Assembly: GCF_944327125.1 (NCBI RefSeq)
Contig: NZ_CALVGO010000007.1
Span: 1 to 41,483 of the forward strand
DNA length: 41,483 nucleotides
Direction: 5' to 3'
From: an uncultured Faecalicoccus sp.
Lineage (GTDB): Bacteria; Bacillota_I; Bacilli_A; Erysipelotrichales; Erysipelotrichaceae
Below, piece by piece: positions 1 through 41,483 of this stretch (positions are counted from its first letter, which is position 1; the number at the start of each line of letters is the position of its first letter). Position numbers and translations under genes: made by a program. The notes under the pieces are model-generated. The model did not search any database. It was not told the origin of the DNA and worked only from the letters and a program-made list of their open reading frames with translations.

Positions 1-400
<400 letters not shown>

Positions 401-407
401 GCCTTTA

Positions 408-416
408 TGTTATAAT
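408..416 (+). promoter_or_regulatory. Extended -10 promoter for dnaX
   Basis: TGTTATAAT (TG, one base, then TATAAT at 411-416) lies in the short gap between tadA and dnaX. No good -35 hexamer is present at 16-18 bases, as is common for extended -10 promoters. The predicted transcript start is near 423, about 23 bases before the dnaX ATG. Inferred from sequence only. Confidence 0.5.
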
Positions 417-445
417 AAATAAGTTAGAAAGTGAGGTCTGGTGGT

Positions 446-2218
446 ATGTATCAGGCACTATACAGAAAATATCGCCCTCAGCGTTTTGAAGATGTTGTGG
501 GACAGAAACATATCATACAAACGTTAAAGAACGCAGTGGATCAAAATCGAATCGCTCATGCCTATTTGTTCTGCGGTCCCAGAGGAACGGGAAAAACTAC
601 GGTGGCGAAGATCTTTGCGAAAATGTTGAATTGTGAAAGTGCAGATCATAAACCGTGCGAAGAGTGCACCAATTGTCAAATGGTACAGAATGGGAATCAT
701 CCGGATATCATTGAAATCGATGCCGCTTCAAACAATGGAGTGGATGAAGTTCGTAATTTGATTGAAAGAGTAAAGTATGCCCCTATGCAGGGAAAATATA
801 AAGTGTATATCATCGATGAGGTCCATATGATGACCACAGGTGCCTTTAATGCTTTATTAAAGACCATTGAAGAGCCCCCGGCTCACGTAGTGTTCATTCT
901 TGCGACAACAGAACCCAACAAGGTTATTTCCACGATCATTTCGCGTTGTCAGCGATTTGATTTCAATAAAGTCTGTTTGGAAGATCTAAAGAACCGTCTT
1001 CAAATTGTCTGTCAGTTGGAAAACATTCAGATTGATGAAGAAGCAATCGCATTGATTGCTCAGCTGAGCGATGGTGGAATGCGTGATGCCCTCTCCATTT
1101 TAGATCAATGCTCGGCTTATTGTGTATCGAAGATCCAGGTCAACGATGTTCGTCAGATCTATGGTGTAATGACCACCGAAGAATTGGGAGATATCTTTTA
1201 TAATCTTTATAAAGGAAAGATTGAAGAAGTCATCAAAGATCTTCAACAGGCTCAGGAAACCGGTATGGATCTCAAGAGAATGACACAGGATCTGATTTCT
1301 TTATTAAAGGACAGTGTAATTCTGGATTATGCATCCAATACAGACCTGGTCACAGAATCGAACAAACAAGTCATAGAAAAAAAGGTAGCACTCTCCCCTG
1401 CTCCTTTCCGTATGCGTGTGCTGGAGGAATTGATAGAAACGTATAATAAATACAATCACGCTTCCAGTGTTTTAGACTATTTAGAAACCGCTCTTTTGAA
1501 ATGTGTATCGGATTCATATGAACAAAAAGAAGAAATCCAGATGGAAAACAAACCTATTCAGAAAGTAGAGATGAATGTTCAATTGGAGAAAAAAGAGGAT
1601 AAATCATATGAATCTCCATCTGAAAAATCAGAAAAAGTTAAAAAAGAGTTAAAAAATGACGATATTTTGGTTAAAAATGAAGAAAATCAAATATCTGATG
1701 TTTCACGTGAAACATTAAAAAGTGAGAAAAAAGACGATCATAAAATCATATTGAACGATGAATATGTGCTTCAGCTCTTGGTGGGAGCAAAGAAATCCGA
1801 ACGGCAAATGGATACTGAAAAAATGAAGAACAACGATCTCTATTTGTCGGATTTGAGTAGTGCTCGTTACGCCTCCAGTTTAAGAAATTGTAAGATCGTG
1901 GCCAGCGGAACGAATTATCTGATTGTAGAAGTAAAATCAGAAATCCAGGCAAAAGAAGTGAATTCGATCCAGCTGGAAGATGGATATGAAAAGTATACAG
2001 AACAACTTTTAGGAATACCGAAGGTTATCTTCGCCCTGGACCCGGTACAGTGCGAGCGAGTGCTCAAAGAGTTTAAAGAAAGAATGAGGGACAATGCCCT
2101 GCCTGAGCCGGCTATTGTGGATATATGCATCAAAGAAGATGAAAACACAACGAAAGAAGAAACAATCGAACAAAAAATGAAACGATGGTTTCCAGGAATT
2201 CAAGTCATAGATGACTGA
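446..2218 (+). CDS. dnaX: DNA polymerase III subunit tau (DnaX)
   Basis: Clamp-loader ATPase that holds the replicase together. From the chosen ATG the protein is 590 residues. It has the P-loop GPRGTGKT at 44-51, a four-Cys zinc module (C63, C71, C74, C77), a Walker B region DEVHMM, and the sensor/arginine-finger motif SRCQRF. After the clamp-loader collar there is a charged, low-complexity linker (about 360-450) and a divergent C-terminal tau domain. The ATG at 446 gives the family start (MYQALYRKYRP) and has GAGG 9 bases upstream; a GTG at 431 is also in frame but has no ribosome site. The linker DNA carries a perfect parS (1699-1714) and two TCATATGA palindromes. An in-frame A AAA AAG heptamer lies at 1378-1384. 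Confidence 0.96.
   Translation: MYQALYRKYRPQRFEDVVGQKHIIQTLKNAVDQNRIAHAYLFCGPRGTGKTTVAKIFAKMLNCESADHKPCEECTNCQMVQNGNHPDIIEIDAASNNGVDEVRNLIERVKYAPMQGKYKVYIIDEVHMMTTGAFNALLKTIEEPPAHVVFILATTEPNKVISTIISRCQRFDFNKVCLEDLKNRLQIVCQLENIQIDEEAIALIAQLSDGGMRDALSILDQCSAYCVSKIQVNDVRQIYGVMTTEELGDIFYNLYKGKIEEVIKDLQQAQETGMDLKRMTQDLISLLKDSVILDYASNTDLVTESNKQVIEKKVALSPAPFRMRVLEELIETYNKYNHASSVLDYLETALLKCVSDSYEQKEEIQMENKPIQKVEMNVQLEKKEDKSYESPSEKSEKVKKELKNDDILVKNEENQISDVSRETLKSEKKDDHKIILNDEYVLQLLVGAKKSERQMDTEKMKNNDLYLSDLSSARYASSLRNCKIVASGTNYLIVEVKSEIQAKEVNSIQLEDGYEKYTEQLLGIPKVIFALDPVQCERVLKEFKERMRDNALPEPAIVDICIKEDENTTKEETIEQKMKRWFPGIQVIDD
1513..1522. repeat. TCATATGA palindrome, copy 1 (in dnaX)
   Basis: TTCATATGAA, a 10-bp perfect palindrome read as Ser-Tyr-Glu within the DnaX linker, 186 bases before the parS. 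It belongs to a local cluster of seven perfect TCATATGA sites between 1514 and 4266. Its function is unknown. Confidence 0.6.
1603..1613. repeat. TCATATGA palindrome, copy 2 (in dnaX)
   Basis: ATCATATGAAT lies 96 bases before the parS and is also read as Ser-Tyr-Glu in the DnaX linker. It shares the longer form ATCATATGAAT with the copies at 3049 and 4259. It is part of the same local cluster and may be a protein-binding site. Confidence 0.6.
1699..1714. promoter_or_regulatory. parS: parS centromere site inside dnaX
   Basis: TGTTTCACGTGAAACA is a perfect 16-bp palindrome and matches the Bacillus subtilis ParB (Spo0J) site TGTTnCACGTGAAACA at every position. It encodes Val-Ser-Arg-Glu-Thr within the variable DnaX linker, where such a sequence can be tolerated. 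I noticed no other CACGTG-centred parS-like sequence in the window. ParB loading here would seed the partition complex and SMC loading, and it suggests an origin-proximal location. The match is seen directly; function is inferred from the family. Confidence 0.88.
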
Positions 2219-2250
2219 TCCTATGAAAAAGAAAGGAATTGAACTGTATA

Positions 2251-2835
2251 ATGTATCCAATAAAATTTGAAAACCTGATTCTTGCCTTTCAAAAACTTCC
2301 GGGAGTAGGAAGAAAAACGGCAGAACGGTATGCCTACGAAACATTGAATTGGAATAAAAACAAGCAGGAAGAGTTTATTCAAGCCATAGAAGTTTTAAAA
2401 GAAGGCATAGAACGCTGTGAAACGTGTGGAAACCTATGTGAAGGACGAATTTGTACGATTTGTGAAGATAAAAATCGAGACACTTCCCTTCTCTGTGTGG
2501 TTCAAAGCCCAAAAGATATAGAGGTTATAGAATCCATTCAGGAATATAACGGATTGTATCATGTATTAAACGGCCTGATCAACACTTCAAAAGGAATTAT
2601 GCCAGAAGACATACGGATTGAAGAACTGATCAAACGCATAGAATCCAATCAAGTGGATGAAGTGATCCTTGCGCTGGATCCGACGCTTGAAGGAGAAACG
2701 ACTTCTATGTACATTGAAAAGCTTGTAGGAGAAAAGGCAAAGGTCACACGATTGGCATATGGCATTCCTATGGGCGGACATTTGGATTATACCGACACAT
2801 TAACACTGTTAAAGGCTTTTCAGGGCCGAAAATAA
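2251..2835 (+). CDS. recR: Recombination mediator RecR
   Basis: Works with RecF and RecO to load RecA on gapped DNA. The 194-residue protein has the N-terminal helix-hairpin-helix (KLPGVGRKTAERYAY), a four-Cys zinc finger (CETC...CTIC) and a Toprim domain with DPTLEGETTS. Length and order match the family. The ATG at 2251 gives the usual N-terminus MYPIKFENL. AAGG at 2233-2236 is rather far from it; an in-frame TTG at 2239 is too close, so the start has some doubt. The gene usually between dnaX and recR (ebfC/ybaB) is absent. Confidence 0.95.
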   Translation: MYPIKFENLILAFQKLPGVGRKTAERYAYETLNWNKNKQEEFIQAIEVLKEGIERCETCGNLCEGRICTICEDKNRDTSLLCVVQSPKDIEVIESIQEYNGLYHVLNGLINTSKGIMPEDIRIEELIKRIESNQVDEVILALDPTLEGETTSMYIEKLVGEKAKVTRLAYGIPMGGHLDYTDTLTLLKAFQGRK

Positions 2836-2850
2836 CCAATATCTTCTCTA

Positions 2851-2858
2851 TCATATGA
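2851..2858. repeat. TCATATGA palindrome, copy 3
   Basis: Perfect TCATATGA, the first copy in the recR downstream gap, 16 bases after the recR stop codon. Confidence 0.6.
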
Positions 2859-2973
2859 AATTTATAGGATAAATCATATTAAATATATGGATTTTATAGA
2901 TTTTATATGATTTTTTATATTCTTTTCACATGGTCTAATGATTTTCTGTAAAGGTAAATTTTAAGCTTTTTTC

Positions 2974-2985
2974 ATTCATATGAAT
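2974..2985. repeat. TCATATGA palindrome, copy 4 (12-bp dyad)
   Basis: ATTCATATGAAT is the longest perfect dyad of the set and is probably closest to the full recognition sequence. Confidence 0.62.
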
Positions 2986-3017
2986 TCAGATTCAAATAAA
3001 AATGTCGTATATTATAT

Positions 3018-3025
3018 TCATATGA
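3018..3025. repeat. TCATATGA palindrome, copy 5
   Basis: Perfect TCATATGA (in context ATTCATATGACT), 31 bases before copy 6. Confidence 0.6.
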
Positions 3026-3047
3026 CTGCAAAAACATCTTTTATTCA

Positions 3048-3058
3048 ATCATATGAAT
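3048..3058. repeat. TCATATGA palindrome, copy 6
   Basis: ATCATATGAAT, the same extended form as the copies at 1603 and 4258. It lies about 190 bases before the start of the HTH/coiled-coil gene. Confidence 0.6.
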
Positions 3059-3186
3059 AAAGAAATACTTAAAAAATACAATAATAAATTCCTGTGATTT
3101 TACATATGAATTGGAACAAATACAAAAATCAAAGAAATTTTAAGATGTGAAATTCCTATGAAACTATGGAAATAAAAAAAGAAGTG

Positions 3187-3195
3187 TGTTAGAAT
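3187..3195 (+). promoter_or_regulatory. Extended -10 promoter for the HTH/coiled-coil gene
   Basis: TGTTAGAAT (TG, one base, TAGAAT at 3190-3195) lies 53 bases before the ATG at 3248. No clear -35 is present. A strong ribosome site (AGGAAGGGGAG) follows, ending a few bases before the start codon. Confidence 0.4.
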
Positions 3196-3247
3196 ATAAA
3201 AACCAAAATAGGATTGGTGTTAGGAAAATCATAGGAAGGGGAGCTTT

Positions 3248-3793
3248 ATGGAAGAAAAAACACCTATTGATGTTTTCTACGACATGGATATTGCACAGAT
3301 TTGTCAGCATTTTTCCAAATCACGAAATACAGTGGATAAGGCCATTGCGAAATTGATCAAAGATAACCCGGATAAAGACTGGAAATACAAGAATCCTGAA
3401 ACACGGCGGATCACGATCAAAGCCGAAGGGGTAGAGCGGTTATCGAAGTATTTCCGCAAGGAGAAACATGAGATTTCAACCGTGGAAATGGAACTTCGCT
3501 TTGAAAATGAAAAATTGAAAGCGATCATTGAAGAAAAAGAAAAGGCTCAAGAACAAATTGAAGCCTTATACCAGGAACGTCTTGCCTTAGAAATTGAGAA
3601 AAGTAAACAGACTTTCTTGTTGGAAAATCAATCGAAGGAAGAACAGATTCAAAAACTTACCTTGGAAAATAATTCCTTAAAAGAAGAAACCGCTGCCTTA
3701 GAAAATATGAGGAAAGAAATCGAAGATTATAAGAAAAAAGAAGAAGAATATAATTCGAAATCCTTCTTCTATCGTTTAACTCATAAATTTTGA
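3248..3793 (+). CDS. HTH plus coiled-coil protein with aromatic/basic tail (RocS/DUF536-like)
   Basis: The gene product is not assigned with certainty. The 181-residue protein has three visible parts. A helix-turn-helix at about 13-33 (IAQICQHFSKSRNTVDKAIAKL) is followed by ITIKAEGVERLSKYF, as in MerR-like/DUF536 domains. A long Glu/Lys/Gln-rich coiled coil covers about 78-170. A short aromatic-basic C-terminus, SFFYRLTHKF, could form an amphipathic membrane-binding helix. This plan matches RocS, the pneumococcal chromosome-segregation protein that binds DNA and the membrane, and plasmid-associated DUF536 proteins. The array of TCATATGA palindromes just upstream and the nearby parS fit a DNA-anchoring role; this is inference. 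A plain autoregulator is the alternative. It converges on the CYTH gene with a 13-base tail overlap. Confidence 0.75.
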   Translation: MEEKTPIDVFYDMDIAQICQHFSKSRNTVDKAIAKLIKDNPDKDWKYKNPETRRITIKAEGVERLSKYFRKEKHEISTVEMELRFENEKLKAIIEEKEKAQEQIEALYQERLALEIEKSKQTFLLENQSKEEQIQKLTLENNSLKEETAALENMRKEIEDYKKKEEEYNSKSFFYRLTHKF

Positions 3794-4335
3794 TATTGAA
3801 ATGCCCTTGCGATCTTGCTGGGGCAATTTTTTTTATATTGTTTATGAATTGGCTCCAAAATCTGATTAAAATAGGAAATTCCATCGTGTTCATATCGATA
3901 TTCATATTCAATTTCGTAATCGGTAGCTTGATCGAATTCTGTGATATCGGCACAGATCTGGGCTTGTTTAAGGTTGAGAACGCTTCGGTACGTTGTGAAA
4001 GAAACGATGGGTTCTACATCCAGTGAAATGTGATGCATCGAACACCATTCCAGAATTTCCGGATCTTTGATCTCTTTTATGGTATCGACATCAATTTGTT
4101 TTTCATATTCATAATGAGTGATGGCATCTTTTTTGATTTTTAAAGTAAAGATGTTCTGGTGATTGATTTTTCGGATTCGAAGCGCTCCGTTACACTTTTT
4201 TATTTGATTGTCTGGTGTATCGTAATATGTATTGGTTTGTTTTATTTGTTTCTCAAAATCATATGAATGGATGATTTTATCATATTCTTCTTTGGTGATA
4301 AGAATTTTGAGTTCTCTTTCTATCGGGTCGTTCAT
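3781..4335 (-). CDS. CYTH-domain phosphohydrolase (YjbK-like)
   Basis: CYTH (CyaB/thiamine triphosphatase) proteins form a beta-tunnel that binds triphosphates or polyphosphate with metal ions. The signature ExExK is seen at the very N-terminus (ERELK), with alternating charged strands such as LRIRKI, TLKIK and YEYEKQI lining the tunnel. Length is 184 residues, normal for the single-domain bacterial type. Start chosen at 4335 because a strong AAAGGAGG lies 7 bases upstream; the frame continues further up but without a site. It is divergent from nadK, a pairing also known in the Bacillus yjb region. Its exact substrate cannot be told from sequence. Confidence 0.87.
   Translation of the reverse strand: MNDPIERELKILITKEEYDKIIHSYDFEKQIKQTNTYYDTPDNQIKKCNGALRIRKINHQNIFTLKIKKDAITHYEYEKQIDVDTIKEIKDPEILEWCSMHHISLDVEPIVSFTTYRSVLNLKQAQICADITEFDQATDYEIEYEYRYEHDGISYFNQILEPIHKQYKKNCPSKIARAFQYQNL
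4258..4268. repeat. TCATATGA palindrome, copy 7 (in CYTH gene)
   Basis: ATCATATGAAT lies inside the 5' part of the CYTH gene. It is the rightmost perfect copy of the cluster; the only other perfect copy found in the window overlaps the start codon of the PocR gene at 19569-19576. Confidence 0.55.
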
Positions 4336-4358
4336 AAATGTTCCTCCTTTTGAAAATA

Positions 4359-4367
4359 TGGTACAAT
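4359..4367 (+). promoter_or_regulatory. Extended -10 promoter for nadK
   Basis: TGGTACAAT (TG, one base, TACAAT at 4362-4367) lies in the divergent CYTH/nadK gap. The predicted transcript start near 4374 rules out the upstream in-frame ATGs at 4370 and 4376 as realistic starts. Confidence 0.45.
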
Positions 4368-4393
4368 AGATGAAAATGAAAGGAAAGATGTCC

Positions 4394-5167
4394 ATGCGTT
4401 TTACTACGATCGTACGAAATGATGAACATTCCCGTCAAGTTTCGAAACATTTGATTCAGGAATGTCAAAATAGAGGCTGGATCTATGATTCGGACAATCC
4501 GGAAATGATCTTATCGATTGGCGGAGACGGGACCTTATTGCGAGGCATTCATCAATATCTTCCTGTATTGGACCAAATCAGTTTTGTCGGTATCCATACA
4601 GGGACGTTGGGATTTTTTACGGATTATACGCATGAAGAAATTCATTCCTTTTTAGAGGATATTGTGGCGAATATTCCTTGTTATGAAGAAATGCCTTTAT
4701 TACAGATGGAGACTTCTTTACAGAAAGAGACTTGTTATGCCTTGAACGAGATTCGTATTGAATCTTTTTCCAAGACTTTGTCCTTTGATGTTTATATCGA
4801 TGGCGAATTTTTTGAACATTGTACAGGTTCCGGCATCTGCATCAGTACACAGGCAGGGTCTACTGCCATCAACAGAGCTTTGCAGGGGGCTGTAATCGAT
4901 GATGGACTTCGGGTTCTTCAACTTTGTGAGATCATGGCCATCTCGCATAAAAATCATCATTCTTTAAGAAATCCTTATATCATGCGGTCTGACCGGGAAG
5001 TGAAGATCCAAGGGCAGTCTCTGGCGATGGCTCGAGCTTGTTATGATCATCTGGAAACTTCTTTACAGGATGTCGAATGGGTCAAGATCAAAACGTCAAA
5101 AAAAAGAGTGCGGTTTGCGCACTATCGAGAATACTCGTATTTGAAACGCTTAAAAAATTTATATTAA
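4394..5167 (+). CDS. nadK: NAD kinase
   Basis: Phosphorylates NAD to NADP using ATP or polyphosphate. The protein is about 257 residues. It has the diagnostic GGDGT loop (SIGGDGTLLRG), the NE pair in the second motif (ALNEIRIES) and the glycine-rich GSTAINRALQG. The ATG at 4394 gives MRFTTIVRND and has AGGA 9 bases upstream; the ATG at 4388 is possible. The stop codon shares bases with that of the convergent rodA gene (4-base overlap, no terminator between). Confidence 0.94.
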   Translation: MRFTTIVRNDEHSRQVSKHLIQECQNRGWIYDSDNPEMILSIGGDGTLLRGIHQYLPVLDQISFVGIHTGTLGFFTDYTHEEIHSFLEDIVANIPCYEEMPLLQMETSLQKETCYALNEIRIESFSKTLSFDVYIDGEFFEHCTGSGICISTQAGSTAINRALQGAVIDDGLRVLQLCEIMAISHKNHHSLRNPYIMRSDREVKIQGQSLAMARACYDHLETSLQDVEWVKIKTSKKRVRFAHYREYSYLKRLKNLY

Positions 5168-6417
5168 GTTCTCGTTTTCTTTCGGGAACTTTTTAATTTC
5201 TTAGGTGCTCTATGTCCAATCACAATCACTTTTTTGGAGACAGGTGAAATATTCATGATGATCGCAAAGGCGATAAAATAAGATAATATACTACTTCCTC
5301 CATAGGATATCATCGGTAAAGTGATTCCTGTGATTGGTAACAAACCAACGATCATGCATAAGTTTTGAATTTGTTGGTAGATCAACATCGCAATGACACC
5401 AATGACAATAAAACGGTCTCTTCGGTTTGCCGTGTTATAGGCAATTTTAAATAAGACCAAGTCAAATCCCAGGCAGAGAATCAAGATGAAACTTGTTCCT
5501 AATAGCCCGAAACACTGACCGATCGCCGCGAAGATGAAGTCGGTGTGAGCTTCGGGAATGGCAATGATATCGGCCTGCATTCCATAGCCGGAAACCCCGG
5601 CGCTTCCTAACGACAACAAGGCTGTATAGAGCTGATTGGAGCTTCCTTGAATGTTTCCTTCCGGATCCAGCCAGGCATCGATGCGCGAAAGACGATAGTT
5701 GGATATAAAGACTTCCAACAGTTCTCTTTGAAAGAAATAAAGATAGAAAAAACCGGCCACAGCGATTCCAATCAGAATAAACAAGACCCAAATATACTGT
5801 TTTCGAATACCGGAACACATCAAGAGGATCATTGTGGTCAAGGCGATGATGATCATAACTCCAGTATCTGGCTGTAAAAGGATCAATACCATCGGCGGCA
5901 CAACGATTTTTGCGATCTTGATAAGAAGGTTCAAATCGTCTTTGTTGGTAGGCTCTGGATGCTCATCCTGGTGCAGGGCAATTGTCTTGGAGACCAGCAC
6001 GATCAAAACGATCTTGATAAATTCGCTGGGCTGAAAGCTCGCAAAGGGCAAAGAAAACCAGGAAACGGCTCCATTGATGCTGCCGGCAAACGGCAAATGG
6101 ATCGCATTGCCGCTGACAGAGATCAGGATCCGGGAGATAAGGAGATAGACCAAACATCCCATAAGAACGGTATAGGCTTTTTTCATTATGGAATAGATGG
6201 CTTCATTGGGGAAGGAACACAGGATGAACATGGCGGTAAAACCAATGCCGTACCACATGATCTGACGGAACATATATCCATATCCGGAACCATCACTGAT
6301 CAGGTTGAATGCGTTATAGAGGGCAAAAAAGCTGGTCAGGCCCATCAGCACAAGCATTAAGATAAAACCGGTATCGATGCGAAAGGTGTATTTTCCTAAC
6401 GTGATGGTCTGTTTCAT
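5164..6417 (-). CDS. SEDS-family peptidoglycan glycosyltransferase (RodA/FtsW)
   Basis: Integral membrane protein of 417 residues with about ten hydrophobic segments. SEDS proteins polymerise lipid II with a partner class B PBP, in elongation (RodA) or division (FtsW). Family marks are present: SWFSLPFASFQPSEFIKI in the first half, EAHTDFIFAAIG near the catalytic loop, and a late SYGGSS-type motif (MISYGGSSILSYF). I cannot separate RodA from FtsW with confidence; there is no PBP or division gene next to it. The ATG at 6417 has AGGAGG 6 bases upstream; an in-frame TTG at 6420 is too close to that site. Confidence 0.88.
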   Translation of the reverse strand: MKQTITLGKYTFRIDTGFILMLVLMGLTSFFALYNAFNLISDGSGYGYMFRQIMWYGIGFTAMFILCSFPNEAIYSIMKKAYTVLMGCLVYLLISRILISVSGNAIHLPFAGSINGAVSWFSLPFASFQPSEFIKIVLIVLVSKTIALHQDEHPEPTNKDDLNLLIKIAKIVVPPMVLILLQPDTGVMIIIALTTMILLMCSGIRKQYIWVLFILIGIAVAGFFYLYFFQRELLEVFISNYRLSRIDAWLDPEGNIQGSSNQLYTALLSLGSAGVSGYGMQADIIAIPEAHTDFIFAAIGQCFGLLGTSFILILCLGFDLVLFKIAYNTANRRDRFIVIGVIAMLIYQQIQNLCMIVGLLPITGITLPMISYGGSSILSYFIAFAIIMNISPVSKKVIVIGHRAPKKLKSSRKKTRT

Positions 6418-6444
6418 CAAGGTCCTCCTTTTCTGATGGTTAAT

Positions 6445-6473
6445 AGTATATCATAGAATGGAAACTCTTTGAA
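6445..6473 (-). promoter_or_regulatory. Promoter for rodA/ftsW
   Basis: On the minus strand TTCAAA (6473-6468) and TATACT (6450-6445) are separated by 17 bases, with a TG one base before the -10. It lies back to back with the mutS promoter within the 75-base divergent gap. Confidence 0.5.
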
Positions 6474-6477
6474 AAAT

Positions 6478-6486
6478 TGTTATAAT
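6478..6486 (+). promoter_or_regulatory. Extended -10 promoter for mutS, possibly giving a leaderless mRNA
   Basis: TGTTATAAT, identical to the dnaX element, ends at 6486. The expected transcript start is at or next to the mutS ATG at 6493. The only ribosome-site-like sequence (AAGG, 6487-6490) is just 2 bases from the ATG. Confidence 0.45.
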
Positions 6487-6492
6487 AAGGAT

Positions 6493-9030
6493 ATGTCAGA
6501 AAAAAAATACACACCAATGATGCAGCATTATATAAAACTCAAAGAAGAAAACCCGGAACCTATTTTGTTTTATCGTCTGGGTGATTTTTATGAGATGTTT
6601 TTTGAAGATGCCAAGATTGCCAGTCAGGAGCTGGACCTTGTTTTGACAGGCAGAAGCGCCGGCGTAGAAGAAAAGGTTCCCATGTGCGGGATCCCGTATC
6701 ATGCCGCGAACTCCTACATTCAGCGATTGATCAAAAAAGGATATAAAGTGGCTATTTGTGAGCAGCTTTCCGACCCGGCAACTTCCAAAGGTCTGGTGGA
6801 CCGCGGGATCATCAAGATCATCACGCCGGGAACGTACATGGATGAAAACCAGGATGCGAAAGCGTCCAATTATATGGCCAGTGTGATTCTTTCCAGTTTT
6901 GAGATCTTGATCCTGTATGGAGAACTCAGCACCGGCGAATTGAAATACCAAACGATTGAACGGTCTCTGGTCGCTCTTCAAAAAGCCGTTTTGGAACAGG
7001 AAGTCAAAGAGATCATTTGTCCGGTTTCCCTGGATAAAAAATGGAAAAAAGCGTTAGAAGAAATGGACCTTCTGGTTTCTTATCAGAAGAAAACCGAGCT
7101 GGAAAAAGAAGATGCGGTTTTATTGAATGGAGAAACCTCAGAAAATTTAAAACTGGCTTTGGCCCAGCTGATGGGATATTTAAAAGAAACTCAGAAGCAG
7201 CATATCGATCATTTTTTACCGGTTCTCTGTATGAACAAAGAGTCCACTTTGATCATGGATTATGAAACCAAAAAACATCTGGAACTGACTTCCAGTCAGT
7301 CGTCCAATGAAAAGGGCTGCAGTCTGTGGGAGTTTATGGATCGCTGTCAAAGCGCCATGGGATCCAGACTGTTGAAACGATGGATCGAAATGCCTTTGTT
7401 GGAAGTATCGAAGATTGCCAAACGACAACAGGCAGTTCAGGCACTGATCGATCAATTTATGCTTCGGGAAGATCTTAGAGAACATTTGTTCTACGTTTAT
7501 GATATGGAACGTCTGGCTTCCCGTATGGCCTACGGGAATGCGAGCCCCAGAGATGTTTTACAGCTGGTAGCGACATTAGAACACGCCAAACCGATCCTGG
7601 ATCTATCCTGTGAACTGGAAAGTTATCCGGAATTCAAACAAACCCCGGACTGTCAGGATCTTTTGGATAAAATTCGGGATGCCATCGTACCCGATCCGCC
7701 ATTGACATTAAAAGACGGCGGCGTTTTTCAGACGGGTTATGATGAAACGCTGGATCAGTTAAGAGAAATCAGTGAAAAAGGAAAGAATTTCATTCTTGAT
7801 CTGGAATCCAAAGAACGGGAAAGAACGGGAATCAAATCTTTAAAAATTGGATACAACCGCGTATTTGGGTATTATATTGAAGTTCGTAACGGAAATTTAT
7901 CCGCCATCAAAGAAGAATTTGGCTATCACGCTAAACAAACGTTAGCCAATGCCACCCGTTTTGTGACCCAGGAGTTAAAAGAAAAAGAAGAACAGATCCT
8001 GCATGCCCAGGAGGAGAAAGTAAAGCTGGAACAGGAATTGTTTCGTCAGCTGTTGAATCAGATCAAGTACCGCTTGTTCGATCTGCACGCTTTGGCCAAG
8101 ACTTTGGCCACGGTGGACAGCCTGGTATCGCTGGCCGTTTTAGCCAGTGAAAAAGGGTATACATGCCCGGTTTTCCATCCTGATCAGAGCGTCTATGTGA
8201 TCGAAGGGAAGCATCCGATCCTGGATGCCCGGATGAAAAAGAAGAAATATGTATCCAATGACTGGATCATGAAAGATACAGAGTGTATTCAGCTGATCAC
8301 CGGTCCCAATATGGGCGGAAAATCCACGTATATGCGCCAGAACGCCTTGTTGGTGATCATGGCACAGATGGGAAGTTTTATCCCTGCCAAAAAAGCCGAC
8401 CTGCCGATTTTTGACCGCATCTTTACCCGCATTGGAGCCAGCGATGATATTCTTAGCGGCAAGTCTACGTTTATGGTGGAAATGATGGAAGCCAATGTTG
8501 CATTGCGCTATGCCACGAAACGATCTTTGATCCTCTTTGATGAGATTGGAAGGGGAACCGCAACGTATGACGGCATGGCTCTGGCCCAGGCGATGCTGGA
8601 GTATATTGAAGAAGCAATTCAGGCCAAGACCTTATTTTCAACGCATTATCATGAACTGACCCAGATGGAAGAATTTCATTCCGGGATCCATAATGTTCAT
8701 GTCGATGTAAAAGAACAAAAAAATGAAATCGAATTCCGCTATCGTGTCGTGGAAGGAAAAGCCGATCGGTCTTATGGAGTCAATGTGGCCCGTCTGGCCC
8801 ATCTTCCCAAAGTTGTGTTAGAAAGAGCCAGTCAGCTTCTCCACGATTTTGAAAGTCAGGGAATTACCCAGGATTATCAGCCCAGTCTTTTTGTGATGGA
8901 CCAGGTGGAACCGCAAAAATCCGAACTGCTGGAGCGGTTAAGAAATCTGGATGTGGATTCCATGTCTCCAAGAGAAGCGCAGGATTTTTTATACGAAATC
9001 AAAAAACTGGCGGATCAAATTGAAGAATAG
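6493..9030 (+). CDS. mutS: DNA mismatch repair protein MutS
   Basis: Recognises mismatches and small loops and recruits MutL. The 845-residue protein starts MSEKKYTPMMQHY and has the mismatch-binding Phe-x-Glu motif in LGDFYEMFFEDA. It also has the connector, lever and clamp domains, and an ABC ATPase with Walker A GPNMGGKST (from about residue 604) and DEIGRGTATYDG as Walker B/D-loop. The family N-terminus fixes the start to within a few residues; no well-placed ribosome site precedes it. It is followed by mutL with a 9-base gap, and the operon probably continues through miaA, tcdA and the lipid kinase. Confidence 0.97.
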   Translation: MSEKKYTPMMQHYIKLKEENPEPILFYRLGDFYEMFFEDAKIASQELDLVLTGRSAGVEEKVPMCGIPYHAANSYIQRLIKKGYKVAICEQLSDPATSKGLVDRGIIKIITPGTYMDENQDAKASNYMASVILSSFEILILYGELSTGELKYQTIERSLVALQKAVLEQEVKEIICPVSLDKKWKKALEEMDLLVSYQKKTELEKEDAVLLNGETSENLKLALAQLMGYLKETQKQHIDHFLPVLCMNKESTLIMDYETKKHLELTSSQSSNEKGCSLWEFMDRCQSAMGSRLLKRWIEMPLLEVSKIAKRQQAVQALIDQFMLREDLREHLFYVYDMERLASRMAYGNASPRDVLQLVATLEHAKPILDLSCELESYPEFKQTPDCQDLLDKIRDAIVPDPPLTLKDGGVFQTGYDETLDQLREISEKGKNFILDLESKERERTGIKSLKIGYNRVFGYYIEVRNGNLSAIKEEFGYHAKQTLANATRFVTQELKEKEEQILHAQEEKVKLEQELFRQLLNQIKYRLFDLHALAKTLATVDSLVSLAVLASEKGYTCPVFHPDQSVYVIEGKHPILDARMKKKKYVSNDWIMKDTECIQLITGPNMGGKSTYMRQNALLVIMAQMGSFIPAKKADLPIFDRIFTRIGASDDILSGKSTFMVEMMEANVALRYATKRSLILFDEIGRGTATYDGMALAQAMLEYIEEAIQAKTLFSTHYHELTQMEEFHSGIHNVHVDVKEQKNEIEFRYRVVEGKADRSYGVNVARLAHLPKVVLERASQLLHDFESQGITQDYQPSLFVMDQVEPQKSELLERLRNLDVDSMSPREAQDFLYEIKKLADQIEE

Positions 9031-9039
9031 GAGGCTTTC

Positions 9040-10821
9040 ATGTCAAAGATCCAAGTGTTGAGTGAACATTTAACCAATATGATCGCAGCCGGAGAGGTCG
9101 TGGAAAGACCGGCAGGCATTGTCAAGGAATGTGTGGAAAACAGTATTGATGCCGGCGCCAGAGTGATCGATATCGAAGCCTTTCAGGGCGGGATCGAAAA
9201 GTTGATCATCACCGATGATGGAAGCGGGATGGATCACGAAGATGCCCAGATGGCTTTTATGCGTCATGCCACCAGCAAGATGCATCGAGAAGAAGATCTT
9301 TTTAATATTCAGACCATGGGCTTTCGCGGAGAAGCTCTTCCCAGTATTGCCTCTGTGGCCAAAGTGGAAATGCAGACCAACAACGGGGAGCAGTCTACTT
9401 TGATCCGCTATCATTATGGAGAGCTTGTGACCCAGGAGCCCTGCAACTGCCCGTTAGGCACAAAGATCGAGATCAGCGGTCTGTTTTTAAAGACGCCGGC
9501 TCGTTTCAAACATTTAAAAAGCATTTCTTATGAATTTAGTGTAATTGCCGATCTGATCAATAAGATGGCACTGTCCCATCCGGATATACGCTTTACGCTT
9601 TCTCATGATGGACGCATCGTGTTCCAGACATCGGGGAACGGCGATCTTAAAGAGATCCTGTTTCAGATGTATGGAAAAGAGGTCGCTTCCAATGCCGTTT
9701 CTTTTCAGGGACACAATGATGATTTTAAGATTTCGGGACTGGCGGTACAGCCGAAGATTTCCCGGGCTACAAAATATTTTATGTTTATCACGATGAACTC
9801 TCGTTTGATTCGAAGCGTGCCGATACAAAAAGCAATCTTGGAAGCGTATGGACATTACATGCCTTCCAATCGTTTTCCTATCGTTGTGCTGGATGTCAAG
9901 ACCGATGCCCAGCTGGTGGACGTCAACGTGCATCCGAATAAATGGGAGATTCGTCTTTCTAAACAGAATGAACTTCTGGAACTGATCCAGAAAACATTAA
10001 GGGAGGCTTTGTCGGCCTCGTTGAGGACCGTGAAGGCAGCCCCAAAACAAACGCCGGTTTTTGAACAACAGAAAATATCATTTCCGTATCCGGTCAAAGA
10101 AGAAAAACCGGTCTTTGTCAAAAAGGAAGAAGCCTTGGATCCGATTCTGGAAAGCTTTTCGGATTATGAAAAGCCAGTCATCAAAAATGAGATCCAGGAA
10201 GAGATCGTTTCGTATTCCGAAAAGGCCAATGAAGGCTACGAATTTTTTAATCATCTGACTTTGATCGGGCAGTTGAAAGATTCTTATATTCTATGTGAGA
10301 ACGAAGAAGGCCTGGTGATCATTGATCAGCACGCCGCTCAGGAAAGATACCATTACGAACAGCTGTTGGAAAAGCTGAATCAGCCGGTGATCGCCACCCA
10401 GCCTTTAATGGTGCCGCTGGTGCTGAATGTTTCGGCCAACGTACTTTCCCTGGTGGATTCGATCAATGAAAAGATCGCATCGTTTGGTCTTTCTTTTGAG
10501 GTGTTTGGAAACGACCGCCTGATCGTTCGTGAGATTCCGCTGTGGTTCCAGGACGTGCATCAGGAAGATTTCTTTTATGATCTGGTCGATTTTTTTGTAC
10601 AGAACCTCAACGTCAACATGGAATCGTTACGAAAACATGTGATTGCGACAATGGCTTGTCATTCTTCGATTCGCTTTCATCGAAAGCTCACTCGGGATGA
10701 GATGGAACAGGTGATCGAAGACTTGCGAAAATGCCGACAGCCCTACCATTGCCCTCATGGAAGACCAACGGTCATCACAATGAGCGATAAAGACCTTAGA
10801 AAGGAATTTGAACGTGGATAA
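9040..10821 (+). CDS. mutL: DNA mismatch repair endonuclease MutL
   Basis: GHKL ATPase that couples MutS to strand nicking. The N-terminal domain shows the ATP-site motifs (IAAGEVVERP, ENSIDAGA, DDGSGM, FRGEAL). The C-terminal domain has the metal-dependent nuclease motif DQHAAQERYHYE at 429-440, with supporting ACHSSIR and CPHGRPT. This is therefore an endonuclease-type MutL, as in most bacteria without MutH. Length is 593 residues. GGAGG precedes the ATG at good distance. Its 3' end overlaps the miaA start. Confidence 0.97.
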   Translation: MSKIQVLSEHLTNMIAAGEVVERPAGIVKECVENSIDAGARVIDIEAFQGGIEKLIITDDGSGMDHEDAQMAFMRHATSKMHREEDLFNIQTMGFRGEALPSIASVAKVEMQTNNGEQSTLIRYHYGELVTQEPCNCPLGTKIEISGLFLKTPARFKHLKSISYEFSVIADLINKMALSHPDIRFTLSHDGRIVFQTSGNGDLKEILFQMYGKEVASNAVSFQGHNDDFKISGLAVQPKISRATKYFMFITMNSRLIRSVPIQKAILEAYGHYMPSNRFPIVVLDVKTDAQLVDVNVHPNKWEIRLSKQNELLELIQKTLREALSASLRTVKAAPKQTPVFEQQKISFPYPVKEEKPVFVKKEEALDPILESFSDYEKPVIKNEIQEEIVSYSEKANEGYEFFNHLTLIGQLKDSYILCENEEGLVIIDQHAAQERYHYEQLLEKLNQPVIATQPLMVPLVLNVSANVLSLVDSINEKIASFGLSFEVFGNDRLIVREIPLWFQDVHQEDFFYDLVDFFVQNLNVNMESLRKHVIATMACHSSIRFHRKLTRDEMEQVIEDLRKCRQPYHCPHGRPTVITMSDKDLRKEFERG

Positions 10822-11713
10822 AATCATTGCGGTCGTAGGACCGACAGGAATCGGAAAAACATCGCTGTCTTTGAAACTGGCCAAAGAATTGAAGGGAGAG
10901 ATCATTTCGGGGGACTCCATGCAGGTCTATTCGCAGATGAACATCGGCACCGCCAAGATCCTTCCTGACCAAATGGAAGGGATCATACATCATCTGGTGG
11001 GGATCCAGAATTATTCGGAACCTTATAATGTGAAGATCTTTCAAAATAAATCCAGACAAGCCATTCAAGAGATATTGAAAAAAGGGAAGGTTCCTATCTT
11101 TTGCGGAGGTACAGGGCTGTATCTCAAAGCGGCCTTATATGATTATGAATTTGAAGAAGAAGAACCGGATCTGGAATATACTACTTTTTTAAACACCCTT
11201 TCCAATGAAACACTGTATTCCATGTTGGAAGAACAGGATCCCAAAGCCGCCAAAACGATCCACCCTCACAATCGAAAACGGGTGATCCGGGCTTTGCAGA
11301 TCGTTCATTCGGGCCTGTCAAAAAGCCAAAGGGAAGACAGACAGGAACATCGGCTTTTATACGATGTCTATTTTATCGGTTTAGATATGGACCGGGATCA
11401 ACTGTATGCCCGTATCGATCAAAGGGTGGAAGAAATGTTTGAACAAGGACTTCCTGAAGAAGTCTGTACTTTGTTCAAGGATCCAAAGACATGGGAATAT
11501 ACCAGTTTTCAGGGAATCGGCTATAAGGAGTTTCGGCCTTATTTGGAAGGAAAAACAGATTTGGCGTCGGTAAAAAAAGAGATCCAGAAACACTCCCGGC
11601 AATATGCGAAAAGACAGTATACGTGGTTCAAAAACCAGATGCCGGTACATTGGTTTGATAAAAATGACTTGTCGATCCTTGATGCGGTAAAGGAATGGTA
11701 TTATGGAAAATAA
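10814..11713 (+). CDS. miaA: tRNA dimethylallyltransferase MiaA
   Basis: Adds the dimethylallyl group to A37 of tRNAs that read UNN codons. The 299-residue protein begins with the P-loop GPTGIGKT and has the DSMQVYSQMNIGTAK segment that binds substrate, followed by HHLVG and FCGGTGLYLKA. I chose the GTG at 10814 because AAGGA sits 9 bases upstream and the product begins like other MiaA proteins (MDKIIAVVGPT); the TTG at 10808 is too close to that site. It overlaps the mutL end by 8 bases. Confidence 0.95.
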   Translation: MDKIIAVVGPTGIGKTSLSLKLAKELKGEIISGDSMQVYSQMNIGTAKILPDQMEGIIHHLVGIQNYSEPYNVKIFQNKSRQAIQEILKKGKVPIFCGGTGLYLKAALYDYEFEEEEPDLEYTTFLNTLSNETLYSMLEEQDPKAAKTIHPHNRKRVIRALQIVHSGLSKSQREDRQEHRLLYDVYFIGLDMDRDQLYARIDQRVEEMFEQGLPEEVCTLFKDPKTWEYTSFQGIGYKEFRPYLEGKTDLASVKKEIQKHSRQYAKRQYTWFKNQMPVHWFDKNDLSILDAVKEWYYGK

Positions 11714-12392
11714 GCGCACAGAAGCACTTTTCGGCAAAGAGGCAGCAGGCTTGCTGTCTGAAAAAACGGTGATGGTCTTCGGTGCCGGCGGGGTGGGCTC
11801 TTTTTGTATCGAAGCACTGGCCCGTACCGGAATCGGACATTTGATCCTGATCGATGCCGATGTTTTTGAACCCAGCAATCTGAACCGCCAGCTGATGGCG
11901 ACGACTTTGACTTTGAATCAAAAAAAGGTGGAAGTCTGCAAGGAGAGAATTCTTTCCATCAATGAACACTGCCGGGTGGATGCATACTGTATCTTTTACG
12001 ATAAAACCAAAGAGGATGAATTGTTTTCCGGTCCTGTCGATTTTGTGATCGACTGCATTGATTCGATTTCCAGTAAACAAGATTTGATTCAGGCGTGTTT
12101 AAAACGAAAGATCCCGTTTCTTTCGTGCATGGGGACAGCACGCAAAAAGGATCCGTCACAGTTAAAGATCATGGAATTGGAAAAAACATCGTACGATCCC
12201 CTGGCCAAACGGCTTCGTCAATGGAAAAGAAAAGAAAAGATCAAAGAAAAGATCTGGGTCGTTTCCAGTACGGAGGCGCCTTCTTTCCAGAAAAGCGATC
12301 AGCCGCTGGCTTCGGCCATTTTTGTGCCCGCCAGTGCCGGGATCCTGTTAGCGAGTGCCTGTGTGCAAAGATTGATTTCCACAGAAGGATAA
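11703..12392 (+). CDS. tcdA: tRNA threonylcarbamoyladenosine dehydratase (TcdA/YgdL)
   Basis: ThiF/E1-like enzyme that uses ATP to cyclise t6A37 to ct6A in ANN-decoding tRNAs. It shows the Rossmann GAGGVGS, the acidic DADVFEPSNLNRQ stretch and the later SCMGTARKKDPS and VSSTEAP motifs. Length is 229 residues, a little shorter than the E. coli protein. It overlaps miaA by 11 bases, so two tRNA position-37 modification genes are translated together. Confidence 0.9.
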   Translation: MENKRTEALFGKEAAGLLSEKTVMVFGAGGVGSFCIEALARTGIGHLILIDADVFEPSNLNRQLMATTLTLNQKKVEVCKERILSINEHCRVDAYCIFYDKTKEDELFSGPVDFVIDCIDSISSKQDLIQACLKRKIPFLSCMGTARKKDPSQLKIMELEKTSYDPLAKRLRQWKRKEKIKEKIWVVSSTEAPSFQKSDQPLASAIFVPASAGILLASACVQRLISTEG

Positions 12393-12406
12393 AAGAGGTG
12401 AGGCAT

Positions 12407-13324
12407 ATGAAAGATGTATTTATCATCAATCCAAATTCCGGAAAGAAAGAACAATATCGTTTGATTCAGCAGATCAAAGAGAATTTTCAGGGACGCCGAA
12501 TCATTATCGAAAAGACAAAAGGCGAAGGGCACGCTCAGTTTATCGCCCAGAAATATGCACTGAAAACAGAAGAAGATGTGCATATCTTTGTATGTGGAGG
12601 CGATGGGACCCTTCATGAAGTTGTCAATGGAATGGCGGGCTGTGAGCACATTTCTCTTTCGATCCTTCCGGTAGGAACCGGAAACGATTTCATCAAAAGC
12701 TTTTCCGGACTGACAAGGGAAGATTTCCTGGATCTTTCCAATTATGACAAAGGCCAGGAAGTGGATTGCGACTTGTTGAAGGTGAATGGGGAATACGTTT
12801 TAAATACCGCTTCGATCGGGTTTGATGTCAATGTGGCCGTATATGCCAATAAATATAAAAAATACATTCCTGCCGGAGGGATCATTCCTTATTATATGGG
12901 GATGTGGGCCAGTCTGAGACGGCCGTTAGGCAAAGAATACCGTCTGCAGATCGATGACAGACGCCTGCCGGAAACAAAATATACATTCCTTGTATTCTCC
13001 AACGGTCGCTTTTACGGCGGCGGTTACCAGCCGTGTCCGGATGCGCTGATCAATGATGGAATTCTGGATGTCTGTCTGATCAAAGATGTCAAACGGACCC
13101 AGATCGTTTCGATGGCAAAACTGTATGAAAAAGGGGAACACGTAGACTATCCCGACCTAGCCGAAATGTACCAGGCACAGACGGTTCATGTGGATACGAA
13201 CAACGAAGAAGTGATCATGAATCTGGATGGAGAGATCCGAACGATGAAAAATCCTACGATCGAGATTGAACCTTCCATGATTCGCCTGATTCTTCCGCGC
13301 ACCAAAATGTCTTCTCTGGAATAG
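12407..13324 (+). CDS. Diacylglycerol/lipid kinase (YegS/DgkB family)
   Basis: Cytosolic lipid kinase of the diacylglycerol-kinase catalytic family; DgkB recycles diacylglycerol from lipoteichoic acid synthesis in Bacillus. It starts MKDVFIINPNSGK and has the catalytic GGDGTLHEVVNG loop and PVGTGNDFIKSF. Length is 305 residues. The ATG at 12407 has GAGGTGA 6 bases upstream. The frame stays open for about 300 bases further upstream, but that part overlaps tcdA and is not expected to be translated. Whether the substrate is diacylglycerol or another lipid is not decided by sequence. Confidence 0.88.
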   Translation: MKDVFIINPNSGKKEQYRLIQQIKENFQGRRIIIEKTKGEGHAQFIAQKYALKTEEDVHIFVCGGDGTLHEVVNGMAGCEHISLSILPVGTGNDFIKSFSGLTREDFLDLSNYDKGQEVDCDLLKVNGEYVLNTASIGFDVNVAVYANKYKKYIPAGGIIPYYMGMWASLRRPLGKEYRLQIDDRRLPETKYTFLVFSNGRFYGGGYQPCPDALINDGILDVCLIKDVKRTQIVSMAKLYEKGEHVDYPDLAEMYQAQTVHVDTNNEEVIMNLDGEIRTMKNPTIEIEPSMIRLILPRTKMSSLE

Positions 13325-13354
13325 AGAGGACTTTATTTTTTTAAGGAAAACCTA

Positions 13355-13363
13355 TGGTATAAT
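13355..13363 (+). promoter_or_regulatory. Extended -10 promoter for the uvrA operon
   Basis: TGGTATAAT (TATAAT at 13358-13363) lies in the 57-base gap before uvrA, with no recognisable -35 or LexA/DinR box. The predicted start of transcription is near 13370. Confidence 0.5.
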
Positions 13364-13381
13364 ACAAAGCAGGTGATGATG

Positions 13382-16204
13382 ATGGAAAAGAAGACGATCT
13401 CAATCAAAGGAGCTCGTGAAAACAATCTTAAAAATATAGACCTTGAGATCCCAAGAGATAAATTGGTGATCATGACGGGTGTCTCGGGAAGCGGCAAGAC
13501 CAGTCTTGCCTTTGATACGATCTATGCCGAAGGACAAAGGCGTTATATGGAATCGCTGTCGGCCTATGCCCGGCAGTTTTTAGGCAACAGTGAAAAACCG
13601 GATGTCGATCAGATCGACGGTTTATCTCCGGCCATTGCGATCGATCAAAAGACAACGTCAAACAATCCTAGAAGTACGGTAGGAACCGTTACGGAGATCT
13701 ACGATTATCTTCGACTGATGTATGCCCGGATCGGGGTGCCGTATTGCCCGCATCACAATGAACCGATCACTGGCTCTACGATCAAGGAGATGATCGATCG
13801 GATCATGGAACTGGAAGAGGGAACGCGGTGTACGATCTTGTCGCCGGTGGTTTCTGGAAAAAAGGGAACACATAAAGAATTGATCGAGAAACTGATCAAG
13901 GAAGGGTATGTTCGTATTCGTCTGGATGGACAAATCGTATACCTGGAAGAAGTGGAGACTTTAGAAAAGAATAAAAAACACAACATCGATGTCGTGGTGG
14001 ACCGTATCGTGAAATCCGACAACCGTTCCCGGTTTCACGATTCTTTGGAGACCGCTTTGAAACTGAGCGATGGAATGGCGATATTGCTGACGCCAAAGGA
14101 AGAAATCCTTTTTTCCAGCAATTACGCCTGTAAGATCTGCGGATTCAGCGTTCCTAAACTGGAGCCGAAACTGTTCAGCTTTAATGCGCCTTTCGGGGCG
14201 TGTCCGGAGTGTAAAGGCTTAGGCATTACCCAGAAGGTGGATGTTCAGCTTTTGATCCCGGATCCATCGCTTTCGATCGCCCAAGGCGGGATCCGATATT
14301 ATAAAAATATCGTAAATACGGAGAATCTGGAGTGGCAAAGGATGCAGGCCTTGATCGATTTCTACAAGATCGATATCCATACGCCGATCAAAAACCTTCC
14401 AAAAAAGGATCTTGACCATATCTTATACGGTTCGGATGTTCCGATTGCCTATCAGCTTCATTCGCGCGGCGGGATTCATCAGACCAAAAATGAATATATC
14501 GAAGGGGTGATCCCGATGATCGAACGCCGTTATATGGAAACCAACTCGGCCATGTCCCGCGACTGGTATGGTTCTTTTATCGCCGATGCACCTTGCCCTG
14601 TCTGTCATGGGGCCCGTTTGAACCAGCAGGCATTAAGCGTTCGGGTCGGCGGCAAAAACATCTATGAATGGACCCGGATGTCCATTAAAGAAGCATTGGA
14701 GTTTATGAACGACCTGAAATTGACCCCTATGCAGGAAAATATAGCGCATCTGATCATTAAGGAGATCAAAAGCCGTCTGGAGTTCTTGAATCATGTCGGA
14801 TTGAATTATTTGACGCTGGACCGTTTGGCTTCTACGCTCTCCGGCGGGGAAGCTCAGCGAATCCGTCTTGCGACGCAGATTGGTTCTCGTTTGACCGGTG
14901 TCATGTATGTATTGGATGAACCAAGCATCGGACTTCACCAAAGAGATAATGACCGCCTGATCTCCGCTTTAAAGGAAATGCGGGATCTTGGCAATACTTT
15001 GATCGTTGTGGAACACGATGAAGATACCATGAGAGCCAGTGATTATATCGTCGATGTTGGGCCGGGGGCCGGGATCCATGGAGGCCAGATCGTTGCGGCG
15101 GGAACACCGCAGGAGATCATGGACAATGCGGATTCGATCACCGGTGCTTATTTGAGCGGAAGAAAGCGCATCGAAGTACCTTTAAAACGCCGCAAAGGAA
15201 ACGGAAAGAAATTAAGGGTCGTAAAAGCGACGCAGAACAATTTAAAAAATGTAACAGTGGATTTCAAACTCGGAACACTCACCGTTGTCACCGGTGTTTC
15301 CGGATCGGGGAAATCCAGTCTGGTAACCGAAGTGCTGACGCACGGGGTACAAAATGCCCTGGGACGTTTACGGATCAAGCCGGGTGCCTGTAAAGAGATC
15401 AAGGGATTGGAAAACATCGATAAGATCGTTGAGATCTCCCAGGATCCTATTGGCCGGACCCCGCGAAGCAATCCGGCGACCTATACGGGGGTATTTGACG
15501 ATATCCGCGATTTGTTTGCCCAGACCAAAGAGGCAAAGATGCTGGGATACGATAAAGGAAGATTCTCCTTCAATGTAAAAGGGGGACGCTGCGAAGCCTG
15601 TCAGGGTGATGGGATCTTACGGATCTCGATGCATTTCCTTCCGGATGTCTATGTTCCCTGTGATCAGTGTGAAGGAAAGCGTTATAATGAAGAAACTCTG
15701 CAGGTGACTTATAAAGGAAAAAATATAGCGGACGTTTTAGATATGACGGTGGAAGAGGCGCTCGACTTCTTCGGCAATGTTTCCAAGATCCGTCATAAGC
15801 TTCAAACGTTGTATGATGTAGGTTTGTCTTATATTAAATTAGGTCAAAGCGCGACAACGCTCTCGGGCGGAGAGGCTCAGCGTGTCAAACTGGCCAGTGA
15901 ACTGCAGAAGAAGGCGACAGGAAAAACATTGTTTGTGCTGGATGAACCGACAACAGGGCTTCACAGTGACGATGTGAAGAAACTGATCGAAGTTCTTCAG
16001 CGGCTTGTGGATCATGGTGACACGGTCATTGTGATCGAACACAATCTGGATGTGATCAAATGTGCGGACCAGATCATCGATATTGGTCCTGAAGGCGGAC
16101 AGGAAGGCGGAACGATCTTAGTGAGCGGGACGCCGGAACAAGTGGCCGCCTGCAAGCAGAGTTATACAGGAAGATACTTAAGGCCTTTACTGGAAAGGAA
16201 GTGA
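13382..16204 (+). CDS. uvrA: Excinuclease ABC subunit UvrA
   Basis: DNA-damage-sensing ATPase of nucleotide excision repair. The 940-residue protein has two ABC modules. The first has Walker A GVSGSGKT at 33-40 and signature LSGGEAQRIRLATQIGS; the second has GVSGSGKSSLV and LSGGEAQRVKLASEL. Zinc modules are seen in CKICGF...CPECKG and CEACQGDG...CDQCEG. GTG and two ATG codons precede the chosen ATG in frame (13373-13379). AGG at 13371-13373 best serves 13382, but 13379 is possible. uvrB is not adjacent in this window. It probably leads an operon with hprK, lgt::ppaX and trxB. Confidence 0.96.
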   Translation: MEKKTISIKGARENNLKNIDLEIPRDKLVIMTGVSGSGKTSLAFDTIYAEGQRRYMESLSAYARQFLGNSEKPDVDQIDGLSPAIAIDQKTTSNNPRSTVGTVTEIYDYLRLMYARIGVPYCPHHNEPITGSTIKEMIDRIMELEEGTRCTILSPVVSGKKGTHKELIEKLIKEGYVRIRLDGQIVYLEEVETLEKNKKHNIDVVVDRIVKSDNRSRFHDSLETALKLSDGMAILLTPKEEILFSSNYACKICGFSVPKLEPKLFSFNAPFGACPECKGLGITQKVDVQLLIPDPSLSIAQGGIRYYKNIVNTENLEWQRMQALIDFYKIDIHTPIKNLPKKDLDHILYGSDVPIAYQLHSRGGIHQTKNEYIEGVIPMIERRYMETNSAMSRDWYGSFIADAPCPVCHGARLNQQALSVRVGGKNIYEWTRMSIKEALEFMNDLKLTPMQENIAHLIIKEIKSRLEFLNHVGLNYLTLDRLASTLSGGEAQRIRLATQIGSRLTGVMYVLDEPSIGLHQRDNDRLISALKEMRDLGNTLIVVEHDEDTMRASDYIVDVGPGAGIHGGQIVAAGTPQEIMDNADSITGAYLSGRKRIEVPLKRRKGNGKKLRVVKATQNNLKNVTVDFKLGTLTVVTGVSGSGKSSLVTEVLTHGVQNALGRLRIKPGACKEIKGLENIDKIVEISQDPIGRTPRSNPATYTGVFDDIRDLFAQTKEAKMLGYDKGRFSFNVKGGRCEACQGDGILRISMHFLPDVYVPCDQCEGKRYNEETLQVTYKGKNIADVLDMTVEEALDFFGNVSKIRHKLQTLYDVGLSYIKLGQSATTLSGGEAQRVKLASELQKKATGKTLFVLDEPTTGLHSDDVKKLIEVLQRLVDHGDTVIVIEHNLDVIKCADQIIDIGPEGGQEGGTILVSGTPEQVAACKQSYTGRYLRPLLERK

Positions 16205-16208
16205 AATC

Positions 16209-17186
16209 ATGCCGCAAGAAACACAGCCAACGATCAGCGTTAGAGATTTGGCCGCAAAATTCGCATGGGAGCAAGTAACAGGAGACGAAAACAGTCTGAA
16301 AAGACGGCTCGTCACCGCGGAAACCAACCGTCCCGGGCTGGAATTGACGGGTTATTTTCCCAATACAGTAGCCAAACGATTAACGATTTTAGGCGATAAA
16401 GAAATTCTATATATTGACCAGGAAATGGATGAAGTTTCACAGCGAAAAAGCTTTGAATTTTTAACCGGGGAGAATACTCCGGCCATTGTGATCGCCCATG
16501 GACACCAGTGTCCGCCGATACTGGCCGAAATTGCGATCCGTAAAAACTTTCCCATCTTTAAAACAGCGGTGGAAACCGCGCATACGATCGTAAATGTGAC
16601 CAACTATCTGGATGAAAGACTGGCTCATTCCATCATTATCCACGGCGAATTGATGCAGATATATGGAGTTGGGGTCATGATCACCGGAGATTCCGGAATG
16701 GGGAAAAGCGAGATTGCTCTGGAATTGATCAAAAAAGGACATCAGCTGGTAGCGGATGACCGCATTGACTGTTATCGGATCCATAATGTTCTGGTAGGAA
16801 GAACCCCAAAGATGTTAGAAGGATTTATGGAACTTCGAGGAGTCGGCATCATCAACATCGGCCGTATGTATGGCGTAGGGGCCTTTGCCCATCAGACCAA
16901 TATCGATTTTCAGATCGAACTGGTTTCTTTTGACGGAGAAGAAGAATACGACCGTGTCGGGATCGAAGAGAAAGAGTACTCTGAGATCATGGGCGTCAAG
17001 ATCTTGAAGATGCGTATCCCGGTCAGCGGCGGCCGTCCGATGTCTGCCATCATTGAAACCGCGGTGACCAACTATCTTCTGCTTCAGGATGGATTTGATT
17101 CTGCCAAGGAATTTGAAGAGATCGTACTGAAAAAGATCGCTGAGAACAAGGAAGGTAACGACGATGAGTCTGTTTCCGGATACTAA
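16209..17186 (+). CDS. hprK: HPr kinase/phosphorylase
   Basis: Master sensor of Gram-positive carbon catabolite repression. It phosphorylates HPr on Ser46 with ATP or pyrophosphate and removes it by phosphorolysis, releasing pyrophosphate. The 325-residue protein has an N-terminal domain and a C-terminal catalytic domain with P-loop GDSGMGKS at 160-167, followed by ADDRID, the family signature LRGVGIINI and IPVSGGRPMSAI. It overlaps the next gene by 23 bases; that gene encodes the pyrophosphatase that removes its product. Confidence 0.96.
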   Translation: MPQETQPTISVRDLAAKFAWEQVTGDENSLKRRLVTAETNRPGLELTGYFPNTVAKRLTILGDKEILYIDQEMDEVSQRKSFEFLTGENTPAIVIAHGHQCPPILAEIAIRKNFPIFKTAVETAHTIVNVTNYLDERLAHSIIIHGELMQIYGVGVMITGDSGMGKSEIALELIKKGHQLVADDRIDCYRIHNVLVGRTPKMLEGFMELRGVGIINIGRMYGVGAFAHQTNIDFQIELVSFDGEEEYDRVGIEEKEYSEIMGVKILKMRIPVSGGRPMSAIIETAVTNYLLLQDGFDSAKEFEEIVLKKIAENKEGNDDESVSGY

Positions 17187-18621
17187 GGTGATCCTTTCCT
17201 TTGGCGGATTTCATATTACCTGGTATGCCGTACTGATTTTGACCGGCGTGATCATTGCCTATATTCTGGCACAAAAGACGGTAAAAAAGTGGGGGTATTC
17301 CAGTGCGCTTTTAGAAGATTACGTGATTCCGATGATGGTTTTGTCGATCTTGGGCGCAAGAGCGTATTATGTGATCTTTGAATGGGATTTTTACAGTTCC
17401 CATCCCGATCAGATCCTTGCCATATGGAATGGCGGCCTGGCCATCTATGGCGGATTGATCGTAGGCGTTCTTTACAGTGTTTATTATTTTAAAAAGCGAA
17501 ACGTCAGCATTCTTAGAATGTTTGATGCGATCATGCCCGGGGTCATGGTGGCCCAGGCTTTTGGCCGCTGGGGCAACTTTATGAATCAGGAAGCCTTTGG
17601 GAAGATCGTCGATGAAAGTTACTTTGATCTTTTTCCGGGCTTCATCAAAGACCAGATGTATATTCAGGGGGCCTATAGAGAACCAACATTCTTATATGAA
17701 AGCATGGGCAATATCTTAGGCTTTCTTTTTATCTATTTTATTTTCCGGAAGAAGTTTTACCGCCATCGCGGGGACTGCGGTTTTATGTACTGTGTCTGGT
17801 ATGGGGCTCTGCGCTTTTTTGTCGAAGGGCTTCGCACCGATTCTTTGATGATAGGACCGCTCCGGGTATCGCAGCTGGTATCCATCGTGATCATTGGGAT
17901 CGGTATCCTGGGATTAAGCGGCATCCTGCACAAGCTTTTTCACTGGTATAAAAAACCCGTTCTTCTTTTTGATCTGGATGGAACGCTGCAGGATTCAAAA
18001 CATCTTGTATTTGAAACGTTTAAAGAAGTTTTCCATAAGTTAAAACCGGACCTTGTCTTAAGTGAAGAAGAATTGTATTCCTTTTTTGGACCGACATTGG
18101 AAGAAACGTTTGGCCGCTACTTCAAACCGGAAGATATCGAAAACGTGATCGAAGAATACCAGAAGATCAATCGAAGACTCCATAACGATCTTTTGAAAGC
18201 CATGCCGGGCGCTTTTGAGACCGTTTCGACATTGAAGGAACAAGGATATGCGATGGCAGTGGTATCCAACAAGCGGATCGCGGTCGTACAAATGGGATTA
18301 AAAGCGGTGGGACTGGAACCCTACTTTGATATAGTGCTGGGAAAAGAACAGCTTCCGGAACCTAAACCGAGTCCTTCCGGACTTTTGAAAGCATGTGAGT
18401 TGATGAAAACGGGACATGATGATGTAATCTATGTAGGCGACAACGTGACAGACATTGTCTGTGCCAAAAATATGGCCGCCTATTCGATTGGTTTCAGTAA
18501 CGATCCTTATCAAAGAGAAAAACAAGCCAAGGCCCATCCGTGTGCCCAGATACAGGATCTTAGAGAACTGATAGAACTTTGTAAGGAGGAAAAAGCATGG
18601 AGCGACAATACGATTTGGTAA
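17164..18621 (+). CDS. Lgt-PpaX fusion: lipoprotein diacylglyceryl transferase plus HAD pyrophosphatase
   Basis: One 485-residue frame joins two enzymes. Residues 1 to about 262 are Lgt, the membrane enzyme that adds diacylglycerol to the lipobox Cys of prolipoproteins. It has several hydrophobic segments and the signature GRWGNFMNQEAFG (134-146). The E. coli HGGL His is Tyr here (AIYGGL), a change I recall in other Firmicutes. Residues about 265-485 are a HAD phosphatase of PpaX length, with DLDGT (Asp270, Asp272), SNKR, a PKPSPSG lysine region and GDNVTD. In Bacillus hprK, lgt and ppaX are neighbouring separate genes. The Lgt C-terminus should face the cytoplasm, so the phosphatase would be tethered at the inner membrane surface. 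No stop or internal start with a ribosome site is evident at the junction. Confidence 0.9.
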   Translation: MSLFPDTKVILSFGGFHITWYAVLILTGVIIAYILAQKTVKKWGYSSALLEDYVIPMMVLSILGARAYYVIFEWDFYSSHPDQILAIWNGGLAIYGGLIVGVLYSVYYFKKRNVSILRMFDAIMPGVMVAQAFGRWGNFMNQEAFGKIVDESYFDLFPGFIKDQMYIQGAYREPTFLYESMGNILGFLFIYFIFRKKFYRHRGDCGFMYCVWYGALRFFVEGLRTDSLMIGPLRVSQLVSIVIIGIGILGLSGILHKLFHWYKKPVLLFDLDGTLQDSKHLVFETFKEVFHKLKPDLVLSEEELYSFFGPTLEETFGRYFKPEDIENVIEEYQKINRRLHNDLLKAMPGAFETVSTLKEQGYAMAVVSNKRIAVVQMGLKAVGLEPYFDIVLGKEQLPEPKPSPSGLLKACELMKTGHDDVIYVGDNVTDIVCAKNMAAYSIGFSNDPYQREKQAKAHPCAQIQDLRELIELCKEEKAWSDNTIW

Positions 18622-19511
18622 TCATTGGAGCCGGGCCAGCCGGCATGGCAGCCAGTGTGTATGGATCCCGCGCAGGATTAAAGACATTGTTGCTGGATAA
18701 CGGCGCACCGGGAGGAAAACTGATCAAAACGCATAAGATCTCAAACTATCCGGGAGTCAAAGAACTGGCTGGTGCCGATTTGGCGATGCAGATGTTTGAA
18801 CAGGCCACTTCATTCGGGGCGGAATATGCCTATGGTGATGTGGAGAAGGTAGATGCGGATAAAAAAGTGTATTTAAGCGATGGCACGGTGATCGAAGCCA
18901 AAGCGGTCCTGGTGGCCACAGGAACAAGGGAAAGACTGTTGAATATCCCAGGGGAAAAGGAAAATATCGGCAAAGGGGTATCTTTTTGTGCAGTGTGTGA
19001 TGGAGCGTTCTTCAAGGATAAAGAAGTCGTTGTGATCGGCGGCGGCAATTCCGCTTTGGAGGAAAGCCTTTATTTAACACAGTTTGTCAAAGGATTGACC
19101 ATCGTGATTCGAAGAGATGTCTTCCGGGCCGAAAAGCGAATCCAGGATCAAATCGAAGCCAATGAGAAGATCAAAGTCATCGTGAAACACATTCCTAAGG
19201 AAATTTTGAGCGAAAATGGAAAGGTTTCCGGAATCGTTTTGGAAAATGTAGAGACCAAAGAAACAAGGACCTTGGATTGTCAGGGTATTTTCCCATATAT
19301 CGGACAGGATCCTATGACGGCGTGTTTGGAAGGGCTGGATGTATTGGATCCGAAAGGATATGTGATCGTGGACAAGAATATGGAGACCAAGATCCCGGGT
19401 ATCTATGCGGCCGGGGACGTGATCCAGAAAGAACTTCGCCAGGTCGTGACGGCGACCAATGACGGAGCCATCGCCAGCCAGCATGCGTTTCACCAAATCA
19501 CCGGAATTTAG
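18597..19511 (+). CDS. trxB: Thioredoxin reductase
   Basis: NADPH-dependent FAD enzyme that reduces thioredoxin. The 304-residue protein has the N-terminal FAD loop GAGPAGMAAS, the redox-active pair CAVC at 131-134, the NADPH loop GGGNSALEES and the C-terminal GIYAAGDV flavin motif. AAGGAGG lies 9 bases before the ATG. It overlaps the end of the Lgt-PpaX frame by 25 bases. The likely partner trxA is about 7.7 kb to the right. Confidence 0.96.
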   Translation: MERQYDLVIIGAGPAGMAASVYGSRAGLKTLLLDNGAPGGKLIKTHKISNYPGVKELAGADLAMQMFEQATSFGAEYAYGDVEKVDADKKVYLSDGTVIEAKAVLVATGTRERLLNIPGEKENIGKGVSFCAVCDGAFFKDKEVVVIGGGNSALEESLYLTQFVKGLTIVIRRDVFRAEKRIQDQIEANEKIKVIVKHIPKEILSENGKVSGIVLENVETKETRTLDCQGIFPYIGQDPMTACLEGLDVLDPKGYVIVDKNMETKIPGIYAAGDVIQKELRQVVTATNDGAIASQHAFHQITGI

Positions 19512-19572
19512 TATGTAAAGGCTTTCGTTTTATATGAAAAAATGCTTTAATATAAATATCGAGGTGAGTCAT

Positions 19573-20073
19573 ATGAACGCAATGGATGCAATCAATAAAG
19601 CGATGAACGCTTATCATGAGATCACAGGACTGCATAGCTATTTTGTACAGAATGAAGCGGATATCGTCAGTGCCAGTGCCAAGGAAAAAAATTTTTTCTG
19701 TAAATGTTTAAAGACCAGCACATCGGCCTTGAAACACTGTGATGAATGTACGGTGGAAAATTATACTCAGGCTCTTCAATCCAACAAAGTGCAGACGTAT
19801 TCCTGTCATGCGGGACTTGTCAAATGGTCCGTTCCTGTCAACATCAAAGGTTTGAAAGGCGTCATCATTTCGGAAGGTGTTATTTCCAAACAGCAGGTGG
19901 AGGAAAGTCAGGACTGGATATCTTATCTGTCAGAAAAATACAATGTATCAAAGTCGATCTTATTGGAGAATTATAATCAGGTCGTACAAATGACAGAGGA
20001 ACAAGTGGATCGAACCATTCAGCTGTTCCAGGATATTCTGTCTTATTATGCATCGACGGTGGACGAAGACTAA
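19573..20073 (+). CDS. Stand-alone PocR-domain sensory protein
   Basis: The 166-residue protein matches the PocR ligand-binding domain: FFCKCLKTSTSALKHCDEC, then Tyr-Ser-Cys-His-Ala-Gly (YSCHAG), then WSVPVNIKGLKGVIISEG. In other proteins this domain sits before an AraC-type HTH or a histidine kinase. Here no output domain is visible; the C-terminus is a short helical segment. Five Cys (FCKC, HCDEC, SCH) could bind metal or respond to redox, which is inference. The start at 19573 has GAGGTGA 5 bases upstream; an upstream ATG at 19534 has no site. It follows trxB by 61 bases and ends at a strong terminator. A TCATATGA sequence spans the start codon. Confidence 0.82.
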   Translation: MNAMDAINKAMNAYHEITGLHSYFVQNEADIVSASAKEKNFFCKCLKTSTSALKHCDECTVENYTQALQSNKVQTYSCHAGLVKWSVPVNIKGLKGVIISEGVISKQQVEESQDWISYLSEKYNVSKSILLENYNQVVQMTEEQVDRTIQLFQDILSYYASTVDED

Positions 20074-20097
20074 ACGGATGATTCATCCGTTTTTTTT
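20072..20097 (+). terminator. Terminator after the PocR gene
   Basis: The stem AAACGGATG/CATCCGTTT (20072-20080 with 20084-20092) has a 3-base loop and runs into T residues. It lies on the stop codon of the PocR gene and probably ends the uvrA-trxB-PocR transcription unit. Confidence 0.85.
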
Positions 20098-20111
20098 GTG
20101 TTTGATGATAA

Positions 20112-20155
20112 AAAAGATGCATCACGCATTTAAATAAGCGTAAAGTGCATCTTTT
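20112..20155 (-). terminator. Candidate terminator of the patatin gene
   Basis: AAAAGATGCA (20112-20121) pairs with TGCATCTTTT (20146-20155) across a 24-base loop; on the minus strand it ends in a T run. The stem includes the last codons of the gene. The long loop makes it weaker than the other terminators. Confidence 0.5.
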
Positions 20156-20967
20156 AAAGCTTCCATATCCTGATATCCGGTTTCGTATAAGCGTTCCAAT
20201 TTTACGGGGTCTTGTTCCAGCCGTCCTACATCATGAGTGTCGCTGGGATAGATGACAAACAGTTTTCCTTCCTGTTCCCACTGTTCCATTTTTTCAACCT
20301 CTTCATTGTAGCGGAAGTGACGATTTTTTAAGGCGTCGATCACATAAGGGTAGTCTTTGTACATCGTTTCGATCATCGGCATAAGTTTATTGGATGTTTT
20401 ACGGTATCCTTTTGGCTTTGTCGATACGACCACGATCTTGTCATATCCTTTTTCTTTCATAAATTCAAAAGGAATCGAGTCTCCCAGTCCGCCGTCCAGC
20501 ATTTTATGGCCGTCGTATTCAACGATCTTACTGACGATCGGCAAAGAAGCGCTGGCACGAATGTATTCCATGTTTTCCTGTATATGCGGGATCGGAACAT
20601 AGAGTGTCTTTCCGGTTTCGCAGTCAAAACAAACGCAGTACATGCGTGTTTTTGAATTGTTGAAAGTTTTATAGTCAAAAGGATCGATTACATTGGGAAT
20701 CTCGTCATAGATAAACTGTGCGTTGAACAAATCGCCGGTTTGAATCAGAGATTTGAACGAAAAACTTCTTTTGTCGACCAAATAATGAGCGCCGATCCGG
20801 ATGGCTCGGCCTCGCTGTTCGCTGATCAGGCTGGTCGCATGACAGGCACCGGCACTGACGCCGATCACGCCGTCAAATTGGATCTTATGATCTAAAAAGA
20901 AGTCGATCGTGCCGCATGTATAGGCGCCGCGCATACCGCCGCCTTCCAATACCAAAGCTGTTTTCAT
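20122..20967 (-). CDS. Patatin-like phospholipase
   Basis: Ser/Asp-dyad lipid acyl hydrolase family. The 281-residue protein has the oxyanion loop EGGGMRGAY near the N-terminus, the nucleophile elbow GVSAG (Ser38) and the dyad Asp in DGG (Asp158). No signal peptide or membrane segment is seen, so it is probably cytoplasmic. The start at 20967 was chosen for its homology-type N-terminus MKTALVLEGGG and AAGGTG upstream; the frame continues 13 codons further without a site. It is divergent from darA. The natural lipid substrate is unknown. Confidence 0.88.
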   Translation of the reverse strand: MKTALVLEGGGMRGAYTCGTIDFFLDHKIQFDGVIGVSAGACHATSLISEQRGRAIRIGAHYLVDKRSFSFKSLIQTGDLFNAQFIYDEIPNVIDPFDYKTFNNSKTRMYCVCFDCETGKTLYVPIPHIQENMEYIRASASLPIVSKIVEYDGHKMLDGGLGDSIPFEFMKEKGYDKIVVVSTKPKGYRKTSNKLMPMIETMYKDYPYVIDALKNRHFRYNEEVEKMEQWEQEGKLFVIYPSDTHDVGRLEQDPVKLERLYETGYQDMEALKDALYAYLNA

Positions 20968-21048
20968 GAAGCACCTTCTTTCTTTTGAGTACTTATTATA
21001 CATCAATTTACCGGAAAAGAAAGTGTAGTGAACGATAGGGGATTAAGC

Positions 21049-21054
21049 TATAAT
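21049..21054 (+). promoter_or_regulatory. -10 element for darA
   Basis: TATAAT lies 27 bases before the darA start, with AAGGA between them. The -35 region is poor. A TATAAT on the opposite strand at 21000-20995 may serve the divergent patatin gene. Confidence 0.4.
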
Positions 21055-21080
21055 AAATTTAAAGAAAGAAGGAACATACT

Positions 21081-21404
21081 ATGAAATTGATTTTAGCGAT
21101 CATGTCAAACGATGACAGTCCCACTGTCAGTTCAAAATTGAATAAAGCGGGGTATCAGGTCACAAAGCTGGCAACGACAGGCGGATTTTTAAGAGCGGGA
21201 AATACGACTTTGATCTGCGGATGCGATGATGACAAGGTGGATACGGCCATAGATATCATAGGAAAATATTCCAGCAAGCGGACCGAGATCGTTCCTAACA
21301 CGGCGGGGTACGATATGTCCCATTTTGCCTCTTTTCCTTTAGAAGTACAGGTTGGCGGCGCCGTTATTTTCGTGTTGGATGTCGAACAGTTCTATAAAGT
21401 GTAG
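21081..21404 (+). CDS. darA: PII-like cyclic-di-AMP receptor DarA (PstA)
   Basis: Small PII-like trimeric protein that binds c-di-AMP. The 107-residue sequence carries the strongly conserved KLATTGGFLRAGNTT stretch of the family, preceded by the usual MKLILAIMSNDD start and followed by a V-rich end (QVGGAVIFVLDVEQF). Its downstream partner is unknown in all species as far as I know. In Bacillus it lies in the tmk/holB region close to dnaX; here it is alone. A weak hairpin follows the stop codon (near 21405-21425) without a proper T run. Confidence 0.93.
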   Translation: MKLILAIMSNDDSPTVSSKLNKAGYQVTKLATTGGFLRAGNTTLICGCDDDKVDTAIDIIGKYSSKRTEIVPNTAGYDMSHFASFPLEVQVGGAVIFVLDVEQFYKV

Positions 21405-21433
21405 ATTGGTTAGGGGGCACTTACCAAACTCTC

Positions 21434-21477
21434 TTGTTTTTCTTTAAATAAAGATATAAACTAAGAATGGTTCTTAG
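21434..21477 (+). promoter_or_regulatory. perR promoter with a 7-3-7 operator dyad
   Basis: TTGTTT (21434-21439) and TATAAA (21455-21460) form a possible promoter with a short 15-base spacer. Immediately after the -10 is CTAAGAA-TGG-TTCTTAG (21461-21477), a perfect 7-base inverted repeat. It ends 13 bases before the perR start, as expected for autoregulation. The sequence differs from the classic Bacillus Per box, so the repressor identity is inferred from position. Confidence 0.55.
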
Positions 21478-21490
21478 ATAAGGAGACAAG

Positions 21491-21877
21491 ATGCACAAGA
21501 CTTCAATACAGAGGGAATGGATCTATGCCTACATGCAGGAGCACCCGGATCAGCATTTCAGTGCGGAAGAGATCTATGATGGACTGAACCAGGAAGGAAA
21601 AACGATATCGCTGGCTACGGTCTACCGGAATCTGAAGATCCTTCAGAACGAACATAAGATCACGAGCCTGATGTTGGAAAAGGGGAAACAGGTGTTTGAT
21701 AAAACGTGCCGTCCTCATGATCATTTGATCTGTGTAAAATGTCATCGCGTATTCGATGTGGATATGCCTTACGACCGTTCCGTGGAACGAAAGGCTCAGG
21801 AAGCTCTGCAGCTTCCCATAGAATCACACGCGCTGACGTTGTATGGAACGTGTGCTCAATGTCTTAAGGAAAGGTAA
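21491..21877 (+). CDS. perR: Fur-family peroxide regulator (PerR-like)
   Basis: Metal-dependent repressor, 128 residues. An N-terminal winged helix ([25 protein letters not shown], written in part) is followed by the metal domain. The structural zinc site is seen as CVKC and CAQC, and regulatory ligands are likely in HFSAEE, CRPHDH and FDVD. PerR rather than Fur or Zur is favoured because it sits 11 bases upstream of rubrerythrin, a classic peroxide-responsive gene in anaerobes. The regulatory residues that would separate the subfamilies cannot be settled by eye. Confidence 0.85.
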
Positions 21878-21888
21878 GGTACAGGACA

Positions 21889-22422
21889 ATGGAATTAAAA
21901 GGATCAAAAACAGAACAGAATTTACAGACGGCATTTGCCGGAGAAAGCCAGGCTCGTAACAAATATACTTATTTTGCGGAAGTTGCCCGCAAAGAGGGAA
22001 TGAATCAGATCGCAGAAATTTTTGAAGAAACGGCCCGTAATGAACAGGAACATGCCCGTTTATGGTTTGAAGCTTTAGGCGGAATTGGTACAACCGCTGA
22101 AAACCTGAAAGCAGCTGCTTCGGGAGAAAACTACGAATGGACGACAATGTATAAAGAATTTGCCGACACAGCCCGTGAAGAAGGATTCACGAAGATCGCT
22201 TTCCAGATGGACAAAGTTGCGGAAATTGAAAAACAGCACGAAGAACGCTATATGAAGCTGTTGTCCAATGTGGAAAACGACAATGTGTTTGCCGGAGAAG
22301 AAAACGATACATGGATCTGTGGCATCTGTGGTTTCCAGTATACAGGGAAAAATGCACCAAAAGCTTGCCCGGTATGTGGATATCCTCAGGCTGTATTCAG
22401 AAAGCTTGCCAAGAATTATTAA
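21889..22422 (+). CDS. rbr: Rubrerythrin
   Basis: Non-haem di-iron peroxidase that reduces hydrogen peroxide in anaerobes. The 177-residue protein has an N-terminal ferritin-like four-helix domain with the Glu ligands in [20 protein letters not shown] and [11 protein letters not shown]-terminal rubredoxin domain has CGICGF and CPVCGY. It is co-transcribed with perR and ends in a strong terminator. Confidence 0.96.
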
Positions 22423-22428
22423 GAATTT

Positions 22429-22458
22429 GCCTAAGACTTTTGTCTTGGGCTTTTTTTT
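22429..22458 (+). terminator. Terminator of perR-rbr
   Basis: GCCTAAGAC-TTTT-GTCTTGGGC (9-bp stem with G-U pairs) is followed by eight T. It lies 6 bases after the rubrerythrin stop codon. Confidence 0.9.
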
Positions 22459-22504
22459 AATGGGTAATCCCGATATAGTAGTATATATACAAAGAGGTGT
22501 TACT

Positions 22505-23308
22505 ATGTCCGTGCTTACAATACTAGGGATCTTGATCGTTGCGTTTCTGGCTGGGGTCGAAGGGGTCTTGGATGAATTTCAGTTTCATCAGCCTTTGGTC
22601 GCATGCACTCTGATCGGAATCGTCAGCGGTTGTGTAAGAGAAGGAATCTTATTAGGCGGCAGTCTGCAGATGATGGCGTTAGGCTGGGCCAATGTCGGAG
22701 CCAGTGTAGCGCCGGATGTGGCCTTAGCTTCGGTGGCGTCTTCAATTTTGATGGTACACGGACTTCATAGTACGGTTCCTTCTGAATATGTGATCTCTTT
22801 ATCGATTGCGATTGCGATCCCCCTTTCTGTCATCGGCTTGTTTTTGACCCGGATATGCCGCACCAAAGCGGTTTCCATCGTCAAAAAAATGGACCAGGCT
22901 GCTCTTCAGGCCGATTTTAAAGCAATCGAAAGATATCAGATTTCGGGCATCGTAATGCAGGGAGCCAGAGTGATGATTCCTTCTGTTTTCCTGGTGGCCA
23001 TTCCTTCTGTGTGGATCGTTTCCCTGGTTCAGGCTCTTCCCTTGGTCTTTCTGGAGGGATTGAATGTGGCACGGGGACTGATTCCCAGCCTGGGCTTTGC
23101 GATCGTGATCAATGTTCTTGCTTCTAAAGAAACCTGGGCGTTCTTTGCGCTGGGGTTTTCCATTGCGGGCATATCTTCCTTGAGCTTGATTGGGATCTTT
23201 ATTCTGGGAGCCAGCTTGATGTTGATCTATATTGTGTTGAAAAAAGGCGAAGAAGATACGCCGGATAAAGAACTTCATAAAAATCTGAAAGATGTATTGA
23301 ATTCTTGA
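22505..23308 (+). CDS. Orphan mannose-family PTS EIIC permease
   Basis: The 267-residue membrane protein matches the EIIC component of the mannose/sorbose PTS family (ManY/SorA type), with about seven hydrophobic segments and the conserved stretch EGILLGGSLQMMALGW. Such EIIC proteins normally need EIID for the channel and EIIA/EIIB for phosphate. None is encoded next to it; rubrerythrin precedes and purD follows. It may work with remote subunits or have a non-PTS role. GAGGTG sits 6 bases before the ATG. Confidence 0.85.
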   Translation: MSVLTILGILIVAFLAGVEGVLDEFQFHQPLVACTLIGIVSGCVREGILLGGSLQMMALGWANVGASVAPDVALASVASSILMVHGLHSTVPSEYVISLSIAIAIPLSVIGLFLTRICRTKAVSIVKKMDQAALQADFKAIERYQISGIVMQGARVMIPSVFLVAIPSVWIVSLVQALPLVFLEGLNVARGLIPSLGFAIVINVLASKETWAFFALGFSIAGISSLSLIGIFILGASLMLIYIVLKKGEEDTPDKELHKNLKDVLNS

Positions 23309-23322
23309 TAATATTTGGTGAG

Positions 23323-23350
23323 TTGAAAAGGATTCATGATAAAATAATAA
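23323..23350 (+). promoter_or_regulatory. Possible promoter for purD-fhs
   Basis: TTGAAA (23323-23328) and TAATAA (23345-23350) with a 16-base spacer precede a good ribosome site (AAGGAG). The region is AT-rich, so chance matches are easy. No PurR-type box or purine riboswitch was seen. Confidence 0.35.
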
Positions 23351-23372
23351 AATATAAGAAGGAGATTGATTC

Positions 23373-24605
23373 ATGAAAATTCTAGTGATTGGTAAAGGCG
23401 GAAGAGAACACGCCCTGGCACATGCGTGCTCAAAGAGTGCTCTGTGCGATCGGTTGTATATGGCACCGGGCAACCCGGGGATGGCAAAACTTGGAACGTG
23501 TGTGGATATTTCCGATGGAGATGTCGAAGGACTGGTGTCTTTTGCGAAAGAGAAAATGATCGATTTAACGATCGTGGGTCCGGAAGCGACGCTGTCCAAA
23601 GGGGTAGTGGATGCCTTCCAGAAAGAAGGACTGAAGATCTTTGGTCCGACAAAAGCGGCCACGCAGGTGGAGTCCAGTAAAGATTTTGCGAAAAAAATCA
23701 TGGCAAAATATCACATTCCTACAGCGTCCTATCAGACATTTGATCGTTATGAAGATGCCGTGGCCTATGTTAAGGAAAAAGGAGCACCTATTGTCATCAA
23801 GGAAGATGGCTTAAAGGCCGGAAAAGGGGTTACGGTTGCCCAGAAAATTTCGGAAGCTTTAGAAGCCTTGGAAGTGGCTTTTAGTCAGCCGGGCAATAAA
23901 GTAGTGATCGAAGAATGTCTGGTTGGTTTTGAATTCTCTTTGATCTGTCTGGTTCATAATGATCAGGTCGTTCCTTTGGAAATTGCCCAGGATCATAAAT
24001 GTGTCAATGATGGTGATACCGGACCGAATACCGGCGGTATGGGCTCTTACAGTCCGGTCAAAAAAATCACGAAAGAAATCATTCAGAATACAATGGATAC
24101 GGTCATGGTCCCTATGGCCAAAGCAATGATGTCGGAGGGCGTTCCTTTCACCGGTTTCTTATATGGCGGACTTATGTTGACAAAGCAAGGTGTTAAGGTC
24201 ATTGAGTTCAATGCCCGTTTTGGGGATCCGGAAGCGGAAGTAATCTTGCCTAGACTGCAGAGCGATTTTGTACAGGCGATCCTGGATGTGATGGACAATA
24301 AAGAAGTGTCGTTGACCTGGTCCGACAAGGTAAGCCATGGTGTCGTTATGGCAAGCACGAATTATCCGGCTTCTTCGACAAAGGGTTCTCTGATTGAAGG
24401 GGTGGATCAAAGTGATGCCTTGATCTATCATATGGGAACAAAAGAAGAAGATGGAAAGCTGATGACCGATGGCGGCCGTGTTTTAATGGTCGTTACGTTA
24501 GAAGATACTCTGGAAGAGGCATTTGCCCATACATACAGAGAAGTGAAAAAGATTCATTGTAAAGATCTGTTCTATCGGCATGATATTGGAAAGAAGGATA
24601 TGTAA
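23373..24605 (+). CDS. purD: Phosphoribosylamine-glycine ligase
   Basis: Second step of de novo purine synthesis, joining glycine to phosphoribosylamine with ATP. The 410-residue ATP-grasp enzyme begins [16 protein letters not shown] and has [19 protein letters not shown], and the hallmark [15 protein letters not shown] and [12 protein letters not shown]. It stands apart from other pur genes but directly before fhs, whose product feeds formyl-THF to purine synthesis. Complete and of normal length. Confidence 0.96.
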
Positions 24606-24606
24606 G

Positions 24607-26277
24607 ATGAGTAAATCAGATTTAGAGATCGCCCAGGAATGTGTGCTGGAGCCGATTGAAAAAGTCGCAGCGAAAATCGGGATCCCAGCGGATTCTTTGG
24701 AACATTACGGAAAATATAAGGCAAAACTTTCATTTGATTTTATCAAAGAACTGGAAAACCACGAGAACGGAAAACTGATCCTTGTAACGGCCATCAACCC
24801 TACGAAAGCCGGAGAAGGAAAGAGTACGACGACGGTTGGTTTGGGGGATGCCTTAAATCAGATTGGAAAAAAGACGATGATGGCTTTGCGCGAGCCAAGT
24901 TTAGGTCCGGTATTTGGCCTGAAAGGCGGAGCGGCCGGCGGCGGTTATGCCCAGGTTGTTCCCATGGAAGACATCAATCTTCATTTTACCGGAGATATGC
25001 ATGCGATCACGACCGCAAACAATCTTGTATGTGCGATGATCGATAACCATATCCATCAGGGAAATGAATTGAATATCGATCCGGAGAAAATTACTTTCAA
25101 ACGCTGTCTGGACATGAACGATCGAACCCTGCGGGATATTACGATTGGCCAGGGATCCAAAGCTAACGGAGTAGAACGCAAAGATGGATTCAATATCACG
25201 GTAGCCAGTGAAGTTATGGCTGCTTTGTGCCTTGCCAGTGATTTGATGGATCTAAAGAAACGCTTTGGAGAGATGCTGGTGGCATATACTTACGATGATC
25301 AGCCGGTCTACATCAAAGACTTGAAGTGCGAAGGAGCCATGGCGATGGTCATGAAGGATGCGATCCTTCCCAATATCGTTCAGACACTGGAACACAATCC
25401 GGTCTTGATCCATGGCGGTCCTTTTGCGAATATTGCCCACGGCTGTAACTCGGTCATTGCGACCAAAGCTTGTCTCCATTTGGCGGACTATACCGTTACG
25501 GAAGCTGGTTTTGGTGCTGATCTGGGCGCTGAAAAATTTCTGGATATCAAATGCCGTCTGGCTCATCTGCAGCCTCATGCGGTCGTGATCGTTGCGACGA
25601 TCCGTGCCTTGAAACAACACGGCGGTGTGGCTTTTGAGGACTTGAAGGAAGAAAATGTGGAAGCTTTATTAAAAGGCTGTGAGAATCTTGCCAAGCACAT
25701 TGATACGGTTCAACAGTTTGGGCTTCCGTATGTTGTCGCTATCAACCAGTTTGTTTCGGATACCGATAATGAAATTCAAGCTTTGGAAAACTGGTGTCAG
25801 GAAAACGGCCATCCGATGTCTTTATCTACGGTATGGGCCAACGGAGGAAAGGGAGCTATCGATCTGGCGCATAAAGTGGTTGAACTTTGTGAACAGGAAA
25901 ATCATTACGCTCCATTGTACGATGTAGAGAAATCCATTGAAGAAAAAATCACGGTCATCGCCCAGAAAGTCTATGGTGCCGATGGTGTGGAATTTACCGA
26001 GGAAGCCAAAGAACAAATTGCCCTCTTCAACAAAAACGGATGGAACAAACTTCCAATCTGTATGGCCAAAACACAGATGTCGCTCAGTGATGATGGATCA
26101 ATCATGGGGCGTCCGCATGGATTCAAGATCACGGTCCGCGAGCTTCGTCCAAGCTTAGGAGCCGGATTCATTGTCGCTTTAACTGGAAAAGTGCTCACCA
26201 TGCCGGGCTTGCCGAAACATCCAAGTGCCTTGGACATGGATATTGACGAAAACGGTGTGATCACAGGATTATTTTAA
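24607..26277 (+). CDS. fhs: Formate-tetrahydrofolate ligase
   Basis: Makes 10-formyl-THF from formate, THF and ATP. It serves one-carbon supply in anaerobes and is also the folate-entry enzyme of the acetyl-CoA pathway. The 556-residue protein has the P-loop-type motif [12 protein letters not shown] and the signature [14 protein letters not shown]; late conserved pieces include [15 protein letters not shown] and [13 protein letters not shown]. The ATG follows the purD stop codon by one base, with AAGGA 8 bases upstream inside purD, so the two are translationally coupled. Confidence 0.96.
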
Positions 26278-26280
26278 TCG

Positions 26281-26306
26281 AAGGGGCTGTTTATCAGCCT
26301 CTTTTT
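26281..26306 (+). terminator. Terminator after fhs
   Basis: AAGGGGCTG-TTTAT-CAGCCTCTT (9 pairs, one G-U) runs into TTT. It lies 3 bases after the fhs stop codon. Confidence 0.8.
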
Positions 26307-26322
26307 CATGGGAAGGTGAGTT

Positions 26323-27204
26323 ATGACGATTAAGTGTTTAGCGTTTGATTTGGATGGAACGTTACTGACGGACCAAAAAGAGATCGACCCGCGAACTTTC
26401 GCATCCATTCAAAGGGCCATGAGACAAGGCCTGCATATTGTGATTGCCAGCGGGCGGGATAAAAACGGAACCGCATTCGTATATGAACCGTTGGGGTTGG
26501 AAAAGGGAAATCACTATTTGGCTTTAGTGAATGGACAGATCCTCTATGATTTTGAAAAGAAAGAATACGATCTGGACGATGTTCTTTTACCGGAGGATGG
26601 AAAAAAGATCCAACAAGTATGCCGAAAGTTTGATGTGGAAGGAATATTCTGCTGCGGGTATGATTTCTACAGTTATATATCGGAATCCAACCGGCAAAAA
26701 AAGCGCGAACGAGAAAAGAAGTATGGAAAACCGATGGACTACGGGCTGAAAAAGGGAGGACCGCATCGAAATTTTATTGACCTCCCTTATAAAGAAATCA
26801 CTTTGACACAGGATATCAATAAAGTGATCCTGGTACACACGGCGCAGTTTTTTGAAGATCATCTTGAGGAGCTGAAAAAAGCGTTGAGCGATTACGATGT
26901 TCTTTTGATTGGTTCAGATTGGCTGGAGATCATGCCTAAAGGGGTATCGAAAGCCAGCGCATTAAGGAAGATCTGTCAGCGAGGCGGCTTTACCATGGAT
27001 GAAGTCATGGCGTTTGGGGATGCTCAAAACGATATCGATATGATCAAAGACGCCGGCATTGGTGTTGCCATGGCCAATGCGATGGATGAAGTCAAAGCGG
27101 TTTCCCGTTATATTACCGATTCCAACAATGACAATGGCATTGGAAAGACGATCGATTTGATCCTGGCGGGCAAAGAATTGGACTTACGCGCAGGAAATCA
27201 GTAA
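26323..27204 (+). CDS. Cof-type HAD phosphatase
   Basis: HAD superfamily, Cof/IIB subgroup, usually dephosphorylating sugar phosphates, FMN or related cofactors. The 293-residue protein has motif I DLDGTLLT, motif II ASGRD, a large cap domain, a Lys region (PKGVSKASALR) and motif IV FGDAQNDIDM. AAGGTGAG precedes the start. It is likely to be co-transcribed with trxA (30-base gap). The substrate is not predictable. Confidence 0.9.
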   Translation: MTIKCLAFDLDGTLLTDQKEIDPRTFASIQRAMRQGLHIVIASGRDKNGTAFVYEPLGLEKGNHYLALVNGQILYDFEKKEYDLDDVLLPEDGKKIQQVCRKFDVEGIFCCGYDFYSYISESNRQKKREREKKYGKPMDYGLKKGGPHRNFIDLPYKEITLTQDINKVILVHTAQFFEDHLEELKKALSDYDVLLIGSDWLEIMPKGVSKASALRKICQRGGFTMDEVMAFGDAQNDIDMIKDAGIGVAMANAMDEVKAVSRYITDSNNDNGIGKTIDLILAGKELDLRAGNQ

Positions 27205-27234
27205 GATAAAAATAAAGAAAGAGAGGACAGAAAA

Positions 27235-27543
27235 ATGGAAATCATCAATGCACAACAATTTAATGAATACATGAAAGAAGATGCCGTATTGGTCGACTTT
27301 TTCGCAACGTGGTGCGGACCTTGTAAGATGCTGGGACCGGTATTGGAAAGTGTAGCGGATAAAATGAAAGACAAGGTCAAGATCGTTAAAGTGGATGTCG
27401 ATCAAAGTCCGGATCTGGCACGTCAATTTGGAATCATGTCGGTGCCGACGATGATCTTGTTTAAGAAAGGACAGCAGGCTGCGGCTTTTTCTGGATATAT
27501 GCCGGAAGCACAGCTGATTGCGACCTTGGAAAAATCATTATAA
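27235..27543 (+). CDS. trxA: Thioredoxin
   Basis: Small dithiol oxidoreductase, 102 residues, with the active site WCGPC at 26-30 and the cis-proline region SVPTM. It is the expected substrate of TrxB, encoded about 7.7 kb to the left. GAGAGGA precedes the start, and a strong hairpin follows the stop codon. Confidence 0.95.
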   Translation: MEIINAQQFNEYMKEDAVLVDFFATWCGPCKMLGPVLESVADKMKDKVKIVKVDVDQSPDLARQFGIMSVPTMILFKKGQQAAAFSGYMPEAQLIATLEKSL

Positions 27544-27546
27544 ATT

Positions 27547-27573
27547 TCAGCGAGAAATCGCTGATTTTTTTTT
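27547..27573 (+). terminator. Terminator of trxA
   Basis: TCAGCGA-GAAA-TCGCTGA with a GNRA-type tetraloop and nine T. It lies 3 bases after the stop codon. Confidence 0.92.
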
Positions 27574-27606
27574 ATGGTTTTTCGTTTTTCCGTCGTATGT
27601 ATATAT

Positions 27607-28575
27607 ATGAAGAACAAAAATACGAGATTGTTGGATACTTTGGAACAAAAACGAAACGCCTACGATGAATGTTGTAAGAAGATCTTACTGGATCCTCAAA
27701 TCATGGCATATATCTTGAAGGAGTGCGTTAACGAGCTGAGTTGTTTTTCCCGAAAAGAAATTGAACATCTTCTTTGTACAAACATGGTGATCGGGAATAC
27801 AGAAGACCTTACTGTGTCCGGGGCAAAAGTTTGTTTTGACATTTGTTTTCAGATCCCTGATAAAAATTTGATCATTGATCTGGAAGCACAGAGTAAAGAC
27901 CCTTCTGCATATCCTCTTCTTTCCAGAGCCATATATTATGGAAATCGTTTATTGGATGGACAAATCGAAGAAAGATACGGGTCGTTTAGAAAAGTCTATT
28001 CGATATGGATCTTACTGGATCCGGCCAGAGATGGAGGAAATGTGATCAATGTTTATAGAGTGAACGAAAAAACAATGTTAAAGGAATATAAGGGGAACGA
28101 AGCGTATTATGATTTGGTTTGTATTGTTATGATCGGTGTTCCAAAAGAGAATGAGGAGCCAATGAATGAGCTGATGGGGTTATTGCAGGTGTTGTTTGTG
28201 AAAAATCAGGAGGTTGAATATATAAAAACGACACTCATACAAAAATATGGTATACTATTGACAAAGGAACTGGATCAGGAGGTGGATGCGATGTGTAACT
28301 GGAGTGAGGTAGTGTATCAAAATGCCATGCGAAAAGGAATGCAGGAGGGCATGCAGAAAGGAATGCAGAAAGGTATCCAGAAAGGAATGCAGGAAGGTAT
28401 CCAGAAAGGCATCCAAAGAGGAATGGACAAAGGGATCCAAAAAGGAAATCGTGACAGCGCGCTCCTTCATACAAAAAAAATCATGGAAAGATTTTTGATC
28501 GGTCCGCAAGAGGCAATGGATGTGCTGGATATACAGGGACAATTGCGAGAAGATCTGTTGAAAGAGTTAGAATAA
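27607..28575 (+). CDS. Rpn-family (PD-(D/E)XK) nuclease with Gly-Met-Gln-Lys repeats
   Basis: Proteins of this family (formerly called YhgA-like transposase) are RecA-independent recombination-promoting nucleases. The 322-residue protein shows the core FDICFQIPDKNLIIDLEAQ, with candidate catalytic Asp78, Glu93 and Gln95. Near the C-terminus (about 238-280) is a run of tetrapeptides of the type KGMQ/KGIQ/EGMQ, often seen in these proteins. No ribosome site is visible before the ATG at 27607, and an upstream in-frame start would overlap the trxA terminator, so expression may be low. It stands alone between two terminators and beside a tRNA gene. Confidence 0.8.
   Translation: MKNKNTRLLDTLEQKRNAYDECCKKILLDPQIMAYILKECVNELSCFSRKEIEHLLCTNMVIGNTEDLTVSGAKVCFDICFQIPDKNLIIDLEAQSKDPSAYPLLSRAIYYGNRLLDGQIEERYGSFRKVYSIWILLDPARDGGNVINVYRVNEKTMLKEYKGNEAYYDLVCIVMIGVPKENEEPMNELMGLLQVLFVKNQEVEYIKTTLIQKYGILLTKELDQEVDAMCNWSEVVYQNAMRKGMQEGMQKGMQKGIQKGMQEGIQKGIQRGMDKGIQKGNRDSALLHTKKIMERFLIGPQEAMDVLDIQGQLREDLLKELE
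28325..28449 (+). repeat. 12-base tandem repeat in the Rpn gene
   Basis: About ten imperfect 12-base units (forms of AAAGGAATGCAG and AAAGGTATCCAG) encode the Lys-Gly-Met/Ile-Gln repeats. The units differ mainly at the ATG/ATC and GAG/AAA codons. Copy number is likely to vary by slippage. Confidence 0.8.
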
Positions 28576-28579
28576 TAAA

Positions 28580-28611
28580 ATAACGAAGCTTTTGCTTCGT
28601 TATCGTTTTTT
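28580..28611 (+). terminator. Terminator of the Rpn gene
   Basis: ATAACGAAGC-TTTT-GCTTCGTTAT, a perfect 10-bp stem, followed by CG and six T. It lies between the Rpn gene and the tRNA on the other strand. Confidence 0.88.
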
Positions 28612-28618
28612 ATAAAAA

Positions 28619-28695
<77 letters not shown>

Positions 28696-28747
28696 ACAAT
28701 TCGTTCTTATTTACTATAGCGCGATTCGATGATGAACACAAGAAAAA

Positions 28748-29050
28748 TCAAAAGAACAAACTGGAAACAAAAACGAAAAAACTGGCTGCTAAGGCGACGG
28801 TCAACAAACTTTTTTCCCGATATGCCAGAATGATGGCCGCTATGCATCCGATACAGGAAGGAATCAGAGCGTTTCCAGAAGTAAAGATCGCTGGAAAAGT
28901 CATAGCGCCTAATACGGCATAGGGGACATAATAAAGAAAAGACTGTATAAACGGACTTTCTATCTTCTTTCGAAAAAACAGCATAGGGATGGCGCGTATT
29001 GCGTAGGTCACCAAAGCCATAATGATCATGTATCCAGTAAGTCTAGTCAT
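28748..29050 (-). CDS. azlD: AzlD-type small subunit of a branched-chain amino acid exporter
   Basis: Very hydrophobic 100-residue protein with about four membrane segments, the usual small partner of AzlC. Conserved pieces include TYAIRAIPMLFF and YYVPYAVLGAMTFP. The start at 29050 has AAGGAG upstream inside azlC and overlaps the azlC stop codon by 8 bases, so the pair is coupled. Confidence 0.9.
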   Translation of the reverse strand: MTRLTGYMIIMALVTYAIRAIPMLFFRKKIESPFIQSFLYYVPYAVLGAMTFPAIFTSGNALIPSCIGCIAAIILAYREKSLLTVALAASFFVFVSSLFF

Positions 29051-29744
29051 GGGCTTTCTCCTTTTTGACAGGAAAGAGCCATGCCCCCAGGCTGGCGGCA
29101 ACCAGGGTGCATAGAATGATCACAAAGCCTTGCCCGATAAAAGAAAACCACTGGAGCAAGCAGCTTAAAAAGGCAGCAATCATACATACCCAGAGAATGG
29201 GTCTGGACTTTTTTGAAGGCGGGATAATAATGGCCAGAAACATACCATAGATCATAATGCCCAGGGCATCGCTCACCCGGGAAGGCAAAATCGAACTGGT
29301 AATGCCGCCCAGCAGGGTTCCTGCAGTCCAGCCTAAAATAGGAAGGATCATCAGTGCCGTCATGTACTGAAAACCAACCCCGTTGTATCGGCTGGAAGCC
29401 ACCGCAAAGATCTCGTCTGTGATACCAAAGGATACCACGGCGCGCTGAGGAAGATTCATTTTTTCATCGGCTTTCTGCGACAATGATAAAGACATGAGAA
29501 AATAGCGCAGATTGATCACAAACTGCGTCAGTGCCATTTCTATCATAGAGCCTGCTGAGGCGATGATCCCCAGGGCCGCAAATTGTCCAGCGCTGGTCAG
29601 GTTGGTCAAAGAAATCAAACCGGCAGCCCACAATGGAATGCCCTGTGAGGAAGCCATCATGCCAAATGTGAAAGACACGGATAAATATCCCAAAGCGATA
29701 GGAATGCCATCTTTGATTCCTTGCCGAAAACTATTTTGTATCAA
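29043..29744 (-). CDS. azlC: AzlC-type large subunit of a branched-chain amino acid exporter
   Basis: Membrane protein of 233 residues with several hydrophobic segments. The family stretches GYLSVSFTFGMMA and LTNLTSAGQFAALG are seen, and NLRYFLMSLSL follows. With AzlD it forms the LIV-E-type exporter for branched-chain amino acids. The best start is a TTG at 29744 that gives the usual MIQNSFRQGIKDGIPIALG; no ATG is available nearby. The ribosome site is weak. A TATAAT on the minus strand (29765-29760) may drive it separately from the upstream gene. Confidence 0.9.
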   Translation of the reverse strand: MIQNSFRQGIKDGIPIALGYLSVSFTFGMMASSQGIPLWAAGLISLTNLTSAGQFAALGIIASAGSMIEMALTQFVINLRYFLMSLSLSQKADEKMNLPQRAVVSFGITDEIFAVASSRYNGVGFQYMTALMILPILGWTAGTLLGGITSSILPSRVSDALGIMIYGMFLAIIIPPSKKSRPILWVCMIAAFLSCLLQWFSFIGQGFVIILCTLVAASLGAWLFPVKKEKAHD

Positions 29745-29773
29745 AAAATCACCAAAAAGATTATATCCTTTTT

Positions 29774-29992
29774 TTACAAAAATATCTCGCAGTCGGATTC
29801 AACTTTTTTACAATTTTTCTCAACGTTTTTCATGACTTCTTTGATGTCGGCTCCTTCTTCGAATTCAACGATCATCTTCAGTGTCATAAAATTGACAACG
29901 GCTTTTTGAACACCGTTTGTTTTATTGGCAGCTTCTTCCATTTTGTTGGCGCAGTTTGCGCAGTCTACATCGATCTTATATGTTTTTTTCAT
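29774..29992 (-). CDS. Small heavy-metal-associated (HMA) domain protein
   Basis: A 72-residue single HMA domain, the copper-chaperone-like fold. The metal-binding pair is in DCANCANKME; the usual Gly-Met before the Thr/Asp-Cys is replaced by Val-Asp. The rest has the beta-alpha-beta pattern (AVVNFMTLKMIVEF). A strong AGGAGG lies upstream of the ATG at 29992. No P-type ATPase or metal regulator is adjacent; azlC follows 29 bases downstream. Whether it carries copper, another metal, or none is open. Confidence 0.85.
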   Translation of the reverse strand: MKKTYKIDVDCANCANKMEEAANKTNGVQKAVVNFMTLKMIVEFEEGADIKEVMKNVEKNCKKVESDCEIFL

Positions 29993-30013
29993 AGAACCTC
30001 CTATAATTGTTTG

Positions 30014-30035
30014 ATTGAACAACTGTTTAATTATA
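30014..30035 (-). promoter_or_regulatory. -10 element and 18-bp dyad upstream of the HMA gene
   Basis: On the minus strand TATAAT (30035-30030) is followed at once by an imperfect dyad, ATTAAACAGTTGTTCAAT (30031-30014), symmetric at 14 of 18 positions around an AACAnnTGTT-like core. Such dyads are typical operators of ArsR/SmtB metal sensors, but no regulator gene is adjacent. The regulator assignment is inference. Confidence 0.4.
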
Positions 30036-30105
30036 CTTTATCAGAATTTAGATAGAATTCAAGCTTTTTCTCAGATACGATTCATTATTATATTTTTCGT
30101 ATTCG

Positions 30106-30114
30106 TGCTATCAT
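30106..30114 (+). promoter_or_regulatory. Possible extended -10 promoter for the aro operon
   Basis: TGCTATCAT (TATCAT at 30109-30114) lies 18 bases before the aroB start. No T-box, leader peptide or TRAP-like repeats are seen in the short leader. Confidence 0.4.
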
Positions 30115-30132
30115 AATTCCGAGGTGTTGTTT

Positions 30133-31146
30133 ATGAAAATCATCGTCGATCTTAAGGAAAAATCTTATCCGATCCTGATAGAAAAAGGGGCGTTGGACCA
30201 TATAGATTCAATCATTGATACCCAAAGAAAGCTGGCCCTCATCGTGGATGACGGGGTGCCTGAAAAATATGTGGAAACGATTCGAAGACAGTGTCCAGAT
30301 AACTTTATGGTCTATTTTCCGCAAGGAGAATCCGCAAAATGTTTTGACCAGTATAAGCGCCTTCTAGAAGAGTGCATCAGGCATGATATGACACGCAAGG
30401 ATGCAATCGTTGCGGTGGGAGGCGGTGTAGCCGGGGATCTTTCAGGCTTTGTCGCTGCCAGCTATATGCGCGGAATTGATTTTTATAATATCCCTACGAC
30501 TTTTCTTTCTCAAGTGGACTCCAGCGTAGGCGGAAAGGTTGCGATTGATTTAGACTCTTATAAAAACATTGTCGGTGCCTTTCATCAGCCTAAGGCGGTT
30601 TTGATCGATCCGACTGTGTTAGAAGATCTTTCTGTACGCCAGCTTCATAACGGTATGGTTGAATCCTTGAAAATGGGATTGATCCAGGATGAAGCACTTG
30701 TTTCACTCTTTGAAAAAGAAAATTTGGATCATACCAGGATCATAGAACGTTCGATAGAGATCAAAAGACAGGTCGTAGAAAAAGATGAAAAAGAGAGCGG
30801 CCTTAGAAAGATATTGAATTTTGGGCACACGATTGGCCATGCCATTGAAAGTGCTTATGGACTGGATACTTACCTTCATGGGGAATGTGTGGCCATGGGA
30901 ATGTTGTTCTTTATCGAAGATGAGGCTTTAAAAAAGCGGGTCTTAAACATCTATAAACGATTGAACCTGCCTGAGATTCCGCATTATGATGTGGATACAT
31001 TGATGTCTTACATTCGTCACGACAAAAAGAGCAGCACAGACTCGGTTACGATCGTGAAAGTCAAACACGCCGGATCTTTTGAATTGGAAGAAATGACCTT
31101 TGATCAAATTCGGAACGTTTTGGAAAGGGGCCCTTATGCAGAATAG
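30133..31146 (+). CDS. aroB: 3-dehydroquinate synthase
   Basis: Second step of the shikimate pathway, DAHP to 3-dehydroquinate, with NAD and zinc. The 337-residue protein has the NAD loop GGGVAGDLSGFVA, then PTTFLSQVDSSVGGKVAID, and zinc ligands in the NFGHTIGHAIE and LHGECVAMGM segments. The ATG at 30133 has GAGG 8 bases upstream; a GTG at 30124 in frame overlaps that site. First gene of the aro run. Confidence 0.95.
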   Translation: MKIIVDLKEKSYPILIEKGALDHIDSIIDTQRKLALIVDDGVPEKYVETIRRQCPDNFMVYFPQGESAKCFDQYKRLLEECIRHDMTRKDAIVAVGGGVAGDLSGFVAASYMRGIDFYNIPTTFLSQVDSSVGGKVAIDLDSYKNIVGAFHQPKAVLIDPTVLEDLSVRQLHNGMVESLKMGLIQDEALVSLFEKENLDHTRIIERSIEIKRQVVEKDEKESGLRKILNFGHTIGHAIESAYGLDTYLHGECVAMGMLFFIEDEALKKRVLNIYKRLNLPEIPHYDVDTLMSYIRHDKKSSTDSVTIVKVKHAGSFELEEMTFDQIRNVLERGPYAE

Positions 31147-32251
31147 TATTGGAACAAATCTCACAATGACCATTTTTGGGGAAAGTCATGGTCCTTATAT
31201 TGGTGCCGTGCTGGATGGCTTGCCTAGCGGGATCCTGATTGATATGGATTTCTTGTATCGTGATATGGAAAAACGGAAAGCTTCTGGGAATATCTCTACC
31301 CAGCGGCATGAAGACGACCTTCCGGAAATCGTTTCCGGACTCTTCAACGGATATACAACTGGTACACCGCTGACGATCTTGATCAAGAACAAGGATCCGC
31401 ATTCCAAAGATTATGAAAAGATTCGCGGACGCCTGCGGCCCGGCCACGCCGATTATACCGCTTTTGAAAGATATTCCGGCTTTCAGGATTATCGCGGGGG
31501 CGGACATTTCTCGGGAAGATTAACGGCCTGCATCACGGCGGCCGGCAGTATATGTAAACAGATCTTATATGCCAAAGGGGTGCTTGTAGGCTCCCATATG
31601 GAACAAGTACATGATGTGTATGATGAAAAATTCAGCGACGATCTTCACATCCTTCATCAACAAATCCAAAAGATGAATCAAAGTACTTTTCCGATGTTGG
31701 ATGAATCAAAGGCACAGGAGGCAAGAAAACGGATTGTATCCGCAAAAGAAGAAGGCGATTCTGTAGGGGGTATTCTTGAGACTGCCATCACAGGATTTCC
31801 CGCCGGGATCGGCGATCCTATTTTTGGCTCTTTGGAAAGCCTTTTGTCCTCGCTTTTATATGCCGTTCCGGCTGTAAAAGGCGTGAGCTTTGGCTTGGGA
31901 TTTGATTTTGCGAACCAGAAAGGATCAACGGCCAACGATGAATTCTATTATGATCAAACACTCTGTACCAGAACCAATCATAATGCGGGTATCAATGGCG
32001 GAATCTCCAACGGGATGCCGATCCTGATCCATACGTGTGTCAAACCGACGCCTTCGATCTATAAAGAACAGCGATCCGTGGATTATATGACCAAAGAAAA
32101 TGTTACTTTACAGATTGAAGGACGTCATGATCCATGTATTCTTCATCGGGCCCGTATCGTTGTGGACAATATTGTCAGCTTTGGTTTACTGGATGCGTGG
32201 ATGAGCAAAGTTGGACGTGACTATTTTACAGGTGAACGGCATGAAAGTTAG
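31136..32251 (+). CDS. aroC: Chorismate synthase
   Basis: Last step of the shikimate pathway, using reduced FMN to convert EPSP to chorismate. The 371-residue protein has the N-terminal GESHGPYIGAVLDGLPSG, then RPGHADYTAFERY and the late GRHDPCILHRARIV. It overlaps aroB by 11 bases, with AAGGGG before the ATG. No separate flavin reductase is adjacent. Confidence 0.95.
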   Translation: MQNSIGTNLTMTIFGESHGPYIGAVLDGLPSGILIDMDFLYRDMEKRKASGNISTQRHEDDLPEIVSGLFNGYTTGTPLTILIKNKDPHSKDYEKIRGRLRPGHADYTAFERYSGFQDYRGGGHFSGRLTACITAAGSICKQILYAKGVLVGSHMEQVHDVYDEKFSDDLHILHQQIQKMNQSTFPMLDESKAQEARKRIVSAKEEGDSVGGILETAITGFPAGIGDPIFGSLESLLSSLLYAVPAVKGVSFGLGFDFANQKGSTANDEFYYDQTLCTRTNHNAGINGGISNGMPILIHTCVKPTPSIYKEQRSVDYMTKENVTLQIEGRHDPCILHRARIVVDNIVSFGLLDAWMSKVGRDYFTGERHES

Positions 32252-33509
32252 AGTACGCCCTTCAAAAGTAGCGGGAAACATTTCCATTCCCAGCAGCAAG
32301 TCCATGGCGCACCGCGCTTTGATCTGTGCGTCTCTGGCCCAAGGAGAGAGCTTTCTTTACGGCATTACGCCTTCCAAAGATATTGAAGCGACCATAGCGT
32401 GTATGACTTCTTTAGGCGCTGAGATCACCGAAGAAAAAGAGGGATATCGCATAAAGGGAACCGATTTAAAATTAGAAGGACAAACTCCGGTTTTAGATTG
32501 TCATGAATCGGGATCCACCTTGCGTTTTTTGATTCCGATCGCATCCCTGACGCATCAAAAAATCATCTTCAAAGGACAGGGACGGCTGATGGAAAGACCC
32601 ATGGATGTTTATTCGGACTTGTTTTGGAAACAAGGACTGTTTTTTAAACAAGATCAGGAAAAAATCGAGATCCAGGGTTCGATCCAGGCGGGCAAGATCC
32701 TCCTTGCCGGCGATGTTTCTTCTCAGTTTATCAGCGGTCTTCTTTTTGCCCTTCCTTTGTTGAAAAAAGACAGTACTCTGGAGATCGTACCGCCTTATGA
32801 ATCAAGAAGTTATGTGGATCTAACGATACAGATGCTGAAGAAATTCGGCATTGTGATCCATACCCTGGATGAATATCATTATCATATTCCTGGCAGCCAG
32901 TCTTATCAGGCGGGGAATGTGCAGGTTGAAGGCGATTATTCCCAAATGGCATTTTTTGGCGTATTGGCTGCCATTCAGGGAAAACTTTCTTTATTCAACA
33001 TGGATCCTATATCTTTACAGGGGGATAAGGAGATCTTATCGTTCTTAAAGAAGGCCGGCGCTTTGGTATCGGTGCATAATGATCGGGTGGACGTGGTGAA
33101 AAACCATCTCAAGGCCCAGGAAATCGATCTTTCCAATTGTCCCGATCTTGGTCCGATCTTATGTGTTTTGGCTTCTTATTGCCTGGGGACGACCCATTTT
33201 TGGCATGCCGGCCGTTTGCGAATCAAAGAAAGCGACCGTGTTGAAGCGATGGAAACCGAATTGAAAAAGTGGGGCGTGCCGATTTCTTCCACTTTTGATT
33301 CGATCACCATCACCGGGAAAAAGAGTTATGAAAAGAGTCCGATAACGATCAATGGTCATAATGACCATCGTATTGTGATGGCGATGACCGTGTTTGGCTT
33401 ATGCGCCCAGGCTGAAAGTATCATTGAAGATGCGCAGGCCATCACAAAGAGCTATCCGACATTCTTTGAGGATGTTCTTTCGATAGGTGGAAAGGTGGAG
33501 ATATTGTGA
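32241..33509 (+). CDS. aroA: EPSP synthase (3-phosphoshikimate 1-carboxyvinyltransferase)
   Basis: Joins PEP to shikimate-3-phosphate. The 422-residue protein begins with the substrate loop PSSKSMAHRALI, followed by ESGSTLRFLIPIAS, and later RIKESDRVEAM and NGHNDHRIVMAM. The first signature reads GSTLRFL; the sequence around Gly96 (E. coli numbering) is not of the usual LGNAGT form and looks like the class II type. It overlaps aroC by 11 bases and tyrA by 4. Confidence 0.94.
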   Translation: MKVRVRPSKVAGNISIPSSKSMAHRALICASLAQGESFLYGITPSKDIEATIACMTSLGAEITEEKEGYRIKGTDLKLEGQTPVLDCHESGSTLRFLIPIASLTHQKIIFKGQGRLMERPMDVYSDLFWKQGLFFKQDQEKIEIQGSIQAGKILLAGDVSSQFISGLLFALPLLKKDSTLEIVPPYESRSYVDLTIQMLKKFGIVIHTLDEYHYHIPGSQSYQAGNVQVEGDYSQMAFFGVLAAIQGKLSLFNMDPISLQGDKEILSFLKKAGALVSVHNDRVDVVKNHLKAQEIDLSNCPDLGPILCVLASYCLGTTHFWHAGRLRIKESDRVEAMETELKKWGVPISSTFDSITITGKKSYEKSPITINGHNDHRIVMAMTVFGLCAQAESIIEDAQAITKSYPTFFEDVLSIGGKVEIL

Positions 33510-34342
33510 AAACGATAGGAATCGTAGGTTTGGGGGTCATGGGAGCCAGCTTTGCCAAACGCTTGTCGCAAAAAGGCTATGCGGTATATGGATTTGAAGT
33601 TTCACAGAAAGTACTGGATCTGGCCTTGGCTAAGCAAATCATCACAAAAGGAACAACAGAACCCAGGGAGCTCTTATGGGAATGTGACGAAATCATTCTG
33701 GCTCTGTATCCTACACAGATCTTGCCATGGGTAAAGGAAAATCAGAAATACTTTCGACCGCAGACCCTTTTAATGGATATCAGCGGTGTGAAGTCCAATA
33801 TCATTCTTCCTGTTCAGGAAATCCTTCGAAACGATGTGGAACTCATCAGTATTCACCCGATGTGCGGAAGAGAATCCCGGGGAATCGAATTCAGCGATGA
33901 AACGATCTTTGACGGAGCCAATTATATTGTTGTACCGACTTCGAGAAATTCCAAAGAAGCCATTCAGACTGCCAGAGAATTGGGAAGTGTCCTGGGAGTC
34001 AAACGAATCAATGAGCTGAGTATAGAAGAACACGATCGAATGATTGGTTTTCTGTCTCAGCTGACGCATGTGATTGCCGTCAGTTTGATGAATACTCACG
34101 AGAACAGTCATCTTGTGGAATATACGGGAGACAGTTTTCGAGATCTGACAAGGATCGCTTCCATCAATGAAGATCTCTGGAGCGAATTGTTTGTTTTAAA
34201 TAAGGATATTCTTCTGGAGGAGATCGATCAGTTCATGGAGGCCGTATCGCATTTTAAAACGGCGTTGAAACAAGAAGATACAGAGGAAATGAAGCGCTTG
34301 TTTATTCAGTCGACCCAGCGAAGAGAGCGTTTTAATCAATAA
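33506..34342 (+). CDS. tyrA: Prephenate dehydrogenase
   Basis: NAD-dependent oxidative decarboxylation of prephenate to hydroxyphenylpyruvate for tyrosine. The 278-residue protein has the Rossmann loop GLGVMGASFAKRL, ISIHPMCGRES (the HPM substrate motif) and QLTHVIAVSLM. There is no ACT domain at the C-terminus, so feedback control by tyrosine through that domain is not expected. The GTG start overlaps the aroA stop codon in GTGA. Confidence 0.93.
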   Translation: MKTIGIVGLGVMGASFAKRLSQKGYAVYGFEVSQKVLDLALAKQIITKGTTEPRELLWECDEIILALYPTQILPWVKENQKYFRPQTLLMDISGVKSNIILPVQEILRNDVELISIHPMCGRESRGIEFSDETIFDGANYIVVPTSRNSKEAIQTARELGSVLGVKRINELSIEEHDRMIGFLSQLTHVIAVSLMNTHENSHLVEYTGDSFRDLTRIASINEDLWSELFVLNKDILLEEIDQFMEAVSHFKTALKQEDTEEMKRLFIQSTQRRERFNQ

Positions 34343-34344
34343 TT

Positions 34345-34647
34345 ATGAAAAAAGTACGAATCACAGCTCTTCGGCAGACGGTCTATGCCGATTTGATCGA
34401 AAAATATGAAAATCCGCTCTTGCATGCCTGTTTCATTCAGGAAGGGCAGACATGGATCAGTCAGGATGCTTGTTGTCCTTCAGGGTTTTGCGAAAGCGCC
34501 TGGATGAACCTCTATCCCTATGTGCTGGCTCTGGCTTCAGGGGCAAAAGACTTGCACGATGGATGGATGAAAGATCCTAAAAGCGCAATGATCAGCTGCA
34601 ACGACGGATTCAGACCATTTTCTTTCTATTTAGAAACGGTGGAGTAA
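34345..34647 (+). CDS. TIGR04076-like small protein
   Basis: A 100-residue protein of unknown function. I recognise the TIGR04076 pattern: KKVRITALRQTVYADL at the start, an acidic/aromatic centre with CCPSGFCESAWMNLYPYVLALASG, and the end SCNDGFRPFSFYLE. Four Cys in DACCPSGFCE and ISCND are notable and could bind a metal or cluster (inference). It begins 2 bases after tyrA without its own clear ribosome site, so it is probably translated by coupling. A flavodoxin follows by 2 bases. Confidence 0.75.
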   Translation: MKKVRITALRQTVYADLIEKYENPLLHACFIQEGQTWISQDACCPSGFCESAWMNLYPYVLALASGAKDLHDGWMKDPKSAMISCNDGFRPFSFYLETVE

Positions 34648-34649
34648 GT

Positions 34650-35162
34650 ATGAAAATCAGTATTGTTTATGACAGTGTAACAGGAAACACGAAGAAAATC
34701 GCAGAAGCGATATATGAAGTTTTAAAAGAAGAGACGATATCCTTTGGAAAAGACTATGACGAACAGGCCGATCTTTATTTCATCGGCTCCTGGACGGACA
34801 AAGGAAACTGTTCAGAGAAGATCCAGGACGTTTTAAAAAAAGTCCAGGGGAAAAAGATCGCATATTTTGGTACTTGCGGATTTGGCGGATCGTTAAATTA
34901 TTACGAAGCTTTATATCAAAGAGCGGCTTCTTTTATCGATTCATCAAATACCGTCATCGGTCACTTTTATTGTCCAGGACAGATGCCGGAGGCGGTAAAG
35001 ACGCGTTATGAATCGTTATTAAAGGCCCATCCGGAAGATCAAAAGCTGCAGGTCAGTTTAGAGAATTTTGAACAAGTCAAAGGGCATCCAGATCTTAAAG
35101 ATATGCAGGATGCCAGGACATGGGCATTGAAAATGAAAGAGGAGGCTTTACGATGCGAATAG
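34650..35162 (+). CDS. Flavodoxin-like protein
   Basis: A 170-residue FMN-binding electron carrier or flavin reductase of flavodoxin fold. The phosphate-binding loop is YDSVTGNTKKIAEAI at residues about 7-21, followed by FIGSWTDKGNCSEKI and YFGTCGFGGS, where the flavin ring would lie. GGAG precedes the ATG. It overlaps the next gene by 10 bases. The electron partner is unknown; the Cys-rich small protein upstream is a candidate. Confidence 0.82.
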   Translation: MKISIVYDSVTGNTKKIAEAIYEVLKEETISFGKDYDEQADLYFIGSWTDKGNCSEKIQDVLKKVQGKKIAYFGTCGFGGSLNYYEALYQRAASFIDSSNTVIGHFYCPGQMPEAVKTRYESLLKAHPEDQKLQVSLENFEQVKGHPDLKDMQDARTWALKMKEEALRCE

Positions 35163-35992
35163 GTTGGATTGGTGCAGGAATCATGGGAAATCCCATGGTA
35201 TCTCATTTGATGAAACACGGATATACGATGCATGTATACGCCAGACATCCAGAAAAAGTACAGAATCTGATCGATGAAGGAGCCGTTTTAGAAACCGATA
35301 TTCCTTCACTGGTCCATCATTGCGATGTGATCTGTACCATGGTGGGTTTTGTCAGCGATGTTCAGGAGGTTTATGAAAAAATATTGGAGGCCATTGAACC
35401 GCACAAGATCTGTATTGATTTCACGACGTCAGACGTTCAGCTGGCCATGGATCTGCATGAAAAAGGAAAAGAAAAACAAGTAGAAGTTTTGGATGCTCCG
35501 GTGACCGGAGGCGACACAGGGGCCAGACAAGGAACGCTGACCGTTTTGGTGGGAGGTTCCAAAGAGGTGTTTGATTCTCTTCAAGGTGTGTTTAACGCAT
35601 TTGGAAAGAACGTTTACTATTGCGGCCAGGCAGGAGCCGGTCAAAAAGTAAAGATTGCCAATCAGATCATGATCGCCAATACACTTCAGGGGATCTGTGA
35701 GGCCATGAGCTATTTGAAAGGACAGGATCTGGATCCGGATCTTGTGAACCAGTATTTAAAGGAAGGCGCTGCGGGTTCCAAACAGCTGGAGATCAATGGC
35801 GCCAAGATGGTTTTAGAAGATTTTGAACCTGGCTTTTATATCAAACATTTTGTCAAGGATCTGAAGATCGCCTTAAGTCAGGACAAGGTGAAACTGGCCG
35901 GAGTGGAAAGAGTGATCTCTGAATATATCGATTTAATGGACAAAGGCTACGGGGACAAGGGCACGCAGGCTCTGATCAAATTTTTTGAATAA
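35153..35992 (+). CDS. Beta-hydroxyacid dehydrogenase (3-hydroxyisobutyrate/tartronate semialdehyde reductase type)
   Basis: NAD(P)-dependent enzyme of 279 residues. It has the Rossmann start GWIGAGIMGNPMV, the substrate motif DAPVTGGDTGARQGT and the catalytic Lys region GAGQKVKIANQIM. The usual Asn-Asn after the Lys is Asn-Gln. GAGGAGG lies before the start at 35153. The exact substrate is not predictable from sequence. It closes the aro-linked run and is followed by a strong terminator. Confidence 0.88.
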   Translation: MRIGWIGAGIMGNPMVSHLMKHGYTMHVYARHPEKVQNLIDEGAVLETDIPSLVHHCDVICTMVGFVSDVQEVYEKILEAIEPHKICIDFTTSDVQLAMDLHEKGKEKQVEVLDAPVTGGDTGARQGTLTVLVGGSKEVFDSLQGVFNAFGKNVYYCGQAGAGQKVKIANQIMIANTLQGICEAMSYLKGQDLDPDLVNQYLKEGAAGSKQLEINGAKMVLEDFEPGFYIKHFVKDLKIALSQDKVKLAGVERVISEYIDLMDKGYGDKGTQALIKFFE

Positions 35993-36014
35993 AACCGCAA
36001 AGGCGGTTTTTTTT
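35992..36014 (+). terminator. Terminator of the aro-linked run
   Basis: AAACCGC-AAAG-GCGGTTT followed by T residues; it begins on the last base of the dehydrogenase stop codon. Confidence 0.85.
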
Positions 36015-36043
36015 CTTTGAAAGTATGTGAAATTATAGAATTG

Positions 36044-36070
36044 TTAGCACAGTTATTGACAGAGTGCTAA
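36044..36070. promoter_or_regulatory. CIRCE-like HrcA operator upstream of ftsH
   Basis: TTAGCACAG-N9-GAGTGCTAA. The consensus CIRCE is TTAGCACTC-N9-GAGTGCTAA, so the right arm is perfect and the left arm differs only in its last two bases. The spacing of nine is exact. It covers the -35 hexamer of the promoter below, so HrcA binding would block transcription of ftsH until heat stress. Confidence 0.82.
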
Positions 36071-36083
36071 AAACAGTTATAAT
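36056..36083 (+). promoter_or_regulatory. Sigma-A promoter of ftsH
   Basis: TTGACA (36056-36061) and TATAAT (36078-36083), both perfect, with a 16-base spacer. This is the strongest consensus promoter in the window. The -35 lies inside the CIRCE-like element. Transcript start is expected near 36090. Confidence 0.85.
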
Positions 36084-36108
36084 GCCCTGTATAAACAGGG
36101 GGTATTGT

Positions 36109-37965
36109 ATGAATCAGAAACCAAAAAAATCACTTTATCGATATTATATGATCATTATCGCAGTGATCCTGTGTTTGAATTTTATTGTTGCACCTTTGAT
36201 ACGCTCCAGCCGCATTGAGACCACGGCCTATTCAGATTTTCTGGATGCGATCGAAGAAAAACAGGTGGAAAATGTACAAATTGAAAACCAGGAGGTCTTC
36301 TATACGTTAAAAGAGGACAATAAAACATACGAAACGGGATTGATGAACGATCCCGATCTGGTGAATCGTCTTGAAGATGCCCAGGCGACATTTACCCAGG
36401 TCGTTTCGGATACGGTCAATCCGTTCGTGTATTATCTTCTGACCTTGCTTCTTCCGCTGATCGTTTTTTTCTGGCTGGGAAGAAGAACTTTCAAAAAGAT
36501 TCAGGATAAGACCGGCAATGAAAGCATGTCGTTTGGACAGTCCGGCTTTGGTTTTGGCAATCTGGGAAAATCCAACGTGAAGGTCTATGAGGGAAACAAG
36601 ACCGGCACAACGTTTAAGGATGTTGCCGGGCAAAATGAGGCCAAAGAAAGCTTGAAAGAGATCGTAGATTTCTTAAACGATCCTCAGAAATATAAATCCA
36701 TTGGAGCCCGCATGCCCAAAGGGGCCCTTCTGGTGGGGCCTCCAGGGACAGGAAAAACATTATTGGCCAAAGCGGTTGCCGGAGAAGCCGGCGTTCCTTT
36801 CTTTTCCATTTCCGGTTCGGAATTTGTCGAAATGTTTGTCGGCCGCGGGGCTGCCAAAGTGCGTGATCTTTTTAAACAGGCTCGAGAAAAAGCACCTTGT
36901 ATCGTATTTATCGATGAGATCGATACGATTGGTAAAAAGCGGGATGGCGCCGGATTGACAGGTAACGACGAAAGAGAGCAGACCTTGAACCAGCTGTTGG
37001 CTGAAATGGATGGATTTGACGGATCGGATGGTGTTGTTTTACTGGCGGCAACCAATCGTCCGGAGACCTTGGACCCGGCTTTGACAAGACCCGGCCGTTT
37101 TGACCGTCAGATTCCTGTGGAGCTCCCGGATCTTACCGGACGGGAAGCCATCCTCCGTCTTCATGCGAAAAAGGTGAAATGTTCCCCGGAAATTGATTTC
37201 AATATGGTCGCAAGAGCCAGTGCCGGTGCCAGCGGAGCCGATTTGGCCAATATGGTCAATGAGGCCGCTTTAAGAGCGGTTCGTGACGGTCGAAAGTCAG
37301 TGGTTCAAAAAGATTTGGAAGAAGCCATTGAGGTTGTGATTGCCGGAGAGCAGAAAAAAGGGACCACGATCTCCAATAAGGAAAGAATGATCGTCGCTTA
37401 TCATGAAATTGGACATGCACTGGTGGCGGCCAAATGCCAGAACACGGCACCGGTTCATAAAATAACGATCATTCCCCGCACCAAAGGGGCCTTAGGGTAT
37501 ACGATGCAGGTGGAACAGGATGAACAGTATCTCATCTCCAAAGAAGATGCCTATCATCGGCTGATGATCTATACAGGTGGCCGCTGTGCGGAAGAACTGA
37601 TTTTCAATACGATAACAACAGGTGCCTCTAACGATATCGAACAGGCCACTAAACTGGCCAGAGGAATGATCACACGCTATGGCATGAGTGAAAATTTTGG
37701 CATGATGGCCCTGGAAACGGTCAACAATGCCTATCTTGGCGGGGATACCAGCCTTCAATGTTCAAACGATACCGCCGCAAAAATCGATGATGAAGTCATC
37801 AGCCTGATCAAAAAAGCCCATGATGAAGCGTACCAGATCTTGTCAGAGAACAAGATGAAGCTCCATGAACTGGCCAAGTATCTGTATGAAAAGGAGACCA
37901 TTACCGGCGAAGAGTTTATGGAGATCTTGAATCGTCCGGCTTGTTTGCCCGATGTGAAATCATGA
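36109..37965 (+). CDS. ftsH: ATP-dependent membrane protease FtsH
   Basis: Membrane-anchored AAA+ zinc protease that removes misfolded and regulatory proteins. The 618-residue protein has two membrane segments (about residues 10-30 and 108-125) flanking an extracytoplasmic domain. The AAA domain has Walker A GPPGTGKT at 210-217, Walker [10 protein letters not shown] and the second region of homology RPGRFDRQI. The peptidase motif HEIGH is at 432-436. The ATG at 36109 has AGGGGG 6 bases upstream; the frame extends 15 codons further but runs into the promoter. No obvious terminator follows, only a GU-rich hairpin without a T run. Confidence 0.96.
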
Positions 37966-38004
37966 TTTGTTCGCTTTTCGGGCAAAAGTGTACACGGTGA
38001 GAAC

Positions 38005-38033
38005 TAGACGTTTAAAAAGACATCTTCTACAAT
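38005..38033 (+). promoter_or_regulatory. Promoter for the XRE regulator
   Basis: TAGACG (38005-38010) and TACAAT (38028-38033) with a 17-base spacer, followed by AAGGAGG before the ATG at 38053. Confidence 0.5.
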
Positions 38034-38052
38034 ATTCTTAAGGAGGATAAAA

Positions 38053-38502
38053 ATGGATCTGGGAAAAAATTTATCGGCGGCAAGAAAGAAAAAGGGGATG
38101 TCGCAGGAGGAAGTGGCAGAACATCTGGGAATCAGCCGGCAGACGGTTTCAAAATGGGAAACCAATGAAACTTTGCCCGATGTTTTTCAGGCAAACAAAC
38201 TGGCAAAACTGTATGATATGTCACTGGATAAACTGATGGAATACGATGTGCAGATAGAAGCGATCGAAAAGGCAATCCAGAACACGAGTGAAGAAACCAC
38301 CAAGAAAGTCGACTGGACAAAGATGTGGGCCCAAAAATATCCGGTTCTGGCAACGTATCCGGAAAAAGTGGATTGCGCATATTATGCCCGTGAACTTCGA
38401 AATCTAATCCATACGCTTCAAAAAGAGTATGATTATAATGAGCTGGATGCGATGTTGGTGCTCAAAGATATTCTGGGAAAAACATGGAATAAAAAAAGTT
38501 AG
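38053..38502 (+). CDS. XRE-family transcriptional regulator
   Basis: The 149-residue protein has an N-terminal Cro/C1-type helix-turn-helix (LSAARKKKGMSQEEVAEHLG, then ISRQTVSKWETNE) over residues 5-60. The C-terminal part of about 80 residues is helical and not recognised. It could be a ligand-binding or dimerisation domain. Perfect AAGGAGG upstream. Its target is unknown; it is followed tail to tail by hypE, and a shared hairpin lies on its stop codon. Confidence 0.88.
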   Translation: MDLGKNLSAARKKKGMSQEEVAEHLGISRQTVSKWETNETLPDVFQANKLAKLYDMSLDKLMEYDVQIEAIEKAIQNTSEETTKKVDWTKMWAQKYPVLATYPEKVDCAYYARELRNLIHTLQKEYDYNELDAMLVLKDILGKTWNKKS

Positions 38503-38514
38503 GCAAGGCCTAAC
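38491..38514 (-). terminator. Terminator of the hyp operon
   Basis: GTTAGGC-AAG-GCCTAAC (38498-38514); on the minus strand it is followed by seven T (38497-38491). The hairpin overlaps the stop codons of both the XRE gene and hypE. Confidence 0.82.
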
Positions 38515-39478
38515 AAATTCTTGGCAAGGGTCTTCCGGTCAATTTGTGTAATTGACGGAGGGCCCCTATTTTTGTCCTTAAATAGAGTTTTTTAGGATGA
38601 TCCTTTGTGATCCTTCCGATGATGCGTGCCTCTTTTCCTAAGGCGGAACAAAGATCGGCAGCTTCCTTTTGATCGACGATGCACAACATCCGTCCTTCAC
38701 AGGCAAGATACAGGGGATCCAATCCCAGGATGGAACACAGTGTTTCGACGTCTTTATCAACAGGCAAGGCATCTTCCCACAATTCCATGCCAAAATCCGA
38801 TCTTTCGATCAATTCGATACAAGTAGTGGCAACGCCTCCGCGGGTAGGATCGCGCAGGATCCGAAGTCCTTCACAGGCAAAGGCCTGAAACGCTTTCTCT
38901 TTTAAAAGGGCACAGTCCGAGTGTAATTCGCCTTGAATGCGGATGTCTTCACGGGCCATAAAAACACTGGCTCCATGCCGGCCCATGCTTCCCGACAAGA
39001 TCACAGCATCGTTTTCCTGGTACTGATATCCGGTCTTTTTTTTCAAAAAACCAATACCGGATGTGTTGATAAAGATCTGGTTTCCTTTTTGTCTTTCTAT
39101 GACCTTAGTATCTCCGGTCACTAAGGAAACACCGGCCTGAGCGCAAACGGTTGACAGGGACTGCAGGATCTGTTTTAGGTCTTCGATATCAAAGCCTTCT
39201 TCAAGGATCAAAGCGCAAGAAAGGTATTTTGGATCGCCGCCGGCCATGCAGATGTCATTGATAGTGCCGCAGGCGGCCAGTTTACCGATATCGCCGCCAG
39301 GAAATTTCCAGGGATCGACGATAAAACTATCGGTAGAAAACACTAGCTGGTCATTGAGAACGGCACCATCCTTGAGTTCTTTTAAAGCGGGATCCTCAAA
39401 ACTGGGAATGATCAGTTCATCGATCAAATCGGAAGTCAGCTGTCCGCCGCTTCCATGATCCAGGGTGATTTTTTTCAT
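38510..39478 (-). CDS. hypE: Hydrogenase maturation protein HypE
   Basis: Converts the carbamoyl group on its C-terminal Cys to thiocyanate, the source of cyanide ligands for NiFe hydrogenase. The 322-residue PurM-like protein starts with LDHGSGGQLTSDLI and has the Gly-rich GDIGKLAACGTINDICMAGG and RDPTRGGVATT motifs. It ends exactly in PRIC, so the essential Cys is the last residue. It overlaps hypD by 4 bases and ends the operon. Confidence 0.96.
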   Translation of the reverse strand: MKKITLDHGSGGQLTSDLIDELIIPSFEDPALKELKDGAVLNDQLVFSTDSFIVDPWKFPGGDIGKLAACGTINDICMAGGDPKYLSCALILEEGFDIEDLKQILQSLSTVCAQAGVSLVTGDTKVIERQKGNQIFINTSGIGFLKKKTGYQYQENDAVILSGSMGRHGASVFMAREDIRIQGELHSDCALLKEKAFQAFACEGLRILRDPTRGGVATTCIELIERSDFGMELWEDALPVDKDVETLCSILGLDPLYLACEGRMLCIVDQKEAADLCSALGKEARIIGRITKDHPKKLYLRTKIGALRQLHKLTGRPLPRIC

Positions 39479-40503
39479 AGTGTTTCCTCCTCATAATAAT
39501 AGCTGGCTGCACAGGCACCTTCGCTGGAAACCATACAGGGGCCAACGGGGTGATAGGGGGTGCAGCTTTTATGGAACAAAGGACATTGGTGCGGTGACAA
39601 AGTACCGCAAAGGATATCGGCACATCGGCATCCGGCGGGTTCTTTATTGGTCATCTTTTCAAGATCAAAATGTTTCCAGGCATCCCAGGCTTCGTATTCT
39701 TTTCGAATCTGAAGTCCGCTTTGTTTCAGAAGGCCAAGCCCTCTCCAAAGTGAATCTCTGGATTCAAAAACTTCTTCGATCAAAGACAGGGCAGCCGGGT
39801 TTCCCTTTTTTTTGACGGCCCGGGTGTAAGTATTCTCAAGCTTTGGGGTCTTTTTGTCGATCATCTGGATCAGTTTTTCAATGGAAATCAGAAGGTCCTC
39901 TTCTTCAAACCCGCAGATCACGCCAGGCTTGTGATATGTTTTGGGAAGAAAGGAAAAACTGGTTTCGCCCAAGATCACGGCCACATGCCCGGGGCAAAGA
40001 AATCCGTCGATCTGGGTATCGGGCGCCTCTAAAACTGCCTCCATGGCAGGCTGGGTTCTTTTCAGAGCGCTTAGAAAATAAAAGTTTTGAAGCTTTTGTT
40101 TCTTTGCCTCTTTGATACAGAGGGCACTTCCCGGGGCGGTGGTTTCAAATCCGACTCCTAAAAAAAGGATGTCTTTTGAAGGATTCTTTTTGGCGATCTC
40201 CAGGGCTTCCATACACGAAAGACAAATGCGGACGTTGGCATACTCATGCAGACTTTGGCCCTGACTTCCCGGTACCTTCAACATATCGCCATAACTGCAC
40301 AGGATCTTATTGGGATCTTCTGCCAGCTTACATGCGGTATCGATATAGGAAGAAGGGGTAACGCAGACAGGGCATCCGGGGCCGGAGATCAATTGTACAT
40401 TGTCCGGCAGCAGGGATTTGATTCCGGATCGCGCAATGGCCATGGTATGGGTGCCGCAGACTTCCATGATCTTAATGGGACGGTTTGGCTTACTGAATCT
40501 CAT
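39475..40503 (-). CDS. hypD: Hydrogenase maturation protein HypD
   Basis: Iron-sulfur scaffold on which Fe(CN)2CO is assembled with HypC and HypE. Motifs seen are EVCGTHTMAI, GPGCPVCVTP, GFETTAP and the C-terminal Cys-rich part (CRCADILCG...CPLFHKSC...GPCMVSSEGAC). Length is 342 residues from the ATG at 40503, which has AGGAGA upstream. The N-terminus reaches the EVCGTHT motif after only about 14 residues, while most HypD have a 25-40 residue lead with a FRDPE-like helix. The frame is open further upstream but overlaps hypC and shows no family resemblance. Function is probably intact. Confidence 0.93.
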   Translation of the reverse strand: MRFSKPNRPIKIMEVCGTHTMAIARSGIKSLLPDNVQLISGPGCPVCVTPSSYIDTACKLAEDPNKILCSYGDMLKVPGSQGQSLHEYANVRICLSCMEALEIAKKNPSKDILFLGVGFETTAPGSALCIKEAKKQKLQNFYFLSALKRTQPAMEAVLEAPDTQIDGFLCPGHVAVILGETSFSFLPKTYHKPGVICGFEEEDLLISIEKLIQMIDKKTPKLENTYTRAVKKKGNPAALSLIEEVFESRDSLWRGLGLLKQSGLQIRKEYEAWDAWKHFDLEKMTNKEPAGCRCADILCGTLSPHQCPLFHKSCTPYHPVGPCMVSSEGACAASYYYEEETL

Positions 40504-40711
40504 CGAAGATCTCCTGATAAATCGATCGGGTCTTTTGGGCTTCACCGGCATCGATGATCTCAATCGCAAAGCCGGCATGAACCAAGACTTCATCACCAAC
40601 TTTGACGCCGGGCACAAAATCAATGCGGATCTCCTGAGAGAGCCCGTTGGCCTGAACAAGGGCCTTATTTTGATCGATCTTTTGTACTGTCAATGGAATC
40701 GCAAGACACAT
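40490..40711 (-). CDS. hypC: Hydrogenase maturation chaperone HypC
   Basis: Small chaperone that carries the iron moiety between HypD and the hydrogenase large subunit. The 73-residue protein begins MCLAIP with the essential Cys2, and has the conserved GDEVLVHAGFAIEIID stretch. AAGGAAG lies before the ATG inside the end of hypF. It overlaps the hypD start by 14 bases. Confidence 0.95.
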   Translation of the reverse strand: MCLAIPLTVQKIDQNKALVQANGLSQEIRIDFVPGVKVGDEVLVHAGFAIEIIDAGEAQKTRSIYQEIFDEIQ

Positions 40712-40715
40712 CGTA

Positions 40716-41483
40716 TCACTTCCTTCTTTTATGGGCGATGGCAAGCTGCCCTAAGGCAATGCCTTCATCGTTACAGCTGACTTCCCGGTGCCAGAAAACA
40801 GGGTAATGCAGCTGCATCAATTTTTCAATCAAACCATGGAGTATCGTCATATTTTGAAAACAGCCGCCGCTGAGCACAACAGGCTTCTTTTCTGGATTCA
40901 AAGTTTTTACCTGATCGATGGCCATCTCTATCAGGGTATTCATCATCTTTTTGGCCTGGATCGAAGGTTGTTCGGCTTCTGTCAAAGCCATAAGGATCAT
41001 TTCTTTCCAGTCAAAATAACGGATCCCGTTTTGAATATAAAACGAGTAAGGATATGTTTTATCGGTTTGTGCTGCCATGTTTTCCAGACTGACAGGGGCC
41101 TCTCCTTCGTAGCGCCGTTTGGTCTTTGATGTGATCAAAGAGTAGAAACCATCAAAGAGTCTTCCCATGCTTGTGCAGGACAGGCTGTGAGGCATACCGA
41201 TCGTTTTAAGAAGTTCCTGTTTTTCTTTTTCAAAAAGTAAGATTTCCTGACCGGCTTCCAGGCTTAACGCAAGGCCGATGCGGCCGATCTCTACGATGGC
41301 CTTTTCGTTTCCTATCAAAGGAATCGGGCGAATGGAACCCATACGGCGAAAGTCTTTTCGATCGCCCATGAGAAATTCACCGCCCCAGAGAGAACCGTCC
41401 TCTCCATATCCGGTTCCATCCCATATAATACCGAAGCACTCTTCATCCAGATCGTTTTCGAACATGCAGGAGGCCATATGGGC
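40716..41483 (-). CDS. hypF: Carbamoyltransferase HypF, C-terminal part (cut by window edge)
   Basis: Makes the carbamoyl group that HypE turns into cyanide. Only the C-terminal 255 or so residues are inside the window. They match the Kae1/YrdC-linked carbamoyltransferase domain: AHMASCM at the edge (a metal-binding His), WDGTGYGEDGSLWGGEFL and VVLSGGCFQNMTIL, with the end NDEGIALGQLAIA. The upstream acylphosphatase, zinc-finger and YrdC domains must lie to the right. The stop codon is 4 bases from the hypC start. Confidence 0.94.
   Translation of the reverse strand, partial: AHMASCMFENDLDEECFGIIWDGTGYGEDGSLWGGEFLMGDRKDFRRMGSIRPIPLIGNEKAIVEIGRIGLALSLEAGQEILLFEKEKQELLKTIGMPHSLSCTSMGRLFDGFYSLITSKTKRRYEGEAPVSLENMAAQTDKTYPYSFYIQNGIRYFDWKEMILMALTEAEQPSIQAKKMMNTLIEMAIDQVKTLNPEKKPVVLSGGCFQNMTILHGLIEKLMQLHYPVFWHREVSCNDEGIALGQLAIAHKRRK

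Follow-up and report, generated by a model that had tools for sequence, protein, structure and literature searches.

A conserved winged helix-turn-helix protein with a gene-proximal palindrome cluster near the replication origin of some Erysipelotrichaceae: a candidate chromosome-to-membrane tether

The open reading frame at 3248-3793 (forward strand) of the window, a 41,483-nucleotide stretch that makes up contig C7 of a 1.42-Mb draft genome with Faecalicoccus species as its nearest named relatives, is a real, conserved gene of this Faecalicoccus-group genome (Erysipelotrichaceae). It encodes 181 aa from an ATG start, with GGAAGGGGAG upstream, and its product is read, at a probability of roughly 60%, as a chromosomal one-protein tether of Par/RocS-like type that binds origin-proximal sites and anchors these to the membrane. 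Site binding, dimerisation, membrane binding by the tail and a role in segregation are what we infer for the protein, with the TCATATGA palindromes around its gene probably serving as its binding sites. The gene and the parts of its product are as follows.

3248-3793, + strand: gene of the 181-aa winged helix-turn-helix (wHTH), coiled-coil and tail protein (open reading frame, orthologues, AlphaFold2 model)
3281-3463, + strand: winged HTH, residues 12-72, best solved match 8csh, then RacA (AlphaFold2 model, VIA-align)
3479-3757, + strand: one long helix, residues 78-170, predicted to form a coiled coil and of varying length among relatives (alignment, model)
3758-3790, + strand: conserved tail KSFFYRLTHKF, residues 171-181, a possible MinD-like membrane helix (alignment, helical-moment tests)

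Counting the source genome each time, 8 of 41 genomes and 23 of 195 Erysipelotrichaceae genomes have an orthologue, the gene being kept in ten genera of the latter sample. The 22 named loci with an orthologue belong to Faecalicoccus, Holdemanella, Faecalitalea, Floccifex, Catenisphaera, Ileibacterium, Absicoccus, Allobaculum and unnamed Erysipelotrichaceae. A class-wide search at E 0.001 gave matches in 3 of 296 genomes, including the query's own and a doubtful one; the weak match in G126 from this search (E 2.8e-5, 547-aa frame) was taken as a coiled-coil cross-match. Wherever the flanks could be mapped, the gene occupied the interval between recR and a CYTH gene, and carrier contigs of sufficient length showed the order tadA-dnaX-recR-gene-CYTH-nadK-rodA-mutS-mutL-miaA, the neighbour names in these contigs and in the relative OPF54 being assigned by reading the sequences. 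Open reading frames in the recR-CYTH interval of non-carriers look, as judged by reading, unrelated to the 181-aa protein. All 20 carriers in a 37-row DnaX+RecR tree formed one clade on a long branch (100% SH-aLRT). A plasmid ancestor is not supported, since tblastn against 72,556 plasmid records returned no match, and searches of open-access literature listed nothing on the protein's family. The gene of Allobaculum sp. Allo2 (L102:10001-10655) reads for 60 aa and then leaves the frame, for which reason L102 was excluded from protein alignments; broken copies were also seen in L132, L133 and L135 (G424), and all of these are either pseudogenes or sequencing errors.

The place of the gene is origin-proximal. 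The window's own genome being too fragmented, the distance was taken from OPF54, in which dnaA begins at base 101, about 14.7 kb from the gene at 14,766. The order from dnaA is dnaN, recF, gyrB, gyrA, serS, tadA, dnaX, recR and the gene, and ParB is located 22 kb away on the other side. With the recR-CYTH place kept among relatives as well, the conserved chromosomal setting near the origin that the earlier note had proposed was borne out, as was its claim of a parS at about 1.5 kb.

1699-1714, unstranded: perfect parS TGTTTCACGTGAAACA, in dnaX, 1.53 kb upstream of the gene start (motif search)

Any match at up to two mismatches was seen in just 2 of 100 shuffles. In most carriers a parS in dnaX is separated from the gene by 1.4-2.8 kb; it is also present in some non-carriers and hence is not carrier-specific. 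Elsewhere in the window, an RNA-family search returned one tRNA and nothing else, and three open reading frames stood out when their translations were read: 17164-18621, a single 485-aa frame in which an Lgt-like prolipoprotein diacylglyceryl transferase is apparently fused to a HAD-type phosphatase; 19534-20073, a small frame whose product resembles an isolated PocR-type sensory domain and which adjoins a thioredoxin reductase gene; and 27574-28575, similar to transposase-type proteins of the Rpn/PD-(D/E)XK kind and bearing a GMQKGIQ-like repeat run near its end.

Membership of the DUF536 family was rejected for the protein, as PF04394 (DUF536/RocS-like_C) gave no row for it at E up to 10, no match in the proteins of two relatives at E up to 1 and none in any of 41 genomes, with both controls matching (Lactococcus lactis for the genomes; pSK1 Par with 27.3 bits against a cut-off of 20.7, E 3e-6). 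A DUF536 search of 296 genomes of the class gave one match, in a 1,104-aa frame, which was left unused. Nothing in Pfam, NCBIfam or PHROGs scored above cut-off for the 181-aa protein; PHROGs returned weak coiled-coil matches only, and no ParB or Noc model was among the NCBIfam rows at E up to 10. The commonest weak profile match was HTH_36 (19 of 20 members, best E 0.0013). BLASTP against pSK1 Par gave E 0.64, hhalign against Par proteins aligned 23 HTH columns at 23% probability, and any kinship to RocS or Par at the level of sequence would amount to a weak HTH match at most.

The AlphaFold2 model, made with 20 aligned relatives, has a winged HTH from which a single helix runs on to the C-terminus (pTM 0.41; pLDDT 83 on average and low in the tail), with helices at residues 15-22 and 26-39, strands at 46-48 and 55-57 and the single helix at 59-180. 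Together with the relatives' alignment, it confirmed the layout of HTH, coiled coil and tail that had been proposed: the HTH is where it had been placed (about residues 13-33), in a range slightly short as the wing extends to about 57, and 78-170 is a fair description of the coiled coil. The HTH is nearly invariant among relatives (mean column identity 86%), and so, despite variation in coiled-coil length, is the tail pattern [KR]-[SG]-[FL]-F-Y-R-L-[TLF]-H-K-[FIL]. The top solved match of the HTH was the pSK1 Par DNA-binding domain on centromere DNA (8csh_A), with VIA-align Z scores of 7.7 and 7.9 (the latter at rmsd 1.4, 52 of 53 residues aligned), in a range below 8 that can reflect a common structural arrangement. 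RacA (5i41, 5i44) came behind at Z 6.2-7.3, scores that ParA2 N-domains, IF2 and MerR regulators equalled or narrowly missed; in the round that gave Z 7.9, RacA scored 6.4 and all other rows except 8csh_A at most 6.8. Foldseek placed RacA among its first seven rows at E 0.17 or worse. Because 8csh ranks first and RacA next, at modest Z and E values, the predicted fold is called Par/RacA/MerR-like with modest statistics. Of the earlier description as RocS/DUF536-like, the architecture stood up to structure prediction, with an HTH fold of the pSK1 Par/RacA type, and the DUF536 label fell with the profile search for PF04394. A tail with no helical amphipathicity, named in the note as an outcome that would refute its reading, was not seen, but the hydrophobic moment of 0.52 is unexceptional for the tail's composition, being equalled by 17% of its own shuffles. 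This measure does not discriminate between tails, since that of pSK1 Par scores lower still (0.16); a score of likeness to the pSK1 Par tail was reached by 10% of shuffles.

Stronger evidence, overlooked in the earlier note, is a cognate-looking cluster of TCATATGA and the loss of noc. The palindrome occurs eight times in the window against 1.2 expected, a number reached in none of 100 shuffles, and seven of the eight copies fall at 1514-4266, within 2.75 kb. The whole genome contains 36 copies, and 7 of the reversed control pattern. The gene-proximal copies, none with a strand assigned, are listed below (motif count for exact copies, motif search for those with one mismatch).

1514-1521: TCATATGA, in dnaX
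1604-1611: TCATATGA, in dnaX
2851-2858: TCATATGA, in the interval between recR and the gene
2976-2983: TCATATGA, recR-gene interval
3018-3025: TCATATGA, recR-gene interval
3049-3056: TCATATGA, recR-gene interval
3101-3110: one-mismatch copy TACATATGAA
3153-3162: one-mismatch copy TTCCTATGAA, immediately before a promoter-like site
4259-4266: TCATATGA, in the CYTH gene

The cluster recurs, with at least three copies no more than 3 kb from the gene in 19 of the 22 named loci, the exceptions being L093 (a cut contig that starts 143 bp upstream of the gene), L098 and L101. At least one copy lies within 800 bp upstream of the gene in 18 of 20 loci, and a copy at +1.0-1.2 kb, which falls within CYTH in the window, is found in 15 of 20; L082, L086, L087, L093, L098 and L101 were excluded from one or more of the site counts as near copies, cut contigs or off-centre loci. 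OPF54, a single 3.15-Mb contig, has 12 of its 76 copies no more than 15 kb from the gene, where 0.7 would be expected, and two further pairs at 49 and 93-97 kb. Among all 4-base inverted repeats with gaps of 0-8 in 14 loci, TCAT/ATGA with gap 0 was the most enriched close to the gene (96 in 59 kb near, 47 in 219 kb far), and an unbiased word enrichment put TCATATGA first or nearly first in carrier contigs except G006. A logo from 146 sites showed a weak flanking A/T preference. In the Allobaculum/RD49/S17M branch the palindrome is sparse (0-3 copies no more than 3 kb from the gene) and TTCATATT-type half-sites are enriched, the enriched words ATATGAAT and AATATGAA being half-sites of the TCATATGA palindrome. 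These two words replace the palindrome in L098, L100, L101 and L102, where the recognition helix is unchanged, a shift that possibly represents a change of co-operativity or spacing.

Homologous places in non-carriers served as a control. Carriers held 142 copies of TCATATGA in 280 kb (14 loci), 55 of them within 1 kb upstream of the gene, and non-carriers 13 copies in 303 kb (17 loci, 0-2 each); the cluster is thus restricted to carriers of the gene. Ownership of the cluster by some other DNA-binding protein, with the gene there by chance, is a very improbable explanation, as gene and cluster occur together in 19 of 22 loci, are both absent from the homologous place in 17 non-carriers, and site density is at its maximum directly upstream of the gene. 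That same maximum, and the promoter-like site at 3167-3195 (the promoter count being no higher than in shuffles), would suit a conventional transcription factor that controls its own gene and a small regulon, with the TCATATGA sites as its operators. Such a factor was nonetheless judged quite improbable, since many of the sites lie in coding DNA (dnaX and CYTH in the window) and the protein has no effector domain, just a long coiled coil and the nearly invariant tail. Open reading frames no more than 7 kb away in 17 loci contained 67 coding copies, compared with a mean of 28.5, itself raised by composition, and a maximum of 38 over 300 synonymous shuffles, which establishes DNA-level selection on the sites in coding regions. 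Genome-wide totals showed no clear difference between 19 carriers and 28 non-carriers, and the special feature is therefore position rather than number; a Noc-like scatter of TCATATGA around the genome was not seen in this comparison.

None of 23 carriers had a TIGR04285 match of Noc grade (hand count, E 1e-79 or better), against 152 of 172 non-carriers. The threshold was chosen after the table had been seen, and some genuine Noc proteins escape it: gene order shows noc in G020 and G021 although they fall below it, and the 20 non-carriers counted as lacking a match include G019 and G264, which gave no candidates and are probably unreadable. Carriers had one strong origin ParB in a ParB search, non-carriers mostly two. 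Gene order, traced with query proteins of G002 and G010, was rsmG-soj-spo0J, with no space for noc, in all six readable carriers, and rsmG-noc-soj-spo0J in 14 of 15 non-carriers; the carrier pieces L154 and the OPF54 end gave no rows. The exception, G012 (L141), is a non-carrier with neither noc nor the gene, and loss of noc alone therefore seems to be tolerated. Because the carriers form one clade, the gene may have been gained and noc lost on the same branch; the two changes count as one event, and a Fisher p for their mutual exclusion overstates the evidence. The sequence TTTCCCGGGAAA, which we take to be the Noc site, occurred 0 times in 701 kb of carriers and 3 times in 423 kb of non-carriers, too few for use.

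These observations raise the alternative that the 181-aa protein takes the place of Noc: bound to DNA and tethered to the membrane, it would keep FtsZ away from the nucleoid or control initiation and would not act in origin segregation. Both the match counts and the gene orders speak for it, as does the description of Noc as likewise bringing its own sites to the membrane via an amphipathic helix (PMC4331003). It is unlikely all the same: gain and loss on one branch may be coincidence, at least one non-carrier (G012) does without either gene, and the sites of Noc are dispersed around the chromosome (PMC4331003), whereas TCATATGA is special in the origin cluster only. Noc also differs in belonging to the ParB family, to which the 181-aa protein has no match, although the role as a DNA-to-membrane linker would be the one proposed here. 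An exchange that joins the two ideas can be offered tentatively, and with some doubt: in one lineage of Erysipelotrichaceae, Noc may have given way to a domesticated partition protein of plasmid type, a Par-like tether that has a chromosomal centromere of its own over parS and would have taken on the membrane-anchoring and possibly the division-blocking job, the sites having evolved in core genes after the gene arrived.

A dimeric tether between the origin-proximal site cluster and the membrane, the preferred reading, is suggested by analogy with the repeats upstream of pSK1 par, the Par tail and the membrane behaviour of the RocS tail. Par of pSK1 (WP_002484560.1), described as a single-protein partition system (PMC11500499), shares the wHTH fold (8csh), a coiled coil and a short, basic-hydrophobic tail (KKGFWSRLFGG), and five copies of a 13-base repeat lie directly upstream of its gene, as TCATATGA does here. 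The repeat itself differs, being TTTTACCACCTAA-like at pSK1 par, and the 181-aa protein is chromosomal, without the DUF536 segment and without a significant sequence match to Par. RocS of Streptococcus pneumoniae, whose own wHTH resembles pSK1 Par and RacA (PMC11500499), is chromosomal and has the same plan of wHTH, coiled coil and C-terminal anchor (PMC11500499; PMC13042908). Its oligomerisation is required for the MinD-like tail to hold the membrane (PMC11500499), and the tail inserts as a kink-helix (PMC13042908). Compared by its published description, RocS differs from the 181-aa protein, which lacks DUF536 and has a conserved site cluster; a text search of PMC11500499 for 'parS', 'sequence-specific' and 'non-specific' gave no match. 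Carriers possess soj (ParA), unlike the pneumococcus, which is without ParA (PMC11500499). RacA of Bacillus subtilis has a MerR-like wHTH (5i41, 5i44), a coiled coil and repetitive centromere-like sequences (PMC11500499) comparable to the site cluster, but its sites and tail are different and its anchor is DivIVA (PMC11500499).

On the tether model, dimers would form through the coiled coil and their winged HTHs would bind the TCATATGA palindromes (half-site TTCATAT), at sites that would be densest around the promoter of the gene itself and become sparser across about 10-15 kb to each side, beside parS and near oriC. The C-terminal tails would hold the resulting nucleoprotein patch at the membrane, where it could help to place or separate sister origins alongside ParABS, and the promoter sites would provide autoregulation of the gene.

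How tethering of the RocS type drives segregation without an energy-consuming partner is called an open question in PMC11500499. The TCATATGA cluster makes the tether reading testable, and the family of the 181-aa protein would offer a clearly delimited candidate centromere, open to relocation, deletion and assays in vitro. The carriers are also a natural example of bacteria that lack noc and possess another candidate for linking DNA to the membrane, one of unrelated structure.

Follow-up and report, generated by a model that had tools for sequence, protein, structure and literature searches.

The window, by which we mean the whole stretch of 41,483 nucleotides analyzed here from an uncultured Faecalicoccus sp., encodes a single protein of 485 residues in which the lipoprotein-modifying enzyme Lgt is followed by a PpaX-like phosphatase of the HAD superfamily (lgt::HAD fusion gene, 17164-18621, + strand). 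On balance, we favor the view that this is an old, vertically inherited fusion of lgt and ppaX that dates to the base of the Erysipelotrichaceae. It would make a membrane Lgt with a tethered cytosolic HAD; location would be what was gained, and in some relatives a dead Lgt would have been kept as the anchor. As judged from the sequences, the two halves share one frame, both active sites are intact, the protein occupies the same slot across the family, and relatives display patterns of loss.

The open reading frame starts with an ATG, has no internal stop and is preceded by a Shine-Dalgarno-like AAGGAAGG (17148-17155, +), located 8 nt before the ATG and within the end of hprK. The Lgt domain (residues 1-251, 17164-17916, +), with seven expected membrane segments, is delimited by Pfam LGT (residues 9-250, 2e-69), TIGR00544, the structural model and its match to PDB 5azb. 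It is followed by a short linker (residues 252-265, 17917-17958, +), defined by the comparison of linker lengths and by AlphaFold2, and by the HAD phosphatase domain (residues 266-485, 17959-18618, +), identified by Pfam (HAD_2, residues 267-443, 1e-46), NCBIfam, its motifs and Foldseek. The AlphaFold2 model, built with 20 sequences, has two confident domains (mean pLDDT 87.3, pTM 0.80), the last membrane helix spanning residues 235-251, a short helix residues 254-258 and the first HAD strand residues 266-269. Its Foldseek matches are E. coli Lgt (5azb, E 2.8e-10) and many HAD phosphatases, including a Bacteroides HAD pyrophosphatase (3quq). The linker between a complete Lgt and the HAD is shorter than 15 residues, about 8-14. 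The frame, the Pfam domains and the family-wide conservation bear out the first-pass annotation, which had described two neighbors of the hprK operon joined in one 485-residue protein with the DxD motif at residues 270/272; the junction, which it put near residue 262, falls at about 252-265.

As had also been noted, the fusion lies directly after hprK (16209-17186, +; TIGR00679, 330 bits), which it overlaps by 23 nt. Its other end overlaps trxB (18597-19511, +; TIGR01292, 353 bits) by 25 nt, and trxB has a strong Shine-Dalgarno sequence, AAGGAGG, at 18583-18589. With its start inside the end of hprK and its stop inside the start of trxB, the fusion is part of a tightly packed block, and we saw no start signal at the junction. 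This conserved uvrA-hprK-lgt-HAD-trxB block begins with uvrA (13373-16204, +) and is preceded on the same strand by dnaX, recR, mutS, mutL and miaA, named from the translations of their open reading frames. Elsewhere in the window we observed a 333-residue open reading frame (27574-28575) that contains a GMQKGIQ-type repeat and may encode an Rpn-like nuclease, and hypE- and hypD-like genes with the end of hypF, a set for hydrogenase maturation recognized from translations alone (38510-41477, - strand).

Could the fusion be an artefact of assembly or sequencing? We consider this vanishingly improbable and found no point in its support. A search of relatives for the same fusion, as the first-pass annotation had suggested, found it unbroken and at full length, by query coverage across the sampled family genomes, in 110 of 146 separately assembled Erysipelotrichaceae genomes and 49 of 60 genera, in the slot uvrA-hprK-X-trxB. 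Named members include Faecalitalea, Holdemanella biformis, Catenisphaera, Absicoccus, Amedibacillus dolichus and Erysipelothrix, and three sampled genomes of the window's genus carry the fusion unbroken at 76-80% identity. This continuity excludes a sequencing error hiding a stop codon at the junction, a concern raised when the fusion was first described. Separate initiation of the HAD is also unlikely, because in 62 of 71 family fusions the 15 codons before the DxD contain neither an in-frame ATG nor a GTG or TTG with a Shine-Dalgarno-like stretch; we rejected an independent internal start on these grounds.

The sister lineages indicate how the fusion arose. In the sister family f2, lgt and the HAD are separate genes, which in four genomes (G188, G159, G161 and G156) follow hprK in that order and precede trxB where it is visible. 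Separate hprK, lgt and HAD genes in this order likewise occur in Listeria, Neobacillus, Lysinibacillus and Priestia, and the sampled lactobacilli and Streptococcus have hprK-lgt but lack a HAD at this place. Separate genes between the same flanks had been proposed as evidence against the fusion. They do exist, but in sister lineages, where they are the ancestral state and not the sign of an error. Adjacent lgt and ppaX genes would have fused at the base of the Erysipelotrichaceae (f1), and the product would then have been inherited vertically.

Elsewhere in the class, families f14 and f3 and some members of f8 likewise encode Lgt-HAD as a single frame in this slot, and in the Lgt tree the unfused f2, f9 and f12 separate these fusions from those of the Erysipelotrichaceae. 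A tree that keeps all fused proteins (f1, f14 and f3) in one group is worse by 93.5 log units (p-AU 2.5e-7), and we rejected a single origin for all Lgt-HAD fusions; the fusions of f14 and f3 as one event are a borderline case (p 0.037). The distance from the R246 equivalent to the DxD also differs, being 39-50 residues in nearly all fusions of f1, 55 (to 65) in f3, 58-66 in f14 and 52 in two proteins of f8. Given the non-monophyly and the differing linkers, the two genes probably joined more than once. Separate joins are the simplest reading, and one early fusion followed by several later splits is its formal alternative. We also observed in f8 (L135, L136, L137, L138, L139, L140 and L148) Lgt proteins with an N-terminal extension of 140-170 residues, free of Pfam matches in the three that were scanned, and an absence of hprK between uvrA and lgt at these loci. 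In f9 (L144:1444-2520 and L145:1729-2829), about 90 residues with no HAD match extend the C terminus of the Lgt encoded between hprK and trxB.

The Lgt half scores well above the family cut-offs (TIGR00544, 200 bits against 118.9; PF01790, 234 against 24.9). When aligned with E. coli Lgt, its signature motif GRWGNFMNQEAFG (residues 134-146, 17563-17601, +) is part of the invariant core, R135 corresponding to R143, and R217, E221 and R224 (17812-17835, +) correspond to R239, E243 and R246. The full set of retained equivalents comprises Y26, R143, N146, E151, G154, E202, Y235, R239, E243 and R246. The exception is H103 of the HGGL motif, which is essential in E. coli, where H103Y is inactive (PMC4728403). 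The window's genus has Tyr at this position, where other members of the clade have His, Gln, Tyr or others. In the family sample, no further Lgt is present in the genomes with Gln there or in the sister genome G029, with Tyr, and the position therefore does not look strictly constrained in this clade. The fused protein is the sole Lgt in about 48 of 63 family genomes and, on this distribution, is presumably active. The window's own genome has a second Lgt-like gene (L003:3-668, G000:C21), whose start is lost at a contig edge and which has Cys at the positions of N146 and E151. Two genomes of the same family rated 98-99% complete (G016 and G056) have no LGT-family match at all.

The HAD half retains the DxD, Ser, Lys and GDNVTD motifs of the type IA HAD superfamily, with motif I at D270-L-D272 (17971-17979, +) and motifs II (S368), III (K401) and IV (D426 and D430) at 18265-18453 (+). 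It had been called PpaX, and this holds in part: the PpaX family NF009804 is its best HAD family, and its position after hprK-lgt is that of PpaX, but its 155 bits are below the cut-off of 218. Unfused HADs exceed this cut-off (230 in f2, 240 in f12, 318 in Neobacillus and 319 in Listeria), whereas the fused ones are under it (214 in f14, 212 in f3, 197 in Amedibacillus, 146 in f8 and 131-137 in proteins with a dead Lgt). The HAD tree groups the fusion HAD with the PpaX of Bacilli, to the exclusion of 9 of the 10 other HADs, with a support of only 75/75, and long branches and one within-family duplicate (L065) weaken these tests of ancestry. We call this HAD PpaX-like and stop short of assigning it to the PpaX equivalog.

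What could such a phosphatase do on Lgt? PpaX acts on the pyrophosphate from HprK, which is a cytosolic enzyme. The fused HAD could thus be a pyrophosphatase that pulls the HprK-catalyzed phosphorolysis of P-Ser-HPr, brought by the fusion to the membrane near HprK. The slot directly behind hprK in most genomes, PpaX as the top named HAD family and the unfused relatives above the cut-off are in line with this idea, which we nevertheless consider unlikely. Besides the cytosolic nature of HprK, the score of the window's HAD and the lactobacilli with hprK-lgt and no adjacent HAD speak against it. Three f8 genomes that lack HprK and HPr still encode the HAD, two of them as a fusion and one as a separate gene, and conversely HprK is retained in four genomes of three genera where the HAD active site was lost (G037, G081, G051 and G013). 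Furthermore, another pyrophosphatase (family I, II or membrane) is present in 30 of the 30 genomes tested, including two family II matches in the window's genome, and we rejected the HAD as sole pyrophosphatase. The proposal that the fusion links lipoprotein modification with the clearing of HprK pyrophosphate is thus not supported, in view of these other pyrophosphatases, of HADs without HprK, of HprK without a HAD and of HADs whose fused Lgt is dead or gone. The loss patterns suggest that the HAD does not necessarily serve HprK.

Coupling of the two chemistries is even less plausible. HAD phosphatases take small phosphate esters, and Lgt makes glycerol-1-phosphate, a by-product that the HAD might dephosphorylate. 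Yet the catalytic residues of Lgt are in its periplasmic half (PMC4728403) and the HAD would be cytosolic; moreover, the HAD is kept with a dead or absent Lgt and lost with an intact one. We favor instead a contribution of the fusion to location. The C terminus of E. coli Lgt is cytoplasmic in the published topology, and enzymes engineered onto it act at the cytoplasmic inner face (PMC9893748, PMC6277518). By analogy, the natural fusion can be read as a membrane-tethered phosphatase whose HAD should be at the cytoplasmic face of the membrane, as anticipated in the first-pass annotation. For this clade we infer that the Lgt works in the membrane and that the short linker holds the HAD at its inner face, a tether that may be beneficial. 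The chemistries would probably be independent, with Lgt making glycerol-1-phosphate on the outer side and the HAD acting on a cytosolic phosphate ester or on pyrophosphate.

The fate of the fusion in some relatives is consistent with such a role. In some family members (L070-L077 and L082), the slot encodes a protein of 409-462 residues with an intact HAD and a degenerate Lgt half. In genus g31, 18 of 28 loci examined keep this dead-Lgt protein and the other 10 encode only the HAD, which in the HAD tree requires two losses of the membrane part; a soluble HAD thus followed the loss of the dead Lgt at least twice in g31, and also in G061/G117. All 18 dead halves of g31 have replaced the residues matching N146, E151, G154, E202, Y235 and E243, and most kept R143. 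They nonetheless retain the frame and their hydrophobic segments (about seven in the proteins inspected). Between close pairs of dead-Lgt proteins, dN/dS is 0.05-0.15 for the membrane part against 0.02-0.08 for the HAD. The dead half usually has the greater value, by a factor of up to about four, whereas close pairs of intact fusions have about 0.02-0.1 in both halves; dS approaches saturation in many pairs. The dead half is thus relaxed, not free. Its purifying selection could reflect another function or a constraint on membrane insertion. A second Lgt is present in all five genomes of the 63-genome sample whose fused Lgt is dead or missing (G003, G031, G039, G053 and G061), compared with 7 of the 56 others (Fisher p 1.3e-4, kinship between genomes ignored). 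The second Lgts aligned have Cys at the positions of N146 and E151, and two of them score 326 and 312 bits, near the 334 bits of an NCBIfam Lgt equivalog. This suggests that the second Lgt took over lipidation where the fused one died; the latter would have lost its active site and stayed as the membrane anchor of the phosphatase. At three other loci, from three genera (L066:2375-3463, L068:1530-2594 and L069:2245-3387), it is the HAD half that has shrunk, in frame, to about 100 residues without the catalytic motifs.

A dead membrane half kept in frame with a HAD under purifying selection means that phosphatase tethering may be selected. We advance tentatively a stronger version, in which the tether itself is the selected trait and, in several Erysipelotrichaceae lineages, a dead seven-segment Lgt is kept only as a scaffold for the PpaX-type phosphatase. 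The tether is not indispensable, as judged from the lineages that lost the dead Lgt and were left with a soluble HAD. Because of these losses, a neutral fusion stays in play, in which translationally coupled neighbors lost a stop codon and joining benefits neither domain. The adjacent or overlapping lgt and HAD genes of unfused relatives, the repetition of the fusion and the separate loss of each half in some lineages agree with such neutrality. It is less easily reconciled with a fusion that 49 of 60 genera retain, its linker hardly varying in length, or with a dead Lgt keeping its frame, hydrophobic segments and low dN/dS across a diversified genus, and we hold it possible but somewhat doubtful.

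Both PpaX and Lgt are found widely, and the latter is a target for antibacterials; to our knowledge, little is understood of what the HAD of this operon does. The series found in one slot (separate genes, fusion, dead-Lgt tether, HAD alone and decayed HAD) separates two functions, and reveals a HAD kept independently of both HprK and Lgt. If the tether is selected, PpaX would have a substrate or partner at the membrane that has yet to be described. The genome pairs make the membrane-tethering role directly testable. Our search of the open-access literature turned up no paper that describes an Lgt-HAD fusion, and automatic domain databases may already list the architecture. Neither the two domains nor their gene order is novel, but the architecture appears to be new.

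The fusion can be compared with several known systems. It shares with E. coli Lgt (PDB 5azb) the fold and the equivalents of R143, N146, E151, G154, Y235, R239, E243 and R246, and differs in the Tyr at H103 and in its C-terminal HAD domain. Like the engineered Lgt-enzyme fusions (PMC9893748, PMC6277518), where a cytosolic enzyme on the Lgt C terminus works at the inner face, it would be a case of Lgt anchoring an enzyme, but a natural one with a short linker, whereas those are laboratory constructs into which flexible linkers were introduced. The hprK-lgt-ppaX cluster of Bacillales has the same genes in the same order, with a PpaX-type HAD following lgt, as separate genes and not as one protein with trxB directly downstream. 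Relative to PpaX (NF009804), the fusion HAD has the same active site and the FxGPxL and N...H cap motifs common to the unfused operon HADs, but is below the cut-off and predicted to be membrane tethered. Finally, the dehydrogenase/phosphatase MtlD differs in being soluble, with both halves serving one pathway. What it has in common with the Lgt-HAD protein is that a HAD phosphatase forms one half of a fused protein (PDB 7ocq).
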